Of a DNA stretch of 64,000 bases, positions 1 through 64,000 are shown one piece after another. Location of the stretch: NCBI RefSeq assembly GCF_003330845.1, contig NZ_CP026121.1, positions 3,267,501 to 3,331,500 of the forward strand, written 5' to 3'. This stretch comes from Streptomyces sp. Go-475. GTDB taxonomy: Bacteria > Actinomycetota > Actinomycetes > Streptomycetales > Streptomycetaceae. A program made the position numbers and the translations under genes. The notes below the pieces were generated by a model. The model did not search any database and was not told the origin of the DNA. It saw only the letters and a list, made by a program, of their open reading frames with translations. Within the stretch, counting starts at the first letter, position 1. Every line of letters starts with the position of its first letter.

Positions 1-131
1 TCGTCCGCGCGCGGCCGGACATCGCCGCCTCCTGGCTCGAGGCCGATCACCGGCTGGTCTTCACCCACGCCCCGGACATCGCCGGGATCATCCGCGACGG
101 ACACCGTCCGGACGGCGGGCCGGTCTCCTGA
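1..131 (+). CDS. C-terminal end of an unidentified protein (partial)
   Basis: An open frame runs in from the left edge and stops at TGA 129-131, giving 42 residues that begin VRARPDIAASWLEADHRLVF. Codons show the third-position GC bias of the neighbouring genes, and it stops 23 bases before the MerR gene on the same strand, so the two could be co-transcribed. The tail contains a short FTHAPDIAG segment that might belong to a metallo-hydrolase fold, but this is too little to assign a family. The start lies outside the window. Confidence 0.55.
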   Translation, partial: VRARPDIAASWLEADHRLVFTHAPDIAGIIRDGHRPDGGPVS

Positions 132-154
132 AGCGGCTGCGGGAGACTGGCCCC

Positions 155-928
155 ATGCTGACCATCGGCGAGCTGGCCTCGTACGCCGGAGTGACCGTGC
201 GCGCGGTGCGGCACTACCACGCCAAGGGGCTGCTGCCGGAGCCCGAGCGGGACCACTCCGGCTACCGGCGGTACGGCGCCGATGCCATCGTCGAGCTGAT
301 CAGGATCCGGACGCTCGCGGAGGCCGGGGTCCCGCTGGCGCGGGTGCGGGAGTTGCTCCGGGCCGGTGAGGAGGAGTTCGCCGCGGCGGTCGCGGACATC
401 GACAGACGGCTGGCGGCGGAGATCCGCGAGCGGCAGCGGCACCGCGCGCGGATCGCCCGCCTCACCTCGGGGGACGGTCTGGCGCTGCCCCCGGAGGTGG
501 TCGGGTTCCTGGAGCGGCTGCGGGCGCTCGGGGTCGACGAGCGGATCGTCCGGGCCGAACGCGACGGGTGGATCCCGCTCGCCGCGCGCTTCCCCGAGCG
601 CGTCGGGGAGTGGATCGCGCGCAAGCAGGAGCAGCTCGCCGACCCCGAGTTCGTCGACTTCTATCTGACCCTGGGCGAGGCTCTCGACCGGGGCGACGAC
701 GACCCGCGGCTGGTCGAACTGGCCGACCGGGTGGCCGCCTACATCACCAGGCTGGCCGAGGAGCGGGGTGAGGAGTACGTCGGCGTTGCCGGCGTCGAAC
801 CGGCGCTCGCGGCGCTGATGGACACGCTGGCGTTCGACACCGTGTCCTCCGCCCGTCGGCTCATCGAGCTGCTCGAACAGCGCGGCTGGGCGGGATGGAC
901 CCGGCTCGAGCGGGTGGAACCGACGTGA
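155..928 (+). CDS. MerR-family transcriptional regulator
   Basis: A 257-residue protein. Residues 1-70 form a classic MerR winged helix-turn-helix (MLTIGELASYAGVTVRAVRH, then the wing with SGYRRY), which in this family binds promoters with long spacers. The rest is helical with no cysteine anywhere, so it is not a metal or thiol sensor of the MerR/CueR/SoxR kind; the C-terminal part is probably a dimerisation and ligand domain of unknown specificity. ATG 155 was chosen because a GGGAG box lies 9 bases upstream and the family begins at this point. It is convergent with the SUKH-4 gene, with only about 25 GC-rich bases between the stops. The target genes cannot be read from the sequence. Confidence 0.9.
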   Translation: MLTIGELASYAGVTVRAVRHYHAKGLLPEPERDHSGYRRYGADAIVELIRIRTLAEAGVPLARVRELLRAGEEEFAAAVADIDRRLAAEIRERQRHRARIARLTSGDGLALPPEVVGFLERLRALGVDERIVRAERDGWIPLAARFPERVGEWIARKQEQLADPEFVDFYLTLGEALDRGDDDPRLVELADRVAAYITRLAEERGEEYVGVAGVEPALAALMDTLAFDTVSSARRLIELLEQRGWAGWTRLERVEPT

Positions 929-953
929 CCCGGGGGCCGGGGCCCGGGGTGTC

Positions 954-2120
954 TCACAGCACCCCGCCCGCCTCGTCCTGGAACGCGTCCGTCCAGTAGT
1001 GGCGGCCCGAGCCGCCCGCCGTGACACCCGTCGGGTCGACCGCCGACAGGACCTGGAGCATCGTCATGGCCAGCTGGTCGTAGGTGTCGGTCGTCAGCTC
1101 GTGGGCCGACTGCTCGTCGATCGCCCGCTCGCGGTGCAGGAGCCAGAGGGTGAAGGCGAGCGTCGACACGTCCGTGTTCAGGGGGTACAGCGTCGCCTCG
1201 GGCTCGCTCCAGTTCAGGACCGCGCCCGTCGCGCCGTCGACGACCAGGCTGTTGTCCTCCACCAGATGGCCGAGGCGTATCAGGCGGTCGGCCCCGGCGG
1301 GGAGGCGCGCCGGGGTGTCCGCGTCGGCGTGGTACTCGGTCAGGGTGGCCAGCGGGACGTCCGTGTCCAGGGAGAAGACGTGGGCGTCCTCCGGGAGGCC
1401 CACCTCGCGCAGGAAGCGGCGGGTCGGCTCGTGCGTGAGCGTGGCCGGGAAGTCGACGTCCTCGAAGCGCGCCACCTTGCCGGGGCCGAACTCCTGGTCC
1501 AGCAGGCGGTGCGGGAGGTCCAGGGAGAGGCCGGAGGCGCCGCCGCGGCCCGCGACCAGGGACAGGGGGCGGATCAGCGCCGCCATCTTCCAGAACGGGG
1601 CCGGTTCGCCGTCCGCGCCGTCCCGGAAGACCGCCAGGAGGTGCTGGGACGCCTCCGCCACCGCCTTCGGGCCGTAGCGGCCGGCGTAGGAGGCGAACTG
1701 GCCGCGCAGCCCCGCGAGTTCGTCCGTCGCCTCCGCGAAGCGGACCAGCGTCCGCAGGGAGGGGGCCAGGGGGCGGCGGTCCATGAGGTCGGGCCGGTCG
1801 TGCAGGAGGTGCGTCGTCGAGACCTCGCCCGTCGCGCCGTCCAGCAGGACCGATTCCGTCTCCAGGCCCGCCGGGCCCAGGAGTCCGCCTATCACCAGCT
1901 GCTCGCGCAGCTCGGCCGACAGCCGGCCGTCCGCCTCGCCCGTCGAGTCCGCCAGCGTGCGCAGGCCGTCCCGGCGCAGCCCGTCGAAGCTCAGCACGCC
2001 GCTGTCGGACGGCAGGCCGGGCCCGGTCAGCCAGTGCCGCGTCGACGCGTGTGTCACCCACGGGTCCAGTTCGGACTCGGTCAGGGTGATCACCGCGGCA
2101 CCGGCGTCGGTCGTACTCAT
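954..2120 (-). CDS. Tandem SUKH-4-like domain protein (immunity-type fold)
   Basis: A 388-residue cytoplasmic protein made of two similar halves. Each half ends in the SUKH-4 hallmark of a short hydrophobic strand followed by an Asp-Gly-Ala-Thr-Gly turn: SVLLDGATGEVSTTH near residue 100 and SLVVDGATGAVLNWS near residue 300. Each half also has a LxxGLP-type N-terminal motif (TGPGLPSDSGVLSF near residue 32; REVGLPEDAHVFSL near residue 230). SUKH proteins are known mainly as immunity proteins against polymorphic toxins, but Streptomyces carry many without a partner toxin. No toxin gene is seen next door, so the role is open. ATG 2120 was taken as start. A 170-base non-coding stretch upstream (2121-2290) should hold its promoter. 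Confidence 0.7.
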   Translation of the reverse strand: MSTTDAGAAVITLTESELDPWVTHASTRHWLTGPGLPSDSGVLSFDGLRRDGLRTLADSTGEADGRLSAELREQLVIGGLLGPAGLETESVLLDGATGEVSTTHLLHDRPDLMDRRPLAPSLRTLVRFAEATDELAGLRGQFASYAGRYGPKAVAEASQHLLAVFRDGADGEPAPFWKMAALIRPLSLVAGRGGASGLSLDLPHRLLDQEFGPGKVARFEDVDFPATLTHEPTRRFLREVGLPEDAHVFSLDTDVPLATLTEYHADADTPARLPAGADRLIRLGHLVEDNSLVVDGATGAVLNWSEPEATLYPLNTDVSTLAFTLWLLHRERAIDEQSAHELTTDTYDQLAMTMLQVLSAVDPTGVTAGGSGRHYWTDAFQDEAGGVL

Positions 2121-2290
2121 GGGCTCCCCCGCATGTGCTTGCTCACCATCCCCTGGCGGAGCACGGCAGACCGCCCGGCCAGGCCCGGCAGCCGTCCCCC
2201 ACTGCCCAGAACACTACGCCCCACCACTGACAACGCCCCGGAACAGCGACACGTGCCCAGCGACCACAACGCGCCCGTCTCTCATGACGC

Positions 2291-2830
2291 TCAGACGACC
2301 CTGGCGCGTTCCCTTCCCGCCAGAATCTCCTCGACCGTCTGCTCCACCGTCAGCTCCGAGGTGTCGAGCCACAGCCCGATCCGCGGCGTCCGCGCGCGCA
2401 GTTCCTCGTCCAGCGCCCCGACCGTCCAGCCGCCGCCGTATCCCGTCTTCGGCCGCGCCGCCTCCCGCGCGGCGACCGCCTCGGGGCGCGGCGCGAGGAC
2501 GACCACGTACAGCGGACGGGTGCGCACCAGGCCGGTGTACGCCCTCAAGTCCTCGCCGAGCACCACGTCCTGGACGACCGCCGTGAAACCGGCCTCGGCG
2601 TACGCGTCGGCCGTCGCCGCCGACAGCCGGTAGCGCAGGAGGAGTTGGGCCCGCGCCTCGCCGTCCGCGCCGGGGGTGTACTCCTCCCGGCCCGTGACGA
2701 TCATGCGCCGGAACGCGTCGCCGCGGACGTGCGCGGCCCTCGGCAGCGTCTCGGCCAGCGCCTGCGCGACCGTGGACTTGCCGGCCGCCATGACGCCGGT
2801 GACCAGCACGACCCCGCCCGCGAGGCGCAT
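2291..2830 (-). CDS. Small P-loop kinase / phosphotransferase-like ATPase
   Basis: A 179-residue protein with a Walker A motif right at the N-terminus (VLVTGVMAAGKSTVAQALAE), as in chloramphenicol-phosphotransferase-like and adenylate-kinase-like small-molecule kinases. An HVRGDAFRRM segment near residue 33 would form the acceptor-site acid. The substrate is unknown. ATG 2830 overlaps the TGA of the molybdenum hydroxylase large subunit by one base (TGATG), so it is translationally coupled as the last gene of that operon. That argues for a job in cofactor, purine or substrate handling with the hydroxylase, but this is inference from position only. Confidence 0.75.
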   Translation of the reverse strand: MRLAGGVVLVTGVMAAGKSTVAQALAETLPRAAHVRGDAFRRMIVTGREEYTPGADGEARAQLLLRYRLSAATADAYAEAGFTAVVQDVVLGEDLRAYTGLVRTRPLYVVVLAPRPEAVAAREAARPKTGYGGGWTVGALDEELRARTPRIGLWLDTSELTVEQTVEEILAGRERARVV

Positions 2831-5142
2831 CAGGAGCGGTCCGTGACCACCGCGGCCTGCGGGCGGATCGGCAGCCGGTTCACGGGGCGGCCCGTCGCGG
2901 CCCGCACGGCGGACGCGATGGCCGCCGGGGACGTCACGACCGGTACGGCGCTGACCGCCTTGGCCCCGAACGGCGCGACCACGTCCCGTTCCTCGACCAG
3001 CCGGACGATGCGGATGTCGGGCGCGTCGAGGGCGGTCGGGAGGGCGTATCCGGTGAGGTCCGGGTGGCGGATCAGGCCGCGCGGCGTGCGGAGGTTCTCC
3101 GTGAGCGCGATGCCCAGGCCCTGGGTCACGCCCCCCTCGATCCGGGCGGCCAGCTGGGCCGGGTTCAGGACCCGGCCCACGTCCTGGGCGACGGCCAGTT
3201 CCACGACCCGCACGGAACCGAGCTCGATGTCGACGTCCACCACCGCGCGGATCGCGCAGAAGGCCATGCCCACGAAGGCGTCGCCCTGGCCGGCCTCGTT
3301 CAGCGGCTCGGTGGGGTGCGGGCGGCACTGGGCGGTGGCCCACAGTTCCTTGCCGTCCATCGCCTCGCTGACGGTCGTCGAGAGGACCCCGTCGTACGAG
3401 GTGATCTTGCCGTCGGTGATCTGGAGCAGCTCCGTGGACATGCCGAACTTGTGCGCGAGCGGCTGGAGGAGCTGCGTCCGGACCATCTTGGCCGCGCGCT
3501 CCACCGCACCGCCCGACACCCACGTGTGCCGGCCGCGGCAGCCCGCGCCCGCGGGGGGCTGATCGGTGTCGACGGGCGCCACGTGCACCTCGTCGATGCC
3601 GAGGGTCTCCTGGACGATCTGCCGGGCCAGCGTCGTGAAGCCCTGGCCGGTCTCGACGGCCGCGCACAGCACCGTCGCGACGCCGTCATGGACCTTCACG
3701 GTCGCCGTGGACACCTCGTCCGCGCCCTCCGCGCCGAGCATGTGCACCATGCCCACGCCGTAGCCCACGCCCCGGCGCACCGCGCCCGGTTCGCCCGCGC
3801 CCTCGGGACCGCCGGGCAGCAGCCACTCGTCCTCGGGGGTGTCCTTCGGAAGGGGCGGCAGGGGGAAGTCCCGGACGGCCTGGAGCAGTTCCGCGACCGG
3901 GGCCGGGCAGGTCACGGTCTGGCCGGTCGGCAGCACGTCGCCGGTCGCCATGGCGTTGCGCAGCCGCACCTCGGCCGGGTCGAGGCCGAGCTTCTTGGCG
4001 ATCTTGTCCATCTGCGCCTCGTAGGCGGCGCAGACCTGCATGGCACCCTCGCCGCGCACATGGCCGGACGGGGGGTTGTTGGTGCGGACGGCCCAACCCT
4101 CGATGAAGGCGTTCGGGACGACGTACGGGCCGCAGGCGAAGGCGACGGCGGCGGCCAGGGCGTCGGCGGATGTGTCGGCGTAGGCGCCCGCGTCGAGCAG
4201 GATCTGCGCCTCGACCTTGACGAGTCTGCCCTCGCCGTCGGCGTGGTGCCGGTAGCGCAGCAGGGTGGGGTGGCGGTGGGCGTGGCCGAGGAAGGACTCC
4301 TCGCGCGTGGCGGTGAGCTTCACCGGGCAGCCGGTGCGCAGCGCCAGCAGGCCGAGCGGCAGCTGGAAGCCCTGGTCCTCGCGGTCGGCCGTGGCCCCGG
4401 GGACGCCGGTGACGACGACCTTCACGCGCTCGGGTTCCAGGCCGAACGCGGCGGCGGCCGTGTCGCGGTCGGCGTGCGGGTCGGTGGAGGCGAGGTACAG
4501 CTCCACGCCGCCGTCCGGGCGCGGTACGGCCAGGCCCGCCTCGGCGCCGATGGGCGCGGGGTCCTGGCGGCCGATGCGGTACAGGCCCTCGACGACGATC
4601 TCGCCGGCCGCCTCCGGGTCGCCGTGGCGCAGCGGGATGTGCCGGATCAGGTTGCCGTCGGGGTGCAGCGGCTCCGCCTCGAAGGCCTGCTCGGGGTCGG
4701 TCACCGGGTCGAGCACCTCGTACTCGACGATGACGGCGGCCGCCGCCATGCGCGCGGTGTCCGGGTGGTCGGCGGCGACGGCGGCGATGGGCTCGCCGTG
4801 GTGGCGCACGACCTCGGAGGCGAAGACCGGGCGGTCGGCCTTGCCGCGGCCGTGCAGCGGGCTGCCGGGGACGTCCTCGTGGGTGACGACGGCGCGGACG
4901 CCGGGCATCTCGCGCGCGTGGGTGGTGTCGATGGACACGATGCGCGCGTGCGGGTGCGGTGAGCGCAGCACGGCCGCCCACAGCAGGCCCTCGGCCCACA
5001 GGTCGGCGGCGTACGGGAAGGTGCCCTCCGTCTTGGCGCGGGCGTCGGCGGCCGGGAGGGAGGCGCCGAGGCCGTGCGGCAGTGGTTCGGGGGCGGCCTC
5101 CGCGGCCTGTGCGGCCTGCGCGGTGGCTGCTTCGTTGCTCAC
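2830..5142 (-). CDS. Molybdenum hydroxylase large (Mo-cofactor binding) subunit, xanthine dehydrogenase family
   Basis: 770 residues, with an N-terminal a/b-hammerhead domain (about 25-145: GASLPAADARAKTEGTFPYA, then HPHARIVSID) followed by the molybdopterin-binding domains. VRGEGAMQV stands near residue 358 where active xanthine dehydrogenases usually show FRGFGxPQ, and ETGQGFTTLARQIVQETLG stands near residue 505. Near the C-terminus the usual GVGEPP motif, whose Glu is the catalytic base, is replaced by AKAVSAVPVV (codons around 2937-2975), so the canonical catalytic glutamate appears to be missing. The gene overlaps the Fe-S subunit gene upstream (stop 5139, start 5142) and the kinase gene downstream. 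It forms an oxidoreductase complex with those two subunits, but the substrate is unknown and may not be xanthine. Confidence 0.85.
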   Translation of the reverse strand: MSNEAATAQAAQAAEAAPEPLPHGLGASLPAADARAKTEGTFPYAADLWAEGLLWAAVLRSPHPHARIVSIDTTHAREMPGVRAVVTHEDVPGSPLHGRGKADRPVFASEVVRHHGEPIAAVAADHPDTARMAAAAVIVEYEVLDPVTDPEQAFEAEPLHPDGNLIRHIPLRHGDPEAAGEIVVEGLYRIGRQDPAPIGAEAGLAVPRPDGGVELYLASTDPHADRDTAAAAFGLEPERVKVVVTGVPGATADREDQGFQLPLGLLALRTGCPVKLTATREESFLGHAHRHPTLLRYRHHADGEGRLVKVEAQILLDAGAYADTSADALAAAVAFACGPYVVPNAFIEGWAVRTNNPPSGHVRGEGAMQVCAAYEAQMDKIAKKLGLDPAEVRLRNAMATGDVLPTGQTVTCPAPVAELLQAVRDFPLPPLPKDTPEDEWLLPGGPEGAGEPGAVRRGVGYGVGMVHMLGAEGADEVSTATVKVHDGVATVLCAAVETGQGFTTLARQIVQETLGIDEVHVAPVDTDQPPAGAGCRGRHTWVSGGAVERAAKMVRTQLLQPLAHKFGMSTELLQITDGKITSYDGVLSTTVSEAMDGKELWATAQCRPHPTEPLNEAGQGDAFVGMAFCAIRAVVDVDIELGSVRVVELAVAQDVGRVLNPAQLAARIEGGVTQGLGIALTENLRTPRGLIRHPDLTGYALPTALDAPDIRIVRLVEERDVVAPFGAKAVSAVPVVTSPAAIASAVRAATGRPVNRLPIRPQAAVVTDRS

Positions 5143-7508
5143 GCCTGGCCTCCGTCCTGGCCGTAGGGCTGGTCATGCGGGTCCGGGGAGTGCGGGTCCC
5201 GCGCGTGCGGGTCCTGCGCGTGCAGTTCCTGCCCGTGCGGTTCCTGCGGGTGCCGTTCGGGGGGCGCGCCGAAGGCCGACGGGTGTACGCCGCCGGCGCC
5301 CGGGCCCGCCTGGTGCGGGATGCGGGCCTCGTCGGCGTCGCCGTCGGCGGGCGCGGCGTGTGCCTCGCGCTCGGCGACGACCTCCTTGACGGCGTCCACC
5401 ACGCCCCGGTAGCCGGAGCAGCGGCACAGGTTGCCGCACAGCGCCTGGCGGGTCTCCAGCTCCGTGGGGGCCGGGTTGCCCTCCAGCAGGTCGTGCACGG
5501 TCATCGCCATGCCCGGGACGCAGAAGCCGCACTGCACGGCGCCGCAGCGCGCGAGCGCCCGCTGCACGTCCGAGGGCTGCCCGTCCTCGGCCAGGCCTTC
5601 CACGGTACGGACCTCGCTGCCGGCGGCGGTCACGGCCGGGACCAGGCAGGAGGCGACGAGCCGCCCGTCGACCTGGACGTTGCACGCCCCGCACTCGCCC
5701 TGCGAGCAGCCGTCCTTGGCACCGGCGAGCCCGAGCCGCTCACGCAGCACGTACAGCAGCGACTCGCCGATCCACGCGTCGGTGACGGGGCGGTCGGTGC
5801 CGTTGACGCGCAGGACGTAGGAGGCGAGGGGGTGCTCCTCCTGCGGGGCCGTGGGCGATGCGTCCTGGGGGGCGGCGGACGGGTCGTCCGGGGTGTCCGC
5901 CGGGTCGTGCGAGGCCGGGGGGTCCTCCGGCGCCGGGTCGCCGGGCGTCTCGCCGTCGGCGCCCGGGGCGTCGGCGCTCTCCGGTCCGGCCTCCGCGTCC
6001 GCCATGGCCGGGAGGGGCTCGGCGGACGACTCGGCCGACGACTGGGCGGGCGGCTCGGCGGGGGCGTCAGCGCCCTCCGTGGCGCCTGCGGCGCCCTCGG
6101 CGGGCTCACCGGGTCCGGGAGCGGCTTGTGAGGCCTCCTGGGCGCCCTGGGCGGGTTCGACGCCTTCCGGCTCCGCCGCGTCCGCCACCTCCACCGCGTC
6201 CGCCTCCGGTGAGGGCGCGAGCGCGGGCTCCTCGGGGAACTCCCCGGGGTGCTCGGCGTACGGCTGCTCGGGGGCGTGACCGGCGGGTGCGGGCTGCTCG
6301 GGGGCGTGCGCGTCGGGGCCGGGGTGCTCGGGGGCGTGCGTGTCGGAGCCGGAGTAGTCCTCCGGGGTGTGTACGCCCGCCTGTTCCGGATCGTGGCCGG
6401 TGAAGTGGGAGGGGTCGGCGAAGCCGGACGGCTCCGGCGCGTGGCCGGCCGCCGACGGTTCGCCCGCGTGACCGGCTTCCGTGGGCTCCCCCTGCGCCTG
6501 ACCAGCGGTCGGCTGCCCGGGCACGGGCTCGCCCGGGCCCGCCTCGGGCAGGTGGCCGCCGTGGGTCGGGTCCGACTCGGGCGGCAGGTGGCCGCCGTGC
6601 GTCGCCTCCGTCTCCTGGTGCAGGGGCGCGGCAGGCGGCTGCTCCGGGGCGGCGTATCCGGAGGCCGGCCCGGGAACGCCCGCACCGTACCCATGGTCCT
6701 GGTCGTGCCCGTACCCCTGCTCCTGGTCGTACCCCTGGCCCTGCTCGGCGCCGTGCGGGTAACCCGTGCCGGACGGGTCCTGCGCGGCGGGCTCCTGCGG
6801 AGCGGGCTGACCCCACGGCTGCCCGGCCGCCTGGGTGGCCCACGGGGCGGGCGCGCCGCCCGGGAGCGTGGCCGGTGGGGTACCGCCCCACTGCTCGACC
6901 AGCGCGGACGTGGTGAACTCGCCCGACTCGTCCGGAAGGTCTCCCCCGGCGACGGGGATGGACCACTGCCCGGTCACGTCATGGCCGGGCGCGGCCTCGG
7001 CCCCCGCGGCCTCCTCGAAGTTCCACTGCCCGGTGGCGCCGGGGTGGTACGTGAAGCGGTCGTCCCCGCCGTGCGGCCGCGCCCCCGCGTCGGTGCCGTA
7101 CGGCGTACCGGAGCCGTACGGCGCGCCGGAACCGTAGGGCGCGCCGGAGCCGTAGGCCGCGTCAGAGCCGTAGGGCTGCTCCCCCACGTCCTGCCCCTGC
7201 TGGTGCACCGCGTGCGGGTCGTGCGGGTCGTGCCACTGGGCGCCGTCGACGGGCGCGCCGGGCGCCGGCCACGCGCCGGTGGCGGCGGGGTCGGTGCCGG
7301 CCGTCGTCGCGGGATTGACCGTTATCTGCGGCGGTACGTAGCCGTGGCCGGGCGCGGCGAGGGGGCTGTCGGCGGCCAGCAGGGCGTCGACGCCCCCCTC
7401 GGGCAGTTCGACGAAGGCGGTGGCGCCGTCGTCGTACTCGCCCTGGGGCAGCGGGTCCCAGCGGCTCCCGCCCCGGGGCGTGCCCTCTCCGTGCTGGTCG
7501 TCGGTCAC
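5139..7508 (-). CDS. Molybdenum hydroxylase [2Fe-2S] subunit with a giant disordered N-terminal extension
   Basis: 789 residues, although the family is normally 160-200. The Fe-S part begins only at about residue 555 (SYVLRVNGTDRPV). It carries the plant-type ferredoxin cluster ligands in CSQGECGACNVQVDGRLVASC-like spacing near residue 600, and the second-cluster ligands CGAVQCGFCVPG and CGNLCRCSGYRG near residues 655-700. It would pass electrons from Mo to FAD. Residues 1-550 are low complexity: YGSGAPYGSG repeats near 125-150, then a Pro/Glu/His/Ala-rich stretch with many HAPEQ and THGGHLP units. The last 45 residues are His/Asp/Pro repeats (DPHARDPHSPDPHD). GTG 7508 overlaps the stop of the FAD subunit gene (GTGA). 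No frame break was seen along the extension, and codon bias is typical throughout. Confidence 0.85.
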   Translation of the reverse strand: MTDDQHGEGTPRGGSRWDPLPQGEYDDGATAFVELPEGGVDALLAADSPLAAPGHGYVPPQITVNPATTAGTDPAATGAWPAPGAPVDGAQWHDPHDPHAVHQQGQDVGEQPYGSDAAYGSGAPYGSGAPYGSGTPYGTDAGARPHGGDDRFTYHPGATGQWNFEEAAGAEAAPGHDVTGQWSIPVAGGDLPDESGEFTTSALVEQWGGTPPATLPGGAPAPWATQAAGQPWGQPAPQEPAAQDPSGTGYPHGAEQGQGYDQEQGYGHDQDHGYGAGVPGPASGYAAPEQPPAAPLHQETEATHGGHLPPESDPTHGGHLPEAGPGEPVPGQPTAGQAQGEPTEAGHAGEPSAAGHAPEPSGFADPSHFTGHDPEQAGVHTPEDYSGSDTHAPEHPGPDAHAPEQPAPAGHAPEQPYAEHPGEFPEEPALAPSPEADAVEVADAAEPEGVEPAQGAQEASQAAPGPGEPAEGAAGATEGADAPAEPPAQSSAESSAEPLPAMADAEAGPESADAPGADGETPGDPAPEDPPASHDPADTPDDPSAAPQDASPTAPQEEHPLASYVLRVNGTDRPVTDAWIGESLLYVLRERLGLAGAKDGCSQGECGACNVQVDGRLVASCLVPAVTAAGSEVRTVEGLAEDGQPSDVQRALARCGAVQCGFCVPGMAMTVHDLLEGNPAPTELETRQALCGNLCRCSGYRGVVDAVKEVVAEREAHAAPADGDADEARIPHQAGPGAGGVHPSAFGAPPERHPQEPHGQELHAQDPHARDPHSPDPHDQPYGQDGGQA

Positions 7509-8398
7509 GACAGCGCCCTCCCCAGTGCTCGTCGGGCCAGCGCGGCGACGGTGCGCCGCAGGTGCAGTACGGCGGGCGGGAGCTGCGGTACGGAGCCGTC
7601 CTCGCCCGGGGCCGCGTCGGGGATGCAGGCCGCGGCGACGTACTCCCCGAAGGCGCTCAGGGCCTCGGGGACGAGCGCGCGGTTGTTGTCCCAGTCGATG
7701 AGTTGGCCGACCCACTGCTCGGCCTCCAGGGGCCGCAGCGGCATCGGCGCTATGGCGCCCACCGCGCAGCGCACGCCCCGGCGCGCGGGGTCCAGGACCA
7801 GCGCCACGGAGGCGACCGCGCGGCCCGGGCCGGTGCGGCCGGTCGCCTTCAGGAAGACCTGCGGGGCGTGCAGCAGCGGCACGCGCACGTAGCCGATGAG
7901 TTCCCCCGCGCGCAGCATGTCCATCCCGGCGAGCAGGTGCGACACCGGGATCTCCCGGCGGGCGCCGCCCGGGCCCGCGATGATCAGGGTGGCCTCCAGG
8001 GCGGCCAGGACCGGCAGCGCGTCGCCGGTGGGGGCGGCCGAGGCGATGTTGCCGCCCAGGGTGCCCGCGTTGCGGATGTGCGGCGGCCCGGCGGCGCGCG
8101 CGGCGGCGGCGAGCGCCGGGATCAGGGCCGCGAAGTCGGGGCGGCCCATGCGCGCGTGCGTGAGGCCGGCGCCGAGCAGCGCGTGGCCGTCCTGGTACTG
8201 CCAGCCGCGGATCTCGCTGATCCGGCCGAGTCCCACCAGCGCGGCGGGCCTGAGCTGCCCGGAGTTGACGGCGGCCATCAGGTCGGTGCCGCCCGCGACG
8301 GGCACGGCGGCGGGCACGGCGGTGAGAGCCGCGACGGCCTCGTCCAGCGTCGTGGGCAGCGTGACGGCCTGCGCCGCCTGCGGTGCGTGCGTGGTCAA
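7505..8398 (-). CDS. Molybdenum hydroxylase FAD-binding subunit
   Basis: 297 residues of the CO-dehydrogenase/xanthine-dehydrogenase medium-subunit family. The two FAD-pyrophosphate motifs are visible: AAVPVAGGTDLMAAVNSG near residue 25 and RNAGTLGGNIASAAPTGD near residue 105. It takes electrons from the Fe-S subunit and passes them to an acceptor. The start is a TTG at 8396-8398, giving TTHAPQAAQAVTLPTT; it has a GGGAAGGGG box 9 bases upstream and no better ATG or GTG nearby. It is first of four overlapping leftward genes (FAD, Fe-S, Mo, kinase), joined by 4-base, 4-base and 1-base overlaps, so one transcript is very likely. The promoter should lie in 8399-8658. Confidence 0.85.
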   Translation of the reverse strand: MTTHAPQAAQAVTLPTTLDEAVAALTAVPAAVPVAGGTDLMAAVNSGQLRPAALVGLGRISEIRGWQYQDGHALLGAGLTHARMGRPDFAALIPALAAAARAAGPPHIRNAGTLGGNIASAAPTGDALPVLAALEATLIIAGPGGARREIPVSHLLAGMDMLRAGELIGYVRVPLLHAPQVFLKATGRTGPGRAVASVALVLDPARRGVRCAVGAIAPMPLRPLEAEQWVGQLIDWDNNRALVPEALSAFGEYVAAACIPDAAPGEDGSVPQLPPAVLHLRRTVAALARRALGRALS

Positions 8399-8658
8399 AC
8401 CGGCTGCCCCTTCCCGCTGCCCCACCTGGTCCCACCTGTGCTGCCGTACGGTACGTGCTGACAGGGCGGACGTGGCAACTCTGGCACATCTTGGCGAGAG
8501 CCGAAGACACGGGTCCGCTAGGAGGCATTCGCCCACCTCACCGGCGAGATGGTCCGTTTTCGCACGGCTTCGCCAGTGCGTGCCGATTGGCACTTTCGGT
8601 GACCCTTGTGCGCTTTTTCCGTGGCCTGTTCGAGCTGTTCGGTCGCAACGGCCGGGTG
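8399..8658 (-). promoter_or_regulatory. Promoter region of the molybdenum hydroxylase operon
   Basis: A 260-base gap lies upstream of the TTG start. It contains a small perfect inverted repeat at 8580-8593 (GTGCC-4-GGCAC) that could be an operator. No gene is seen in it. The exact promoter elements could not be fixed by eye. Confidence 0.4.
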
Positions 8659-10323
8659 CTACCGCCGCGGAGGCGGGCCGTCGATCGGGCGGCCCGGCAC
8701 CCCGGGTCGCCGCTGCCAGGGCAGCGGGCCGGCGGGTGGCCGGTAAGCGACGCCCAGGGCGTCGAGCCGCCGGTAGTGGGCGGCCATACGGCGCTCGAAA
8801 CCGGCGAAGTCCCGGTCCGCCGGGGCGGGCAGGGCGCTCCAGGCGACCTCGGCGAAGGCGGCGAGCCGGGGGAACGCCTGGTAGTCCACGCGCGCGGGGT
8901 CCTCCATCACCTCGGTCCACAGGTTGGCCTGGGTGCCCAGCACGTGCCGGGCCTCCTCGGGCGTCAACTCCGGGGGAACGGGCTCGAACCGGTAGACGTC
9001 CTCCAGGGTGCGCACCCACCCGATCGGTACCGGCTCCTCGGGGCCCGGGGCCTGACGGTGGTCCAGGTACACCTGCTGCTCGGGGCACATGACGACGTCG
9101 TGACCGGCCCGGGCGGCGGCGATGCCCCCGGCTTAGCCGCGCCAGGAGGACACGGCCGCGCCCTCGGCCAGGCCGCCCTCCAGGATTTCGTCCCAGCCGA
9201 TGAGCCGGCGCCCGCGCGCGGTGAGCCAGGTGTCGAAGTGCCGGACGAACCAGGACTGGAGCTCGTCCTCGTCCGCGAGCCCGAGTTCCCCGATGCGCGC
9301 CTGGGCCGTCTCCGACCGCCGCCACTGCTCCTTGGGGCATTCGTCGCCGCCGATGTGGACGAACTCCGAGGGGAACAGCTCCAGCACTTCCTCGAGGACC
9401 CCCTCGTAGAAGCGCAGGGTGTTGTCAGTGGGGGCGAGTACGTTCGGGCTGATTCCCCAGGTGTCCCAGACGGAGAGCGCGGAGGTGTCGATGACGTCGG
9501 TGTTGCCGAGTTCCGGGTATGCGGCGATGGCGGCCTGCGAGTGTCCGGGTACGTCGATTTCGGGGACGACGGTGATATGCCGCTCGGCCGCGTAGGCGAC
9601 GATCTCGCGGATGTCGTCCTGGGTGTAGTAGCCGCCGTGCGGCTTCTCGTCCCACAAGGGGGAGGCGCGGTGGCCGGTTTTCGTACGGGCGCGCCATGAG
9701 CCGATCTCGGTCAGTCGCGGGTGCCGCTCGATCTCGATGCGCCAGCCCTGGTCGTCCGTCAGGTGGAAGTGGAAGACGTTGAGTTTGTGCGCCGCCATCA
9801 GGTCGAGGTAACGCAGCACGCCTTCCTTGGGCATGAAGTGCCGGGCGACGTCGAGCATCAGGCCGCGCCAGCGGAATCGGGGCGCGTCCTCGACGGTGAC
9901 GGCGGGTACGTCCCACGCCCGTTTCCCGGACACCGGCGCCCGGCGGAAGGCCTCGGGGCCCAGGAGCTGACGGAAGGTCTGGGCGCCCCAGAACAGGCCG
10001 CTGGCGCTCGCCCCTTCGATGAGGGCCCCGCCGGCGCCGACCGTCAGCCGGTACGCCTCGGGCCCGCCCAGGTCCGGCCGGACGCGCAGGCGGACACCCT
10101 CGTCCGCGCCGCCGGTGCGCGGGTCCAGCGGCAGTCCGGTCGCCGCACCGACGGTTGTCCGCAGCCACCGCGCGGCCCGCTCGGCACCGGGGCCCGCCTC
10201 CACGCCGGTGTCCGCGTCGAGCACGAACCCCGGCCCGTTCCCGGTCTCGATGCGCAGGGGCGCCGGAATCAGGCCCGTCACAGGAGGAGTCACATCAGGA
10301 GGAGTCACGTCAGGAGGAGTCAC
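8659..10323 (-). pseudogene. GH20 beta-N-acetylhexosaminidase, interrupted by an in-frame stop
   Basis: One continuous frame of 554 codons broken by a single TAA at 9133-9135 (codon 397). Before it the protein has the GH20 N-terminal domain and the (b/a)8 catalytic barrel, with the Asp-Glu pair in HIGGDECPKEQW (D327, E328), FHLTDDQGWRIEI near 195 and VVPEIDVPGHSQAAI near 245. After it the frame continues as family-like sequence (AGGIAAARAGHDVVMCPEQQ, then barrel strands with a NLWTE motif). GAA to TAA is the simplest lesion (SSWRG-stop-AGGIAAARAG). The product would normally cut terminal GlcNAc from chitooligosaccharides. GTG 10323 is placed 5 bases after an AAGGA box that lies in the permease remnant. 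A real pseudogene, a sequencing error or a recent mutation are all possible, but the damaged neighbours favour decay. Confidence 0.88.
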
Positions 10324-10328
10324 ATCAG
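10289..10328. repeat. 15-bp tandem repeat at the permease/hexosaminidase gene junction
   Basis: Units of 15 bp (gtcacatcaggagga, gtcacgtcaggagga, then a partial copy) cover the stop of the permease remnant and the first codons of the hexosaminidase gene. There they encode repeated T-P-P-D-V units, each with an in-frame GTG. Because 15 is a multiple of three, copy-number change would keep the frame. Confidence 0.8.
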
Positions 10329-11087
10329 TCCTTCACCGCTCCGCCCAGTCCGGAGACCAGGCGCCGCTGTACGAGTACGAAGAAGACCAGGACCGGAATC
10401 GTCATCACCGTGGAAGCGGCCATGACGCCGCCCCAGTCCGGGTCGTCGGGCTTGTAGAAGACCAGCAGGGCCATCGGCAGCGTCGACTGCGAGGTGTCGC
10501 TGATGATGAACGACTTGGCGAGCAGGAAGTCGTTCCAGGCGGAGATGAAGGAGAACACGCTGGTGGCCACGAGACCCGGAAGGACGAGGGGGAAAAGGAT
10601 CTGCCACAGGAATCGCGCCCGGCTCGCCCCGTCGATGTACGCGGCCTCCTCCAGCGCCTCCGGAACGGCTTTCACGAACCCCCGCAGCATCCAGATCGCG
10701 AAGGGCAGCGAGAAGGCGATGTGGGGCAGGATCAGCGAACCCAGCGTGTTCAGCTGACCGGCGTCCCGCATGAGGAAGAACAGGGGATCGTGAGGGCTTC
10801 CACGGGCACCATCTGGGCCACCAGAAACATGATCAACAGGGTGGTCCGCATGCGGAAGCGGAATCGTGTCACGGCCGTCGCGGCGAGAAACGCGATCAGC
10901 GCGGAGGCGATCACGACACTGCCCGCGACGATGAGGCTGTTGAGGAAGTAACGGCCGAATTCCTGTTGCCCGAAGACGCGTCGGAAGGAATCCAGGGAGG
11001 GCGCGAGCGTCCATGGCCTGGGCTCGCTCGACTCGATCTCCCCGGCCGGTTTGAAGGCGCTGAGCACCATCCAGTAGAGGGGACCAG
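10325..11087 (-). pseudogene. Sugar ABC transporter permease (MalG-type) remnant: 5' truncated and frameshifted
   Basis: The remnant starts abruptly in the first membrane segment (PLYWMVLSAFKPAGEIESS), continues through the second segment and MVPVEALTIP, then loses frame at the C run 10783-10786. One C is missing, since restoring it gives TIPLFFLMRDAGQLNTLGS. It then runs on to the normal C-terminus with the EAA loop EALEEAAYIDGASRARFLWQ and the end RLVSGLGGAVKD. The true N-terminus is absent, and upstream sequence at about 11085-11093 jumps directly into the binding-protein remnant. The stop overlaps the region of the hexosaminidase start, so the genes were once one operon. It cannot make a working permease. 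Confidence 0.85.
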
Positions 11088-11530
11088 CCGCTGCATCAGG
11101 TCGACGGCGAGCGTCCGGTGCGAGGTGCTCTTCAGGACGCCGATGTTGTTGCCGCCGGCGAAGGCGGGCGCGATCGAGCCGGGCTTCACCCCCGGCAGCG
11201 GGACGACGGCGTACTTGCCCTTGACTTCCCGGCCTCGACGGCGGTGTGGCTGAAGTCGCCGCCGATGGCCATGCCGGCCTTGCCCGCGGCGAACGCGGAG
11301 ATCGTGTCGTTGCCGCCCATGCCCGCGCACTTGGCGGCCGGGCAGTTGTCGTCGCTGAACAGGGACGTGTACGCCTTGATGCCCTTGCGGGCCTGCGGGC
11401 TGTCGATGCCGGAGGCGTACGAGCCGCCCTTGCCGCTCGCGAGTTCACCGCCGTTGGCCCACACGAACGGCATCGCGCCGTAGGTGTAGGCGCCGCCGAC
11501 AACCAGGCCGTACAGCTCGGGCCTGGCCGC
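11088..11530 (-). pseudogene. Extracellular sugar-binding protein remnant (both ends missing, frameshifted)
   Basis: The middle part of a carbohydrate-binding lipoprotein is readable: ELYGLVVGGAYTYGAMPFVW, then GIDSPQARKGIKAYTSLFS, FAAGKAGMAIGGDFSHTAVE. A shift of frame near 11229-11235 follows, and the other frame continues VKGKYAVVPLPGVKPGSIAP and KSTSHRTLAVDLMQRL. The signal peptide and roughly the first 150 residues are absent, and the C-terminus is fused to the permease remnant. No MalF-type first permease remains between them, so a deletion removed the end of this gene, that permease and the start of MalG. The upstream boundary coincides with the palindrome at 11529-11550. Confidence 0.82.
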
Positions 11531-11550
11531 GCAAGTGTTGCAACTTGCGC
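11529..11550. promoter_or_regulatory. 22-bp perfect palindrome, operator-like
   Basis: GCGCAAG, 8 bases, CTTGCGC, a perfect inverted repeat with a TTGCAA core. It resembles LacI-family operators of sugar operons in actinobacteria. It sits at the upstream edge of the decayed sugar-uptake genes, as an operator would before deletion of the binding-protein 5' end. The assignment to a regulator is inference. Confidence 0.55.
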
Positions 11551-11669
11551 AATGAAGGTTTCGCCATGCACAACACGCCGGAGGCTAGGGACTGCATGAA
11601 CATGCCCACAAGAGGTCTCAACCACTCTGTGACCGGCTGACGCACCCCGTGCAACGCCCGGACAGCACA

Positions 11670-11707
11670 AAAGCCTCCAGGGCGCGCAAAAGCACCCTGG
11701 AGGCTTT
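11670..11707 (-). terminator. Hairpin terminator after the DUF3039 gene
   Basis: 13-bp perfect stem AAAGCCTCCAGGG / CCCTGGAGGCTTT with a 12-base loop. It lies 19 bases past the stop of the leftward DUF3039 gene, and the stem ends in A/T on both sides, so it may work in both directions. Confidence 0.8.
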
Positions 11708-11725
11708 ACGCCACGCGGACCGGGC

Positions 11726-12007
11726 CTACTTGTCGCCCTTGCCCTTGTCGTCGCCGCCGGAGCCCATGGACTCGTAGATCTCCTTGCACATGGGGCACAC
11801 GGGGTACTTCTTCGGGTCGCGGCCCGGCACCCAGACCTTGCCGCACAGCGCCACGACGGGGGTGCCGTCGAGGGCGCTCGCCATGATCTTGTCCTTCTGG
11901 ACGTAGTGGGCGAAGCGCTCGTGGTCACCGTCACCGTGGGAGGTCTGCGGCGTCGGCTCTACGAGGGTCCCCGTACCAGTCCCGCGCTCGGGCTCGAGAG
12001 TGCTCAT
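11726..12007 (-). CDS. DUF3039 family small protein
   Basis: 93 residues starting MSTLEPERGTGTGTLVEP and ending in a Gly/Asp/Lys tail. The core HERFAHYVQKDKIMASALDG followed by VVALCGKVW and YPVCPMC fits the actinobacterial DUF3039 family; the single Cys of LCGK plus the CPMC pair look like a small metal-binding knuckle. The function is unknown. ATG 12007 was chosen because family members begin here. An alternative in-frame ATG at 12037 overlaps the stop of the YqgE gene (TGATG), so the two genes are in any case coupled or co-transcribed. Confidence 0.8.
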   Translation of the reverse strand: MSTLEPERGTGTGTLVEPTPQTSHGDGDHERFAHYVQKDKIMASALDGTPVVALCGKVWVPGRDPKKYPVCPMCKEIYESMGSGGDDKGKGDK

Positions 12008-12036
12008 AGGCCCAAGGGTACTGAAGCTCACAGACA

Positions 12037-12618
12037 TCAGTTGAGCGAAGGGTCGTCGGGGTACGTCGCCACCATCGCCAGCTCGTTGCGCTGGCGGCGC
12101 AGAACCTCGCGCCAGAGCCGCTCCGGGGACGGGGACGACACGTCGCCGGGCTCCGACTCGACGACGTACCACGCCCCGTCCACCAGCTCGTCCTCCAGCT
12201 GGCCCGGGCCCCAGCCGGCGTACCCGGCGAAGATCCGCAGGGAGCCGAGGGCCGAGGCCAGCAGCTCCGGCGGGGCCTCCAGGTCGACCAGGCCGATCGC
12301 GCCGTACACCCGGCGCCAGCCCAGCGGCGCCGCCTCCCCGGACCCGCCGCCGGGGACGACGGCGACCCCGAGGGCCGAGTCCAGCGACACCGGGCCGCCC
12401 TGGAAGACCACACCGGGCTCGACGGCGAGATCCCCCCAGCCCTCCAGGATGTCGCCCACGTCCACCGGGGTGGGCCGGTTGAGGACGACACCGAGGGAGC
12501 CCTCCTCGTCGTGGTCGAGGAGCAGCACCACCGCACGGTCGAAGTTGGGGTCCGCCAGGGCGGGCGTGGCCACGAGCAACCGCCCTGTGAGCGAGGACAC
12601 CTCGGTCATGCCAGACAT
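12037..12618 (-). CDS. UPF0301 / YqgE-AlgH family protein
   Basis: 193 residues. The N-terminal signature LTGRLLVATPALADPNFDRA followed by VVLLLDHDEEGSLGVVLNRP is diagnostic of the YqgE/AlgH fold. The later GWGPGQLEDEL near residue 140 and the C-terminal VVATYPDDPSLN-like end also fit. The role is not settled in any organism. The length is normal. Start MSGMTEV at 12618; an internal ATG at 12609 is an equally good alternative. It is divergent from murA, and the 244 bases between the starts hold both promoters. Confidence 0.88.
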   Translation of the reverse strand: MSGMTEVSSLTGRLLVATPALADPNFDRAVVLLLDHDEEGSLGVVLNRPTPVDVGDILEGWGDLAVEPGVVFQGGPVSLDSALGVAVVPGGGSGEAAPLGWRRVYGAIGLVDLEAPPELLASALGSLRIFAGYAGWGPGQLEDELVDGAWYVVESEPGDVSSPSPERLWREVLRRQRNELAMVATYPDDPSLN

Positions 12619-12862
12619 GATCCCGCATCTTCCCTTTCCGTGGGGAGCAATGCGGGCGACCGGAGTGCGCGCAGCTCAGGGGCGCACCGATGCGTCCCAC
12701 GCGCACGGGTGTGACCGTGACCCCATGTGCCCGGCACGGAACGGTTCGTGTTGTGACAGAGCTATGACGTGGCTGGGTCTGACTCAGGCTTACAGAAGGG
12801 GGGTGGAGGGCGATTACCCTTTCCCTCCTGGCCCCTGCCCGACTCCACGGAACGCGAGATTC

Positions 12863-14203
12863 ATGACCGTCAACGACGATGTCCTGCTTGTCCACGGCGG
12901 AACCCCGCTGGAGGGCGAGATCCGTGTCCGCGGTGCGAAGAACCTCGTACCGAAGGCCATGGTGGCGGCGCTGCTGGGCAGCGCTCCGAGCCGGCTGCGC
13001 AATGTTCCGGACATCCGCGACGTTCGGGTCGTACGGGGTCTGCTGCAGCTGCACGGTGTGACGGTCCGTCCGGGTGACGAGCCCGGCGAACTGGTGATGG
13101 ACCCGACGCGCGTGGAGAGCGCGAACGTCGCCGACATCGACGCCCACGCGGGTTCCAGCCGTATCCCGATCCTGTTCTGCGGACCGCTGCTGCACCGCCT
13201 CGGCCACGCGTTCATCCCCGGTCTCGGCGGCTGTGACATCGGCGGCCGGCCCATCGACTTCCACTTCGAGGTGCTGCGGCAGTTCGGCGCGAAGATCGAG
13301 AAGCGGGCGGACGGCCAGTACCTGGAGGCGCCGCGGCGGCTGCGCGGCACGAAGATCCGGCTGCCGTACCCGTCCGTCGGCGCGACCGAGCAGGTGCTGC
13401 TGACGGCCGTCCTCGCCGAGGGCGTCACGGAGCTGTCCAACGCGGCCGTCGAGCCGGAGATCGAGGACCTCATCTGCGTGCTGCAGAAGATGGGCGCGAT
13501 CATCGCGATGGACACCGACCGGACGATCCGCATCACCGGTGTGGACCAGCTCGGCGGCTACAACCACCGCGCCCTGCCGGACCGGCTGGAGGCCGCGTCC
13601 TGGGCGTCGGCGGCGCTGGCGACCGAGGGCAACATCTACGTCCGCGGGGCGCAGCAGCGCTCGATGATGACGTTCCTGAACACCTACCGGAAGGTGGGCG
13701 GTGCCTTCGAGATCGACGACGAGGGCATCCGCTTCTGGCACCCCGGCGGGCAGCTGAAGTCCATCGCGCTGGAGACGGACGTCCACCCCGGTTTCCAGAC
13801 CGACTGGCAGCAGCCCCTGGTGGTGGCCCTGACGCAGGCCACGGGCCTGTCCATCATCCACGAGACGGTCTACGAGTCCCGTCTCGGCTTCACGTCCGCG
13901 CTGAACCAGATGGGCGCGCACATCCAGCTCTACCGCGAGTGCCTGGGCGGCTCCGACTGCCGCTTCGGCCAGCGCAACTTCCTGCACTCCGCGGTCGTCT
14001 CCGGTCCCACCAAGCTGCAGGGCGCCGACCTGGTCATCCCGGACCTCCGCGGCGGCTTCTCGTACCTCATCGCGGCCCTCGCGGCCCAGGGCACGTCCCG
14101 GGTCCACGGCATCGGCCTGATCAACCGCGGCTACGAGAACTTCATGGAGAAGCTCGTGGAACTGGGCGCGAAGGTGGAACTGCCGGGCAAGGCACTGGGC
14201 TAG
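12863..14203 (+). CDS. murA: UDP-N-acetylglucosamine 1-carboxyvinyltransferase
   Basis: 446 residues; first committed step of peptidoglycan synthesis, adding enolpyruvate from PEP to UDP-GlcNAc in the cytosol. The two inside-out a/b domains are recognisable. RVRGAKNLVPKAMVAALLGS near residue 20 carries the conserved KN pair. The active-site loop GLGGCDIGGRPIDFH places the PEP-binding Cys at residue 124. Having Cys, not Asp, predicts sensitivity to fosfomycin at the target level. DRLEAASWASAALATEG near 245 and the C-terminal LRGGFSYLIAALAAQGTSRV also match. ATG 12863 gives the normal N-terminus. Its last 60 bases are duplicated 65 bases downstream. It is monocistronic, followed by a strong terminator. 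Confidence 0.97.
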   Translation: MTVNDDVLLVHGGTPLEGEIRVRGAKNLVPKAMVAALLGSAPSRLRNVPDIRDVRVVRGLLQLHGVTVRPGDEPGELVMDPTRVESANVADIDAHAGSSRIPILFCGPLLHRLGHAFIPGLGGCDIGGRPIDFHFEVLRQFGAKIEKRADGQYLEAPRRLRGTKIRLPYPSVGATEQVLLTAVLAEGVTELSNAAVEPEIEDLICVLQKMGAIIAMDTDRTIRITGVDQLGGYNHRALPDRLEAASWASAALATEGNIYVRGAQQRSMMTFLNTYRKVGGAFEIDDEGIRFWHPGGQLKSIALETDVHPGFQTDWQQPLVVALTQATGLSIIHETVYESRLGFTSALNQMGAHIQLYRECLGGSDCRFGQRNFLHSAVVSGPTKLQGADLVIPDLRGGFSYLIAALAAQGTSRVHGIGLINRGYENFMEKLVELGAKVELPGKALG

Positions 14204-14268
14204 TCCCGGCCCTGCGGCCACGCCCGCCCGGCTGGGGGTCCGGGGGTCGTCCCCCGGGCAAGCACAGC

Positions 14269-14328
14269 ATGGAGAAGCTCGTGGAACTGGGCGCGAAGGT
14301 GGAACTGCCGGGCAAGGCGCTCGGGTAG
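14269..14328 (+). repeat. Duplicate of the 3' end of murA
   Basis: These 60 bases repeat 14144-14203 (from ATGGAGAAGCTCGTGGAACT to the TAG) with only three differences, all at third codon positions (A/G in Ala, G/C in Leu, C/G in Gly), so both copies encode MEKLVELGAKVELPGKALG. The 65-base spacer contains a GC-rich hairpin (gggggtccgggggtcgtccc). No start signal precedes the second copy, so it is not taken as a gene. It may be a scar of gene conversion, partial duplication or integration at the murA 3' end. Confidence 0.9.
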
Positions 14329-14338
14329 TCCCCGTACA

Positions 14339-14383
14339 CGCCGAGGGGCGGCCACCTGGACAGGTGGCCGCCCCTCGGCGTTT
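14339..14383 (+). terminator. Strong rho-independent-type terminator after murA
   Basis: 19-bp perfect stem (14339-14357 with 14362-14380), 4-base loop, followed by TTT. It lies between the convergent murA and hup genes. Confidence 0.9.
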
Positions 14384-14405
14384 CATGCGGCTCTCGGTGG
14401 GCTCG

Positions 14406-14456
14406 CGCCCCCTGGGGGCGCGGGGAACTGCGCGACCAGCCACAGCCGGCCCGCAG
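14406..14456. repeat. Dispersed Streptomyces intergenic element
   Basis: The segment contains cctgggggcgcggggaactg followed by cgcgaccagccaca. I recognise this as a short element found in many copies between genes of Streptomyces genomes. It sits between the murA terminator and the hup stop. Function unknown; copy number not checkable here. Confidence 0.5.
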
Positions 14457-14483
14457 TTGCCCACGGCGCGCGCAAGGGAACGC

Positions 14484-14765
14484 TTACTTGCCCTTGGCCG
14501 CTTCCTTGAGCTTCGAGCCCGCGGAGACCTTCACGCTGTAGCCGGCCGGGATCTGGATCGGCTCGCCGGTCTGCGGGTTGCGGGCGGTGCGAGCGGCACG
14601 GTGGGTGCGCTCGAAGGTCAGGAAGCCGGGGATGGTGACCTTCTCGTCGCCCTTGGAGACGATGTCGCCGACGACGTCGGCGAACGCGGCCAGCACGGCG
14701 TCGGCGTCCTTGCGGGTCACCTCGGCGCGGTCGGCCAGCGCGGCCACCAGCTCACTGCGGTTCAT
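14484..14765 (-). CDS. hup: HU-family nucleoid-associated protein
   Basis: 93 residues, the short HU form without the Lys/Ala-rich tail of the second Streptomyces HU (HupS). It starts MNRSELVAALADRAEVTRKD. The DNA-binding arm TFERTHRAARTARNPQTGEP carries the conserved R-NPQTG, and the end is VSAGSKLKEAAKGK. It bends and compacts chromosomal DNA as a dimer. ATG 14765 has GGGAG 7 bases upstream. It is convergent with murA. The upstream 330 bases are free of genes and hold its promoter. Confidence 0.95.
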   Translation of the reverse strand: MNRSELVAALADRAEVTRKDADAVLAAFADVVGDIVSKGDEKVTIPGFLTFERTHRAARTARNPQTGEPIQIPAGYSVKVSAGSKLKEAAKGK

Positions 14766-15053
14766 GTTGTTACTCCCGTGTTCATCTTGCCGTTGAGGCG
14801 TCAGATCGAAGCCGATGCTGCCAGGGTCCTCCATGAGTCCCCGGACCGGGTCCGTCGTCAGACCCTCGCGCCCAGGGACGCATCCTGCCTCTACCTGCGG
14901 CGGGAAAGCCAATCCGGCACCCGCAGGAGTCGTGGGAACACCCTTGGGGAGTCACACGAAAAGAGGGCCTGAGCCTGGCCGACACGATAGAGCCCCCTGC
15001 TGACAGGGGTTCCGCGACGCGCCGGGCCCCGGGCCGCCGTGGGGATGCTCACA
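14766..15053 (-). other. Non-coding stretch upstream of hup
   Basis: About 290 bases without a supportable gene; the reading frames here are short and lack codon bias. It should contain the hup promoter. No further motif was fixed. Confidence 0.5.
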
Positions 15054-15077
15054 GTCCGGGGGCGGCCGCCCCCGGAC
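15054..15077 (-). terminator. Perfect 24-bp palindrome, likely malic enzyme terminator
   Basis: GTCCGGGGGCGG / CCGCCCCCGGAC lies 20 bases past the malic enzyme stop. It has no clear U-run, as is common for Streptomyces terminators. Confidence 0.65.
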
Positions 15078-15096
15078 CCCGGCGCGGGCCTCGTCC

Positions 15097-16530
15097 TCAG
15101 ACCGCGGACGGGCTGCCGGCCGTCGCGCCCACGGCCTTGGCGGCCTCCCGCACGGCCCCGGCCACCGCGCCCGCGACCTTGTCGTTGAAGACGCTCGGGA
15201 TGATGTAGTTCGGGTTCAGCTCGTCCTCGGTCACCACGTCCGCGAGGGCGGTCGCGGCGGCCAGCATCATCTCGGTGTTGACGGTGCGGGACTGCGCGTC
15301 CAGCAGGCCGCGGAAGACACCCGGGAAGACCAGCACGTTGTTGATCTGGTTCGGGAAGTCCGAGCGGCCCGTGGCGACAACGGCCGCGGTCTGGCGGGCG
15401 ATCGCCGGGTCGACCTCGGGGTCCGGGTTCGCAAGCGCGAACACGATGGCGCCGTCGGCCATGGCGGCCACGTCGTCGCCGTCGAGGACGTTCGGGGCGG
15501 AGACGCCGATGAAGACGTCGGCGCCGCGCACGGCCTCCTTGAGCGTGCCGGTGAGGCCCTCGGGGTTGGTGTTGTCGGCGATCCAGCGCAGTGCCGAGTC
15601 CGGGGCGGCGTCCACCAGGTCCTCGCGGCCCGCGTGCACGACGCCGTGGATGTCGGCGACGACGGCGTTCTTGACGCCCGCGGCGATCAGCAGCTTGAGG
15701 ATGGCCGTACCGGCCGCGCCGGCGCCGGACATGACGACCCGGATGTTCTCGATGGCCTTGCCGGCGACGCGCAGGGCGTTGGTGAGCGCGGCGAGGACGA
15801 CGATCGCGGTGCCGTGCTGGTCGTCGTGGAAGACGGGGATGTCGAGGGCCTCGCGCAGCCGGGCCTCGATCTCGAAGCAGCGGGGCGCGGAGATGTCCTC
15901 GAGGTTGATGCCGGCGAACCCGGGGGCGATGGCCTTGACGATCTCGACGATCGCGTCGGTGTCCTGGGTGTCGAGGCAGATCGGCCAGGCGTCGATGCCG
16001 GCGAACCGCTTGAAGAGGGCCGCCTTGCCCTCCATGACGGGCAGCGCGGCCTTGGGGCCGATGTTGCCCAGGCCCAGCACGGCGGAGCCGTCCGTCACGA
16101 CCGCAACGGAGTTGCGCTTGATGGTGAGGCGGCGGGCGTCCTCGGGGTTCTCGGCGATCGCCATGCAGACGCGGGCGACACCGGGCGTGTAGACCATGGA
16201 GAGGTCGTCACGGTTGCGGATGGGGTGCTTCGACGCCATCTCGATCTTGCCGCCGAGGTGCATGAGGAAGGTCCGGTCCGAGACCTTGCCCAGGGTGACG
16301 CCCTCGATGCCGCGGAGCTTCTCGACGATCTCGTCCGCGTGCGCGGTCGACGTCGCCGCGATGGTGACGTCGATACGGAGCTTCTCGTGACCGGACGCCG
16401 TGACGTCGAGGCCGGTCACCGAGCCTCCGGAGGACTCCACGGCGGTGGTGAGCTGCGAGACGGCGGTTCCGCTCGCGGGCACCTCCAGCCGGACCGTCAT
16501 CGAGTAGGAGACGCTGGGCGCCGTTGCCAT
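15097..16530 (-). CDS. NAD(P)-dependent malic enzyme with N-terminal ACT-like domain
   Basis: 477 residues. Residues 1-85 look like an ACT-type regulatory domain (SMTVRLEVPASGTAVSQLTT). The malic domain follows with SMVYTPGVARVCMAIAE near 112, KRNSVAVVTDGSAVLGLGNI near 138, the metal-site acids in NLEDISAPRCFEIE near 210 and VFHDDQHGTAIVVLAALTNA near 235. The Rossmann loop VMSGAGAAGTAILKLLIAAG near 265 binds the nucleotide. The reaction is malate to pyruvate plus CO2 and reduced cofactor; the cofactor preference was not decided. Start 16530 (MATAPSVSYSM). A structured RNA with a terminator lies about 120 bases upstream on the same strand and may regulate it. Confidence 0.93.
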   Translation of the reverse strand: MATAPSVSYSMTVRLEVPASGTAVSQLTTAVESSGGSVTGLDVTASGHEKLRIDVTIAATSTAHADEIVEKLRGIEGVTLGKVSDRTFLMHLGGKIEMASKHPIRNRDDLSMVYTPGVARVCMAIAENPEDARRLTIKRNSVAVVTDGSAVLGLGNIGPKAALPVMEGKAALFKRFAGIDAWPICLDTQDTDAIVEIVKAIAPGFAGINLEDISAPRCFEIEARLREALDIPVFHDDQHGTAIVVLAALTNALRVAGKAIENIRVVMSGAGAAGTAILKLLIAAGVKNAVVADIHGVVHAGREDLVDAAPDSALRWIADNTNPEGLTGTLKEAVRGADVFIGVSAPNVLDGDDVAAMADGAIVFALANPDPEVDPAIARQTAAVVATGRSDFPNQINNVLVFPGVFRGLLDAQSRTVNTEMMLAAATALADVVTEDELNPNYIIPSVFNDKVAGAVAGAVREAAKAVGATAGSPSAV

Positions 16531-16645
16531 GGCCGACTTCCTCTGCTTTCACCTGACGCTGAGTTGTGCCGTCCGATCGTCGCACCTACCGCTCGGTAGC
16601 GGGTAGCCGCCCTCGATTGCGAACGTTTTGTTCGCGGAACCCGCC

Positions 16646-16785
16646 AGCAAAAAGAGACCCACGTCACGTAGGACGTGGGTCTCTTGTGAAGTAGGTGGCA
16701 CCGACCCGCCATGCTCGCCTCGCGGCAAGTGGTCGCTCGTAGCGACGAAGGTTGGGCCCGGGGGCTTGGATCGAGCCGGTGCCAC
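16646..16785 (-). ncRNA. Candidate structured RNA (sRNA or leader) upstream of the malic enzyme gene
   Basis: Read leftward, the segment begins with GTGGCACCG (16785-16777), which pairs with CGGTGCCAC (16703-16695) to close an about 90-base domain. That domain contains a hairpin GTCGCT-3-AGCGAC at 16732-16746 and GC-rich helices. It is followed by a 14-bp terminator stem (16652-16665 with 16672-16685) and a run of five T. A TAGCCT box (16790-16795) stands at -10 distance from the 5' end of the closing stem, but the -35 is poor. There is no open frame. It could be an independent small RNA, a 3'-UTR product of the helicase gene, or a terminator-type leader of the malic enzyme gene starting at 16530. 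Confidence 0.6.
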
Positions 16786-16862
16786 ATCCAGGCTAACAAA
16801 CAGATCCCGTAAGGCCATTCCCGTACCGGGAGTTCATTTCGCCGGCAAGTGGGTAACGCGGC

Positions 16863-19148
16863 TCAGTCCCTGAGCAGATCCGGGATTCCCGCCCCGTCGG
16901 GCTCGTCCCGTTCGGCCGAGACGACCGTCAGCTGCTGGGTGGCCCGCGTCAGTGCGACGTAGAGCACACGCAGGCCGGCCGGGGACTCGTCGGCGATCTC
17001 CGCCGGGGAGACCACGACCGTCGCGTCGTACTCCAGGCCCTTCGCCTCCAGGCTGCCGAGCGCCACGACCCGGTCGCCGAGTCCGGCGAGCCAGCGGCGG
17101 GCCTCCTCGCGGCGCTGCATGGCGACGACCACGCCCACCGTGCCGTCGACCCGCTCCAGCAGCCTCGCCGCCTCGTGGCGGACGGTGTCGCCCAGCGTGT
17201 CCTCCACGACGGTGAAGCGCGGCTCGACGCCGGTGGAGCGGACCGCCTTCGGCGACACCGAGCCGGGCATGGCGAGGGCGAGCACCCTCGCGGCCAGCTC
17301 GGCGATCTCCGCCGGGTTGCGGTAGTTCACGGTGAGCTCGAAGCGGCGGCGCGGGCGGGTGCCGAGGGCCTCGTCGCGGGCCTCGGCGGCCTCGTCCGGG
17401 TCGGACCAGGAGGACTGCGCCGGGTCGCCGACGACCGTCCAGGTGGCGTGCCGGCCGCGGCGGCCGACCATGCGCCACTGCATCGGGGTGAGGTCCTGGG
17501 CCTCGTCGACGATGACGTGGGCGTACTCGGTGCGCTCGGCCGCCAGCCGCTCGGCGCGCTCGCGCTGGGACTCCTCGCGCACCGGCATCAGCTCCTCCAG
17601 GCCGGTGAGCTGGTCGAGCGGGTCCAGCTCGCGCTTCTTGCGGGGCCGGGCGGGGGCGCCGAGGACGGCCTGGAGCTCGTCGAGCATCGCGATGTCGTGC
17701 ACGGAGCAGCCGTCGCGCCTGAGGGAGCGGGCGACCTTGCGGACCTCGCCGGGGTTGAGGATCCGCCGGGCCCAGCGGCCGAGGCGCCGCTCGTCGGCCA
17801 TGGCGTCCAGGACGGCCGCCGGGGTCAGCTCCGGCCACCAGGCGTCGAGGAAGGCGGTGAAGGCGTCCTCGGAGGTGATGTCCTCGTCGAAGGAGGAGCG
17901 CAGCTCGGCGGCGAGCTCCGGGTCGGTGTGCCGGCCGGCCGCGCCGGACTGCTCCCACAGGGCGTCCAGGAGGAGCTTGCGGGCGCGGGGGCGCAGCAGG
18001 TTCACGGGGGCGGTGCCGCCGAGGGCGGCGCGGCGGATGCCCGCCAGTTCGTCGGCCTCCAGCTCCAGGCGGCGGCCGAAGGCGACCACGCGCAGCCGGT
18101 CCGGTGAATCGTTCAGCTCCAGGGCTCCGCGCGCTGCCTTGCGCAGCACCTTGAGCATGCGGGAGGAGCCCTTGGCGCGGGCCACCGCCGGGGAGTCGTA
18201 GAGCGTGGCCTCGGCGCCGTCGACGAGGGAGCCGATGGCGCGGATGGCGACCTGGCCCTCCTCGCCGAGCGAGGGCAGCACGCCCTCGGTGTAGGCGACG
18301 AGCAGCGGGGTCGGGGAGACGATCAGGATGCCGCCCGCGTACCGGCGCCGGTCCTGGTAGAGGAGGTAGGCCGCGCGGTGCAGGGCGACGGCGGTCTTGC
18401 CGGTGCCGGGGCCGCCCTCGACGTAGGTGACGGAGGCGGCGGGGGCGCGGATGACCAGGTCCTGCTCGGCCTGGATGGAGGCGACGATGTCGCGCATGGT
18501 GTGGCTGCGGGCCTGGCCGAGGGCGGCCATCAGGGCGCCGTCGCCGATGACGGGCAGTTCGTGGCCGTCGAGGAAGGCCTTCAGCTCGGGGCGCATCAGG
18601 TCGTCCTCGACGCCGAGGACCTTGCGGCCCTTGGAGCGGATGACCCGGCGGCGGACGACCCGGCCGGGGTCGACGGGCGTCGAGCGGTAGAAGGGGGCGG
18701 CGGCCGGGGCGCGCCAGTCGATGACCAGCGGGGCGTAGTCCTGGTCGAGGACGCCGATGCGGCCGATGTGCAGGGTCTCGGCGATGTCGGCGGTGTTGTC
18801 CTCGCGGACGGCGCCCTCGGCGGGCTCGACGGCGGTGTAGGCGCCGTCGGGGCCCTTCTTGCCGTCCTTGCCGAGCAGCAGGTCGATGCGGCCGAAGAGG
18901 AAGTCCTCGAACTCGTTGTTGAGCCGGTTCAGGTGGATGCCGGCCCGGAAGACCTGCGCGTCCCGCTCGGCGAGCGCGCCGGGCGTGCCGACCTGGCCGC
19001 GCTGGGCGGCGTCGTTCATGAGGAACTCCGCCTCGTGGATCTTCTCCTCGAGACGCCGGTACACCCGGTCCAGGTGTTCCTGTTCGACGCCGATCTCTCT
19101 GTCTCTCAGGGAGTCGAGCGCGGTTTCCTGAGGTGCCTGAGCGGCCAC
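16863..19148 (-). CDS. HelD-like superfamily 1 ATPase/helicase (RNA polymerase-recycling type)
   Basis: 761 residues. An N-terminal coiled-coil region (about 10-85: DREIGVEQEHLDRVYRRLEE) precedes the ATPase, as in HelD proteins, which push RNA polymerase off DNA. Walker A is EGGPGTGKTAVALHRAAYLL near residue 248, Walker B VIVDEAQDLTPMQWRMVGRR near 555, and motif VI ARVLYVALTRATQQLTVV-like near 735 (LRVLYVALTRATQQL). UvrD-type motifs such as VVGDPAQSSW and NYRNPAEIAELA are present. The N-terminus is unlike UvrD or PcrA. Start GTG 19148. Mycobacterial and Streptomyces HelD/HelR relatives can protect RNA polymerase from rifampicin; whether this copy does is not visible. It is transcribed alone, tail to head with the candidate RNA. 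Confidence 0.85.
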   Translation of the reverse strand: MAAQAPQETALDSLRDREIGVEQEHLDRVYRRLEEKIHEAEFLMNDAAQRGQVGTPGALAERDAQVFRAGIHLNRLNNEFEDFLFGRIDLLLGKDGKKGPDGAYTAVEPAEGAVREDNTADIAETLHIGRIGVLDQDYAPLVIDWRAPAAAPFYRSTPVDPGRVVRRRVIRSKGRKVLGVEDDLMRPELKAFLDGHELPVIGDGALMAALGQARSHTMRDIVASIQAEQDLVIRAPAASVTYVEGGPGTGKTAVALHRAAYLLYQDRRRYAGGILIVSPTPLLVAYTEGVLPSLGEEGQVAIRAIGSLVDGAEATLYDSPAVARAKGSSRMLKVLRKAARGALELNDSPDRLRVVAFGRRLELEADELAGIRRAALGGTAPVNLLRPRARKLLLDALWEQSGAAGRHTDPELAAELRSSFDEDITSEDAFTAFLDAWWPELTPAAVLDAMADERRLGRWARRILNPGEVRKVARSLRRDGCSVHDIAMLDELQAVLGAPARPRKKRELDPLDQLTGLEELMPVREESQRERAERLAAERTEYAHVIVDEAQDLTPMQWRMVGRRGRHATWTVVGDPAQSSWSDPDEAAEARDEALGTRPRRRFELTVNYRNPAEIAELAARVLALAMPGSVSPKAVRSTGVEPRFTVVEDTLGDTVRHEAARLLERVDGTVGVVVAMQRREEARRWLAGLGDRVVALGSLEAKGLEYDATVVVSPAEIADESPAGLRVLYVALTRATQQLTVVSAERDEPDGAGIPDLLRD

Positions 19149-19208
19149 CGGGCCCCCTTCTGACGTGCTGGGCAGCCGTCCACCGTACGCGAAGGGGACC
19201 CGGTAAGG

Positions 19209-20039
19209 CTACGCGTCGACCTCGACCAGCCGCTTGCCGTCGAAGGTCACGACCTCGAAGTGGTCGATCTCGTTCGGCTCGAAGGCGGCGCCGCCCTGGA
19301 CGTACAGCGGCTGCTTGGCCTTCTCGGTCCTGGCGTCGGGGAGGCCGTAGCCCCACTCCGGGACGGACCAGGAGGACAGGGTCTCCCGCTCGCCGTTCTT
19401 GCCGACCGCGACGAGGGCGCACTTGAGCGGGCCCTTGACGTTCTTCAGTTCGGTGACCACGCCCGTCCCCCAGTCCTTCTTCTGGACTGCGACGGTCGCG
19501 GTGACCTTGGTGTTCGGGTCGGTGGCGGAGATCTTGTCGGAGATGCCGTCGAAGGCCTCCTTGGCGGGGCTCGCGGCGAGCGGGCGGTTCTCCGCGCCGC
19601 CGCCGTCACCGCCGCCGTTCGTCGCGACCGCGACGAAGGGGCCGCCGATGATCAGCGCGCCGGCCGCGGCCACCATGTAGAAGCTGCGGCGGCGCTTCTG
19701 GGCGCGCCGTTCCGCGACCTCGTCGACCAGCTTCTCCACCATGCGCGGCCTGGGCTTCGCGGACAGCGACTCGCCGATCGCGGGGGTGCTGCCGGAGCCG
19801 GGCAGGTCGGCGAGGGCGGCGAGCATCGGCTCCATGCCGGCCAGCTCGTCGAGCTGCTGGGCGCACCACTCGCAGGTCGCGAGATGGGCTTCGAAGGCGG
19901 TCGCTTCGGCGTCGTCGAGGATGCCGAGGGCGTAGGCGCCGACGGTCTCGTGCTCGTTCGGCACCGGAGATTCCTGCATGGGTCCAGACATACCCATGCC
20001 TCCCGTACCGAACCCCTGGTTACCCCCGTAAACACTCAT
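19209..20039 (-). CDS. rsuA: Anti-sigma factor of SigU (zinc anti-sigma fold)
   Basis: 276 residues. Near residues 25-60 it has the zinc anti-sigma signature: NEHETVGAYALGILDD, then the HxxxCxxC motif in EAHLATCEWC. One membrane helix follows (FYMVAAAGALIIGGPFVAVA, near residue 122), and an extracytoplasmic C-terminal domain of about 130 residues. It should hold SigU inactive at the membrane and release it on an envelope signal or by proteolysis. ATG 20039 shares its A with the TGA of sigU (TGATG), so the two are coupled; the preceding GTG at 20042 is an alternative start. The symbol follows the S. coelicolor sigU neighbour from memory. Confidence 0.88.
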   Translation of the reverse strand: MSVYGGNQGFGTGGMGMSGPMQESPVPNEHETVGAYALGILDDAEATAFEAHLATCEWCAQQLDELAGMEPMLAALADLPGSGSTPAIGESLSAKPRPRMVEKLVDEVAERRAQKRRRSFYMVAAAGALIIGGPFVAVATNGGGDGGGAENRPLAASPAKEAFDGISDKISATDPNTKVTATVAVQKKDWGTGVVTELKNVKGPLKCALVAVGKNGERETLSSWSVPEWGYGLPDARTEKAKQPLYVQGGAAFEPNEIDHFEVVTFDGKRLVEVDA

Positions 20040-20620
20040 CACGCCGTCACCCCCCGCTCCTCCAGTGCGAGCTTCATCGAACGCAGGGCGTAGAACACCC
20101 TGGAGCGGACGGTTCCGCTGGGTATGCCCAGGGTCTCGGCCGCCTCATTGACGGTACGCCCCTTGAAGTACGTCTCGACGAGCACCTCCCGGTGAGCGGG
20201 GGTCAGGTCGTCGAGTGCGTCCGAGAGAGTCATCAGCCACAGCGCCTTGTCGATCTCGTCCTCCGCGGGGATGACCTCCAGCGGCGACGGGTCGACCTCC
20301 TGCGGCCGGGCCTGCCGGCTGCGGTGGCCGTCGATGACGATGCGCCGGGCGACCGTCACCAGCCAGGGGCGTACCGATCCGGTCGCACGATTGAGCTGAC
20401 CGGCGTTCTTCCAGGCACGGATGAGCGTCTCCTGCACCACGTCCTCGGCGCGCTGCCGGTCTCCGGCGACCAGGCGCAGGACATATGCCAGCAGGGGTCC
20501 GGCGTGTTCGCGGTAGAGCGCACGCATCAGCTCCTCGTCGGGTTCCGAGGGCTGGGACATGCGATGTCGGGCCCTCGGTGCACGTTCATTGGCCACGACG
20601 GAATCCTTGCGCACGCCCAC
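20039..20620 (-). CDS. sigU: ECF sigma factor SigU
   Basis: 193 residues in the longest form. Region 2 runs from ELMRALYREHAGPLLAYVLR to the RAEDVVQETLIRAWKN core-binding helix. RPWLVTVARRIVIDGHRSRQ is region 2.4, and region 4 has LTPAHREVLVETYFKGRTVN and GIPSGTVRSRVFYALRSMKL as the -35 recognition helix-turn-helix. The start is uncertain: GTG 20620 gives MGVRKDSVVANERAP, and an internal ATG at 20560 (MSQPSEPDEEL) is compatible with the usual ECF length. It is followed by its own anti-sigma gene in the same transcript. In Streptomyces this pair affects differentiation and secretion. Confidence 0.9.
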   Translation of the reverse strand: MGVRKDSVVANERAPRARHRMSQPSEPDEELMRALYREHAGPLLAYVLRLVAGDRQRAEDVVQETLIRAWKNAGQLNRATGSVRPWLVTVARRIVIDGHRSRQARPQEVDPSPLEVIPAEDEIDKALWLMTLSDALDDLTPAHREVLVETYFKGRTVNEAAETLGIPSGTVRSRVFYALRSMKLALEERGVTA

Positions 20621-20911
20621 CTCCGATGTCCGGGGGTTCCCCCAGTCGGTCGCTCGACAAGCCGTACGGACGCGAGCCGTTGGGCGTTCAAAGAGACGTG
20701 ACAGATTTCTTCGAAGTGACGTGACGAGGGGGACATGCGGTCACATTCCCACCCCTCGTTCTTTACATTTCCGCCACATCGGCAACTTCAAGCCACGCCT
20801 TCCCTACGGGGCCGTAGGTAAACGGCATGTAATCGAAATCACTTCGAGAGTGCGGTCGCAGAAGTAGCATTTAGGACAGGGAATTGAGTGCAGCGGGCAC
20901 CCAACTGCGTT
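20621..20911. other. Non-coding region upstream of sigU
   Basis: 291 bases without a gene, noticeably lower in GC than the surroundings between 20700 and 20880. It should hold the sigU promoter and the end of the CGNR gene transcript. No confident promoter was fixed by eye. Confidence 0.45.
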
Positions 20912-21505
20912 TCAGGCGCGGGCGAGTGCCGCGCGGCGGCGGTGCCGGGCGACCCTCTCGCGGTTCCCGCAGACCTCGCTGGAGCACCAGCGCCTCCTGC
21001 GCCCCCGCGAGGTGTCGAGGTACACGATCGGGCAGTTGTCGCCCGCGCACTCGCGCAGGGCCGCACGGGCCGCGGGGTCGGTGAGGAGGTCGACGGCGTC
21101 CCGGGCGACGGCCGCGAGCAGGGCCGCGCGGCCGGGCGGGCCGTCCAACCGCCGTACGAGGTCGCCGTCTTCGCCGCGGACCGCGCGCGGGGCCGGGGGC
21201 GCGGTCCGCGCCAGGTCGTTGACGCGCGCCAGGGCGAGGTCGTACGCCGGGACGCCTGGCCTGGGCCGGCCGCGCACCAACCGGTCGATCTGGCCGCGCA
21301 GTTCGCGGAAGGCGACGAGCCAGCCGGCGTCGGTGTGGGCGAGGGAGGTGCCCGCCGGGACCAGACCGGAGCCGGTGATCCAGGCGCGCAGCACGTCCAC
21401 GGAGTCCAGCCGCTCCTCCGGATGCGTGGTGGAGAGCAGATCCAGGCAGATCCGCCCGGCGTCGAACCGCAGCTCGTAGGGGGCCGTGGCCGTACCCAGT
21501 GCCAT
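20912..21505 (-). CDS. CGNR zinc-finger / ABATE domain regulator
   Basis: 197 residues. The N-terminal ABATE (stress-induced) domain begins ELRFDAGRICLDLLSTTHPE. The C-terminal CGNR zinc finger is complete: the first Cys pair in ECAGDNCPIVYLDTSRGRRR, then RWCSSEVCGNRERVARHRRR. The protein is a probable DNA-binding regulator of unknown ligand. The length is normal. Start ATG 21505. A minisatellite lies directly upstream of it. Confidence 0.88.
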   Translation of the reverse strand: MALGTATAPYELRFDAGRICLDLLSTTHPEERLDSVDVLRAWITGSGLVPAGTSLAHTDAGWLVAFRELRGQIDRLVRGRPRPGVPAYDLALARVNDLARTAPPAPRAVRGEDGDLVRRLDGPPGRAALLAAVARDAVDLLTDPAARAALRECAGDNCPIVYLDTSRGRRRRWCSSEVCGNRERVARHRRRAALARA

Positions 21506-21626
21506 GTGCCTGTCACCGCCTAGGTCGGTGAGACGCCTGTGAGAGGGCTGGGAAACCGTTCCCTCTTACAGTGCCTGCCCGGCGGCGCGCGGGAAACCCC
21601 CCGCGCGCCGCGCGGTCAGGGCACGC

Positions 21627-21975
21627 GAGACGGCCCCGCCCGGACTCCGGCGCGACCCCACCGCGAGACGGCCCCGCCCGGACTCCGGCGCGACCCCACC
21701 GCGAGACGGCCCCGCCCGGACTCCGGCGCGATCCCACCGCGAGACGGCCCCGCCCGGACTCCGGCGCGATCCCACCACGAGACGACCCCGCCCAGACCGC
21801 AGCACGATGCCACCGCGAAGCGGCCCCGCCCAAGACCCCAGCGCGACCCCACCACAAGACGACCCCGCCCAAGACCCCAGCGCAACCCCACCACAAGACG
21901 ACCCCGCCCAAGACCCCAGCGCGATGCCACCGCGAAGCGGCCCCGCCCAGACCCCGGCGCGATTCCGCCCAACCC
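21627..21975. repeat. 38-39 bp tandem repeat array (about nine copies)
   Basis: Units beginning gagacggccccgcccggact recur at 21627, 21665, 21703, 21741 and 21779 with exact 38-bp spacing. They then continue as diverged copies (gaagcggccccgcccaagac types) to about 21975. The first four copies are nearly identical and the later ones carry matched substitutions. 38 is not a multiple of three and the array lies between a stop and a start, so it is non-coding. The surrounding 21506-22012 contains no gene. Confidence 0.92.
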
Positions 21976-22012
21976 CGGCGCGTGCCTGTGCGTCCGCGTG
22001 TTTCGTCTCCGC

Positions 22013-23164
22013 CTACGCGTCCGCGTACTTCGTCTCCGCCGCCGGGTCCAGGGCCAGGCGGTAGCCGCGCTTGACCACCGTCTGGATCAGCTTCGGCGTG
22101 CCGAGGGCCGTGCGCAGGCGGGCCATCGCCGTTTCGACCGCGTGCTCGTCGCGGCCGGAGCCGGGCAGGGCGCGCAGCAGGTCGGCGCGGGAGACGACCC
22201 AGCCCGGCCGGCGGGACAGGGCGCGCAGGAGGGACATGCCCGCGGGCGGCACCGGCTTGAGGTCGCCGTCGACCAGGACGGCGTGGCCGCGGATCTCCAC
22301 CCGGTGCCCGGCGATGGGCAGCGAGCGGGCCCGCGCGGGCAGTTCCTGGCAGAGCAGCTGGACGAGGGGCCCGAGCCGGAAGCGCTCGGGCTGGATCGTG
22401 TCAATGCCGCGGGACTGCAGGGGCAGGGCGGTGACCGGGCCGACACAGGCCGGCAGGACGTCGTGGTTCAGGGCGGCCAGCACCTCGGGGAGCAGTCCGC
22501 GTTCCTCCGCCCGGGAGAGGAAGGAGGCCGCGGCCGGGGCGCTGGTGAACGTCAGCGCGTCCACCCCCCGGGACACCGTCGCGTCCAGGAGCCGGTCGAC
22601 CGGGCCGAGGTCCTCCGGCGGCATCCACCGGTAGACGGGCACGCCGACGACCTCGGCGCCACCCTCCCGCAGCGCCTCCACGAAGCCCGGCAGCGGCTCG
22701 CCGTGCAGCTGGATCGCGATGCGCAGGCCCTCGACGCCCTCCTCCAGCAGCCGGTCGAGCACCTCGGCCATGGACTCCGACGACGGCGACCACTCCTCGG
22801 TCAGCCCGGCGGCCCGGACCGCGCCCTTCACCTTCGGCCCGCGCGCCAGGATCCGCACGCCGGCCAGCCGCGACAGCAGCTCCTCGCCCAGGCCCCAGCC
22901 GTCGGCGGCCTCGACCCAGCCCCGGAACCCGATCGCGGTCGTGGCCACGACGATGTCCGGAAGCTGCTCGATGATCTCCTTGGTCGCGGCCAGCAGTTCA
23001 CTGTCGTCGGCGAGCGGCACGATCCGCAGGGCGGGGGCGTGCAGGACGGCGGCACCACGTCGCTGCAGCAGCGCCCCCAGCTCGTCGGCCCGGCGCGCGG
23101 CCGTCACACCCACGGTGAAACCCGCCAGGGGTCCGTGGTCCGGTCGCTGTTCTTCCTCGTACAT
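22013..23164 (-). CDS. HemD-like domain fused to an OmpR-type winged helix
   Basis: 383 residues. Residues 15-265 resemble uroporphyrinogen-III synthase (GFTVGVTAARRADELGALLQ, IVVATTAIGFRGWVEAADGW, ALTFTSAPAAASFLSRAEER). Residues 285-375 are a Trans_reg_C winged helix (VPPAGMSLLRALSRRPGWVV, VETAMARLRTALGTPKLIQT, VVKRGYRLAL). Such fusions are known next to narK genes, for example in mycobacteria, and are thought to be transcription regulators of nitrate or nitrite genes, not haem enzymes. Here it lies 117 bases downstream of narK on the same strand, supporting that reading. Start ATG 23164. Confidence 0.85.
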   Translation of the reverse strand: MYEEEQRPDHGPLAGFTVGVTAARRADELGALLQRRGAAVLHAPALRIVPLADDSELLAATKEIIEQLPDIVVATTAIGFRGWVEAADGWGLGEELLSRLAGVRILARGPKVKGAVRAAGLTEEWSPSSESMAEVLDRLLEEGVEGLRIAIQLHGEPLPGFVEALREGGAEVVGVPVYRWMPPEDLGPVDRLLDATVSRGVDALTFTSAPAAASFLSRAEERGLLPEVLAALNHDVLPACVGPVTALPLQSRGIDTIQPERFRLGPLVQLLCQELPARARSLPIAGHRVEIRGHAVLVDGDLKPVPPAGMSLLRALSRRPGWVVSRADLLRALPGSGRDEHAVETAMARLRTALGTPKLIQTVVKRGYRLALDPAAETKYADA

Positions 23165-23281
23165 GGCTCTCGTCCCGCACTCGAGTCGTCGTACTTCATG
23201 GGTACGGCGTACCTACATGCCGATCGAGCCTGTCAACGGCTCGTGACAGGCCCGGATCGGCGTGATGTCGGCGGTGTTACG

Positions 23282-24667
23282 TCACACCTTCGCGTAGCTG
23301 AGCTGCGGCTTCGTCTCCGAGGCCGCCGACGTTTCGGGTACCCGGGGAGCCGTACGGCGAAGGTATACGGCCCAGGTGACCGTGAAGCACACCGCGTAGA
23401 AGGCGAGGAAGGCGACGAACGCGCCGGTACCGGAGCCGTAGGAGAGGAAGGACTGGCGGAAGGCGAGGTTGATGCCGACACCGCCGAGGGCGCCCACCGC
23501 GCCGATCAGGCCCATGGAGGCTCCGGAGAGCCGACGCCCGTAGGCCGCGGCCTCCTCGCCCTTCAGTCCCTTGGCGAGGGCCTTGTTCTGGAAGATGCCC
23601 GGGATCATCTTGAACGTCGAGCCGTTGCCGAGCCCGCTGAGCACGAACAGCACCACGAAGGCGGCGGTGAACAGCGCCAGCGACTTCTCCATGGAGGCGC
23701 CGATCAGGACGGCCGTCGCGGCGCCCATCGCCACGTAGTTCCACAGGCTGATCTTCGCGCCACCGTACCGGTCGGCGAGCCAGCCGCCGACGGGCCGGAT
23801 CAGGGAGCCGAGCAGCGGGCCGAGGAAGGTGACGTAGGCGGCCTGCAGCGGCGTACGGCCGAACTGGTTCTGCAGGACCTGGCCGAAGGCGAAGCTGTAG
23901 CCGATGAAGGAGCCGAAGGTGCCGATGTAGAGGACGGACATGATCCACGTGTGGGCGTCCCGCGCGGCGTCCTTGGCGGCACCGGTGTCGTTCTTGACGT
24001 TCTCCAGGTTGTCCATGAAGAGCGCGGCCATCACGGCGGCGACGACGATCAGCGGGATGTAGACGCCGAGCAGCACGCGCGGCCCGCCGCCGGCGCCGAT
24101 GATCGCGAGCGCGGCCAGCTGGATCACCGGCACGCCGATGTTGCCGCCACCGGCGTTCAGGCCGAGGGCCCAGCCCTTCTTCCGCAGCGGGAAGAAGGCG
24201 TTGATGTTGGTCATGGAGGAGGCGAAGTTGCCGCCGCCGACGCCGGCGAGGAGGCCGACGAGCAGGAAGGTCGAGAAGCTGGTGCCCGGCTCCATCACGA
24301 GGAACGCGGCGACCGTCGGGATCAGCAGCATGCCGGCCGAGATGATCGTCCAGTTGCGGCCGCCGAAGATGGCGACGGCGAAGGTGTAGGGGACGCGGAC
24401 GACCGCGCCGACCAGCGTGACCATCGAGGTCAGCATGAACTTGTCGGCCGGGGTCAGCCCGTACTCCGGGCCCATGAAGAGCACCAGCACGGACCACAGG
24501 GTCCAGATCGAGAAGCCGATGTGCTCGGACAGCACGGAGAAGAAGAGGTTCCGGCGGGCGATCTTCTCTCCCGTCTCCTGCCAGAAGGTCTCGTTCTCCG
24601 GATCCCAGTGCTGGATCCAGCGTCCGCCCCTGCTCGGGGGTGCGGGTGCCGTGCCAGGGCCTGTCAT
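23282..24667 (-). CDS. narK: NarK-family nitrate/nitrite transporter
   Basis: 461 residues, 12 predicted membrane helices, major facilitator fold. The nitrate signature is clear: GLLAGVGGGNFASSMTNINA and FFPLRKKGWALGLNAGGGNI near residues 140-180. A second Gly-rich signature in the C half (FVVLFVLSGLGNGSTFKMIP) also fits. It exports nitrite or takes up nitrate. The N-terminal RWIQHWDPENETFWQETGEK stretch is the NarK type seen in actinobacteria. Start ATG 24667. No nitrate reductase genes are in the window. Probably co-transcribed with the HemD-winged-helix gene that follows. Confidence 0.93.
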   Translation of the reverse strand: MTGPGTAPAPPSRGGRWIQHWDPENETFWQETGEKIARRNLFFSVLSEHIGFSIWTLWSVLVLFMGPEYGLTPADKFMLTSMVTLVGAVVRVPYTFAVAIFGGRNWTIISAGMLLIPTVAAFLVMEPGTSFSTFLLVGLLAGVGGGNFASSMTNINAFFPLRKKGWALGLNAGGGNIGVPVIQLAALAIIGAGGGPRVLLGVYIPLIVVAAVMAALFMDNLENVKNDTGAAKDAARDAHTWIMSVLYIGTFGSFIGYSFAFGQVLQNQFGRTPLQAAYVTFLGPLLGSLIRPVGGWLADRYGGAKISLWNYVAMGAATAVLIGASMEKSLALFTAAFVVLFVLSGLGNGSTFKMIPGIFQNKALAKGLKGEEAAAYGRRLSGASMGLIGAVGALGGVGINLAFRQSFLSYGSGTGAFVAFLAFYAVCFTVTWAVYLRRTAPRVPETSAASETKPQLSYAKV

Positions 24668-24821
24668 GACGCCTCCACTGTGCTCCAGGACTCGGTTGTA
24701 CCTGAGTGACTGATCCCGAAGGTAGGGAGGGCGCGTTTCCTGCCTGTGCCAGCGAGTGACCGCGAGGGAACTTTGCTCTCACCCCGCGTCCGGGCGGGAT
24801 GAGAGGTTCCGACGGTTCCGG

Positions 24822-25697
24822 TCACGGCCGCGGGGGCTGCCAGTGAGGGTTCTGCTGAGGATACGGCGGGTTGTGGGGGGCGGGGGGCTGAGCACCGTAG
24901 GGGCCGGGGGCGGGCTGACCCGGGTACGGCCCCGGCGCGGGCTGGGCACCGTACGGACCTGGCGCGGGCTGAGCACCGTAAGGGCCCGGGGCGGGCCGGC
25001 CGGGATACGGCGCCGGCTGGGCGTACGGACCTGGCACACCGGCAGGCCCTCCCGGGACACCGCCGTACGGTCCGCCCGCGAACGGGTTCCCCTGCCCGGG
25101 GAGCTGCGCCCCGGGAGGCAGGTACCGCGTCCGGCCGTTCTGGTCCGTCACCGGCACGAAGCCGGACGCCCGCAACCGGGCGGCGAACTTGGCGTTGCGC
25201 TTGCGCGTGACCACCAGCCCGATGCCGAAGATGCCCATGAACAGCAGCCACAGCACCCCGGCCACGAGGAAGTCGAAGGACCCGCCCCCGAAGCGGAACC
25301 CGAGGATCACACTGCCGACGGTGGCGCCGAGGGCGCCGTACCACATGCGCTTCTCGGCGTGCCGGCCGGTGAGGTCGAAGTTGATGCGGGCCTTGAGGAG
25401 TTCGAACTCGTCGGGCACGAGCGGCGGGAGGGAGACGCCGTCCGCCGCGTTGGGGTACCGCGCCCAGTTCTGCGCGGCCCGCGCCCTGGCCTGCGGGCCG
25501 GGATCGGGCACGATCAGCATGGTGAGCGCGCCGTTGCGGCCGCTGCTCTGCCGGACGTCCGCGTACTCGTAGCCGAACTGCTGGGCGACGAAGGCCAGCC
25601 GGGCGAGCTTCTTCACGGACGCCATCGGGCTGGTCAGCTCGACCGGTTCTCCGCTCGCCATCAGCCGCAGCATCTTCCGCGTCTGCCGCTTACTCAT
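24822..25697 (-). CDS. Membrane protein with Pro/Gly/Gln-rich tail, function unknown
   Basis: 291 residues. Residues 1-115 are soluble and basic (MSKRQTRKMLRLMASGEPVE). Two membrane helices follow (MWYGALGATVGSVILGFRFG and FLVAGVLWLLFMGIFGIGLV). After a short basic linker comes a roughly 90-residue low-complexity tail built of APGPYGAQP / APGPYPGQP units. No family was recognised. ATG 25697 was preferred to GTG 25703 because GGGAG stands 8 bases before it. It lies between narK and the polysaccharide genes with a 141-base gap on the latter side. Confidence 0.75.
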   Translation of the reverse strand: MSKRQTRKMLRLMASGEPVELTSPMASVKKLARLAFVAQQFGYEYADVRQSSGRNGALTMLIVPDPGPQARARAAQNWARYPNAADGVSLPPLVPDEFELLKARINFDLTGRHAEKRMWYGALGATVGSVILGFRFGGGSFDFLVAGVLWLLFMGIFGIGLVVTRKRNAKFAARLRASGFVPVTDQNGRTRYLPPGAQLPGQGNPFAGGPYGGVPGGPAGVPGPYAQPAPYPGRPAPGPYGAQPAPGPYGAQPAPGPYPGQPAPGPYGAQPPAPHNPPYPQQNPHWQPPRP

Positions 25698-25838
25698 CCC
25701 CACCGCTCCCGCCGACCGCCTTGTTCACAAGCGCAACCGGGGCAGTTTTCCACACCGGGAAAGCCGGGGGAACGGGCGGGCCGACCGGGCTGATGCTGCC
25801 GGTGATGCTCACGCCCGCCCCCGTCGATGCGGCCCGGC

Positions 25839-27044
25839 TCACCCGTCGGGTGCGGAACGCCTCCGGCCCCCGCGAACCCTGACCCGAGGCTCACTTCCCG
25901 GCCACAACCGGGGCTTCTGCTTCGCCGCCAGGTCCTCCATCCAGCCGAACGCCAGGACGCAGGCGCCGATGAGTGCCCAGACCAGGGCCAGCACCGGCCA
26001 GGGGCTCTCCAGCAGTCCGGGGACGTTCTGTTCCAGTACGGGGAAGCCCCACAGCCGGTCCCAGAGCGTGGCGGCGACCAGGATGCAGATGTTGTGCCAC
26101 AGGTAGATGGTCACGGCCCGGGAGTTGAGCAGGCCGATCGCCCCGGCCCAGCGGCGGAGCCTGCCCGGCCACTCGGACCAGGACGGGCTGACGTGGAGCA
26201 GCAGCAGGACCGTGCCGAAGGACCACAGGGCCTGGGCGAGGGGCATGCTGTCCAGGTCGTTGCCGGTGCCGAAGTCGTGGTGCAGGGCGTACCAGAGACC
26301 GGCCAGGGCGATGACGGGCGCCACGGACGGGACGATGTAGCGCGGCAGCCGCCGCAGGATGCCCTCCTGGTGGGCCATGCCGAGGATCCAGCAGGCGCCG
26401 AACGTGGAGAAGTCCGTGAGCGCCGAGGGGATCCGCTCGCCGGGGAGCGTGAGCCAGCCCTGCTCGAAGGCGACGGCCAGCACGATCGGCGCGGACAGGG
26501 TGACGACCGGCAGGGCGCGCAGGGCCTTGAGCAGGAAGGGGGACAGCAGGACGTACCAGAGGTAGGCGCGGATGTACCAGAGCGGCCCGGCGAGGTCCGC
26601 CGCCCAGTTCTCGCCGATGAAGCCGTGCACGCCGGGCAGGCCCTCGGCGTACGGCGGGTCGCTGAACGGCACGATCCAGAAGGTGAGGTGGAGCCACCAC
26701 CAGCCGGGGTGTCCGTCCGCGTCCGGTCCCCAGCCCTGCAGGACCATGCCGGTGACGCCGACGACGCCCAGCAGCCACAGCGGGGGCAGCAGCCGCCGCA
26801 GCCGGCCGCGGATCACCTGGACCGGCGGGCGCTTCAGCGAGCGGGCCATGAGGTTGCCGGCGAGCGCGAACATCACGCCCATGGACGGGAACACCAGCGG
26901 CAGCCAGGCCCAGCCGGTCAGGTGGTACAGCACGACACGGAACAGCGCGAGGGCGCGCAGCAGGTCGAAGTAGCGGTCGCGTCCGGGGCGTGCGGAGGGG
27001 GTCTGCTCCCGCCTCGGAGCCGTGGTCACGGGTGCCGTGGTCAT
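25839..27044 (-). CDS. Acyltransferase-3 family membrane protein of a MatAB-like polysaccharide locus
   Basis: 401 residues with about ten membrane helices. The acyltransferase-3 start RDRYFDLLRALALFRVVLYH carries the catalytic-type R and H. GENWAADLAGPLWYIRAYLW near 165 and ITIYLWHNICILVA-like (AVTIYLWHNICILVAATLWD) near 345 are also typical. It likely O- or N-acylates a surface polysaccharide or helps export it. ATG 27044 overlaps the stop of the NodB-GT2 gene by 4 bases, so the two are co-translated. In Streptomyces such a pair (mat genes) makes the poly-b-1,6-N-acetylglucosamine that glues hyphae into pellets. This call rests on domain makeup and position. Confidence 0.85.
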   Translation of the reverse strand: MTTAPVTTAPRREQTPSARPGRDRYFDLLRALALFRVVLYHLTGWAWLPLVFPSMGVMFALAGNLMARSLKRPPVQVIRGRLRRLLPPLWLLGVVGVTGMVLQGWGPDADGHPGWWWLHLTFWIVPFSDPPYAEGLPGVHGFIGENWAADLAGPLWYIRAYLWYVLLSPFLLKALRALPVVTLSAPIVLAVAFEQGWLTLPGERIPSALTDFSTFGACWILGMAHQEGILRRLPRYIVPSVAPVIALAGLWYALHHDFGTGNDLDSMPLAQALWSFGTVLLLLHVSPSWSEWPGRLRRWAGAIGLLNSRAVTIYLWHNICILVAATLWDRLWGFPVLEQNVPGLLESPWPVLALVWALIGACVLAFGWMEDLAAKQKPRLWPGSEPRVRVRGGRRRSAPDG

Positions 27045-29233
27045 GCGACCGGCCTCCCGTCCATCTGCCGCTGGGGCGTGGGGCTTCCGCCCCCGGGCAG
27101 CCCCACCGCTCCCGTGCGCCGCAGCTTCTGCCAGCGCAGCCGGCCGCCGGTGAGCGCGGTGATCCAGGACTGGAGCAGGACGACGTACATGAGCTGCCGG
27201 TAGAGGAGCTGCTGGAGCGGCAGGGAGATGAGGTGGGTCATGCGTTCCTTGTCGAGGTGGAACGCGTAGGCCGCGCACACCCCTTGTACGGCGAGGACGC
27301 CCAGCCAGGCGCCGATGGTCTTCTCGGTCGGGCCGAACACCAGCCCGTACAGCAGGAACACGTCGATCAGCGGGGCGAGCAGCGGCGCCACGACCATGAA
27401 CATGGAGACCAGCGGGAGCCCGACCCGGCCGAAGCGGCCCGAGGGTCCGCGGTCGACGAGGGCCCGGCGGTGCTTCCAGATGGCCTGCATCGTGCCGTAC
27501 GACCAGCGGTAGCGCTGGGACCACAGCTGCTGCACGGACTCGGGGGCCTCGGTCCAGGCGATGGCCTTCTCCGCGTAGACGACGTGCCAGCCGTCGCGGT
27601 GCAGGGCCATGGTGATGTCGGTGTCCTCGGCGAGCGTGTCGTCGCTCATGCCGCCGACCCGTTCCAGCGCGCTGCGCCGGAACGCGCCGACCGCGCCGGG
27701 GATGGTGGGCATGCAGCGCAGCACGTCGTACATGCGGCGGTCGAGGTTGAAGCCCATCACGTACTCGATGTGCTGCCAGGCGCCGATGAGCGAGTCGCGG
27801 TTGCCGACCTTGGCGTTGCCGGCGACGGCGCCGACGCGCGGGTCGCCGAAGGGCTGCACGAGTTCGCGGACGGTGGTCGGCTCGAAGACGGTGTCGCCGT
27901 CCATCATCACGATGATGTCGTGGCGGGCGTTGGCGATCCCGCGGTTGAGCGCGGCGGGCTTGCCCGCGTTGAGCTGGCGGACGACCCGTACGCCGGGCAG
28001 GCCGAGGTTCTCGACGATACGGGCGGTGCCGTCGCTGGAACCGTCGTCGATGACCAGCACCTCGATGGGGTGGTCGCTGGCGACCAGGGAACGGACCGTC
28101 TGCTCGATGCACTTGGCCTCGTTGTAGGCGGGCACCAGCACCGACACCGGTTCGGTGACGGGCGTGCCCCAGCTGAAGTTCCGCCGCCGCACCCGGCGGG
28201 CGTGCGCGACGGACAGGATCAGCATCAGCCCGAGACGCCCGAAGACGAGCACGCCGACGACGGCGAGGCCCGCGACCAGAACGCCGGTGATCTTCTCGGA
28301 GGCCTGCACCAGGAAGACCCACGCCTCGCCCTTGACCGCCTCCAGCCCGGCGACCGGGGTGTGCGCGCTGGGGGCGTCCAGGGCGGCGGTGAGGGTGTCG
28401 AAGCGGTAGCCCTGGTCCTTCAGCCCGGTGATGAACCGGTCGAGTGCGGCCACGGTCTGGGAGCGGTCGCCGCCGGAGTCGTGCATGAGCACGATGGCGC
28501 CCTCGCCGTTCTTCGGCGTGGCGTTGCTGATGATCTTCTCGACGCCGGGCCGGCGCCAGTCCTCGCTGTCGGTGTCGTTGACGATGGTGATGTAGCCCTT
28601 GCTGCCGATGTACTCGGTCACCGGCCAGGACTTGTTGTCCATGACGTGCGCGAACGACGAGTAGGGCGGGCGGAACAGCGAGGTGCGGATGCCGGCCGCC
28701 CCGGCGAGCGCGAGCTGGTTCTGGGACAGTTCCCAGTCGATGCGGCTCTTGCTCTGCAGCGACAGGTCCGGGTGGTTGAAGGTGTGCAGCCCGATCTCGT
28801 GGCCCTCGTCGACCATGCGCTGCACGAGGTCCGGGTGGCGGGAGGCCATGGTGCCGGTGATGAAGAAGACGGCGTGGGCCTCGTGCTTCTTCAGCACGTC
28901 GAGGACCTTGGGCGTCCACATCGGGTCCGGGCCGTCGTCGAAGGTCAGGACCAGTTCGTGGTCCGGCAGCTCCAGGCCGGCGGGCTTCCCGTCCCGGGTG
29001 TCGATGACGGGCCCGCCCTTGAGGATGTCCTTCGGTACGCGGTCGTTGGCGGCCGGCGGTCCGACGCGGTGGTCGGCGAGGATCTCGCTGTGCACGTAGC
29101 CGCGCAGCATGAGCATCGCCATCAGCGCGACGAGGACGAGCAGGGGCAGCAGCAGGCGCAGGGGCAGGCGGCGCCGCCTGGAGCCGCCACGGGCTCGGGG
29201 CGCGGGCCCGGGACGGCTGGTACGGGATGCCAT
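27041..29233 (-). CDS. matB: Bifunctional polysaccharide deacetylase / family 2 glycosyltransferase (MatB-like)
   Basis: 730 residues. A basic N-terminus and a membrane helix (LLLPLLVLVALMAMLML) are followed by an extracellular NodB deacetylase domain (about 90-290) with the metal triad in VLTFDDGPDP, GLHTFNHPD and the catalytic RPPYSSF. A second membrane segment near 320 leads to a cytosolic GT2 synthase domain: VSVLVPAYNEAKCIEQTVRS, MMDGDTVFEP, AEDTDITMALHRDGW and the QRYRWSYGTMQ motif of processive synthases. C-terminal membrane helices follow. This joins PgaB-like and PgaC-like activities in one chain, as in the Streptomyces MatB protein for poly-GlcNAc. The gene letter is from memory and not certain. 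Start ATG 29233; overlaps the acyltransferase gene by 4 bases. Confidence 0.88.
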   Translation of the reverse strand: MASRTSRPGPAPRARGGSRRRRLPLRLLLPLLVLVALMAMLMLRGYVHSEILADHRVGPPAANDRVPKDILKGGPVIDTRDGKPAGLELPDHELVLTFDDGPDPMWTPKVLDVLKKHEAHAVFFITGTMASRHPDLVQRMVDEGHEIGLHTFNHPDLSLQSKSRIDWELSQNQLALAGAAGIRTSLFRPPYSSFAHVMDNKSWPVTEYIGSKGYITIVNDTDSEDWRRPGVEKIISNATPKNGEGAIVLMHDSGGDRSQTVAALDRFITGLKDQGYRFDTLTAALDAPSAHTPVAGLEAVKGEAWVFLVQASEKITGVLVAGLAVVGVLVFGRLGLMLILSVAHARRVRRRNFSWGTPVTEPVSVLVPAYNEAKCIEQTVRSLVASDHPIEVLVIDDGSSDGTARIVENLGLPGVRVVRQLNAGKPAALNRGIANARHDIIVMMDGDTVFEPTTVRELVQPFGDPRVGAVAGNAKVGNRDSLIGAWQHIEYVMGFNLDRRMYDVLRCMPTIPGAVGAFRRSALERVGGMSDDTLAEDTDITMALHRDGWHVVYAEKAIAWTEAPESVQQLWSQRYRWSYGTMQAIWKHRRALVDRGPSGRFGRVGLPLVSMFMVVAPLLAPLIDVFLLYGLVFGPTEKTIGAWLGVLAVQGVCAAYAFHLDKERMTHLISLPLQQLLYRQLMYVVLLQSWITALTGGRLRWQKLRRTGAVGLPGGGSPTPQRQMDGRPVA

Positions 29234-29310
29234 GGGTGGTGGTACTCCGGTGGTGCGGGGAGGGTGGTGCGGGGACGGTCACGCGGCGGGCCGGGCACGC
29301 CCGGGCAGGT

Positions 29311-29389
29311 GGTCGGTACGGGTGGCCAGGGTCGGGACGGGTGACCAGGCGTCGGTACGGGTGACCAGAGGTCGGTACCGATGGCCAGG
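29311..29389. repeat. Four imperfect 19-20 bp tandem repeats
   Basis: Units of the type ggtcggtacgggtgaccag lie in the 291-base gap between the Pro-rich membrane protein gene and the NodB-GT2 gene. The rest of the gap (29234-29524) shows no gene. The array may act on mRNA or promoter structure, or be neutral. Confidence 0.7.
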
Positions 29390-29524
29390 GGGTCCGCGAA
29401 GTCGCGTCGTTCGCCCGGCGGCGGGGCCTGCGGTGTCCTGGGGCCCCCTGCCCGGGCGAAGCCGAGCGCTGGGGGAACGTGCGTGCCAGGCGTCGCGGGG
29501 CAGGCGCGAACGTGCGGACGTCCC

Positions 29525-30553
29525 CTAGGCGGCGGGTGTCTGGGCGATGGGCTGGGTTGCGGCCGGGCCGTCGGCGACGGTGCCGCCGTCCCCGCCGGTG
29601 CCCGTGGTCTCGGTCGGCGGCTCGGGTGTGGTGCCGCCGGTCGGTGTCGGGGAGGACACGGGCGGGCTCGGCGGGTTCGCCGGCTCGCTCGGGCCCGGGT
29701 CGGTCACGCCGGTGCCCGGGGCCGGGGTGGTCCGGGTCGCGGTCGGCGTGGGGTCGGCGGTCGTGCCGGTGCGGCCGGGCCCGGCGGAGGCCACGGGTTC
29801 GAGGGCACTGGGACCGGGCGAGGGGGCGGTGACCTCGTCGGTCGTCGGCGTGCTGCCCGGGGCGGTGGCGCCGCTGCCGCCGGCCGGGGCCGACTCGGCG
29901 GGCAGGGGAGGAGTCTCGACCTGCCCGGCCGGCGGGCCCTCCTTCTTGCCCGGCACGGGCAGCCAGGGCGCGTTGGAGTTGCCCGACAGCAGCGTGGCGA
30001 CGATGACGACGGCGTAGACGCCGCACGCCAGGGCGATGACCATGCCGATCCGCCGGAAGCGGCGGCTGCGGCGGCCGGACTCGTCGACGAAGACGGGCCG
30101 GTCGGCCGGGGCCGGACCGACACCGGCGCCTTCCTTGACCTGCCGCAGGAAACCGTCCCCGAGCTGGACGGCGTCGAGCTGGACCGTGACCTCGTGCGGA
30201 TCGTGGGTGCGTCCGGCAGGGTCGCTGGTGTGCCCGGCAGGGTCGCTGGTGTGCCCGGCAGGATCGTGGCCGGGCCCGGGCAGGCCGGCTTCCTCCGGTT
30301 CCCGCCAGGGGTCGCGGACGGCGGGCCGGGGCCCGGTGCCCGGTGCGAGCGAGTCGGCCTCGCCCTCGCTCTGCCGCGGAATCCCGCGCAGTATCTCCGT
30401 CGCGCCGGGCCGCCGGCGCTCGGTCAGCCGGACGTCGCCGGCGAAGACCTGGGTGACTCTGCGGTCCCGGCCCATGCCGTCCGCGGGGACTTCACCGGTG
30501 GCCGACGCGGCCTCGGGCCACTCGGGTTGGGCGTCTTCTCGCCACTTTGTCAC
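29525..30553 (-). CDS. Single-pass membrane protein with Pro/Thr-rich outer domain, function unknown
   Basis: 342 residues. Residues 1-170 are cytosolic and hydrophilic, with three copies of a DPAGHTS unit near 95-115 encoded by an 18-bp repeat (about 30210-30265). One membrane helix follows (IGMVIALACGVYAVVIVATL), then about 150 residues of Pro/Thr/Gly-rich sequence outside the membrane. No enzyme motif is visible. It precedes the NodB-GT2 gene on the same strand, so it could be a surface partner of that polysaccharide system. GTG 30553 was taken as start (GTGACAAAGTGG). Confidence 0.7.
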   Translation of the reverse strand: MTKWREDAQPEWPEAASATGEVPADGMGRDRRVTQVFAGDVRLTERRRPGATEILRGIPRQSEGEADSLAPGTGPRPAVRDPWREPEEAGLPGPGHDPAGHTSDPAGHTSDPAGRTHDPHEVTVQLDAVQLGDGFLRQVKEGAGVGPAPADRPVFVDESGRRSRRFRRIGMVIALACGVYAVVIVATLLSGNSNAPWLPVPGKKEGPPAGQVETPPLPAESAPAGGSGATAPGSTPTTDEVTAPSPGPSALEPVASAGPGRTGTTADPTPTATRTTPAPGTGVTDPGPSEPANPPSPPVSSPTPTGGTTPEPPTETTGTGGDGGTVADGPAATQPIAQTPAA

Positions 30554-30663
30554 GCGTACGCACTTCCCCCCACGGGATGGTTCAGGTGCGCGTACGACCT
30601 GAGCACCCGTCGTCGGACCGGGCCCCCAACCCGTCCGAGCGCCCCCCTATTACCACACCGTGC

Positions 30664-31686
30664 TCAGGCGTCGAATGTAGCGCACGCGGAGGTTATGTGT
30701 GGACGACGTGTCGAATCGTTTCGGTCGCGAGACCTCATGAGGACATCGTCACCAGCGGGAACCCACGTCCCGGCGGGCCGCCGCAGCCAGCCCTCCTCCG
30801 CCGCGAGCAGGGCCGCGGCCCGGCGCAGCGCGTCGAACGCGGGGTGGGTCAGGCCCCTGCGCCACACCAGTGAGACGGGGGACAGCGGCACGGGGTCGAC
30901 CAGGGGCCGTGACACCGTCGACGGCATGGCCGGAAATCCCACGACGGCCAGGACCGGATGGCGCGTTCTGGCCATGACCCGCTGGAACTCCTCCTCCCCC
31001 ACGGCCAGCGGCGCGGGTGGCGCGATCTCGATGCCGCGTCCCTCGAACAGCAGCCGCGCGAGGCCGGTCCACTCCGGCGTGCGCGCGTTGCCGGCGCCCG
31101 CGTAGACGGTCTCGCCGGCCAGTTCGGCGAGCGGCACCTCCGCCGGCGCGGCCAGCCGGTGGTCCTCGGGCAGGACGATCGCCATCGGCTCGTACCGCAC
31201 GGGCTGGTGGTCGAGCCCGGCCCGCAGCGCCGGGTCCAGCCCGGCGAAGCGTCCGAACGACGCGTCCAGCCGGCCCGCGAGCAGCTCGCCGGCGGCTCCG
31301 GTCAGGCCGCTCTCGTAGCGGGCCATCAGCTCGTGCTCCGGGGCGAGTTCACGGGCCCGGTGCAGGACGCGGCGCGGTGTGACCAGGCCCGGGGAGTTGA
31401 GGTCCACCAGCAGGGGCCGGGCCTGGTCGAAGGCGGCGAGCAGCTCGTCCTGCGCCCGGAGCACCCGGCGGGCGTACGGCAGGAGCCGCTCCCCGTCGGG
31501 CGTGAGCGTCACCTGCCGGGTGGTCCGCACGAACAACTCGGCCCCCAACTCCCGCTCCAGCCGCCGCACGTCCCGGCTGAGCGCCTGCTGCGCCAGGTGG
31601 AGCCGCACCGCGGCGCGGGTGAAGTGCAACTCCTCGGCGACGGTGACGAAGGCACGTAGGAGACGGGGGTCGAGGTGGGCGGGCAT
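30664..31686 (-). CDS. LysR-family transcriptional regulator
   Basis: 340 residues. The N-terminal winged helix-turn-helix is clear (LLRAFVTVAEELHFTRAAVR, QQALSRDVRRLERELGAELF). The effector-binding domain begins about residue 90, and the C-terminal 30 residues are a non-conserved extension. The target and co-inducer are unknown; no divergent partner gene lies directly upstream, where a 68-bp direct repeat is found. Start ATG 31686. Confidence 0.9.
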   Translation of the reverse strand: MPAHLDPRLLRAFVTVAEELHFTRAAVRLHLAQQALSRDVRRLERELGAELFVRTTRQVTLTPDGERLLPYARRVLRAQDELLAAFDQARPLLVDLNSPGLVTPRRVLHRARELAPEHELMARYESGLTGAAGELLAGRLDASFGRFAGLDPALRAGLDHQPVRYEPMAIVLPEDHRLAAPAEVPLAELAGETVYAGAGNARTPEWTGLARLLFEGRGIEIAPPAPLAVGEEEFQRVMARTRHPVLAVVGFPAMPSTVSRPLVDPVPLSPVSLVWRRGLTHPAFDALRRAAALLAAEEGWLRRPAGTWVPAGDDVLMRSRDRNDSTRRPHITSACATFDA

Positions 31687-31706
31687 GGGGGGAAACTACA
31701 ACGGGG

Positions 31707-31842
31707 GCGGGTCGGGGGTTCAGGGAACGGTGACCCGCGCCCGCCGCCCGGGGGCGGCCGGGGAGTCGGCGGAGGCGGGTCGAAGGTTCAGAGAACGATG
31801 ACCCGCGCCCGCCGCGCCGGGGCCGGTCGGGGAGCCGCGCAC
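31707..31842. repeat. Two direct repeats of about 68 bp upstream of the LysR gene
   Basis: Copies start at 31707 and 31775 with gcgggtcg, followed by gttcag-gaacg-tgacccgcgc and ccgccg. They differ at scattered sites. They fill most of the gap between the LysR start and the stop of the next leftward gene, so they overlap the LysR promoter region. Confidence 0.75.
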
Positions 31843-31863
31843 CAGGGGACGCCGCCCCCCGTC

Positions 31864-32691
31864 TCAGGAGTCGCCCCGCCCAGGGGTCTCGCTCTCGCCC
31901 GTCGCCTCGCCCCCGGCCGCGGTCTCGGTCTCGCCGGCCGGCGCCTCCTTCGGCGCTCCCGGCCCCACCCGGTGGCGGGGCACCGGCCGCAGCGGCGGGC
32001 GCGTCAGCGTGATCTGCCGGACGACCTGCTGGAAGCACGCCAGCGCGGCGAGCCCGGGCAGCGCGGCCGCCGCCGTGCCGAGGACGGTCCGGGGCGCCTG
32101 GGCGACGCACAGCAGAACGGCCACGCAGGAGAAGACCACGACCACACACCAGGAGTGCGCGGCACGGCGCTGGTGCAGCGCGGCCCGCAGGACGGACAGG
32201 GACGCCACCAGCCAGGGCCCGTAGACGAGGAGGGGCCACCAGGTGCGGAGGTTCCGCTCCGCCGGGGACACGGCGACCAGGCGCAGGGGGTCGTAGGCGA
32301 CCATGCCGCTCAGGAGGCTCACGGCGGAGGCGATGACGGCCGCCAGGGCGGCGACGAGGAAGCTGGTGGTGCGCAGCAGGCCGCCCGGGGCCCTGCGGGT
32401 GCGGACCTTGCGGTGACGGCGGGGGACGTCCCGTACGGGCGGCAGTTCCTCGGTGATGTCCTGGAGCCGCCTCATGTGCGCGCCCGGCGCCGGGGCCGGC
32501 TCCGCGGCCTCGGCCGGTTCCTCGTCCCGCGGCCCGGGAATCCGCGCCGCCTGTTCCCCGAGGGCCTCCTCGAGGATGAACGCCAGTTCCTCGGCCGGGT
32601 CCCAGGTCGGATCCGGCGGTGTCAGGGGGGTGATGAAATCCCGGGCCGGAGCCCGGTGCCGTCCGGTGCCCTCGATTCCTTTGTCGTACAT
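31864..32691 (-). CDS. DUF2637-like membrane protein
   Basis: 275 residues. The N-terminal 110 are acidic and Pro-rich (MYDKGIEGTGRHRAPARDFI). Then come four membrane helices: LLRTTSFLVAALAAVIASAV, WWPLLVYGPWLVASLSVLRA, SWCVVVVFSCVAVLLCVAQA and LGTAAAALPGLAALACFQQV. A hydrophilic tail rich in Glu/Gly/Pro follows. The arrangement resembles the DUF2637/SpdB-like proteins of Streptomyces, some of which are linked to plasmid spread; here the copy is chromosomal and its role unknown. Start ATG 32691; it follows the small gene at 32705 by 13 bases and is probably co-transcribed with it. Confidence 0.7.
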   Translation of the reverse strand: MYDKGIEGTGRHRAPARDFITPLTPPDPTWDPAEELAFILEEALGEQAARIPGPRDEEPAEAAEPAPAPGAHMRRLQDITEELPPVRDVPRRHRKVRTRRAPGGLLRTTSFLVAALAAVIASAVSLLSGMVAYDPLRLVAVSPAERNLRTWWPLLVYGPWLVASLSVLRAALHQRRAAHSWCVVVVFSCVAVLLCVAQAPRTVLGTAAAALPGLAALACFQQVVRQITLTRPPLRPVPRHRVGPGAPKEAPAGETETAAGGEATGESETPGRGDS

Positions 32692-32704
32692 GCCGGCGGC
32701 CCGA

Positions 32705-32950
32705 CTATTCCGCAAGCGCGAAGGCGGGCCATTCCGTTGCACTGATCCACCGTCGGGCGAGATCCTTTTCCAGCGTGCTCATGGCGTCGATGAAATCGCG
32801 CAGCACCGGCTCGGTCACCTGCAGCGTGACCGGGCAACCGGCCTTGGTGAGCGTGCCGTTGACGGTGGCCGACGAGTGCGCTGGAGCCGGAATGTAGGTG
32901 TATGGGCCGAGCGTTACCGCCCAACCGTCTTTCCTGGTCGCCTCGGTCAT
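32705..32950 (-). CDS. Small protein of unknown function in an AT-richer patch
   Basis: 81 residues beginning MTEATRKDGWAVTLGPYTYI, with no membrane segment. Helical second half: VTEPVLRDFIDAMSTLEKDL then ARRWISATEWPAFALAE. Its codons are less GC-biased at third positions than the neighbours (for example ATT, TTT, CTT-rich stretches), which suggests recent transfer. ATG 32950 was selected; the open frame extends upstream but without codon bias. It leads a two-gene unit with the DUF2637-like gene. No homologous family was recognised. Confidence 0.6.
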   Translation of the reverse strand: MTEATRKDGWAVTLGPYTYIPAPAHSSATVNGTLTKAGCPVTLQVTEPVLRDFIDAMSTLEKDLARRWISATEWPAFALAE

Positions 32951-33219
32951 GTACCGACTAACCGCCTCCCCACTTCGCCGGATGCGCGGCAAACGAGTGA
33001 AGGATTTTCCCCAATGAGCATCTTTTCCATGCGCCATGAGGAGCATCAGTAATCTCCATATCCCTGTATGAAAACAAGGAGAACAGGGAGAACAGGGAGC
33101 GAACATTTCTCGCCAGGGAGTTTCCCGCCATGGGCTTCCGGCCGTTGACAACGCAGGTGCGTGATTCCGCGCGGAACAGGTGTTGGACCGCTTGATCACC
33201 CCCGGGCGACGGTGGACGC
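32951..33219. other. Low-GC intergenic region between divergent genes
   Basis: 269 bases with runs such as gaaaacaaggagaacaggga and a 9-bp direct repeat (gagaacagg) near 33080. GC is clearly below the window average. It should contain the promoters of the leftward small gene and the rightward exporter; no clear motif was fixed. Confidence 0.5.
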
Positions 33220-34428
33220 ATGCCGCCACTCTCCCCGTACCGCCGTCTGTTCCGGCTGCCGGGCGCCCGTGCCTTCACCGCCGGGAACCTGATCGCCCGG
33301 CTGCCGATGGGCATGTTCAGCGTCAGCGCCGTCGTCATGATCGCCGGGACGCGGGGCTCGTACGCCCTGGCCGGTGCCGTCACGGCGACGGGCCTCGCGG
33401 CGACCGCGGTCGTCGCGCCCTGGACCGCGCGGCTCGTCGACCGGTACGGCCAGGCCCGGGTGGCCCTGCCCGCCACGGTGATCGCCGTCCTCGGCTCCCT
33501 CGCCCTGCTGCTCTGCGTCCGCCACGACGCCCCGGACTGGACCCTGTTCGCTTCCTACGCCGCCACCGCCACGACCCCCAACACCGGCGGCATGTCCCGG
33601 GCCCGCTGGGCCCATCTGCTGGCAGGCGACGCCGAGGCCCTGCACACCGCCAACTCCTTCGAGCAGGCCGTGGACGAACTGTGCTTCATGCTGGGCCCGG
33701 TGCTCGCGGCCTTCCTGTGCGGGGCGTTCTTCCCGGAGGCGGGCACGCTGGCCGGCGCGGTGCTGCTGCTGACCGGCATGGTCCTGTTCACGTCCCGGCG
33801 CGCGACGGAACCGCCGGTCCGGGAGCGGATACCCGCGAAGGCGCCGCTGCGCGCCCCCGGTATGCCCCCGCTGCTCACGGTCTGCCTGGCGATGGGCGGG
33901 ATCTTCGGCTCGACGGAGGTCGTCACGCTCGCCTTCGCGGACGCGCGGGGCCACTCCTCGGCGGCGGGTGCCGTGCTCGCGCTCCAGGCGGCGGGGTCGT
34001 GCGCGGCGGGCCTGGTGTACGGCGCCGTGAAGCCGGCGGGGCCGGCCGCGGCCCGCCTGTCATGGTGCGTGGCCACGATGGCCGCACTGCTGACCCTCCC
34101 GCTGCTCGCCGCCGCGCTCACCGGTTCGCTCCCGCTCCTGGCGGGCGCCCTGCTGGTCGCCGGCATGGCGACGGCCCCGACGATGGTCACCACCATGACG
34201 CTGGTCCAGCAGCGCACCCCCGAGGGCCGGCTGAACGAGGGCATGACCCTCGCGGTGACCGGCCTGCTCGGCGGTATCGCCGGTGGCAGCGCGCTCGGCG
34301 GCTGGATGGTGGAGCACGTGTCGGCGACGGCCGGATACGGCGTCCCGGTGACGGCGGCGGCCCTGGCCCTGGCGTTGTCCCTGACCGTGGCGTCGAATCG
34401 CTTCACCCTCACGTGCACAACCCATTGA
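33220..34428 (+). CDS. MFS transporter
   Basis: 402 residues with twelve predicted membrane helices and the drug-exporter-like topology of Streptomyces MFS proteins. It begins MPPLSPYRRLFRLPGARAFT and NLIARLPMGMFSVSAVVMIA. The motif A region is replaced by WTARLVDRYGQARVALPATV (residues 67-86), close to the usual GxLaDrxGrkp. The substrate cannot be read. ATG 33220 begins soon after a low-GC stretch. It precedes the GH31 gene by 76 bases on the same strand but is separated from it by an operator-like palindrome, so it may be a separate unit. Confidence 0.85.
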   Translation: MPPLSPYRRLFRLPGARAFTAGNLIARLPMGMFSVSAVVMIAGTRGSYALAGAVTATGLAATAVVAPWTARLVDRYGQARVALPATVIAVLGSLALLLCVRHDAPDWTLFASYAATATTPNTGGMSRARWAHLLAGDAEALHTANSFEQAVDELCFMLGPVLAAFLCGAFFPEAGTLAGAVLLLTGMVLFTSRRATEPPVRERIPAKAPLRAPGMPPLLTVCLAMGGIFGSTEVVTLAFADARGHSSAAGAVLALQAAGSCAAGLVYGAVKPAGPAAARLSWCVATMAALLTLPLLAAALTGSLPLLAGALLVAGMATAPTMVTTMTLVQQRTPEGRLNEGMTLAVTGLLGGIAGGSALGGWMVEHVSATAGYGVPVTAAALALALSLTVASNRFTLTCTTH

Positions 34429-34460
34429 CGCCCTCCCACACCCCCACATACGTTCAGCTG

Positions 34461-34474
34461 TCGAAGCGCTTCGA
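34461..34474. promoter_or_regulatory. LacI-type operator (TCGAAGCGCTTCGA)
   Basis: A perfect 14-bp palindrome with central CG, typical of LacI-family operators, stands 31 bases before the GH31 start. A related half-site (tcgaatcgcttc) lies about 70 bases upstream in the end of the MFS gene. It is the likely target of the LacI regulator encoded downstream. Confidence 0.75.
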
Positions 34475-34504
34475 TCACGCGCCGTGAAGTGAGGGACCCC
34501 CCAC

Positions 34505-36754
34505 ATGAAGTTCACCGACGGCTACTGGCTCCTGCGCGAGGGCGTCACCGCGGCCTACCCGGCCGAAGTGCTCGACGTCGTCGAGTCGGACGGCACGCTG
34601 GAGATGCACGCGCCGACCCGGCCCATCCGCTCCCGCGGCGACCTGATGACGGGCCCCGTCCTCACGGTCACCGCCCACACCCCCATGCCCGACGTCATCG
34701 GCCTGACGCTGACGCATCTCACGGGCGGCCGGCCCCAGGGCCCCGCGTTCGGGATCTCGGCGTCGGAGACCGCCCCGCAGCTCGCGTACGACGACGAGCA
34801 CGCGACCCTGACCTCGGGCGACCTGACCGTCCGGCTCGCCCGCGGCGGCCCCTGGCAGGTCGAGTTCCTCGCGCACGGCCGCACGCTCACCGGCAGCGGC
34901 CACAAGAGCACGGGCATCATGCGGGATCCGGACGGCGCCCACCACCTGCGCGAACAGCTGGTCCTGAAGGTCGGCACGTCCGTCTACGGCCTCGGCGAAC
35001 GCTTCGGCCCGCTGGTGAAGAACGGGCAGGTCGTCGACATCTGGCAGGCCGACGGCGGCACGTGCAGCGAACAGGCCTACAAGAACGTGCCCTTCTACCT
35101 CACGGACGCGGGCTACGGCGTCTTCGTCGACCACCCCGGCAAGGTGTCCTTCGAGGTCGCCTCGGAGGTCGTGTCCCGGGTGCAGTTCAGCGCCGAGACC
35201 CAGGAGCTGACGTACTACGTCATCTACGGCCCCACCCCGAAGGACATCCTGCGCAAATACACGGCCCTGACCGGCCGCCCGGCCCTGCCGCCCGCCTGGT
35301 CGTTCGGCCTGTGGCTGTCGACGTCCTTCACCACCTCGTACGACGAGGAGACGGTGACGTCCTTCATCGAGGGCATGCGGGAACGCGAACTCCCCCTGTC
35401 TGTCTTCCACTTCGACTGCTTCTGGATGCGCGAGTACCACTGGTGCGACTTCCGGTGGGACGAGCGGGTCTTCCCCGACCCGGAGGGCATGCTCGCCCGT
35501 CTGAAGGCTCGTGACCTGCGCGTCTCCGTCTGGATCAACCCGTACATCGCCCAGCGTTCCCCGCTGTTCGCCGAGGGAAAGGCGCTCGGGCACCTGCTGC
35601 GCCGCCCGGACGGCAGCGTCTGGCAGTGGGACATGTGGCAGCCGGGCATGGCCCTGGTCGACTTCACCTCGCCGGCCGCCCGCGACTGGTACGCCTCGAA
35701 GCTCCAGGCGCTGCTCGCGCAGGGCGTGGACTGCTTCAAGACCGACTTCGGCGAACGGGTGCCGCTCGACGTGGTCTGGTCCGACGGCTCCGACCCGGAG
35801 CGGATGCACAACTACTACACGTACCTGTACAACCGCACGGTCTTCGAGGTGCTGCGCGAGCACCGCGGCGAGGCGGAGGCCGTCCTCTTCGCCCGCTCGG
35901 CGACGGCGGGGAGCCAGCGGTTCCCGGTGCACTGGGGCGGCGACTGCGAGGCCACGTACGAGTCGATGGCGGAGTCGCTGCGCGGCGGCCTCTCCCTCGG
36001 CCTGTCGGGCTTCGGCTTCTGGAGCCACGACATCGGCGGCTTCGAAGGCACCCCCACCCCGGCCCTGTTCAAGCGCTGGCTGGCCTTCGGCCTGCTCTCC
36101 TCCCACAGCCGTCTGCACGGCAGCAGCTCCTACCGGGTCCCCTGGCTCTTCGACGAGGAGTCGGTCGAGGTGGCCCGGCACTTCACCCGGCTGAAGCTGC
36201 GCCTCATGCCGTACCTGTACGAGGCGGCCCGCACGGCCCACACCGACGGCGTGCCCATGATGCGGGCGATGGTGCTGGAGTTCCCGGACGACCCGGGCTG
36301 CGCGCACCTGGAGCGGCAGTACATGCTCGGCCCGGACCTGCTGGTCGCACCGGTCTTCAGCGACGAGGGCGACGTCTCGTACTACGTCCCCGAGGGCACC
36401 TGGACGCACTTCGTCACCGGGGAGACGGTGACGGGCCCGCGCTGGGTGCGCGAGCGGCACGACTTCCTGAGCGTGCCGCTGCTGGTGCGGCCGGGCGCGG
36501 TGCTCCCGGTGGGCGCGCGGGACGACCGCCCGGACTACGACCACGCCGACGGGGTGACGCTCCGGGCGTACGGCCTGCGGCCGGGCGAGGAGACGACGGT
36601 ACGGGTCGGGGAGGTGACCTTCACGGTCGTGTCCGACGCGGGCACCCTGCGGGCGTCGTGCAGCGACCCGTCGGCCCCCTGGGCGCTGGCCTGCGGCGAC
36701 CGCGAGGTGCGGGCGGCGGCCGGAACCGGCACCCTGACGCTGGAGCCGGCCTGA
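34505..36754 (+). CDS. yicI: GH31 alpha-xylosidase / alpha-glucosidase (YicI type)
   Basis: 749 residues; cytosolic, no signal peptide. It cuts alpha-linked xylose or glucose from oligosaccharides with retention. The catalytic nucleophile Asp is in FKTDFGERVPLDVVW (D414), and the acid/base Asp is in PVHWGGDCEATYESM (D480). These positions match E. coli YicI closely, as does the preceding sequence LSVFHFDCFWMREYHWCDF, so alpha-xylosidase on xyloglucan-type oligosaccharides is the best guess. Start ATG 34505 follows a GAGGGA box. The stop overlaps the LacI start (TGATG). Regulation by that LacI protein through the palindrome at 34461 is likely. Confidence 0.9.
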   Translation: MKFTDGYWLLREGVTAAYPAEVLDVVESDGTLEMHAPTRPIRSRGDLMTGPVLTVTAHTPMPDVIGLTLTHLTGGRPQGPAFGISASETAPQLAYDDEHATLTSGDLTVRLARGGPWQVEFLAHGRTLTGSGHKSTGIMRDPDGAHHLREQLVLKVGTSVYGLGERFGPLVKNGQVVDIWQADGGTCSEQAYKNVPFYLTDAGYGVFVDHPGKVSFEVASEVVSRVQFSAETQELTYYVIYGPTPKDILRKYTALTGRPALPPAWSFGLWLSTSFTTSYDEETVTSFIEGMRERELPLSVFHFDCFWMREYHWCDFRWDERVFPDPEGMLARLKARDLRVSVWINPYIAQRSPLFAEGKALGHLLRRPDGSVWQWDMWQPGMALVDFTSPAARDWYASKLQALLAQGVDCFKTDFGERVPLDVVWSDGSDPERMHNYYTYLYNRTVFEVLREHRGEAEAVLFARSATAGSQRFPVHWGGDCEATYESMAESLRGGLSLGLSGFGFWSHDIGGFEGTPTPALFKRWLAFGLLSSHSRLHGSSSYRVPWLFDEESVEVARHFTRLKLRLMPYLYEAARTAHTDGVPMMRAMVLEFPDDPGCAHLERQYMLGPDLLVAPVFSDEGDVSYYVPEGTWTHFVTGETVTGPRWVRERHDFLSVPLLVRPGAVLPVGARDDRPDYDHADGVTLRAYGLRPGEETTVRVGEVTFTVVSDAGTLRASCSDPSAPWALACGDREVRAAAGTGTLTLEPA

Positions 36755-37725
36755 TGGTCAGGATCACGGACGTGGCACGCCGGGCCGGGGTCTCCCCCAG
36801 CACCGTCTCCTACGCGCTGAGCGGCAAGCGCCCGATCTCGCCGGAGACCCGGCGCCGCGTGGAGGCGGCGGCCCGGGAGCTGGGCTACCGGCCGCGGTCG
36901 GACGCGCCGCCGCACGGCGGGGTGAAGGTCCTGGCCGTGGCGGCTCCGCTGCGCGGCGGCACCGACGTACCGGCGATGATGCGGCTGACGCAGTCGGTGG
37001 TGACGGCGGCACGCGCGTACGACCACGACGTTCTGCTCCTCACCCACGAGGAGGGCCTGGCCCGCGTCCGGGGATCGGCGCTGGTGGACGCGTTACTCGT
37101 GACGGACATCGCCCTCCACGACCCGCGCCTGCCCCTGCTCCGCTCCGTGGATCCCCCGGTCGTGCTGCTCGGCCTCCCCGCCGACCCGCGGGGTCTGGCC
37201 TGCGTCGACCTGGACTACCGCGCGGCGGGCGAGGCGTGCGTGGACCACCTGGCCGGCCTCGGCCACCGATCGGTGGCCCTGGCCGGCTCACCGCCGGAGG
37301 TCTACCTCCGCGAGACCGCCTCGGCCCGCCGCCTGGTCGAGGGCTTCACCGCCGCGGCCCACCGGCACGGCGTGGCTTCCTCGGTGCACCCCACCGAGCC
37401 GTCCCCGCCCGCGGCCCGCGCCCTCGCGGACCGCCTGCTGCGCGCCCACCCCGCCCCGACGGCCGTGATCGTCCAGAACGACCCCCTCCTGGACCCCCTG
37501 CTCACGGCCCTCCGGCACCTCGGCCTGCGCATCCCCGAGGACCTGTCGCTCATGGCCGTCGGCACCGACATCCCTCCGACGATCACGTCGGTCACCGTGC
37601 CGTCCGCGGAACTGGGCACCCACGCGGTGGACCTACTACTGCGAAACGACTCCGGCACCCCCGCACCACAGACGGCCCTGCTGCCCCCGCGCCTGACGGA
37701 ACGGGCCAGTACGAGCCACACATGA
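36754..37725 (+). CDS. LacI-family repressor with a TTA codon
   Basis: 323 residues. The helix-turn-helix is at the N-terminus (ITDVARRAGVSPSTVSYALS, GKRPISPETRRRVEAAAREL), with a periplasmic-binding-like sensor domain from about residue 60. It probably represses the GH31 gene and itself. Codon 114 is TTA (37093-37095), so translation should depend on the bldA tRNA and link this sugar module to development. ATG 36754 overlaps the GH31 stop by one base. The C-terminus LPPRLTERASTSHT is normal. Confidence 0.9.
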   Translation: MVRITDVARRAGVSPSTVSYALSGKRPISPETRRRVEAAARELGYRPRSDAPPHGGVKVLAVAAPLRGGTDVPAMMRLTQSVVTAARAYDHDVLLLTHEEGLARVRGSALVDALLVTDIALHDPRLPLLRSVDPPVVLLGLPADPRGLACVDLDYRAAGEACVDHLAGLGHRSVALAGSPPEVYLRETASARRLVEGFTAAAHRHGVASSVHPTEPSPPAARALADRLLRAHPAPTAVIVQNDPLLDPLLTALRHLGLRIPEDLSLMAVGTDIPPTITSVTVPSAELGTHAVDLLLRNDSGTPAPQTALLPPRLTERASTSHT

Positions 37726-37726
37726 C

Positions 37727-37760
37727 GAAGGCCCCGCCGCTGGAAAGCGGCGGGGCCTTC
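37727..37760 (+). terminator. Terminator after the LacI gene
   Basis: 15-bp perfect stem GAAGGCCCCGCCGCT / AGCGGCGGGGCCTTC with a 4-base loop directly after the stop. It may also end the convergent tmRNA transcript. Confidence 0.9.
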
Positions 37761-37776
37761 GCCCACATGGGATGAG

Positions 37777-38178
37777 TGGAGATGGCGGGAATCGAACCCG
37801 CGTCCAACGGTGCGGAACCAGGGCTTCTCCGTGTGCAGTCGGCTGTGCTTTTCTCGGCCCCGGAGATCACGCCGACAAGTCTCCGACGGGCCCAGTCACT
37901 GTTTGGTTTCCCTCTTCACCCCGTGACCGGGATCGAGGTTTAGTTCCCTAGATGATGCCAGGATCCGGGTCGGGAACACCCCCGGGCTGACACTCCCTTT
38001 AAGTAGGGGAGCCGCTGCTCGCTACCTGAAGATCAGGCAGCGAGGGCGAGCTCGCCCTGGGAGATGGATCGCTTGGAATTGGCGATTATTTTTCTCGGCC
38101 TGTGGTTTACGAGATCATGGCCGCTTCCTCGACACGCTTCCCCTGCTTCGACAGCCGCTGTCGAAACCGATCATCCCC
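37777..38178 (-). ncRNA. ssrA: Transfer-messenger RNA
   Basis: About 402 nt. The 5' end GGGGATGATCGGTTTCGACA (from 38178) pairs with the 3' end CATCTCCA at 37777-37784; the T-arm GGGTTCGATTCCCGCC is at 37784-37800. CCA is not encoded. The mRNA part (38083-38033) encodes the tag ANSKRSISQGELALAA followed by TGA, with the ALAA degradation end typical of Streptomyces. It rescues stalled ribosomes with SmpB, whose gene starts about 620 bases upstream on the same strand. Several pseudoknot helices can be drawn between 37850 and 38030. Confidence 0.95.
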
Positions 38179-38314
38179 ATGTTGTTTTTTCAAACCGCCC
38201 CGCGAGGGGGCCCGCACCCGCTGTGAGGTGCAGGTGCCATCGTACGTGACCAACGCCGGACGATGCCAGCGTATTCCCGGCGACGGACCGGACCGGACGG
38301 GACGGGACGGGTTC

Positions 38315-38794
38315 CTACGCCCGTTCCTTCCGGCGCACCGCCGAGATCACCCGCTCCGCCTCGCGGCGGTCCTGCTTCTCGCGGAGCGTCTGCCGCTTGT
38401 CGTACTCCTTCTTGCCCTTCGCCAGTGCGATCTCGACCTTGGCCCGGCCGTCCTTGAAGTACAGCGCGAGCGGCACGATGGTGTGACCCGTCTCGCCCGA
38501 CTTCGACTCCAGCTTGTCGATCTCGGCGCGGTGCAGCAGCAGCTTCCGCTTGCGGCGGGCGCTGTGGTTGGTCCACGTGCCCTGGCTGTACTCCGGCACG
38601 TGCACGTTGTGCAGCCATGCCTCGTGCCCGTCCATCTGCACGAAGCCGTCGACCAGCGACGCCCGTCCCTGGCGCAGCGACTTCACCTCGGTCCCGGTGA
38701 GGACCAGACCGGCCTCGTAGGTGTCGATGATGTGGTAGTCGTGCCGCGCCTTCTTGTTCTGCGCGATCAGCTTGCGCCCTTTTTCCTTAGCCAT
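38315..38794 (-). CDS. smpB: SsrA-binding protein SmpB
   Basis: 159 residues, normal length. Signatures are [40 protein letters not shown] and the basic C-terminal tail [20 protein letters not shown] that enters the decoding centre. It brings tmRNA to stalled ribosomes. ATG 38794 (MAKEKGRKL) matches the family; ATG 38806 would add four residues. It lies between the S41 protease gene and ssrA, an arrangement common in actinobacteria. Confidence 0.96.
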
Positions 38795-38840
38795 AGTGCC
38801 GACCATTTTCGCACTACGGAGGGGGGTCGCGGGAAGTCGA

Positions 38841-40007
38841 TTACGAGGGGGTCGCCAGGCCGCGCAGTACGCTCTCGGCCCGCTGCAGGGCCCCTTCGTC
38901 GGCCTCCAGGTCGGGCGTGATGCCCCGGCCGTCGACCCCGCGGCCCGAGGGGGTGCGGTAGTGCCCGACGGTCAGCTCCGCGACGGAGCCGTCGGGCAGC
39001 CGGCTCGGCATCTGGACCGAGCCCTTGCCGAAGGTGCGGGAGCCCACGACCAGCGCCCGTCCGCGGTCCTGCAGGGCGCCGGTGAGGAGTTCGGCCGCGC
39101 TCATCGTCCCGCCGTCGACGAGCACGACCAGAGGTCTCGTCGTGTCGCCGCCGGGCTCGGCGTGCAGCACGCGCTGCTCGCCGTCGACGCCGTACGTGGC
39201 GACGAGGCCGCCGTCGAGGAAGGCGGAGGCGGCGGTGACGGCCTCGGTGACCAGGCCGCCGGAGTTGCCGCGCAGGTCGAGGACGACGCCGCCGGGCGGG
39301 GCCTGCCGGAGGGCCTTACGGATCTGGTCGCCGGAGCCCTTGGTGAAGGTGGCGACCCGGATGACGGTGACCGGGCCGGCGACCTGCCGGACGGTGACCG
39401 AGTCGGTGGACAGCTGGGTGCGGCGCAGGGTCTCGGTCCACGCGCGCGTGCCGCGCTCCAGGCCGAGGCGGACGGTGGTGCCGGCGGGGGCGTCGATGGC
39501 GTCCCCGCGCAGTAAGGAGACGACCTCCGTGACGGGCCGCCCGTCGGCCGGCCGGCCGTCGACGCTGCGCAGCAGGTCGCCGGGGCGGATCCCGGCGGCG
39601 GCCGCGGGCGACCCGGCGCGCACCTTCGTCACCGCGATACGGCCGTTCCGCTCGCTGCGGGCCCACAGGCCGACGCCGGTGTACTGGCCGTCGAGGGCGT
39701 CCTCGAACTCCTCGTACTCGCCCTCGGAGTAGACGGCGCCCCAGCGGTCCCCGCTGCGGCTGACGGCGCGCTTGGCGGCCTCCATCGGGGACTTGCCGTC
39801 GGCCAGGGCCTCCTCGGCCGCCCTGGTGACCGCCGCGTGGTGCCCGGCCGAGGCGGCCGAACCGGCCTCGTCCGGCGGGGACTTCCGGTCGGCCTGCGGC
39901 AACGCGCCGGTGGCCGCGCCGGCGACGAGCACGCTCGTGAACAGCAAGGTCAGGGCGGCTCCGCGGCGGATGCGGCGGGGCTGACGAAACGGGTCACGAC
40001 CTGACAT
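38841..40007 (-). CDS. S41 (C-terminal processing) protease, secreted or membrane-anchored
   Basis: 388 residues. Signal anchor near residues 14-36 ([20 protein letters not shown]); PDZ domain about 110-190 ([20 protein letters not shown]); protease core with LDLRGNSGG, the catalytic Ser in [16 protein letters not shown] and Lys in [11 protein letters not shown]. It trims C-termini of envelope proteins. Codon 165 is TTA (39513-39515), so expression is expected to depend on bldA. ATG 40007 gives the signal anchor. It lies downstream of ftsE-ftsX, from which it is separated by a hairpin, and upstream of smpB. Confidence 0.92.
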
Positions 40008-40031
40008 GCCGGTGAGTCTAGGACAAGGGGA

Positions 40032-40064
40032 AGGGCCGTACGGCCGGTTGACCGCACGGCCCCT
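40032..40064 (-). terminator. Hairpin between ftsX and the S41 protease gene
   Basis: About a 12-bp stem with one interruption (agggccgtacgg / ccgcacggccct). It follows the ftsX stop and likely partly ends the ftsEX transcript. Confidence 0.6.
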
Positions 40065-40075
40065 CTTGGTATGCG

Positions 40076-40993
40076 TCACACCTTCAAGTACTTGCGCAGC
40101 GCGAAGAACGCGGCCAACGCGGGCATCAGCAGGCTCGTGGCGAGGATGAGCGGCAGCTTCGTCAGGACGGCGTCCCAGCCGATGAAGTTGATCAGGTTCA
40201 GCTTCTCGGACAGCGCCAGGCCGTGGTCGATGATGAAGTACCGGGCGATCAGCAGGAAGGCGCACGCGAGGGTGCCGCCGATGAGTCCGGCGACCGCGGC
40301 CTCCATGATGAACGGCGCCTGGATGTAGAAGCCCGAGGCGCCGACCAGGCGCATGATGCCGGTCTCGCGCCGCCGGCTGAACGCCGAGACGCGCACGGTG
40401 TTGACGATCAGCATCAGCGCTACGACGAGCATGAGCGCCATCACCGCGCGCGCGGCCCAGTTCATGCCGTTGAGGAGCCCGAACAGATTGTCCAGGATGC
40501 CCTTTTGGTCCTGCACGGACTGCACGCCGTCCCGCCCGTCGAAGGCGGTCGCGATGACCTGGTACTTCTGCGGGTCCTTCAGCTTGATGCGGTACGACTC
40601 CTGCATCTGGTCCGGCGTGAGGGAGCTGGCCAGCGGGGAGTCGCCGAACTGCTCCTTGTAGTGCTTGTACGCCTGGTCCTGCGACTCGTACGTGACCGTC
40701 TGGACAACGTTCATCTTCTCGAGGTCGGCCTTGATCTGCTTCTTCTGGTCGTCCGTGACCGCGCCCTTGGCGCAGTTGGGGTCGGACTCGGCGTCGGACT
40801 TGTTGCAGAGGAAGATCGAGACGTTGACCTTGTCGTACCAGTAGCCCTTCATGGTGTTGACCTGGTCGCTCATCAGGAGCGACCCGCCGAACAGGGCGAG
40901 CGACAGGGCGACGGAGACGATGACGGCGAAGGTCATCGTCAGGTTGCGGCGGAGACCGACGCCGATCTCCGACAGGACGAACTGGGCGCGCAT
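40076..40993 (-). CDS. ftsX: Cell-division protein FtsX
   Basis: 305 residues; four membrane helices in the FtsX pattern with one extracellular loop of about 130 residues after the first helix (MTFAVIVSVALSLALFGGSL). The loop would contact peptidoglycan hydrolases. The C-terminal part carries the FtsX/MacB fold (RRRETGIMRLVGASGFYIQA). It works with FtsE to control wall cutting at division. It starts 41 bases after the ftsE stop. Confidence 0.95.
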   Translation of the reverse strand: MRAQFVLSEIGVGLRRNLTMTFAVIVSVALSLALFGGSLLMSDQVNTMKGYWYDKVNVSIFLCNKSDAESDPNCAKGAVTDDQKKQIKADLEKMNVVQTVTYESQDQAYKHYKEQFGDSPLASSLTPDQMQESYRIKLKDPQKYQVIATAFDGRDGVQSVQDQKGILDNLFGLLNGMNWAARAVMALMLVVALMLIVNTVRVSAFSRRRETGIMRLVGASGFYIQAPFIMEAAVAGLIGGTLACAFLLIARYFIIDHGLALSEKLNLINFIGWDAVLTKLPLILATSLLMPALAAFFALRKYLKV

Positions 40994-41034
40994 GGCGGCT
41001 GGTTATGCCTTTCCGTGGATCTCGGGAAGCGGTC

Positions 41035-41724
41035 TCAGTGCTGGTAGCCGTAGACACCGCGGGCCTGGTCGCGGACGAGGCGGCCCTTCTCCAGCTCGAT
41101 GACGCGCTTGCGCATCTGGTCCACGATGTTCTGGTCGTGCGTGGCCATCACCACGGTGGTGCCCGTCCGGTTGATGCGGTCGAGCAGCTTCATGATGCCG
41201 ACGGAGGTCTGCGGGTCGAGGTTGCCGGTGGGCTCGTCGGCGATGAGCAGCTTCGGCCGGTTGACGAAGGCCCGCGCGATGGCGACGCGCTGCTGCTCAC
41301 CACCGGACAGCTCGCCGGGCATCCGGTCCTCCTTGCCGCCGAGCCCGACGAGGTCGAGCACCTGCGGCACGGACTTGCGGATCTCGCCGCGCGACTTGCC
41401 GATGACCTCCTGCGCGAAGGCGACGTTCTCGCCGACCGTCTTGTTCGGCAGCAGGCGGAAGTCCTGGAAGACCGTCCCCAGCTGGCGCCGCATCTGCGGC
41501 ACCTTCCAGTTGGAGAGGCGGGCGAGGTCCTTGCCCAGCACGTGCACCTGTCCGTGGCTGCACCGCTCCTCGCGGAGGATCAGCCGCAGGAAGGTGGACT
41601 TTCCGGAGCCGGAGGACCCCACGAGGAAGACGAACTCGCCCTTCTCGACCTCCAGGGAGACATCCCTGAGGGCGGGGCGGGTCTGCTTGGGGTAGACCTT
41701 GGAGACATTGTCGAATCGGATCAC
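41035..41724 (-). CDS. ftsE: Cell-division ATP-binding protein FtsE
   Basis: 229 residues. Walker [21 protein letters not shown], signature [20 protein letters not shown], Walker [21 protein letters not shown] and the switch His in VVMATHD are all intact. It begins [20 protein letters not shown] as FtsE does. Membrane-associated ATPase that drives FtsX. First gene of the ftsE-ftsX pair; its promoter shares the 237-base gap with the divergent zinc-ribbon gene. Confidence 0.96.
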
Positions 41725-41899
41725 GGATGCACCACGGGTCGCCGGGGGTAGATGAGCGTGACCATACGCGAACCGGGTAGGGCACCGCAGTCACCGACCG
41801 TGGTTGCGCCATGGATGTGCCGTTTTGTACCGACCCCCGCGCCACCACTCCTGCGGCACTGAACCGCGCGGCCTCCGGAGGAACCTGGCACAGTGGAGA

Positions 41900-41926
41900 G
41901 GGGAACATTCCCGTCCCCACGAACGT
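41900..41926 (+). promoter_or_regulatory. SigR-like promoter (GGGAAC-N18-GTT)
   Basis: GGGAAC at 41900-41905 and GTT at 41924-41926 are separated by exactly 18 bases, close to the known SigR consensus GGGAAT-N18-GTT of the Streptomyces thiol-oxidative stress regulon. The start codon of the zinc-ribbon gene is 35 bases beyond. The identification is by pattern only. Confidence 0.55.
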
Positions 41927-41961
41927 TGGGTACGTGGAACCGGCGCAAGGAGGGCAAGCGC

Positions 41962-42153
41962 ATGACGTACGACCGGCTGGTGTGCGCGAACTGCGCGGCC
42001 CCCGTGAGCGAGGGCCGCTGCCCCGTGTGCCGCGCGAACCGCGAGCGGCTGCAGCAGGAGAACTTCCTCGCGAATCTGAACCCGATGGCGCTGATCGCCC
42101 TGCTGACGGTGCTGATCGCGGCGGTGGCCCTGCTGGCGCACCAGACCGCGTAA
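41962..42153 (+). CDS. Zinc-ribbon single-pass membrane peptide
   Basis: 63 residues. The N-terminal zinc ribbon CANCAAPVSEGRCPVC has four Cys in two CxxC pairs, and the C-terminal membrane helix is LNPMALIALLTVLIAAVALL. ATG 41962 has a perfect AAGGAGG 9 bases upstream; a longer frame from 41893 has no such signal. Reactive Cys-Zn centres, a SigR-like promoter and a membrane anchor would fit a thiol-stress related role, but the family function is unknown. It is divergent from ftsE. Confidence 0.85.
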   Translation: MTYDRLVCANCAAPVSEGRCPVCRANRERLQQENFLANLNPMALIALLTVLIAAVALLAHQTA

Positions 42154-42229
42154 GGGCGCAGCGGAGCGCGTCCGCGGAACAGGGCGCACCGGGGCGCGCA
42201 AGGGCGTAGGCGCCCCCGAAGACACGGCC

Positions 42230-42260
42230 GAGGGCCCGGAGCGTTTCGCTCCGGGCCCTC
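42230..42260. terminator. Bidirectional terminator
   Basis: 14-bp perfect stem GAGGGCCCGGAGCG / CGCTCCGGGCCCTC with a 3-base loop, between the convergent zinc-ribbon and LAETG-protein genes. Confidence 0.9.
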
Positions 42261-42302
42261 GACGTCGTACTGCGCCTACGGTCCGTAGGGGCGCGCCTAC
42301 CG

Positions 42303-42926
42303 TCAGGCGGCGGCGCCGCCCCGGCCGCCCATGAGGCGCGGCAGGACGCGGAAGCCGACACCGCCGGCGATCATCGTGGCGGCGCCGAGCACCAGGAAGG
42401 TGGTCTGCGCGGCACCCGTCTCGGCGAGCTCCGGGCCGCCGGCCTGGGCCTGCTGCGGGGCCGGGGTGTTGTCCGACCCGATGTCGGTGAGGGACGAGGA
42501 GCCCTCCTGCTGCGGGGAGGTGCCGCCGTCGGGGTCGGCGTTGTTGCCGCCGCCGTCGTTGCCGCCGTTGGCGTTGCCGCCACCGTTGCCGCCGCCGTTG
42601 CCGTTGCCCGGGTTGGTGGGCTGGCTCGTCGGGTCCTCGGTCGGCTCGGTGGGCTCGTCCGTGGGGTCGGTGGGCAGGTCGGTGGGCTGGTCGGTCACCG
42701 GCGGGTCGGTCGGGAGGCCGGTCGGCGGGTCCGTCGGAAGCTCGGTCGGAACCGGCGGAGTGGTGGGCGGAGTCGGGACCGGCGACTCCTCGGCGCACAG
42801 GATGCCGAGCAGGCAGTCCTCGTTCTCCGCGGCGGATGCGGCACCGGCGGCGGTCAGCGAGGCACCGGCGGCGATCACGGCGCCGGCCGCTATCCGCGCG
42901 ACACGGATCCGCGTCTTCTTCGTCAT
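42303..42926 (-). CDS. Sortase-anchored (LAETG) secreted low-complexity protein
   Basis: 207 residues. Signal peptide MTKKTRIRVARIAAGAVIAA with a cleavage site near ASA-AE at residue 33. A short CLLGILC pair follows, then Pro/Thr-rich repeats (LPTDPPTGLPTDPP) and an Asn/Gly-rich stretch (GNGNGGGNGGGNANGGN). It ends with the cell-wall sorting signal PELAETGAAQTTFLVLGAAT plus a membrane helix and a basic tail. LAETG is the form used by class E sortases of actinobacteria. Likely displayed on the hyphal wall. No sortase gene is in the window. Confidence 0.87.
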   Translation of the reverse strand: MTKKTRIRVARIAAGAVIAAGASLTAAGAASAAENEDCLLGILCAEESPVPTPPTTPPVPTELPTDPPTGLPTDPPVTDQPTDLPTDPTDEPTEPTEDPTSQPTNPGNGNGGGNGGGNANGGNDGGGNNADPDGGTSPQQEGSSSLTDIGSDNTPAPQQAQAGGPELAETGAAQTTFLVLGAATMIAGGVGFRVLPRLMGGRGGAAA

Positions 42927-43183
42927 GTGGTTGCTACCCCCAGTAGCTCATCGTCATTAGGCAGCGCTCGGGGCTGTGCTCGACGGGGACAGCTGCGGTG
43001 AAAAGCCCCCCGGTTCACATGCGCCCCAGAGACACGCATGCCGCGCTTTACCCTTCCCATTTTTCAAAGACACGTCAAGGGCGTTTGCGTGCGCCATGTC
43101 CAACTACGGGGGCTATGCCGGGACTCTGAGCCTGTGAGTGTGATGTAAAACCCAGACATGCCGGCACAGAAGCGGGCACAGAA
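42927..43183 (-). other. Intergenic region upstream of the LAETG protein gene
   Basis: About 257 bases between the start of the LAETG gene and the prfB terminator. AT-richer around 43050-43075 (cttcccatttttcaaagaca). It should hold the promoter; no gene or clear riboswitch was seen. Confidence 0.45.
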
Positions 43184-43218
43184 AAGGCAACTGCCGCCCT
43201 GACGTCGGCAGTTGCCTT
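43184..43218 (-). terminator. prfB terminator
   Basis: 13-bp stem AAGGCAACTGCCG / CGGCAGTTGCCTT, 10 bases past the prfB stop, bordered by AAAA on the far side so that the leftward transcript would end in U residues. Confidence 0.88.
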
Positions 43219-43228
43219 GTCGACAAAC

Positions 43229-44335
43229 TTACTTCTCCTGCTGCTTGCGCCAGCGAATTCCGGCTTCGAGGAACCCCTGGATCTCGCCGTTGAACACGGC
43301 CTCGGGGTTGCCGACCTCGAATTCGGTGCGCAGGTCCTTGACCATCTGGTACGGGTGCAGCACGTAGGAACGCATCTGGTTGCCCCAGGAGTTGCCGCCG
43401 TCGCCCTTGAGGGCGTCCATCTTGGCCTGCTCCTCCTGGCGGCGCCGCTCCAGCAGCTTGGCCTGGAGGACGTTCATCGCCGTGGCCTTGTTCTGGATCT
43501 GCGAGCGCTCGTTCTGGCAGGAGACGACGATGCCGGTGGGGAGGTGGGTGATGCGCACCGCGGAGTCCGTGGTGTTCACGCCCTGGCCGCCGGGGCCCGA
43601 GGAGCGGTACACGTCGATCCGCAGCTCGCTCTCGTCGATGTCGACGTGGTCGGACTGCTCGACCACGGGCAGGACCTCGACGCCCGCGAACGACGTCTGC
43701 CGCCGGCCCTGGTTGTCGAAGGGCGAGATGCGCACGAGGCGGTGCGTGCCCTGCTCGACGGAGAGCGTGCCGTACGCGTAGGGCGCCTGGACGGCGAAGG
43801 TGGTCGACTTGATGCCGGCCTCTTCCGCGTACGACGTCTCGTAGATCTCGGTCTTGTAGCCGCGCTGCTCGGCCCACCGCAGGTACATGCGCTGGAGCTT
43901 CTCGGCGAAGTCGGCGGCGTCGACGCCACCGGCCTCGGCGCGGATGTTCACCAGGGCCTCACGGGAGTCGTACTCGCCGGACAGGAGGGTGCGGACCTCC
44001 ATCTCGTCGAGCGCCTTCTTCACGGCGGCGAGCTCGCACTCGGCCTCGGCGCGGGTGTCCGGGTCGTCCTCCTCCTCGGCCATCTCGAAGAGGACGCCGA
44101 GGTCGTCGATACGACCGCGCAGGGCCTCGGCCTTCCGCACCTCGGCCTGGAGGTGGGACAGCTTGCTGGTGATCTTCTGCGCCTCATCGGGGTTGTCCCA
44201 GAGGGACGGCGCGGCCGCCTGCTCCTCGAGCACGGCGATGTCTGCCCTCATCTTGTCGAGGTCCAGAACGGCCTCGATCGACTCCATGGTCGAGGAGAGG
44301 GACTTGAGCTCTTCGGATACGTCGACGACTGCCAC
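43229..44335 (-). CDS. prfB: Peptide chain release factor 2
   Basis: 368 residues. The codon-reading motif SPF is in [19 protein letters not shown], specific for RF2 (UGA/UAA). The catalytic GGQ is in [20 protein letters not shown]. No in-frame UGA with a programmed frameshift site is seen near the start, in contrast to E. coli. GTG 44335 starts [20 protein letters not shown] lies just before it at short spacing. It stands between the LAETG gene and pkaB on the same strand. Confidence 0.96.
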
Positions 44336-44406
44336 GCCCTCCAGCGTAACGGCTCCGCCCGGCGGGCAGCGCCGGGCGGCCGGTGCGGGCGGGCACGGCC
44401 CGGGGG

Positions 44407-45654
44407 TCAGGGGGACTGGGGCGCCGAGTTCTTCGTGTCCTGGGGAGGCGTTCCCCCGCCGTCGTCCGACGAGGAGAGCCAGGCCCCGACGCCGACCGCC
44501 GCGGCCAGGGCGACCGCGCCGGCGCCCAGGGCCACCCGGCGGCGCCGGGTCGCGGCGCGGTTGCGGGCGGAGCCGGGACGGGGGGCGCCCGCCGCGCGCG
44601 GGGCCCGGGCCGTGCCGTGGGCGCCGCCGGCCAGCTCGTCGGGGGCCGGGACGCGCATCGAGGTGTGGGTGTCCCGGTTGGAGTCGGCCGGCTTCGCGCC
44701 CGGCACCAGGGGGACCGCGCCCCGCCGCCGGACCTGCTTGCCGGCCGGTGCCGGACCGGCCGGCTGCTCCTCCCGGTCGGCCTCCTCGGCCTGCTCGGTG
44801 TCCGGCTCGTCGACCTCCAGCGGCGGCATGCCCGCCAGCATCGGCAGCAGCTCCCGCAGGCGCGCCCCGAGCTCGGAGGCCCGCAGCCGGGAGGCCGGGG
44901 CCTTGGCCAGGCACTGCACGAGCAGCTGCCACAGCTCGTCGGGGATGCCGGGCAGCGGGACGACCGTCTCCGTGACGTGCCGGCGCAGGACCGCGCCCGG
45001 GTGGCCGCCGCCGAACGGGGTGAAGCCCGCGAGCAGCTCGTAGAGGACCGTGGCGAGCGCGTAGATGTCGACGGAGGCGCGCGGGGGCAGGCCCTCGACG
45101 ATCTCCGGGGCGAGGTAGTCCGGCGTGCCGATGATCTTCGTGGCCTTGGTGCGGCGCGGGGTGTCGATGAGCTTCGCCACGCCGAAGTCGGTGAGCAGCG
45201 CGCGGTGGGAGCCGCCGGGGCCGAGCGGGCCCTGCATGTCCAGCAGGACGTTCTCCGGCTTGACGTCCCGGTGCACGACACCGGCGGCGTGCGCGGCCGC
45301 CAGCCCGTCGGCGATGTCCGCCGCGATCGCCACGGCCGCCTCGGGGGCGAGGCGCCGGTCCCGGTCCAGGCGGGTGCGCAGGTCCGTGCCGCGGACGAGG
45401 TCCATGACGAGGGCCAGGTCGTTGCCGTCGACGACCAGGTCGCGCACGGACACCACGTGCGGGTGCTCCAGGCCGAGCAGGGCCGTGCGCTCCTGGACGA
45501 AGCGCCCGACGAGCTCCTGGTCGGACGCGAGGTCCTCGCGCAGCAGCTTGATGGCGACGGGGCCTTCGGGGCCCTCACCCAGCCACACCGTGCCGGCGCT
45601 GCCCCGCCCCAGGACCTGGTGGGCGGTGTACCGGCTGCCGATCTTCCGTGCCAA
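44407..45654 (-). CDS. pkaB: Membrane Ser/Thr protein kinase PkaB
   Basis: 415 residues. Kinase domain 8-270: [14 protein letters not shown] nucleotide loop, VAIKLL Lys, [14 protein letters not shown] catalytic loop, [12 protein letters not shown] motif, and [11 protein letters not shown] activation segment with Thr residues. A Pro/Arg/Ala-rich linker (about 285-370) leads to one membrane helix near the C-terminus ([20 protein letters not shown]) and a short outer tail. Length and position match PkaB of S. coelicolor. It is followed by prfB 71 bases on and preceded by the pkaA-like gene 122 bases before. Start ATG 45654. Confidence 0.9.
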
Positions 45655-45776
45655 GGCTGCTCCTACCGACGCGTGTTGTCGCTAAAACTACGCGGCCGAG
45701 GAGCCAACCTTCACCGCCCGGGCGGAAATCACCCGCCAGGTGTCGACAAATCACCAACCCCGCAGGGCGGTTCGGG

Positions 45777-47468
45777 TCAGTTCGTGCCCGAACCGCTCCC
45801 GCCGAGCTTCTCGAACCAGCCGGTCACCGTGGAGAACCAGTCGGTGAGCTGGTCCCAGTAGCCCTTGGTGGTGCCGATCCACTCCTGGAGCGGGCTCAGC
45901 TCCCAGATCAGCCAGCCGGCGACGAACAGGATGACGATCGTGAACAGGCAGCCCTTCAGGCACCCGAGGCCGGGGATGCGCATCGGGTTGGCGCTGCGCT
46001 GCCTCGGCTGCCGGGGCTCGCGCTGGGGCCGCTGCGGCTGCTGGGGCTGGGCCGGGGGCGCCGGCGGGGCGTAGCGCTGCGGCGGCTGGGGCCGCTGGGG
46101 GGCGTACTGCTGGGGCTGCTGCGGTTGCGGGTGGCCGTAGCCGGGGCCGGGCGGGGGCGCCTGGCGGCGCGGGGGCTGCTGCTGCGGCCGGGCGACCTGG
46201 CGCTGGGGGCGGCGGCGCAGCGGGTCCTGGCCCGGGTCGAGGTACTGGACCTGCGTCTGCTCGTTGCGGTCGCGGGCGGCCCGCAGCTGGTTCTGCCAGG
46301 GGTGCGGGTCGTCGGGACCGCCCTGGCCCTGCTGGCCGGGGTGACCGGGCGCGCCCGGCGGGACCGGCGGCATGACGGCGGTCGGGTCGGCCGTTTCGCC
46401 CCGGTGGGGGAGCACGGCGGTGGGGTCGGCGGCGCCGGCCGGGCCGCCGGTGTGCGGCATGACGCTGGTCGCGGCGTTCGGGTCGTAGGAGCCCGCGCCC
46501 TGCGGCAGGACCTGGGTCGGGTCGGCCGCGCCGGGCGTGTCCGGCACCGGCGCGGGGGCCGGGTCGGGCACCAGGAGCGCGCCGACGCCCTCGGCGGCGG
46601 CGATCTGCGCGGAGTTCGCGTGCACGCCGATGCCCTCGGCGACGACGCGCAGGCCCCGGGCGAGGTTCTCGGCACTGGGCCGCTCGTCCGGGTTCTTGCG
46701 CAGGCAGCGCTCGATGACCGTCCACAGCGGGTCGGGAACGGTGGAGGGGCGGCGCGGCTCGGCGCTCAGGTGCTGGTGCAGCACCTCCAGGGCGGAGCCG
46801 CCGGCGAACGGCGGGCGGCCGGTGACCAGCTCGTACAGCAGGATGCCGGCGCCGTAGATGTCGACCGCGGAGGTCTGCGGGCGGCCCTCGGCGGACTCCG
46901 GGGCGACGTACGCGGGCGTGCCGACGAACTCCTGGGTGCGGGTCAGGCCCGGGGAGTCGGCGAGGCGGGCGATGCCGAAGTCGGTCAGCAGCGGGTGCAT
47001 CTGCCCGTCGTACTGCTGGAGCAGCACGTTGGCCGGCTTGAGGTCGCGGTGGACGACGCCGTCGGCGTGGCTGGCGGCGAGGGCGTCGGCGATCTGGGCG
47101 GTGAGCAGCGCCGCGGCGACGGGCGTGAAGGGCCCGTTCTCGCGCAGGTAGCGGTGCAGGTCGGGGCCCTCGACGAGGTCCATGACCAGCGCCAGCAGCT
47201 CGCCCTCGACGACCAGGTCGCGGACCCGGACGATGTTCGGGTGGGTCAGCCGGAGCAGGACGGAGCGCTCCCGGAGGAACCGCATGACGATGTCCGGGTC
47301 GCTCGCCAGCTCCTCCTTGAGGACCTTGATCGCGACGGTCTCGCCGGGCTGGCCCGGCACGGCCGCCTCGGCGCCCGCGGTCTCGCGCTGGCGGGCTCGC
47401 CAGACGGTGCCCGTGGCGCCGCGTCCGAGCGGCTCCTCGAGCAGGTACTTGCTGCCTACCGGCCGCAC
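45777..47468 (-). CDS. pkaA: Membrane Ser/Thr protein kinase PkaA
   Basis: 563 residues. Kinase domain 6-275: LGRGATGTVWRARQRE, VAIKVLKEEL, GVVHRDLKPANVLLQQ, LTDFGIARLADSPGLTRTQE, FVGTPAYVAPES. Then a Pro/Gln-rich linker with several DPTAVMPP / DPTAVLP units carrying possible phospho-Thr sites. A membrane helix (FTIVILFVAGWLIWEL) and a short C-terminal outer segment follow. GTG 47468 was chosen: GGGAG lies 8 bases upstream and the protein begins MRPVGSKYLLEEPLG. The open frame continues upstream without codon bias. Divergent from the FHA-FtsK gene. Confidence 0.9.
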   Translation of the reverse strand: MRPVGSKYLLEEPLGRGATGTVWRARQRETAGAEAAVPGQPGETVAIKVLKEELASDPDIVMRFLRERSVLLRLTHPNIVRVRDLVVEGELLALVMDLVEGPDLHRYLRENGPFTPVAAALLTAQIADALAASHADGVVHRDLKPANVLLQQYDGQMHPLLTDFGIARLADSPGLTRTQEFVGTPAYVAPESAEGRPQTSAVDIYGAGILLYELVTGRPPFAGGSALEVLHQHLSAEPRRPSTVPDPLWTVIERCLRKNPDERPSAENLARGLRVVAEGIGVHANSAQIAAAEGVGALLVPDPAPAPVPDTPGAADPTQVLPQGAGSYDPNAATSVMPHTGGPAGAADPTAVLPHRGETADPTAVMPPVPPGAPGHPGQQGQGGPDDPHPWQNQLRAARDRNEQTQVQYLDPGQDPLRRRPQRQVARPQQQPPRRQAPPPGPGYGHPQPQQPQQYAPQRPQPPQRYAPPAPPAQPQQPQRPQREPRQPRQRSANPMRIPGLGCLKGCLFTIVILFVAGWLIWELSPLQEWIGTTKGYWDQLTDWFSTVTGWFEKLGGSGSGTN

Positions 47469-47840
47469 GTCATGCGCTCCCTGGTGCTTGCCTTGCCTGC
47501 TGGCCTGTCCGATCCACTGTAGTGCCGGGCGGCCGAGGACCGGAGTGTCGTCTTTCTGTGGGTCTCCTGTGGTCTTACGTATCGGTTCCCACACCCGTTC
47601 GAAGGAAAGACGCTCACCTCGGTCTTGTGGTTGCCGGTAACGAACGTGACTGATCTCAACCGGTCGCCTGTGGGTCATCTCTCAGGCACTTTTGCGGGCA
47701 GAGCCGACCAATCAAGATCACTTGTCCCGGAGCGAGGGGCGCGGTGTCAGTGGCAGGTGCGAGGATGCGTGCAGTACTGGCCGACGTGCTGGGGCGGGGT
47801 GGGGGACTCCGCGCCCGGGCAGAAGGGACCGCTGACGGCG
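47469..47840. other. Divergent promoter region between pkaA and the FHA-FtsK gene
   Basis: 372 bases with reduced codon bias in all frames; no gene supported. It must contain both promoters. The sequence cctgtgggtc occurs near 47670 and a near copy (ctgtgggtctcc) near 47557, which might be regulator sites. Confidence 0.45.
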
Positions 47841-50800
47841 ATGCAGATCCGGCTGACCGTCGTAGACCCACTGGGCCCGTCGGCGCCGGGGCGGGACCGC
47901 GCCCCGCGCAGCGACGTCCTGGTCACGGCGCCCGCCGGTACGGCGCTCGCGGCGGTGGCCTCGGCGCTCGCCCAGGTGGTCTCCGGCGGTGACGGCTCGG
48001 GCACGCCCGTTCTGTACGCCGGGGAGCAGCGGCTCGACGCGCAGCGCTGCACGCTCGGCGAGCCCCCGCTGACCGACGGTGCCGTGCTGTCCGTGGGCGC
48101 GCCCGGGGAGCCGGAGCCGCATCCCGAGTGGGACGACGCCCCGGCCCAGCTCCAGGTGGTCGCCGGGCCCGACGCGGGCGGCGTCCACCTCCTGCACGGC
48201 GGCGAGATCCGCATCGGCCGCTCCGCCGACGCGGACGTGCCCCTCGACGACCCGGACGTGTCCCGGCTGCACTGCGCGGTGACGGTCGGCGCGGACGGCC
48301 GCGTCTCGGTAGCCGACCTGGACTCGACGAACGGCACGACGCTGGACGGCACGCGCGTGGGCAGCCGCGCGGTGCGCTTCGCGCCGGGGGCGCTGCTGCG
48401 GATCGGCGAGTCGGCCCTGCGGCTGGCTCCCGCCGGGGGGCCGTGGGGCGGCCGGGTGGAGACGACTCCGGACGGGGAGGGACACGTGCGCGTACCGGCA
48501 CCTGCGGACAGCGCGCCCTCCTCGTACGCGCGCGGGGCGGGCTCTGCGGCGGCTGGGACGCCTGGTGGGGCGGGGCCTGCGGCGGCTGGGACGCCTGGTG
48601 TGGCGGGACCCGCTTCGGCCGGGACGTCCGGTGCCGCGGGCTCTGCTTCGGCCGGGACGTCCGGTGCGGCGGGTCCTGCTTCGGCCGGGACGTCCGGTGC
48701 CGCGGGTCCTGCTTCGGCCGGGACGTCCGGTGCCGCGGGTCCAGCTTCGGCCGGGACGTCCGGTGCCGCGGGTCCTGCTTCGGCCGGGACGTCCGGTGCC
48801 GCGGGTCCAGCTTCGGCCGGGACGTCCGGTGCCGCGGGTCCAGCTTCGGCCGGGACGTCCGGTGTGGCGGGTCCAGCTTCGGCCGGGACGTCCGGTGTGG
48901 CGGGTCCTGCTTCGGCCGGGACGTCCGGTGCGGCGGGTCCTGCTTCGGCCGGGACGTCCGGTGCGGCGGGTCCTGCTTCGGCCGGGACGTCCGGTGCCGC
49001 GGGTCCAGCTTCGGCCGGGACGTCCGGTGCGGCGCGCCCCGGGTCGTCCGGTGTGGCGCCGGCAGGGCCGTCCGGTCCCACGCATCACGCCTATGGCTCG
49101 GCGGCCTGGGGTACGCCGGGTGCCACGGGCCGGGGTTCCGGTGAGGCCGCGGTGCCGGGGCAGGGCGGGGCGTCGGGGCAGGCCGTCGTGCCGGGGCAGG
49201 GCGGTGCGCCGCGGATCGAGGGCGGTCCGGCTCGTATCGAGGGCGGTGCGGCGAGCGCGGGCTCCGCAGCGCCGCAGGCGCCCGGCCATGGCAGCGGGGC
49301 CCGGCCTGGGGGCAGTGGCGGGGTCCACCCGGGGGGCGGCGGGGCCGACCCGGGGAGTAGCGGCGATGAGGTGCGCTCGGGGGGCGGCGGCAGCGGTGTC
49401 CACCCAGGGGGCAGCGGCAGCCGGGGCCGTTCGAAGGGCAACGACAGCGCGGGCCGCCCGGGCGGCAGCGGCAGCGGTGTCACCCCGGGCAGCGACTGGA
49501 GCGCGGTGCCGCGCCGGGGCGCAGGGGGCGATGTCCCTGCGGGAGGCGGCCCGGGCGAGGCGCCCTCCCGGGGCACCGCAGGGCGCGGCCGGGGCGTGGT
49601 GCCCCCTCAGGGCGTCGGCGGTGAGGCGCGTTCGCGGACGTCCGGGGATGGCGGGGATGGGCCGCCGTCGGGGACGGCCGGCGCTGCGCACCCCTCGCCC
49701 GGGCCGCAGGGAGCGCGCCCGGGTTCGCCGGAGCGCTGGCTCCGGGCTCCCCAGCAGCGAGGTGCGGCGCAGCCGGGCAGCGGTGACGGTGACACGCACG
49801 CGGGACGCTCCGGAGCCGGGGCGTCCGGCCACGCCTCCCCGGGCGGCACTGGCGCGCGTGACGAGACGACGTACGACACCGGGCGGCCCCGCACCGGAAC
49901 CGCGGCCGGCACCGCCCCTGCCCCCCGGGGCGCGGACGGGCCGACTGCCCCGCGCGCGTCCTCCCCCACCAGAACCGACAACCCGATCCACCCGGACGAA
50001 CGCACCGGACGCGGACACGACGGCGCCCACGGGCAGCCCACCCCGCACACGCGTGGCCTTCCCACCGGCCCGGACCAGCCCACCGGACGCGGACACGACC
50101 ACACCCACGGGCAGGCCGTGCCTCACGCGACTCCTCCCACCGGAACCCACCCCACCGGACGCGACCACAACCGCACCCCCGGCCCGGCCGTTCGAGAGGC
50201 AGATGCTCGGGCCGGCGTCGGTGAGTCGGCGGAGGCGCCAGACGGGCGCGCCGGTCGTGGGCGTAAGGGCACTCCTCTCCGGGGTACCGACATGCCGTCG
50301 GGGGCGCGTAAGCGCGGCGGGCTCGGGGCCTGGGCCCGGCGATGGGCCGGCGGGCGTGGTGAGCAGACGGCGGCCGGGCGCGAGGCGTACGGGGACGAGC
50401 CGGCCGACGTGGTCGCCGAGCGCCCGGTCGTCACGCCGGCGGTGCCGGAGACCTGGCCGGACCCGGCCGCGCTGCTGCTGACGGCGCTGGGCCCGGGCCC
50501 CCGGCTGTGGGAGCGCGGGCCGGGGCACCCCGAGGCGCTCGCCGTGCGGCTCGGCACGGCCGACCGGGCGGCCCCGGACGGCTCGGGCCTGCTGCCCGCC
50601 GTGCCGGTGACGACCGGGCTGCGCGAGGTCGGCGCGCTGGGGCTGGCCGGGCCGCGGACGCGGCTCGCCGGGCTGGCCCGTGCCGTGCTGGCGCAGCTCG
50701 CCGCGCTGCACTCCCCCGACACGCTGGAGATCGTCCTGATCGCCGCGGACCGCTCCCGTCCCCTGGAGGAGCGCACTGCCGAGTGGTCCTGGCTGGGCTG

Positions 50801-52691
50801 GCTCCCGCACGTCCGCCCGGGGCACGGCCAGGACTGCCGGCTGCTCCTCGCCCACGACCGCGAACAGGCCGCGGCCCGCACCGACGAGCTGCTGCGCCGC
50901 CTGGAGGACCACCTGGCCGATTCGGGAGCCGGGACCGACAGCCCGGTCGCGGGGACCGACAGCCCGGTCGGCAGCCCGGTCACCGGCGCCCCGGGCGCGG
51001 CGCCGAGCGCCCCGGTGACCGGTCCCCGTGGGGGCGACGGCCCTGTTCCTCCGCGCGCGAACCGGCCCTCCTGGGCCGTCCGGGACGACGCCCCAGACCC
51101 GGCCACCGCGTTCCCGGGGCCCTACACCGTCCTCGTCGTGGACGGCGACCCGGGCGGGTCCGGCCTGCGGGACGCCGTCGCGCGGCTGGCGCTGGAGGGC
51201 CCCCGGGCCGGGATCCACGTCGTCTGCCTGGCCGAGACCGCCGCCGCCTCCCCGGCCTCGCCCGTGACGGAGACCTACGAGGCGGCCTGCTCGGTGGCGC
51301 CCACGTTCCGGCAGTGCGGTGCCGTCGCGCTGCTCAGCGGGGACGTGGCGACGGCCCTGCGGCTGATGCGCGTGGCCCGGGTCGGCGGCGACGGCTCACC
51401 GGCCGGCCCCGTCGGCCACGGCACCATCGCCACCGTCGACGCCGTCTCCCCGGCGTGGGCCGAGCGGTTCGCGCGGGCGCTGGCGCCGCTGCGCCCGGAC
51501 GGCACGTCGAGCGAGCCCCAGCCGCGCGTCTCCGCACCGCTGCCCCAGGCGGCCCGGCTGCTGGACGAGCTGGGCCTCGCCCGGGCCACCCCGGCCTCGC
51601 TGATGGCGCGCTGGGCGGACGCCGCCGACGACACCGACGCGCTGGGCGGACGGGTGCGCGCGGTGCTGGGCGCCGGACCGCGCGGCCCGGTCTGCGCGGA
51701 CCTCGCGGTCCAGGGGCCGCACCTGCTGATCGAGGGCCCGCCGGGCAGCGGCCGTACGGAGCTGCTGCGGGCGGTCGTCGCCTCGCTGGCCGCCGCCGAG
51801 CGGCCGGACCGCCTGGGCATCGTGCTGGTCGACGGCCGGGGCGGCCCGGGCGCGGGCGGCGGGCACGGCGAGGGACTGCGGGTCTGTACGGACGTACCGC
51901 ATGTCACCACGCACCTCACGGCGCACGACCCGGTGCGGATGCGTGAGTTCGCGCAGTCCCTGACCGCCGAGCTGAAGCGGCGCGCCGAGCTGCTGGGGCG
52001 GTCCGACTTCGCCGAGTGGCACACCGGGCGCGAGCTGTCGGGCCGTATGGTCGCCCAGCGCACGGCCACCACCCGGGGCGGCGCGCCGGCCGAGGCCGGG
52101 GACCTCGACAGCCCGCCCAGTTCCACGATGCGGCTGCGGCCCGGCGGGGCCCGGCGGCAGCCGGAGGCGGCGGCGCCCCCGCTCCCCCGGCTCGTCGTGG
52201 TCGTCGACGACCTGGACGCGCTGGTCTCCCCCGCGCTGGGCTCGACCGGACGTCCCGCGGCCGGGTCGGTGATGCGTGCGCTGGAGGCCGTGGCCCGGGA
52301 CGGCGAGCGGCTCGGCGTGCACCTGGTGGCGGCCACCGGGCCGTGCGCCCGCACGGCGGAGACGGAACCGGCGCGCCGGGCCACCCTGCGCGTCACGCTC
52401 GACACCCCGGTCCCCGGCCCGGACGAGCCGGCGCCCGGCCGGGGAAGCCTCACGGGCGGGGACGGGCGGACGACCCCGTTCCAGGGCGGCCGGGTCACCG
52501 GCCGGATCCCCCGGACGGCGACGCTGCGCCCCACGGTCGTACCGCTGGAATGGCACCGCATGGGTGACCCTCCGGCCCGGCGTCCGGTGCGGGAGCTCGG
52601 AAACGGCCCGACCGACCTGGCACTGTTGGCCAGCGCGCTGGAAAGGGCGGCGCGGGAGGTCGCGGCGGCGAAGGTGCCGTCCCTTCTGTGA
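47841..52691 (+). CDS. FHA-domain FtsK/EccC-like ATPase with long repetitive linker
   Basis: 1616 residues. After a ubiquitin-like start (MQIRLTVVDPLGPSAPGRDR) comes an FHA domain at about 105-195 with all key residues: EIRIGRSADADVPLDD, VSRLHCAV, DLDSTNGTTLDG. Residues 230-830 are low complexity, including about 13 copies of ASAGTSGAAGP and Gly/Ser-rich stretches. The C-terminal 760 residues match the EccC/FtsK family: LWERGPGHPEALAVRLGT near 890, Walker A IEGPPGSGRTELLRAVVASL near 1300, Walker B LPRLVVVVDDLDALVSPALG near 1452. No membrane helix is seen. The FHA domain likely binds phospho-Thr made by the divergent kinases. ATG 47841 fits the first conserved strand. Confidence 0.85.
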   Translation: MQIRLTVVDPLGPSAPGRDRAPRSDVLVTAPAGTALAAVASALAQVVSGGDGSGTPVLYAGEQRLDAQRCTLGEPPLTDGAVLSVGAPGEPEPHPEWDDAPAQLQVVAGPDAGGVHLLHGGEIRIGRSADADVPLDDPDVSRLHCAVTVGADGRVSVADLDSTNGTTLDGTRVGSRAVRFAPGALLRIGESALRLAPAGGPWGGRVETTPDGEGHVRVPAPADSAPSSYARGAGSAAAGTPGGAGPAAAGTPGVAGPASAGTSGAAGSASAGTSGAAGPASAGTSGAAGPASAGTSGAAGPASAGTSGAAGPASAGTSGAAGPASAGTSGAAGPASAGTSGVAGPASAGTSGVAGPASAGTSGAAGPASAGTSGAAGPASAGTSGAAGPASAGTSGAARPGSSGVAPAGPSGPTHHAYGSAAWGTPGATGRGSGEAAVPGQGGASGQAVVPGQGGAPRIEGGPARIEGGAASAGSAAPQAPGHGSGARPGGSGGVHPGGGGADPGSSGDEVRSGGGGSGVHPGGSGSRGRSKGNDSAGRPGGSGSGVTPGSDWSAVPRRGAGGDVPAGGGPGEAPSRGTAGRGRGVVPPQGVGGEARSRTSGDGGDGPPSGTAGAAHPSPGPQGARPGSPERWLRAPQQRGAAQPGSGDGDTHAGRSGAGASGHASPGGTGARDETTYDTGRPRTGTAAGTAPAPRGADGPTAPRASSPTRTDNPIHPDERTGRGHDGAHGQPTPHTRGLPTGPDQPTGRGHDHTHGQAVPHATPPTGTHPTGRDHNRTPGPAVREADARAGVGESAEAPDGRAGRGRKGTPLRGTDMPSGARKRGGLGAWARRWAGGRGEQTAAGREAYGDEPADVVAERPVVTPAVPETWPDPAALLLTALGPGPRLWERGPGHPEALAVRLGTADRAAPDGSGLLPAVPVTTGLREVGALGLAGPRTRLAGLARAVLAQLAALHSPDTLEIVLIAADRSRPLEERTAEWSWLGWLPHVRPGHGQDCRLLLAHDREQAAARTDELLRRLEDHLADSGAGTDSPVAGTDSPVGSPVTGAPGAAPSAPVTGPRGGDGPVPPRANRPSWAVRDDAPDPATAFPGPYTVLVVDGDPGGSGLRDAVARLALEGPRAGIHVVCLAETAAASPASPVTETYEAACSVAPTFRQCGAVALLSGDVATALRLMRVARVGGDGSPAGPVGHGTIATVDAVSPAWAERFARALAPLRPDGTSSEPQPRVSAPLPQAARLLDELGLARATPASLMARWADAADDTDALGGRVRAVLGAGPRGPVCADLAVQGPHLLIEGPPGSGRTELLRAVVASLAAAERPDRLGIVLVDGRGGPGAGGGHGEGLRVCTDVPHVTTHLTAHDPVRMREFAQSLTAELKRRAELLGRSDFAEWHTGRELSGRMVAQRTATTRGGAPAEAGDLDSPPSSTMRLRPGGARRQPEAAAPPLPRLVVVVDDLDALVSPALGSTGRPAAGSVMRALEAVARDGERLGVHLVAATGPCARTAETEPARRATLRVTLDTPVPGPDEPAPGRGSLTGGDGRTTPFQGGRVTGRIPRTATLRPTVVPLEWHRMGDPPARRPVRELGNGPTDLALLASALERAAREVAAAKVPSLL
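48611..49035 (+). repeat. 33-bp coding tandem repeat, about 13 copies
   Basis: Units gcttcggccgggacgtccgg plus 13 more bases repeat in frame, giving ASAGTSGAAGP with few changes (AAGS, VAGP). Copies are nearly identical at DNA level, so expansion or contraction is recent. The unit keeps the reading frame, so linker length can vary without breaking the protein. Confidence 0.93.
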
Positions 52692-52730
52692 CTCGGGACG
52701 GCCCCGGTCTGTGACTCGGGACGGCCCCGG
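52685..52730. repeat. Two 23-bp direct repeats spanning the stop codon of the FHA-FtsK gene
   Basis: tctgtgactcgggacggccc followed by cgg occurs at 52685 and 52708. The first copy contains the TGA stop of the gene and the second repeats it downstream. It looks like a short tandem duplication. Confidence 0.85.
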
Positions 52731-52893
52731 CCGCACCCGGCGGCACGGGGAGGGCCGCGCCCCTGGTCACGAGGGTGTCACGATCCCCCGCTTGACAGCC
52801 GACGCCATCTTGCCGCCCCCGTACACCCGGGCGTAGACCAGATCGCACGGGAGCGCGCTCGACGTTCGACGAGGAACGAAGAACGGGGCAGTC

Positions 52894-54297
52894 ATGCGCA
52901 TGACGAGCAGCACCATCCGGAAACGCTGGTCGCCCGAGCGGGACAAGGCGACCCCCCAGCACCGCAGAGCCGCCAAGGCCGCGGCAGCCGTCGCCGCGGG
53001 AGCGCTCGCGCTCTCGCTCACCGCCTGCGGAGGCGCCGACGACGGGAACAGTGAACCCCAGGGCAACACCGAGGAGACCACCGACAACGTCACCCTTCCC
53101 AAGCTGGACGGGACGAGCCTGGAGATCGCCGCCGTGTGGACCGGCGCCGAACAGGCCAACTTCAAGAAGGTCCTTTCGGAGTTCGAGAAGCGCACGGGCG
53201 CCAAGGTCACGTTCGTCCCCGCCCAGGACCCGATCATCAACTTCATCGGTTCGAAGGTGGCCGGCGGGCAGCCGCCGGACATCGCGATGCTGCCGCAGCC
53301 GGGCGCCATCAAGCAGGCCGTGGACCGCGGCTGGGCCAAGCCGCTCGGCGCCGACGCCCTCAAGGAGCTCGGCGAGAACTACTCGCAGGGCTGGCAGGAC
53401 ATCGGCAAGGTCGGCGGCAAGCAGTACGGCGTCTACTACAAGGCCGCCAACAAGTCCCTGATCTGGTACAACAACCAGGTCTTCGAGAACGCCGGGGCGA
53501 GCGAGCCCGAGACCTGGCCGGACCTGCTGAAGACGGCACAGACGGTCTACGACTCCGGCGTCACCCCGTTCTCCGTCGGCGGCGCCGAGGGCTGGACGCT
53601 GACCGACTGGTTCGAGAACGTCTACCTCTCCCAGGCCGGGCCGGAGAAGTACGACCAGCTGGCCAAGCACGAGATCAAGTGGACGGACCCGTCCGTGAAG
53701 GACGCGCTGACCACCCTCGCGCAGGTCTGGGGCAAGACCGACTACATCGCGACCGGGGCGTTGCAGACCGACTTCCCGGCCTCCGTCACGCAGGTCTTCA
53801 CCGGCGGGGACCAGCCCAAGGCGGCCATGGTCGCGGCGGGCGACTTCGCGCAGGTCAACATCCCGCAGAACATGAAGGTGGGCACGGACGCGAAGGTCTT
53901 CCCGTTCCCGGCGGTCGGTGACAACGGGCCGGTGGTCTCGGGCGGCGACGCGGCCGTGATCCTGGAGGACTCGAAGGGAGCGCAGGCCCTGGCCACCTGG
54001 CTCGCCTCGCCGGACGCGGCACAGATCCAGGCGAAGCTCGGCGGCTACCTGTCGCCGAACAAGAACGTGCCGAACTCCGCGTACCCCAACGCGGTGCAGC
54101 AGCGGATCGCCAAGGCGCTCATCGACGCCGGTGACGACTTCCGCTTCGACATGTCCGACCAGGCCCCGCAGGCCTTCGGCGGCACGCCCGGCAAGGGTGA
54201 GTGGAAGATCCTCCAGGACTTCCTGAAGAACCCGAAGGACGTGGCGGGTACGCAGCAGAAGCTGGAGGCCGAAGCGGCCGCGGCCTACGGAGGCTGA
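52894..54297 (+). CDS. Carbohydrate ABC transporter substrate-binding lipoprotein
   Basis: 467 residues. Long signal peptide with lipobox SLTACGG (lipid Cys at residue 45). The mature part is the family-1 solute-binding fold: TSLEIAAVWTGAEQANFKKV, PPDIAMLPQPGAIKQAVDRG, then the C-lobe with AALVAAGDFAQV-like (AAMVAAGDFAQVNIPQNMKV). It captures a sugar, possibly an alpha-glucoside, at the outer face and delivers it to the two permeases that follow. First gene of a three-gene operon (5 bases to the next start). ATG 52894; no ATPase gene is present, so a shared MsiK-type ATPase is expected. Confidence 0.92.
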   Translation: MRMTSSTIRKRWSPERDKATPQHRRAAKAAAAVAAGALALSLTACGGADDGNSEPQGNTEETTDNVTLPKLDGTSLEIAAVWTGAEQANFKKVLSEFEKRTGAKVTFVPAQDPIINFIGSKVAGGQPPDIAMLPQPGAIKQAVDRGWAKPLGADALKELGENYSQGWQDIGKVGGKQYGVYYKAANKSLIWYNNQVFENAGASEPETWPDLLKTAQTVYDSGVTPFSVGGAEGWTLTDWFENVYLSQAGPEKYDQLAKHEIKWTDPSVKDALTTLAQVWGKTDYIATGALQTDFPASVTQVFTGGDQPKAAMVAAGDFAQVNIPQNMKVGTDAKVFPFPAVGDNGPVVSGGDAAVILEDSKGAQALATWLASPDAAQIQAKLGGYLSPNKNVPNSAYPNAVQQRIAKALIDAGDDFRFDMSDQAPQAFGGTPGKGEWKILQDFLKNPKDVAGTQQKLEAEAAAAYGG

Positions 54298-54301
54298 CGG
54301 C

Positions 54302-55648
54302 ATGACGTCGGCCACGGCGGCAGGGGGCGTCAAGCCCCCTGCCGCTCCCAAGTCGCGCAAGAGTGTGACCGGCACCCGCAGGATGGTCGCGGCGCTGTTC
54401 CTGCTGCCCGCGCTCGTCCTGCTCGGCGCGCTCGTGGTGTACCCGATCGGGTACTCGGTGGTCCGCAGCTTCTACGACCAGTCCGGCGACGGCTTCGCCG
54501 GAATCGACAACTACAAGGCCCTCTTCACCGACGAGGGCATCCGCACCGCGCTGAAGAACAACGTCTTCTGGGTGGTGTTCGCGCCGACGGTCGCCACGGC
54601 CCTCGGCCTGATCTTCGCGGTGCTGACCGAACGGGTGCGCTGGGGCACGGCCTTCAAGCTGGTCGTCTTCATGCCGATGGCGATCTCGATGCTGGCCGCG
54701 GGCATCATCTTCCGCCTGGTGTACGACCAGGACCCGGACAAGGGCGTGGCGAACGCGGTGTGGGTGGGCGTGCACGACACGTTCGCCCAGGCGTCGGCGT
54801 TCCCGAAGGCCCACCCGGGCCGGGAGTCGCCGCTGGAGGCGGCGGGCGGCGGCGCGTTCATCACGAAGTCGCCCGTCCGTGTCGGCGAGGCGGTCTCGCT
54901 GCCGATGGTGGGCGTCGCGCCGGACCTGATGCCGGACGGCGCGAAGCCGGCGGTGGCGCCGAAGCCCGAGCCGGACAAGGTCACCGGCACGACCTGGCAG
55001 GACTTCACGCGCGGCAAGGGCGTCGGCAAGCTCAACAGCGTCGACGCGTCCGAACTGGGCTACGCCGGGATGCGCGTCGAGGCCGTGAAGGACGGCCGGG
55101 TCGTGGCCTCCACCACGGCCGGCGACGACGGTACCTTCACGCTGCCGGCCTCGGCCGACGGGGCGCAACTGCGGCTCCCGGACAGCAACTTCAAGGAGCC
55201 GTACAACGGCCTGGACTGGCTCGGCCCGTCCCTGGTCACGCCGTCCATCATCGGCGCGTACATCTGGATGTGGGCGGGCTTCGCGATGGTGCTGATCGCG
55301 GCCGGGCTCGCGGGCGTGCCCCGGGAGCTGCTGGAGGCCGCCCGGGTCGACGGGGCGAGTGAGTGGCAGGTGTTCCGACGGGTCACGGTGCCGCTGCTGG
55401 CGCCGGTCCTCGCGGTCGTCACCGTCACCCTGATGATCAACGTGCTGAAGATCTTCGACCTGGTCTTCATCATCGCCCCCGGCTCCGCCCAGGACGACGC
55501 GAACGTGCTCGCCCTGGAGCTGTACCGCAAGGGCTTCTCCGAGGACCAGCCGGGCATCGCCAGCGCCATCTCGGTGTTCCTGCTGCTGCTCGTGATCCCG
55601 GTGATGTGGTTCAACGTCAGGCGGCTGCGGCGGGAGGTGCGGCGATGA
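54302..55648 (+). CDS. Carbohydrate ABC permease (MalF type) with extracytoplasmic insert
   Basis: 448 residues, about 140 more than usual. The first helix is MVAALFLLPALVLLGALVVY. After the third helix comes an insert of about 150 residues (about 150-295) with a b-strand-rich end (RVVASTTAGDDGTFTLPASA). The permease then resumes (SIIGAYIWMWAGFAMVLIAA) and has the EAA loop ELLEAARVDGASEWQVFRRV for contact with the ATPase. The insert may fold outside the membrane and touch the binding protein. Start ATG 54302; stop overlaps the next gene by 4 bases. Confidence 0.9.
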   Translation: MTSATAAGGVKPPAAPKSRKSVTGTRRMVAALFLLPALVLLGALVVYPIGYSVVRSFYDQSGDGFAGIDNYKALFTDEGIRTALKNNVFWVVFAPTVATALGLIFAVLTERVRWGTAFKLVVFMPMAISMLAAGIIFRLVYDQDPDKGVANAVWVGVHDTFAQASAFPKAHPGRESPLEAAGGGAFITKSPVRVGEAVSLPMVGVAPDLMPDGAKPAVAPKPEPDKVTGTTWQDFTRGKGVGKLNSVDASELGYAGMRVEAVKDGRVVASTTAGDDGTFTLPASADGAQLRLPDSNFKEPYNGLDWLGPSLVTPSIIGAYIWMWAGFAMVLIAAGLAGVPRELLEAARVDGASEWQVFRRVTVPLLAPVLAVVTVTLMINVLKIFDLVFIIAPGSAQDDANVLALELYRKGFSEDQPGIASAISVFLLLLVIPVMWFNVRRLRREVRR

Positions 55649-56559
55649 GCGCGGACGCGGGCAGTCTGCCCGGCAAGGCGGCGCGGCCCACCGGCTCGGT
55701 GAAGGCGAGGCAGTCGCTGGGGTCCCGGCTGGTCGAGGGGGTCAGCGGCGGGCTCGTGCGGGTGTTCCTCATCGTGGTCGGCCTGTTCTGGCTGGTGCCG
55801 ACGATCGGTCTGCTGCTGGCCAGTCTCCGCTCGCCGGAGGACATCGCGGCGAGCGGCTGGTGGAAGGTGTTCACCGAGCCGTCCCAGATCACCTTCGACA
55901 GCTACTCCAAGCTGCTGGAGAACGACGACATCACCAGCAGCCTGGTCAACACGGTGTGGATCACCGTCCCGGCGACCCTGCTGGTGGTGATCATCGGCTC
56001 GCTGGCGGGCTACGCCTTCGCCTGGATGGAGTTCCCCGGCCGCGACTGGTGGTTCCTGGGCGTGGTCGGCCTGTTGGTCGTGCCGGTGCAGGTCGCGCTG
56101 ATCCCGATCGCCGAACTCTTCGGCAACATCGGCATCTTCGGCTCGGTGACCGGCGTGGTCCTCTTCCACGTCGGCTTCGGCCTGCCGTTCGCGGTGTTCC
56201 TGCTGCGGAACTTCTTCGCGGAGATCCCGAGGGAGCTGCTGGAGGCCGCGCGGCTGGACGGGGCGGGCGAACTGCGCCTGTTCTTCCGGGTCGTGATGCC
56301 GCTGGGCGCTCCGGCGATCGCCTCGCTCGGCATCTTCCAGTTCCTGTGGGTGTGGAACGACATGCTGGTCGCGCTGATCTTCTCGGACTCCGGGAGCCAG
56401 CCGATCACGGTCGCACTCCAGACGCAGGTACGGCAGTTCGGCAACAACATCGACGTGCTGGCACCCGGCGCGTTCATCTCGATGGTGGTCCCGCTGGCCG
56501 TGTTCTTCGCGTTCCAGCGGCAGTTCGTGTCCGGCGTGATGGCCGGCGCGGTGAAGTAG
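55645..56559 (+). CDS. Carbohydrate ABC permease (MalG type)
   Basis: 304 residues, six membrane helices. First helix VFLIVVGLFWLVPTIGLLLA; EAA loop IPRELLEAARLDGAGELRLF; typical end FVSGVMAGAVK. Intact, in contrast to the remnant at 10.3-11.1 kb, with which it shares the family. ATG 55645 overlaps the TGA of the MalF-type gene (ATGA). Followed by a hairpin terminator, so the operon is binding protein-MalF-MalG only. Confidence 0.92.
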   Translation: MSADAGSLPGKAARPTGSVKARQSLGSRLVEGVSGGLVRVFLIVVGLFWLVPTIGLLLASLRSPEDIAASGWWKVFTEPSQITFDSYSKLLENDDITSSLVNTVWITVPATLLVVIIGSLAGYAFAWMEFPGRDWWFLGVVGLLVVPVQVALIPIAELFGNIGIFGSVTGVVLFHVGFGLPFAVFLLRNFFAEIPRELLEAARLDGAGELRLFFRVVMPLGAPAIASLGIFQFLWVWNDMLVALIFSDSGSQPITVALQTQVRQFGNNIDVLAPGAFISMVVPLAVFFAFQRQFVSGVMAGAVK

Positions 56560-56580
56560 CGCTCAAGAAAAGGCAGTTGG

Positions 56581-56608
56581 AGGGGCGGGCCGGGAGCGGT
56601 CCGCCCCT
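56581..56608 (+). terminator. Terminator after the sugar ABC operon
   Basis: 11-bp stem AGGGGCGGGCC / GGTCCGCCCCT with one G-U pair and a 6-base loop, 22 bases after the MalG stop. Confidence 0.8.
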
Positions 56609-56689
56609 TCGGCGTTCCCCCGGATGCCGTAGCCGCCGTAACCAACCCGGCCCACCGGCCGTTCCCGGGCCGAACGCCCGCGCCGACCG

Positions 56690-58963
56690 ATGGATGGCCT
56701 CTTGCCCAGGTTCAGTGTCATTGTCCCCGCGTACCAGGTTCAGGCGTACCTGCACGAGTGCCTCGAATCGGTGCTCTCCCAGTCCTGTCCCGATCTGGAA
56801 CTGATCGTCGTCGACGACTGCTCGCCGGACGCGTGCGGCGCGATCATCGACGAGTTCGCCGCCCGCGACGCGCGCGTCCACCCCGTCCACCTGCCGCAGA
56901 ACGTCGGCCTGGGCCGCGCCCGCAACGCCGGCGTGGCCCACGCGAGCGGCGACTACCTGCTGTTCCTCGACAGCGACGACACGCTCACGCCCGACGCGTT
57001 GCGCTCCATCGCCGACCGGCTGAAGGAGACGGGCGATCCGGACGTCCTGGTCTTCGACTACGCGCGCGCCTACTGGACGGGCGAGGCGGTCCGCAACCAG
57101 GCGGCGCTGCAGCTCACCGAGGAGGGCCCGGCCCCGTTCCGCCTGGCGGACCGGCCGGGTCTGCTGCGGCTGCTGATGGTCGCGTGGAACAAGGCGTACC
57201 GGCGTGAGTTCGTCGAGGAGAAGGGGTTCGCCTTCCCGCCCGGCTGGTACGAGGACACGCCGTGGACGTACCCGGTGCTGATGACCGCGGAGTCGATCGC
57301 GACGCTCGACCGGGTCTGCGTGCACTACCGGCAACGGCGGCAGGGCAGCATCCTGCGCACCACCAGCGAACGGCACTTCGACGTCTTCGAGCAGTACGAC
57401 CGGGTGTTCGCGTTCCTCGACGAGCGGCCCGAACTGGCGCAGTGGCGGCCGGTGTTGTTCCGCCGCATGGTGCACCACCTGGCGATCGTGTACTCCCGGC
57501 GGGACCGGCTGCCCCGGGGTTCACGCGCGGCCTTCCTGCGCCGGGCCCGCGCCCACTACCGCCGCTACCGCACGCCCGGGACGCCCGGTCCCCTGCGCGC
57601 CCGGGTGCACCACACGCTGATCCGCTTCGGCCTGCACCGCACCTACCGGGCCCTGAAGCTGGCGTCGGCCGCGCACCGCTCCGCCGCCCGGATCACCGGA
57701 GGGCTCGGGCGGGGGCTGCGGTCCGCCGCGCTGCGGGCCCACTACCGCGTGCAGCGCTGCCTCCCGCTGCGCGCCGACCGTGCCGTCTTCACCGCGTACG
57801 ACGGCCGCGGCCACAGCTGCAACCCGGGCGCGCTCGAGGCCGCGTTCCGCGACCTCGCCCCGCACATCCGCACGGCGTGGATCGCCCGCCCCGAGCACCA
57901 CCACACGATCCCGCCCGGGCCGCGCCGCCTCGTCCCCGGCACGGCCGCCTACTGGACGGCGCTCGCCCGCTCCCGGTACCTGGTGAGCAACACCGACTTC
58001 GACGACCGCCTGGTCAAGCGCCGGGGCCAGGTCCTGATCCAGACCGGGCACGGCACCCCGCTGGGGCACCTCGGACTCGACCTCCAGGAACGCCCGGCGG
58101 CGGCCCGCGGCCGGGACTTCGCCCGGCTCCTCAAGGGCGTCGAGCAGTGGGACTACGTGCTGTCCGCGAACCGCCACACGACCCTGACCCACGAGCGCGT
58201 CCACCCCGGCCGCTACACCACGCTGGAGTACGGCTACCCCCGCAACGACGTGTTCCGCACGGCGACCGAGGCGGACGTGGCCCGGCTGCGCGCCTCGCTC
58301 GGCGTCCCCGAGGGCGCGGTGGCGATCCTGTACGCGCCGACCCGCCGCGACTACCGCCGCTCCCCGCGCCACACCCTCGACCTGCAGCGGATCGTGCGCC
58401 GCCTGGGCCCGCGCTTCGTCGTCCTGGCCCGCGCCCACCACGCCTACGGCGGCCCGCTGACCACGACCTGCGGCCGGGTCGTCGACGTCAGCGACCACCC
58501 GAGCGTGGAGTCGCTCTGCCTGGCCTCGGACGCCCTGGTCACGGACTACTCGTCGCTGATGTTCGACTACGCCAACCTGGACCGGCCGATCGTGATCCAC
58601 GCCGACGACTGGGAAGCGTACGAGGCGGCCCGCGGCACCTACTTCGACCTGCGTTCCTTCCCGCCCGGCGCGATCGCGCGGGGCGAGGACGAGCTGATCG
58701 ACATCTTCGCCACCGGCCACTGGCGCGGCTCCCGGTCGGCGCAGCTGCGGGCGGCGTTCCGCGAACGGTTCTGCACCTACGACGACGGCCGGGCCGCCGA
58801 GCGGGTCGTGCGCCGGGTCGTCCTCGGCGAGTCGGACCTGCCGCCGGTCGTCCCGCTGGCCGAGCGCCGGCCGGTGCCGTCGGCGGCGGCCTCGCTGGTC
58901 CGCGAGCCGCTCGCCACGGTGCCGCAGCCGGCCGGTTCCGCGGCCGTCACCGACCGCCTCTGA
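56690..58963 (+). CDS. GT2 glycosyltransferase fused to a TagF-like glycerophosphotransferase (first of three)
   Basis: 757 residues. The N-terminal GT-A domain (1-250) is LPRFSVIVPAYQVQAYLHEC with the DxD motif FLDSDDTLTP near residue 98. The C-terminal CDP-glycerol glycerophosphotransferase-like domain (about 360-740) has HGTPLGHLGLD, NRHTTLTHERVHPGRY, LYAPTRRDYR and VTDYSSLMFDYANLDRPIVI. It would build a phosphate-linked or decorated wall glycopolymer such as teichoic acid at the inner membrane face. The true start may be TTG 56702, which aligns with the paralogues (MPRFSIVVPSH). It is related to the next two genes in the same direction. Confidence 0.87.
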   Translation: MDGLLPRFSVIVPAYQVQAYLHECLESVLSQSCPDLELIVVDDCSPDACGAIIDEFAARDARVHPVHLPQNVGLGRARNAGVAHASGDYLLFLDSDDTLTPDALRSIADRLKETGDPDVLVFDYARAYWTGEAVRNQAALQLTEEGPAPFRLADRPGLLRLLMVAWNKAYRREFVEEKGFAFPPGWYEDTPWTYPVLMTAESIATLDRVCVHYRQRRQGSILRTTSERHFDVFEQYDRVFAFLDERPELAQWRPVLFRRMVHHLAIVYSRRDRLPRGSRAAFLRRARAHYRRYRTPGTPGPLRARVHHTLIRFGLHRTYRALKLASAAHRSAARITGGLGRGLRSAALRAHYRVQRCLPLRADRAVFTAYDGRGHSCNPGALEAAFRDLAPHIRTAWIARPEHHHTIPPGPRRLVPGTAAYWTALARSRYLVSNTDFDDRLVKRRGQVLIQTGHGTPLGHLGLDLQERPAAARGRDFARLLKGVEQWDYVLSANRHTTLTHERVHPGRYTTLEYGYPRNDVFRTATEADVARLRASLGVPEGAVAILYAPTRRDYRRSPRHTLDLQRIVRRLGPRFVVLARAHHAYGGPLTTTCGRVVDVSDHPSVESLCLASDALVTDYSSLMFDYANLDRPIVIHADDWEAYEAARGTYFDLRSFPPGAIARGEDELIDIFATGHWRGSRSAQLRAAFRERFCTYDDGRAAERVVRRVVLGESDLPPVVPLAERRPVPSAAASLVREPLATVPQPAGSAAVTDRL

Positions 58964-59119
58964 ACTCGGTTCTCACTCCGGGGAGTCCCATGCCCTCCAG
59001 CCCGTCGCGGCCGACACCCAGCCGGCCGCCCTCCTGGCGCCCGTCCGGGCGCCCGGGCCGCCCGCGCGCGGCCTGAGGCGGCCCGCAGTCTCCTGAAGGC
59101 CCTCGACAGAAAGAGCAGA

Positions 59120-61321
59120 ATGCCCCGCTTCAGCATCGTCGTCCCGTCCCATGGGGTCGCGGGCCGGCTGTCCCAGGCGCTGGACTCGGTCCTCGCCCAG
59201 TCGTTCGGCGACTTCGAGCTGATCCCGGTGTGCGACGCACCCGACGCACCGGCGGCGGACGTCGTCGCCGGGTACGCCGAGCGGGACTCCCGGGTGACGC
59301 CGGTGCACTCCCCGCCGTCGGCCGGTCTGGCCGGGGCGCGCAACACCGGGCTGCGGTCGGCGGTCGGCGGCCACGTGCTGTTCCTCGACGGCGACGACGT
59401 CCTGGCCCCGGGGGCGCTGGCCGCGCTGGACGCCCGGCTGGGCGAGACCGGCGACGTGGACGTCCTGTACTTCGAGCACGAGCGCACCCCCTGGTGGGAG
59501 GGCGAGCCGACCAACCCGCCGGCCTCGCTGCTGGCCAGGACGCCGGACCGGGCCTTCGCCCCCCGCGAGGTCCCGCAGCTGACGGGCGTGGCGCTCCCGG
59601 CGTGGAGCGCGGCCTACCGCCGGGCCTTCCTCACCGAGCGGGACATCACCTTCCCCGGGGACCACTTCACCGACGTCGGGTTCGGCGGTCTCGTCGCCCT
59701 GCGGGCGGAGCGGGTGGCGGCCCTGCGCACCGTCGTCGTCCGGCATCTGCTGCGCCGGCAGGGCAACCGGCTGAACCTGCCGGGCGAGCACCACACCGAG
59801 CTGCTCGACCAGACCGAGCTGGTGCTGACGCGGGCGGCGGAGGGGGAGCTGCCGGTGGAGCGGCTGCGGCCGCTGTTCGAGCAGCTCTTCGCCGCCGTGC
59901 TGAAGACGGCCGCGCACCCCCGGCGGCTGCCGGCCGGGCGGCGCGCCTTCTTCCGGCGGGCGAGCGCCCTCTACCGGCGGCACCGCCCCGCCGGGTACCG
60001 GGCGCCCGGCGGCAGCCTGGGCGTCCAGCACCGGCTGCTGGCGTCCGGCTCGTACGCGGCGTTCCACGCCCTGCGCGCCGCGAACCGGGGAGCACTGCGC
60101 GCCGCCGCGCTGCTCCCCCGCCCGCGCGGGCTGCGCACCCGCCTGAGCTACGCGGCGCAGCTGCGCCTCCCGCTCGACCGGAACCTGGTCGTGTACTGCG
60201 CGTACTGGGGCCGCGGCTACGCCTGCAACCCGGCCGCGATCCACGCCGCGGCCCGCGCACTCGCCCCGCACCTGCGGGCGGTGTTCCTGGTGGAACCGGA
60301 CGCGGTGGGCGGCATGCCGCCGGGGGTGGAGTACGCGGTGATCGGCAGCCGGAAGTACTGGCGGGTGCTGGCCCGCGCCAAGTACCTCGTGAACAACGCC
60401 AACTTCGCGGACGCCGTCGTCAAGCGCCGCGGCAGCGTGCACCTGCAGACGCAGCACGGCACGCCGCTGAAGACGATGGGCGCCGACCAGGCGACGTACC
60501 CCGTGGTGGCCGCGGCGACCGGGAGCTTCACCAAGCTGCTGGCCCGGGTGGACCGCTGGGACTACAACCTCACCTCGAACCGGCACTCCACGCAGATGTG
60601 GGAGCGGGCGTTCCCCGGCGCGCACGAGACGCTGGAGTACGGCTATCCGCGCAACGACGTCTACTACACGGCGTCCGCCGAGGACGTCGCCCGCGTCCGC
60701 AAGGAACTGGGCGTCCCCGACGGCAAGAAGGCCCTGCTCTACGCCCCCACGCACCGCGACTACGCCACCGGCTTCGCCTCGGGTCTGGACCTGGCCGAGT
60801 TCTGCGAGGCGATCGGCGACGACTACGTGGTGCTGCTGCGCGCCCACTACTTCTACGACCAGGGCTCCTCCCGCGGCGGCGGCCGGATCATCGACGTCAC
60901 GGGGCACCGCTCCTCGGAGGACGTGTGCCTGGCGGCGGACGCGCTGATCACCGACTACTCGTCGATCATGTTCGACTACGCCAACCTGGACCGGCCGATC
61001 GTCGTGTACGCGGACGACTGGGAGGTCTACCGGGAGACCCGGGGGGTCTACTTCGACCTGATGAAGTGCCCGCCCGGCCGGGTGGCCCGTACGCCGGAGG
61101 AACTGGCGGGCGTCTTCCGCGACGGCGCTCACGCCGACGCGTCCGCCACGGCCCTGCGGGCCGCGTTCCGGGAGCGCTTCTGCCAGTTCGACGACGGCCG
61201 GGCCGCCGAGCGTGTCGTGCGCCGGGTGCTGCTGGGCGAGCCGCCCGAGTCGATCCCGCCCGTGACCCCGCTCGCGGAGCGCGTCCCGGCCCCCGCGGCC
61301 GCCACCCTCGTAAGGAGCTGA
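59120..61321 (+). CDS. GT2 glycosyltransferase fused to a TagF-like domain (second of three)
   Basis: 733 residues, same layout as the genes on both sides. GT-A part: MPRFSIVVPSHGVAGRLSQA with acidic motif FLDGDDVLAPG. TagF-like part: QTQHGTPLKTMGADQATYPV, NRHSTQMWERAFPG, LLYAPTHRDY and ITDYSSIMFDYANLDRPIVV. The N-terminal half deviates most from the other two (DAPDAPAADVVAG in place of DDCSPDACGAII-like), so its donor or acceptor may differ. ATG 59120 has AGAAAGAGCAGA just before. 156 bases separate it from the first gene; the next gene starts 8 bases after its stop. Confidence 0.87.
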   Translation: MPRFSIVVPSHGVAGRLSQALDSVLAQSFGDFELIPVCDAPDAPAADVVAGYAERDSRVTPVHSPPSAGLAGARNTGLRSAVGGHVLFLDGDDVLAPGALAALDARLGETGDVDVLYFEHERTPWWEGEPTNPPASLLARTPDRAFAPREVPQLTGVALPAWSAAYRRAFLTERDITFPGDHFTDVGFGGLVALRAERVAALRTVVVRHLLRRQGNRLNLPGEHHTELLDQTELVLTRAAEGELPVERLRPLFEQLFAAVLKTAAHPRRLPAGRRAFFRRASALYRRHRPAGYRAPGGSLGVQHRLLASGSYAAFHALRAANRGALRAAALLPRPRGLRTRLSYAAQLRLPLDRNLVVYCAYWGRGYACNPAAIHAAARALAPHLRAVFLVEPDAVGGMPPGVEYAVIGSRKYWRVLARAKYLVNNANFADAVVKRRGSVHLQTQHGTPLKTMGADQATYPVVAAATGSFTKLLARVDRWDYNLTSNRHSTQMWERAFPGAHETLEYGYPRNDVYYTASAEDVARVRKELGVPDGKKALLYAPTHRDYATGFASGLDLAEFCEAIGDDYVVLLRAHYFYDQGSSRGGGRIIDVTGHRSSEDVCLAADALITDYSSIMFDYANLDRPIVVYADDWEVYRETRGVYFDLMKCPPGRVARTPEELAGVFRDGAHADASATALRAAFRERFCQFDDGRAAERVVRRVLLGEPPESIPPVTPLAERVPAPAAATLVRS

Positions 61322-61329
61322 CCGAAGAA

Positions 61330-63570
61330 GTGCCCCGCTTCAGCATCATCGTCCCCGTCTACAAGGTGCAGGGCTTCCTGCGCGAGTGCCTCGACTCGGT
61401 GCTCGGCCAGTCCTACGGCGACTTCGAGGTGATCGCCGTGGACGACCGCTCGCCGGACGGCAGCGGCGCGATCCTCGACGAGTACGCGGCCCGCGACGCC
61501 CGGGTGCGGGTGCTGCACCTGCCGGAGAACGTCGGCCTGGGCCGGGCCCGCAACGCCGGTCTTCAGGAGGCGGCCGGCGACTACGTGCTGTTCCTGGACA
61601 GCGACGACCACTACACGCCGGGCCTGCTGGCGGCCGTCGCCGCGCGGCTGGAGACGACCGGCGACCCGGACATCCTGGTCTTCGACCATGTGCGCACCCA
61701 CTGGTGGGGCCGGGGCGGGCGCAGCGAGGCGGCGGACCTGCTGGCCGCGGCGGGGCTGGAGACGTTCTCCGTCCGGGAGAGCCCGCAGTACCTGAACCTG
61801 TTCCTGGTCGCCTGGAACAAGGCCTACCGGCGGGCCTTCTTCCAGGGGCACGGCCTTCAGTACGCGCCGGGGCTGTACGAGGACGCGCCGGTCACCTACC
61901 GGTCGATGGTGCTGGCGGAGCGGATCGCCTGCCTGGACCGGATCGGCGTGGAGTACCGGCAGCGCCGGCAGGGCGCGATCACCAAGACGCCGGGGCGGCG
62001 GCACTTCGAGATCTTCCCGCAGTACGAGGGCCTGTTCGCGTTCCTGGAGCAGCGGCCCGACCTCGACTGGGCGCGGCCGCTGCTGCTGGAGCGGGCCCTG
62101 GACCACATGCTGTTCGTGCTGGCCCGCGAGGACCGGGTGCGGCCGGCGGACCGGGGCGACTTCTACCGCGAGATCCGCTCCTTCCACCGCCGTCACCTCC
62201 CCGAGGGCGGCTTCCCGGAGCCGGACGGCTGGCGCGGGGTGGAGATGCGGCTGCTGGCATCGGCGCCCTACGCGTCGTACGCCGTGGCGCGGACGCTGCG
62301 GGACCTGCGCGCGGCGGCCCTGGGCGGGCAGCGCCGGGTGGCGCGCAAGGCGTCGGAGACCGCCCTGCGCGGCTGGTACGCGGTCCAGTCGAAGCGCCCG
62401 CTCGATCCGCACCTCGCCGTCTACTCGGCGACCCACCACCGCGGGGTGAGCGGCGACCCGGCCGCGATCTACGAGAAGGCGCGCGAGATCGCCCCGCACA
62501 TCCGGGGCGTGTGGGTGGTGCGGGAGGACGCGGTGGCCGCGCTGCCGCCCGGCATCGACCACGTGACGCCGGGCTCGCGCCGCTACCACGAGGTCATGGC
62601 CCGGGCCACGTACTGGGTGAACAACGTCAACTGGCCCGGCACCCTGGCCAAGCGGCCCGGCAGCGTCCACATCCACACCCACCAGGGCACGCCGCTGAAG
62701 TACATGGGCGCGGACCTGCTGACCAAGCCGGGCGCCCGGCACGGCTTCGACGTGCCGCAGTCGCTGCGCCGGGCCGACCGCTGGGACTACAGCCTGGTCG
62801 CGGGGCGGCACGCGGAGCGGGCCTGGGAGCGGGCGTACCCGTGCCACTTCACCTCGCTGCGCACCGGCAGCCCGCGCAACGACGTGCTGGTCGGGGCCGG
62901 TCCGGAGCGGGGCCGGGCGGTGCGCGAGCGGCTCGGCATCCCCGCGGACCACACGGTGGTGCTGTACGCGCCGACCCGCCGGGACTACCGCAAGGGCGGC
63001 CATGTCGACCGGTTCGACCCGGCCCGGTTCGCGGCGGACCTCGGCCCGGGGCACACCCTGGTCGTCCGGCTGCACCCGTCCCTGGCGGCGGGTGTGGCGC
63101 GCGGTCTCGGCCTGTCCGACCTGCACCGGCGGGGCGTGCTGGTGGACGCGACGGACGAGCCGCACGTCGAGGACGTGCTGCTGGCCTCGGACGTCCTGGT
63201 CACCGACTACTCCGCCCTGATGTTCGACTACGTCCTGCTGGACCGGCCGGTCGTGGTGCACGCGGACGACTGGGGCGCGTTCGCGGCCAGCCGGGGCGCG
63301 TACTTCGACATCACGGCCGACGCGCCCGGCCATGTGTCGCGCTCGTACCGGGAGCTGGCCTGGCTGTTCGCGTCCGGTACCTGGCAGGACCAGGAGGCGG
63401 CGCGGCTGCGGTCCGGCTTCCGGGAGCGGTACTGCGAGTTCGAGGACGGGCGGGCCGCCGAGCGGGTCGTGCGGCTGCTGATGCTGGGCGAGCGGGGCGG
63501 TGCGCTGCTGCCCGCGGCCCGCCGGACCGAGGGCGTCCGCGACCGGTCCGGGGCGCTGGTCGAGCGATGA
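61330..63570 (+). CDS. GT2 glycosyltransferase fused to a TagF-like domain (third of three)
   Basis: 746 residues. GT-A part: PRFSIIVPVYKVQGFLRECL, AVDDRSPDGSGAI, FLDSDDHYTPG. TagF-like part: HTHQGTPLKYMGADLLTKPG, LYAPTRRDYRKGG and VTDYSALMFDYVLLDRPVVV. GTG 61330 is the start by alignment with its paralogues; AAGGAG lies 12 bases upstream, at the end of the previous gene. Its TGA overlaps the ATG of the next gene (ATGA), so all are probably one transcription unit for wall glycopolymer assembly. Confidence 0.88.
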   Translation: MPRFSIIVPVYKVQGFLRECLDSVLGQSYGDFEVIAVDDRSPDGSGAILDEYAARDARVRVLHLPENVGLGRARNAGLQEAAGDYVLFLDSDDHYTPGLLAAVAARLETTGDPDILVFDHVRTHWWGRGGRSEAADLLAAAGLETFSVRESPQYLNLFLVAWNKAYRRAFFQGHGLQYAPGLYEDAPVTYRSMVLAERIACLDRIGVEYRQRRQGAITKTPGRRHFEIFPQYEGLFAFLEQRPDLDWARPLLLERALDHMLFVLAREDRVRPADRGDFYREIRSFHRRHLPEGGFPEPDGWRGVEMRLLASAPYASYAVARTLRDLRAAALGGQRRVARKASETALRGWYAVQSKRPLDPHLAVYSATHHRGVSGDPAAIYEKAREIAPHIRGVWVVREDAVAALPPGIDHVTPGSRRYHEVMARATYWVNNVNWPGTLAKRPGSVHIHTHQGTPLKYMGADLLTKPGARHGFDVPQSLRRADRWDYSLVAGRHAERAWERAYPCHFTSLRTGSPRNDVLVGAGPERGRAVRERLGIPADHTVVLYAPTRRDYRKGGHVDRFDPARFAADLGPGHTLVVRLHPSLAAGVARGLGLSDLHRRGVLVDATDEPHVEDVLLASDVLVTDYSALMFDYVLLDRPVVVHADDWGAFAASRGAYFDITADAPGHVSRSYRELAWLFASGTWQDQEAARLRSGFRERYCEFEDGRAAERVVRLLMLGERGGALLPAARRTEGVRDRSGALVER

Positions 63571-64000
63571 GAACCCCCGCCGGCCCCGAGGCCGTCCCCT
63601 CCCTGCCCGGCCAGCGGGCCTCCTCCGCACGGCCCCCGGCGCCCGCCGAGCGGCCGCGGCCGGTGCACTGGTGGCACGCGGCCCTGGTCGCCGTGCCCAC
63701 CGCGGCCCTGTTCGTGCTGGGCTACCGGCGCCGCTGGATCTGCGACGACGGGCTGATCTACCTGCGCCCGGTCCGGCAGATCCTGGCGGGCAACGGGCCG
63801 GTGTTCAACGTCGGGGAGCGGGCGGAGAGTTCGACCGGCACCCTGTGGCAGTGGCTGCTCGCGCTGGCCACCTGGGTCACCGGCGAGGACCCGGCGTTCC
63901 TCGCGGTCGGGCTGGGACTGCTGCTGAGCACCGCCGGGTTCGCGCTCGCCCTGCTGGCCACGTGCCGGCTGCACCGGAACGCGGGGTTGCTGCTGCCGGC
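63567..64000 (+). CDS. AftB-like GT-C membrane glycosyltransferase (partial)
   Basis: 144 codons are visible before the edge of the window. After a Pro-rich start comes a membrane helix (ALVAVPTAALFVLGYRRRW), then CDDGLIYLRPVRQILAGNGP and VFNVGERAESSTGTLWQW, and a second helix. The DDGLI-IL-GNGPVFN-ER-E-ST-LW series is very like the first loop of mycobacterial arabinofuranosyltransferase AftB, whose acidic pair is catalytic in the GT-C fold. It would use a lipid-linked sugar outside the membrane. Start ATG 63567 overlaps the third GT2-TagF gene by 4 bases. Confidence 0.82.
   Translation, partial: MRTPAGPEAVPSLPGQRASSARPPAPAERPRPVHWWHAALVAVPTAALFVLGYRRRWICDDGLIYLRPVRQILAGNGPVFNVGERAESSTGTLWQWLLALATWVTGEDPAFLAVGLGLLLSTAGFALALLATCRLHRNAGLLLP

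Follow-up and report, generated by a model that had tools for sequence, protein, structure and literature searches.

Among the described systems closest to the one reported here is the ong cluster of the marine bacterium Pseudoalteromonas prydzensis ACAM 620, which acts on LPMO-oxidised chitin and includes GH20, a D-aminoacylase-like deacylase, a D-amino-acid-deaminase-like enzyme, RidA and a KDG kinase (PMC9537276, in part). Streptomyces, which carry several LPMO genes, are major degraders of chitin in soil, and LPMO10G of S. coelicolor yields C1 aldonic chito-oligosaccharides and possibly lactones (PMC9820598, in part). The parts of the literature searched gave no account of the fate of oxidised chitin ends in Streptomyces. 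In S. coelicolor, DasABC-DasD and NgcEFG are CUT1-type chito-oligosaccharide importers, as the operon described here probably encodes. Two kinds of published binding site are relevant: the dre consensus, A(G/C)TGGTCTAGACCA(G/C)T (PMC4398421, in part), and the sites of IclR-family regulators, which include a GTT-11-AAC type and tandem forms with 18-22 nt between centres (PMC8222616, in part).

The window analysed is a stretch of 64,000 nt from Streptomyces sp. Go-475 (GCF_003330845.1, NZ_CP026121.1, positions 3,267,501-3,331,500, forward strand), of which positions 8,659-11,550 are reported here, position 1 being its first base. In intact relatives this region is a CUT1-type carbohydrate ABC importer operon, with a solute-binding protein (SBP; PF01547/PF13416) and two BPD_transp-type permeases, and the order SBP-MalF-MalG-GH20 was found in 53 of 80 loci; the conserved operon would encode a lipoprotein SBP, a pair of CUT1-type permeases and a cytosolic GH20 hexosaminidase. 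No open, complete gene of it was found in the window copy, the parts of which are listed in Table 1. With slightly better than even confidence, we propose that the window holds a recently decayed copy of this conserved Streptomyces importer and GH20 operon, which would belong to an IclR-controlled regulon for oxidised chito-oligosaccharides.

Table 1. Features of the decayed operon and its upstream region (window positions).
Feature	Positions	Strand	Basis and remarks
GH20 beta-hexosaminidase pseudogene	8659..10323	-	PF00728 on both pieces (9133-10323 and 8659-9132); in-frame TAA at 9133-9135
MalG-type second permease remnant	10325..11083	-	PF00528; without start; one-base loss at 10783-10786
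Deletion B junction, SBP-MalG fusion	11083..11084	-	alignment with L033
SBP remnant	11084..11533	-	only ~aa 189-338 of 432
Palindrome of 22 bp from the preliminary description	11529..11550		junction product of deletion A
Deletion A junction	11532..11534	-	alignment with L033
Tandem operator of 35 bp (predicted)	11540..11574	-	one mismatch to pattern
dre-like (DasR-type) element, AGTGGTTGAGACCTCT	11611..11626	-	13/16 to published consensus

Lesions were called against an intact sister operon, L033 (order SBP-MalF-MalG-GH20), with which the window operon shares 95.5-97.6% DNA identity. Five were found: two deletions, two losses of a single base and an in-frame stop. Deletion A removes ~580 bp of L033, and with them the first ~190 SBP codons together with the ribosome-binding site, the start codon and the lipoprotein signal, the last of these recognised by eye, whilst deletion B removes ~1,725 bp comprising the SBP end, the whole of MalF and the MalG start. 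What remains of the SBP has 97.6% DNA identity to L033 5066-5515, carries a one-base loss between 11225 and 11226, and scores 24.1 bits for SBP_bac_1, under the cut-off of 26. By tblastn, the MalG remnant matches aa 26-130 of L033 MalG in one frame and aa 129-282 in another; MalG is open in all 53 intact loci, as is the GH20 frame that the TAA interrupts here. The L033 GH20 homologue is intact (553 aa), and no signal peptide was evident by eye in the window pseudogene. The preliminary description, made from the window alone, had recognised a GH20 and MalFG-type uptake operon decayed through at least four independent lesions, naming the GH20 stop, the permease base loss, an SBP frameshift near 11230, a direct SBP-permease fusion near 11090 and the missing first permease; alignment with an intact relative, one of its proposed checks, bears out each of these as real and adds deletion A, which it had not listed.

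Errors of base calling cannot account for the two large deletions, and the transporter is dead whether or not they account for the point lesions. For the three point lesions sequencing error is possible, as they were read from a single assembly. That all three are assembly errors, with just the two deletions real, would suit the single-base size of both indels and the fact that amino-acid changes are not in excess on the window branch; we nevertheless judge it distinctly improbable, since three lesions in ~950 remnant codons contrast with no stop change on that branch in 1,860 flanking codons, and since GH20 stops or frameshifts occur elsewhere too (L020, L087). Four flanking genes of the same assembly (XDH, murA, AlgH and part of maeB) show no frame-breaking gap against L033, the single gap being one of 3 bases in XDH, in L033.

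The 22-bp palindrome at the head of the operon had been taken for an operator still intact. It exists, with 16 of 22 positions self-complementary, but it is a product of the deletion junction and not the ancestral operator, because it straddles deletion A and the exact 22-mer is absent from all 53 intact loci. About 17 nt of it are promoter and ~5 nt come from the SBP side of the deletion. That it is a functional operator under selection has in its favour that the inverted repeat is almost perfect and sits where an operator would be expected; with its outer 5 nt being SBP coding DNA brought in by the deletion, and with only 8 of 22 positions self-complementary at the corresponding place in L033 (0-12 of 22 among intact loci), this is scarcely credible. 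A palindrome in front of a degraded operon should be read with caution, as decay itself can create one. The claim that an operator persists at the decayed operon does hold for an overlapping 35-bp tandem site (pattern GTTGYRN5YGMAAYN3CRTTGCRYATRTYGC), which is present in all 53 intact operons, with no mismatch in 40, one in 8 and two in 5. In the 1,379,735 bases of the 80 loci plus the window, no unrelated place carries it at five or fewer mismatches.

Across 30 whole genomes the 35-bp site occurs at 72 distinct places, all of them adjoining one of four units. It stands at the KDG-kinase cluster (D-aminoacylase-like, D-serine-deaminase-like, KDG-kinase, IclR, RidA and GntP genes; families Amidohydro_3, D-ser_dehydrat, PfkB, IclR, RidA and GntP) in all 30, every one of the 30 clusters retrieved having it with 0-3 mismatches; at the SBP-MalF-MalG-GH20 operon in 24, namely all 22 genomes with an SBP match plus two with remnants; at the KDPG aldolase gene (eda) in 15; and at a 7-bladed lactonase in 3. 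In Go-475 too, the KDG-kinase cluster and eda both carry it. The matches at the operon and the cluster are not independent of the pattern, because it was relaxed to fit both; eda and the lactonase were left out when it was built, and their sites have three mismatches in 13 of 15 and 3 of 3 cases, respectively. The reversed pattern gave no match in 10 genomes and one in 20. The case for membership of the operon in a shared regulon is strong. With the deaminase-like gene matched in 387 of 392 genomes, nothing can be learned from how often cluster and transporter occur together. An initial 19-bp pattern, at one mismatch, did not outperform its reversed control (7 vs 15 per strand) and was dropped; one of its sites led to the tandem form.

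The geometry of the site, two GTT-11-AAY boxes with 21 nt between centres, falls within the published form and spacing of tandem IclR-family sites, and an IclR gene adjoins one of the sites, so the IclR-family protein of the KDG-kinase cluster most likely controls the regulon through the tandem operator. The fourth letter of each half is G here and Y in the published IclR consensus, and the passages of that source covered here do not describe this set of Streptomyces targets (PMC8222616, in part). The cluster IclR scores 165 bits against the KdgR model (cut-off 275) and the kinase 188.5 bits against the KDG-kinase model (cut-off 400), both below cut-off. Upstream, the dre-like element lies at a conserved position with three mismatches; in the 53 intact loci it has two mismatches in 3, three in 42, four in 7 and six in 1, and 2 of 1,060 shuffles reach three. 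The dasR-dasA spacer of Go-475 contains a dre-like element with two mismatches.

The regulon resembles the ong system in bringing together deacylase-like, deaminase-like, RidA, KDG-kinase-like and GH20 genes. It differs in its regulator, an IclR-type gene standing at the cluster where ong has the RpiR-type OngR (the ong operon containing the GH20 is outside OngR control), and in uptake, with an ABC importer in place of TonB receptors and the SSS-type GlcNAc1A transporter; ong also has a periplasmic OngA (PMC9537276, in part). Further differences are the GH20 without an evident signal, the additional targets GntP, lactonase and eda, and the dispersal of the genes over several loci. The best PDB match of the cluster deacylase is a D-aminoacylase (242 bits, versus 202 for PpOngB). 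Aligned with AfDam, it has Thr at the place of PpOngB Ser292 (numbering of PMC12017989, in part), the OngB specificity residue, and Asp in place of the metal-ligand Cys of D-aminoacylases; on these grounds it is not a clear OngB.

Because the operator is common to the genes of a sugar-acid catabolism (deacylase, deaminase, KDG kinase and KDPG aldolase), it points to N-acetylated sugar-acid oligosaccharides, and among these to oxidised chito-oligosaccharides, as the most likely substrate. In relatives, the operon would be the uptake and first-cut arm of a small regulon acting on C1-oxidised chito-oligosaccharides from the strain's own LPMOs, by way of the lactonase, oligosaccharide import, GH20 cleavage, deacylation, deamination (with RidA), KDG kinase and KDPG aldolase. 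The earlier assignment to GlcNAc or chitooligosaccharide uptake would be right in part and incomplete. Whether such a regulon is genus-wide, with a near-universal catabolic cluster, eda, the lactonase and a dispensable importer and GH20 lost many times, we rate as an even question. If it is, LPMO products may enter through this importer, as the uptake system so far missing for them. The operator itself supplies a defined set of genes, and a named candidate importer among them, open to direct testing in laboratory streptomycetes.

Two other substrates deserve weighing. The operon could be a third, redundant chitobiose or chitooligosaccharide importer under DasR that is undergoing ordinary loss, its operator reflecting general amino-sugar control and its substrate not oxidised; the GH20 partner and the conserved dre-like site fit this, and further (GlcNAc)2 ABC transporters are implied in S. 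coelicolor (PMC6167110, in part) and an importer of unknown identity in S. venezuelae (PMC12370203, in part). Yet none of the 72 sites lies at dasABC, all being at KDG/KDPG-type genes, the lactonase or this operon, and the SBP reaches 22.6 bits with the NgcE model TIGR03851 (cut-off 399.65), which makes this reading unlikely, although the most serious competitor. KDG kinase and KDPG aldolase are also used in uronate routes and GH20 enzymes cleave several HexNAc linkages, so an importer for another HexNAc-containing sugar acid, such as glycosaminoglycan or bacterial polysaccharide fragments with uronic acid entering through KDG, is conceivable. We think it less probable still: no uronate isomerase, reductase or lyase was found among the target genes, and this reading gives no role to the D-aminoacylase-like and deaminase-like genes. 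The sequence of the SBP was rejected as a guide to substrate, as its closest PDB match, the acarbose/maltose binding protein GacH (3jzj), reaches just 91 bits, which allows no ligand inference, and its NCBIfam matches are far below cut-off. The S. coelicolor orthologues, which we take to be SCO2943 and SCO2946, are not mentioned in the literature searched.

On the preferred reading, of an importer for oxidised chito-oligosaccharides, the five lesions would have removed import and cleavage in Go-475, which still has the catabolic cluster and eda as well as the operator and the dre-like site. If the pathway said to be disappearing was meant as all chitin use, that claim fails, and loss of chitin use as a whole was rejected. 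A das-like locus elsewhere in the genome (L132: GntR/UTRA, SBP, two permease frames and GH3), presumably dasR-dasABC-dasD by its gene order, is open. Also open are an NgcE that scores above the cut-off of its family, another GH20 and five genes for AA10 LPMOs. The operon described here is separate from these importer loci, with no dasR-dasA neighbourhood at its SBP, a different operator and an SBP only weakly similar to theirs. None of the five LPMO genes has the 35-bp site (best, 7 mismatches).

The decay looks recent, because amino-acid changes are not in excess on the window branch. Synonymous and non-synonymous counts for GH20 are 25/13, plus the stop, on that branch and 21/15 on the sister branch; for the MalG part they are 5/2 and 10/1, and for the SBP part 3/2 and 2/3. 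An old decay was rejected on this resemblance between branches. Loss of the transporter is common among relatives: it is absent from 25 of 80 named loci, and its presence and absence on the tree need 16 changes of state. The window would then represent a late stage of such loss. GH20 is still open in 24 of those 25 loci, and repeated loss of import with retention of the hydrolase offers a reason why GH20 without a transporter is common.

In relatives, the operon comprises a solute-binding protein (SBP), the permeases MalF and MalG and a GH20 hydrolase. The nearest relative carrying it, the metagenome-assembled Streptomyces RH52_bin.036 (L033), has SBP (432 aa), MalF (452), MalG and GH20 (553) all intact and in the same position as in the window, with murA/AlgH on one side and the gene for xanthine dehydrogenase on the other. 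Alignment of the window, part of a single chromosome of 8,570,609 bases (G000), to L033 and S. coeruleorubidus (L035) identified five lesions. The preliminary description had counted at least four independent ones, and the alignment recovers them all: the GH20 stop, with Pfam matches on both pieces, the one-base permease loss, the binding-protein frameshift (placed near 11230) and the direct fusion (near 11090), to which the ~580-bp loss upstream (deletion A) is added. The comparison with intact relatives that it proposed also indicates recent decay. Polarised with L035, and with L034 (S. swartbergensis) where the gene is present, GH20 shows 25 synonymous changes, 13 non-synonymous changes and one stop on the window branch, compared with 21 synonymous and 15 non-synonymous changes for L033; the corresponding counts, small in both cases, were 5/2 and 10/1 for the MalG part and 3/2 and 2/3 for the SBP part (17, 1 and 0 sites, respectively, without polarisation). 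Since these counts give no sign of long neutral drift on the window branch, the decay looks recent when set against the 2.4-4.5% by which the DNA differs from that of L033.

Features of the decayed operon, the second tandem site and the L034 gap
Feature	Location	Strand	Remark
GH20 pseudogene	10323 to 8659	minus	interrupted by TAA at 9133-9135
MalG-type permease and binding-protein pieces	upstream of GH20	minus	gene fragments and Pfam
Deletion A	11532-11534	minus	~580 bp lost relative to L033
Deletion B	11083/11084	minus	~1,725 bp lost relative to L033
Single-base loss	between 11225 and 11226	minus	alignment to L033/L035
Single-base loss	10783-10786	minus	alignment to L033/L035
Stop in GH20	9133-9135	minus	TAA
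35-bp tandem operator	11540-11574	minus	one mismatch
Second tandem site	C1:5465807 (L144)		between divergent genes; single-box scan
L144, one side			Amidohydro_3 protein nearest D-aminoacylases; D-serine-deaminase-like protein
L144, other side			PfkB sugar kinase; IclR-family regulator; RidA protein; GntP permease
D-aminoacylase-like protein	L144:1884-3497		cluster near-universal in genus
Gap in L034	L034:7573-7934		MalG stub and IS605 OrfB (PF12323) N-terminal fragment in place of transporter genes

The 22-bp palindrome at 11529-11550, previously regarded as a persisting intact operator, is a junction product. It is self-complementary at 16 of 22 positions, against 8 at the same place in L033 and 0 to 12 across the 53 intact loci. 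We rejected it as an operator because at one end its outermost bases derive from the SBP coding sequence, brought in by deletion A, and none of the 53 intact loci holds the exact 22-mer; at another position, where the palindrome has A, 52 of these loci have T and the remaining one has C. Common to the relatives, directly upstream of SBP, is a 35-bp tandem element, GTTGYR-N5-YGMAAY-N3-CRTTGCRYATRTYGC, found in 53/53 intact loci with at most two mismatches. Among 25 loss loci it is retained in eight at <=3 mismatches and in three more at 4-5, and is missing from 14; the 1,379,735 bases that make up the loci and the window contain no match with <=5 mismatches at an unrelated place, and in three loci the same place also matches on the opposite strand. 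Some 50 bp upstream of the tandem element, a dre-like element in the window lies three mismatches from the published DasR consensus (from excerpts of PMC4398421), as in 42 of the intact loci (two mismatches in 3, four in 7, six in 1). Of 1,060 mononucleotide shuffles, 2 reach <=3 mismatches, a control in which independence is overstated, the loci being related. At four loci of transporter-less species (L041, L047, L049, L064), a diverged operator (2-5 mismatches) directly precedes GH20, and this orphan GH20 may therefore still be under the same control.

A single-box scan of the strain's own genome revealed the second tandem site, at a gene cluster whose kinase and IclR-family regulator best match the NCBIfam KDG kinase model and KdgR, both below cut-off. 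The tandem site is present in 30/30 fetched orthologous clusters. The pattern was widened to fit both promoters and run on hand-picked sets of 10 and 20 genomes (7 and 15 with an SBP match), yielding 25 and 47 distinct places at <=3 mismatches (48 rows in the larger set, one palindromic place matching on both strands), against 0 and 1 for the reversed pattern. Every place was assigned to a unit from tblastn matches to the genes beside it: 10 and 20 lie at the cluster, 8 (window included) and 16 (in G196, beside remnants of the genes only) at the SBP operon, 5 and 10 at KDPG aldolase (eda) and 2 and 1 at a 7-bladed lactonase. None of the 72 places in the 30 genomes adjoins any other unit, and the aldolase and lactonase support the pattern independently, as neither was used in building it. 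Each box is of the GTT-11-AAC type, and 21 nt separate the two centres; excerpts of PMC8222616 describe the same form and tandem spacings of 18-22 nt for IclR-family regulators, but with Y in the consensus where the boxes have G. The likeness in form and spacing makes the cluster's IclR protein the natural candidate regulator.

Taken together, the target genes would constitute one catabolic route. In excerpts of PMC9537276, the marine ong pathway converts GlcNAc-GlcNAc1A to KDG-6-phosphate with GH20 (OngA), a D-aminoacylase-like deacetylase (OngB), the D-amino-acid-deaminase-like OngC, a RidA protein and KDG kinase, enzyme types which all recur in the regulon. Because of this resemblance, because S. 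coelicolor LPMO10G yields C1-oxidised chito-oligosaccharides, possibly together with lactones (excerpts of PMC9820598), and because the strain has five AA10 genes, SBP-MalF-MalG-GH20 would be an importer and cytosolic hydrolase for C1-oxidised chito-oligosaccharides. The deacylase itself argues against oxidised chitin, matching D-aminoacylases (242 bits) better than PpOngB (202) and having Thr at the Ser292 position of PpOngB (numbering from excerpts of PMC12017989) and Asp in place of the metal-ligand Cys of D-aminoacylases. GntP and the deaminase could also serve N-acyl-D-amino acids. The same Asp, along with an insertion region that finds no good match in any PDB D-aminoacylase, suggests that the protein possibly forms a separate deacylase subgroup. 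None of the five LPMO genes carries the 35-bp site. A chitin-derived substrate is the best, if unproven, fit to the whole gene set; searches of the open-licence PMC literature listed no paper describing, for Streptomyces, how GlcNAc1A is catabolised or oxidised chitin imported.

The suggestion that the pathway is being lost holds for the SBP-MalF-MalG-GH20 arm only. The cluster and eda are open, each with its site, as are NgcE (above cut-off), a second GH20, and GntR/UTRA, SBP, two permease and GH3 genes, in what we take to be the order dasR-dasABC-dasD; the uptake arm is thus the only part known to be lost. GlcNAc1A might still enter singly via GntP. Apart from the decayed operon, the window holds a second, open binding-protein and permease pair (52894-55648; PF13416, PF00528).

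Transporter loss was surveyed in 80 named loci, taken from 510 as those whose GH20 is most similar to that of the window, and hence biased toward near kin. SBP, MalF and MalG are open in 53 (one MalF, in L061, at 84% coverage), the transporter is absent between both flanks in 25, and contig ends cut two. GH20 is open in 53/53 intact and 24/25 transporter-less loci, the exception, S. hygroscopicus NBRC 3401 (L087), being apparently frameshifted. Elsewhere, L020 has a GH20 interrupted by an in-frame TGA in a genome (G029) with an SBP match. Across the genus, SBP matches (E <= 1e-140) occur in 224/392 genomes and GH20 matches in 362/392. On the GH20 DNA tree (79 rows, window added), transporter state requires 16 changes, 12 of them forced by well-supported branches. 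Seven of the 25 loci count as losses because MalG remnants persist (only 37% identical in L080); the others may reflect loss or ancestral absence. Within the four-row clade of the window, the transporter survives in L033 and L035, and the window and L034 lost it by different routes, the L034 loss being independent in a near relative. Another decaying copy, L234 (from G196), has an operator with one mismatch, SBP and MalF as fragments only, and MalG matched in two overlapping pieces.
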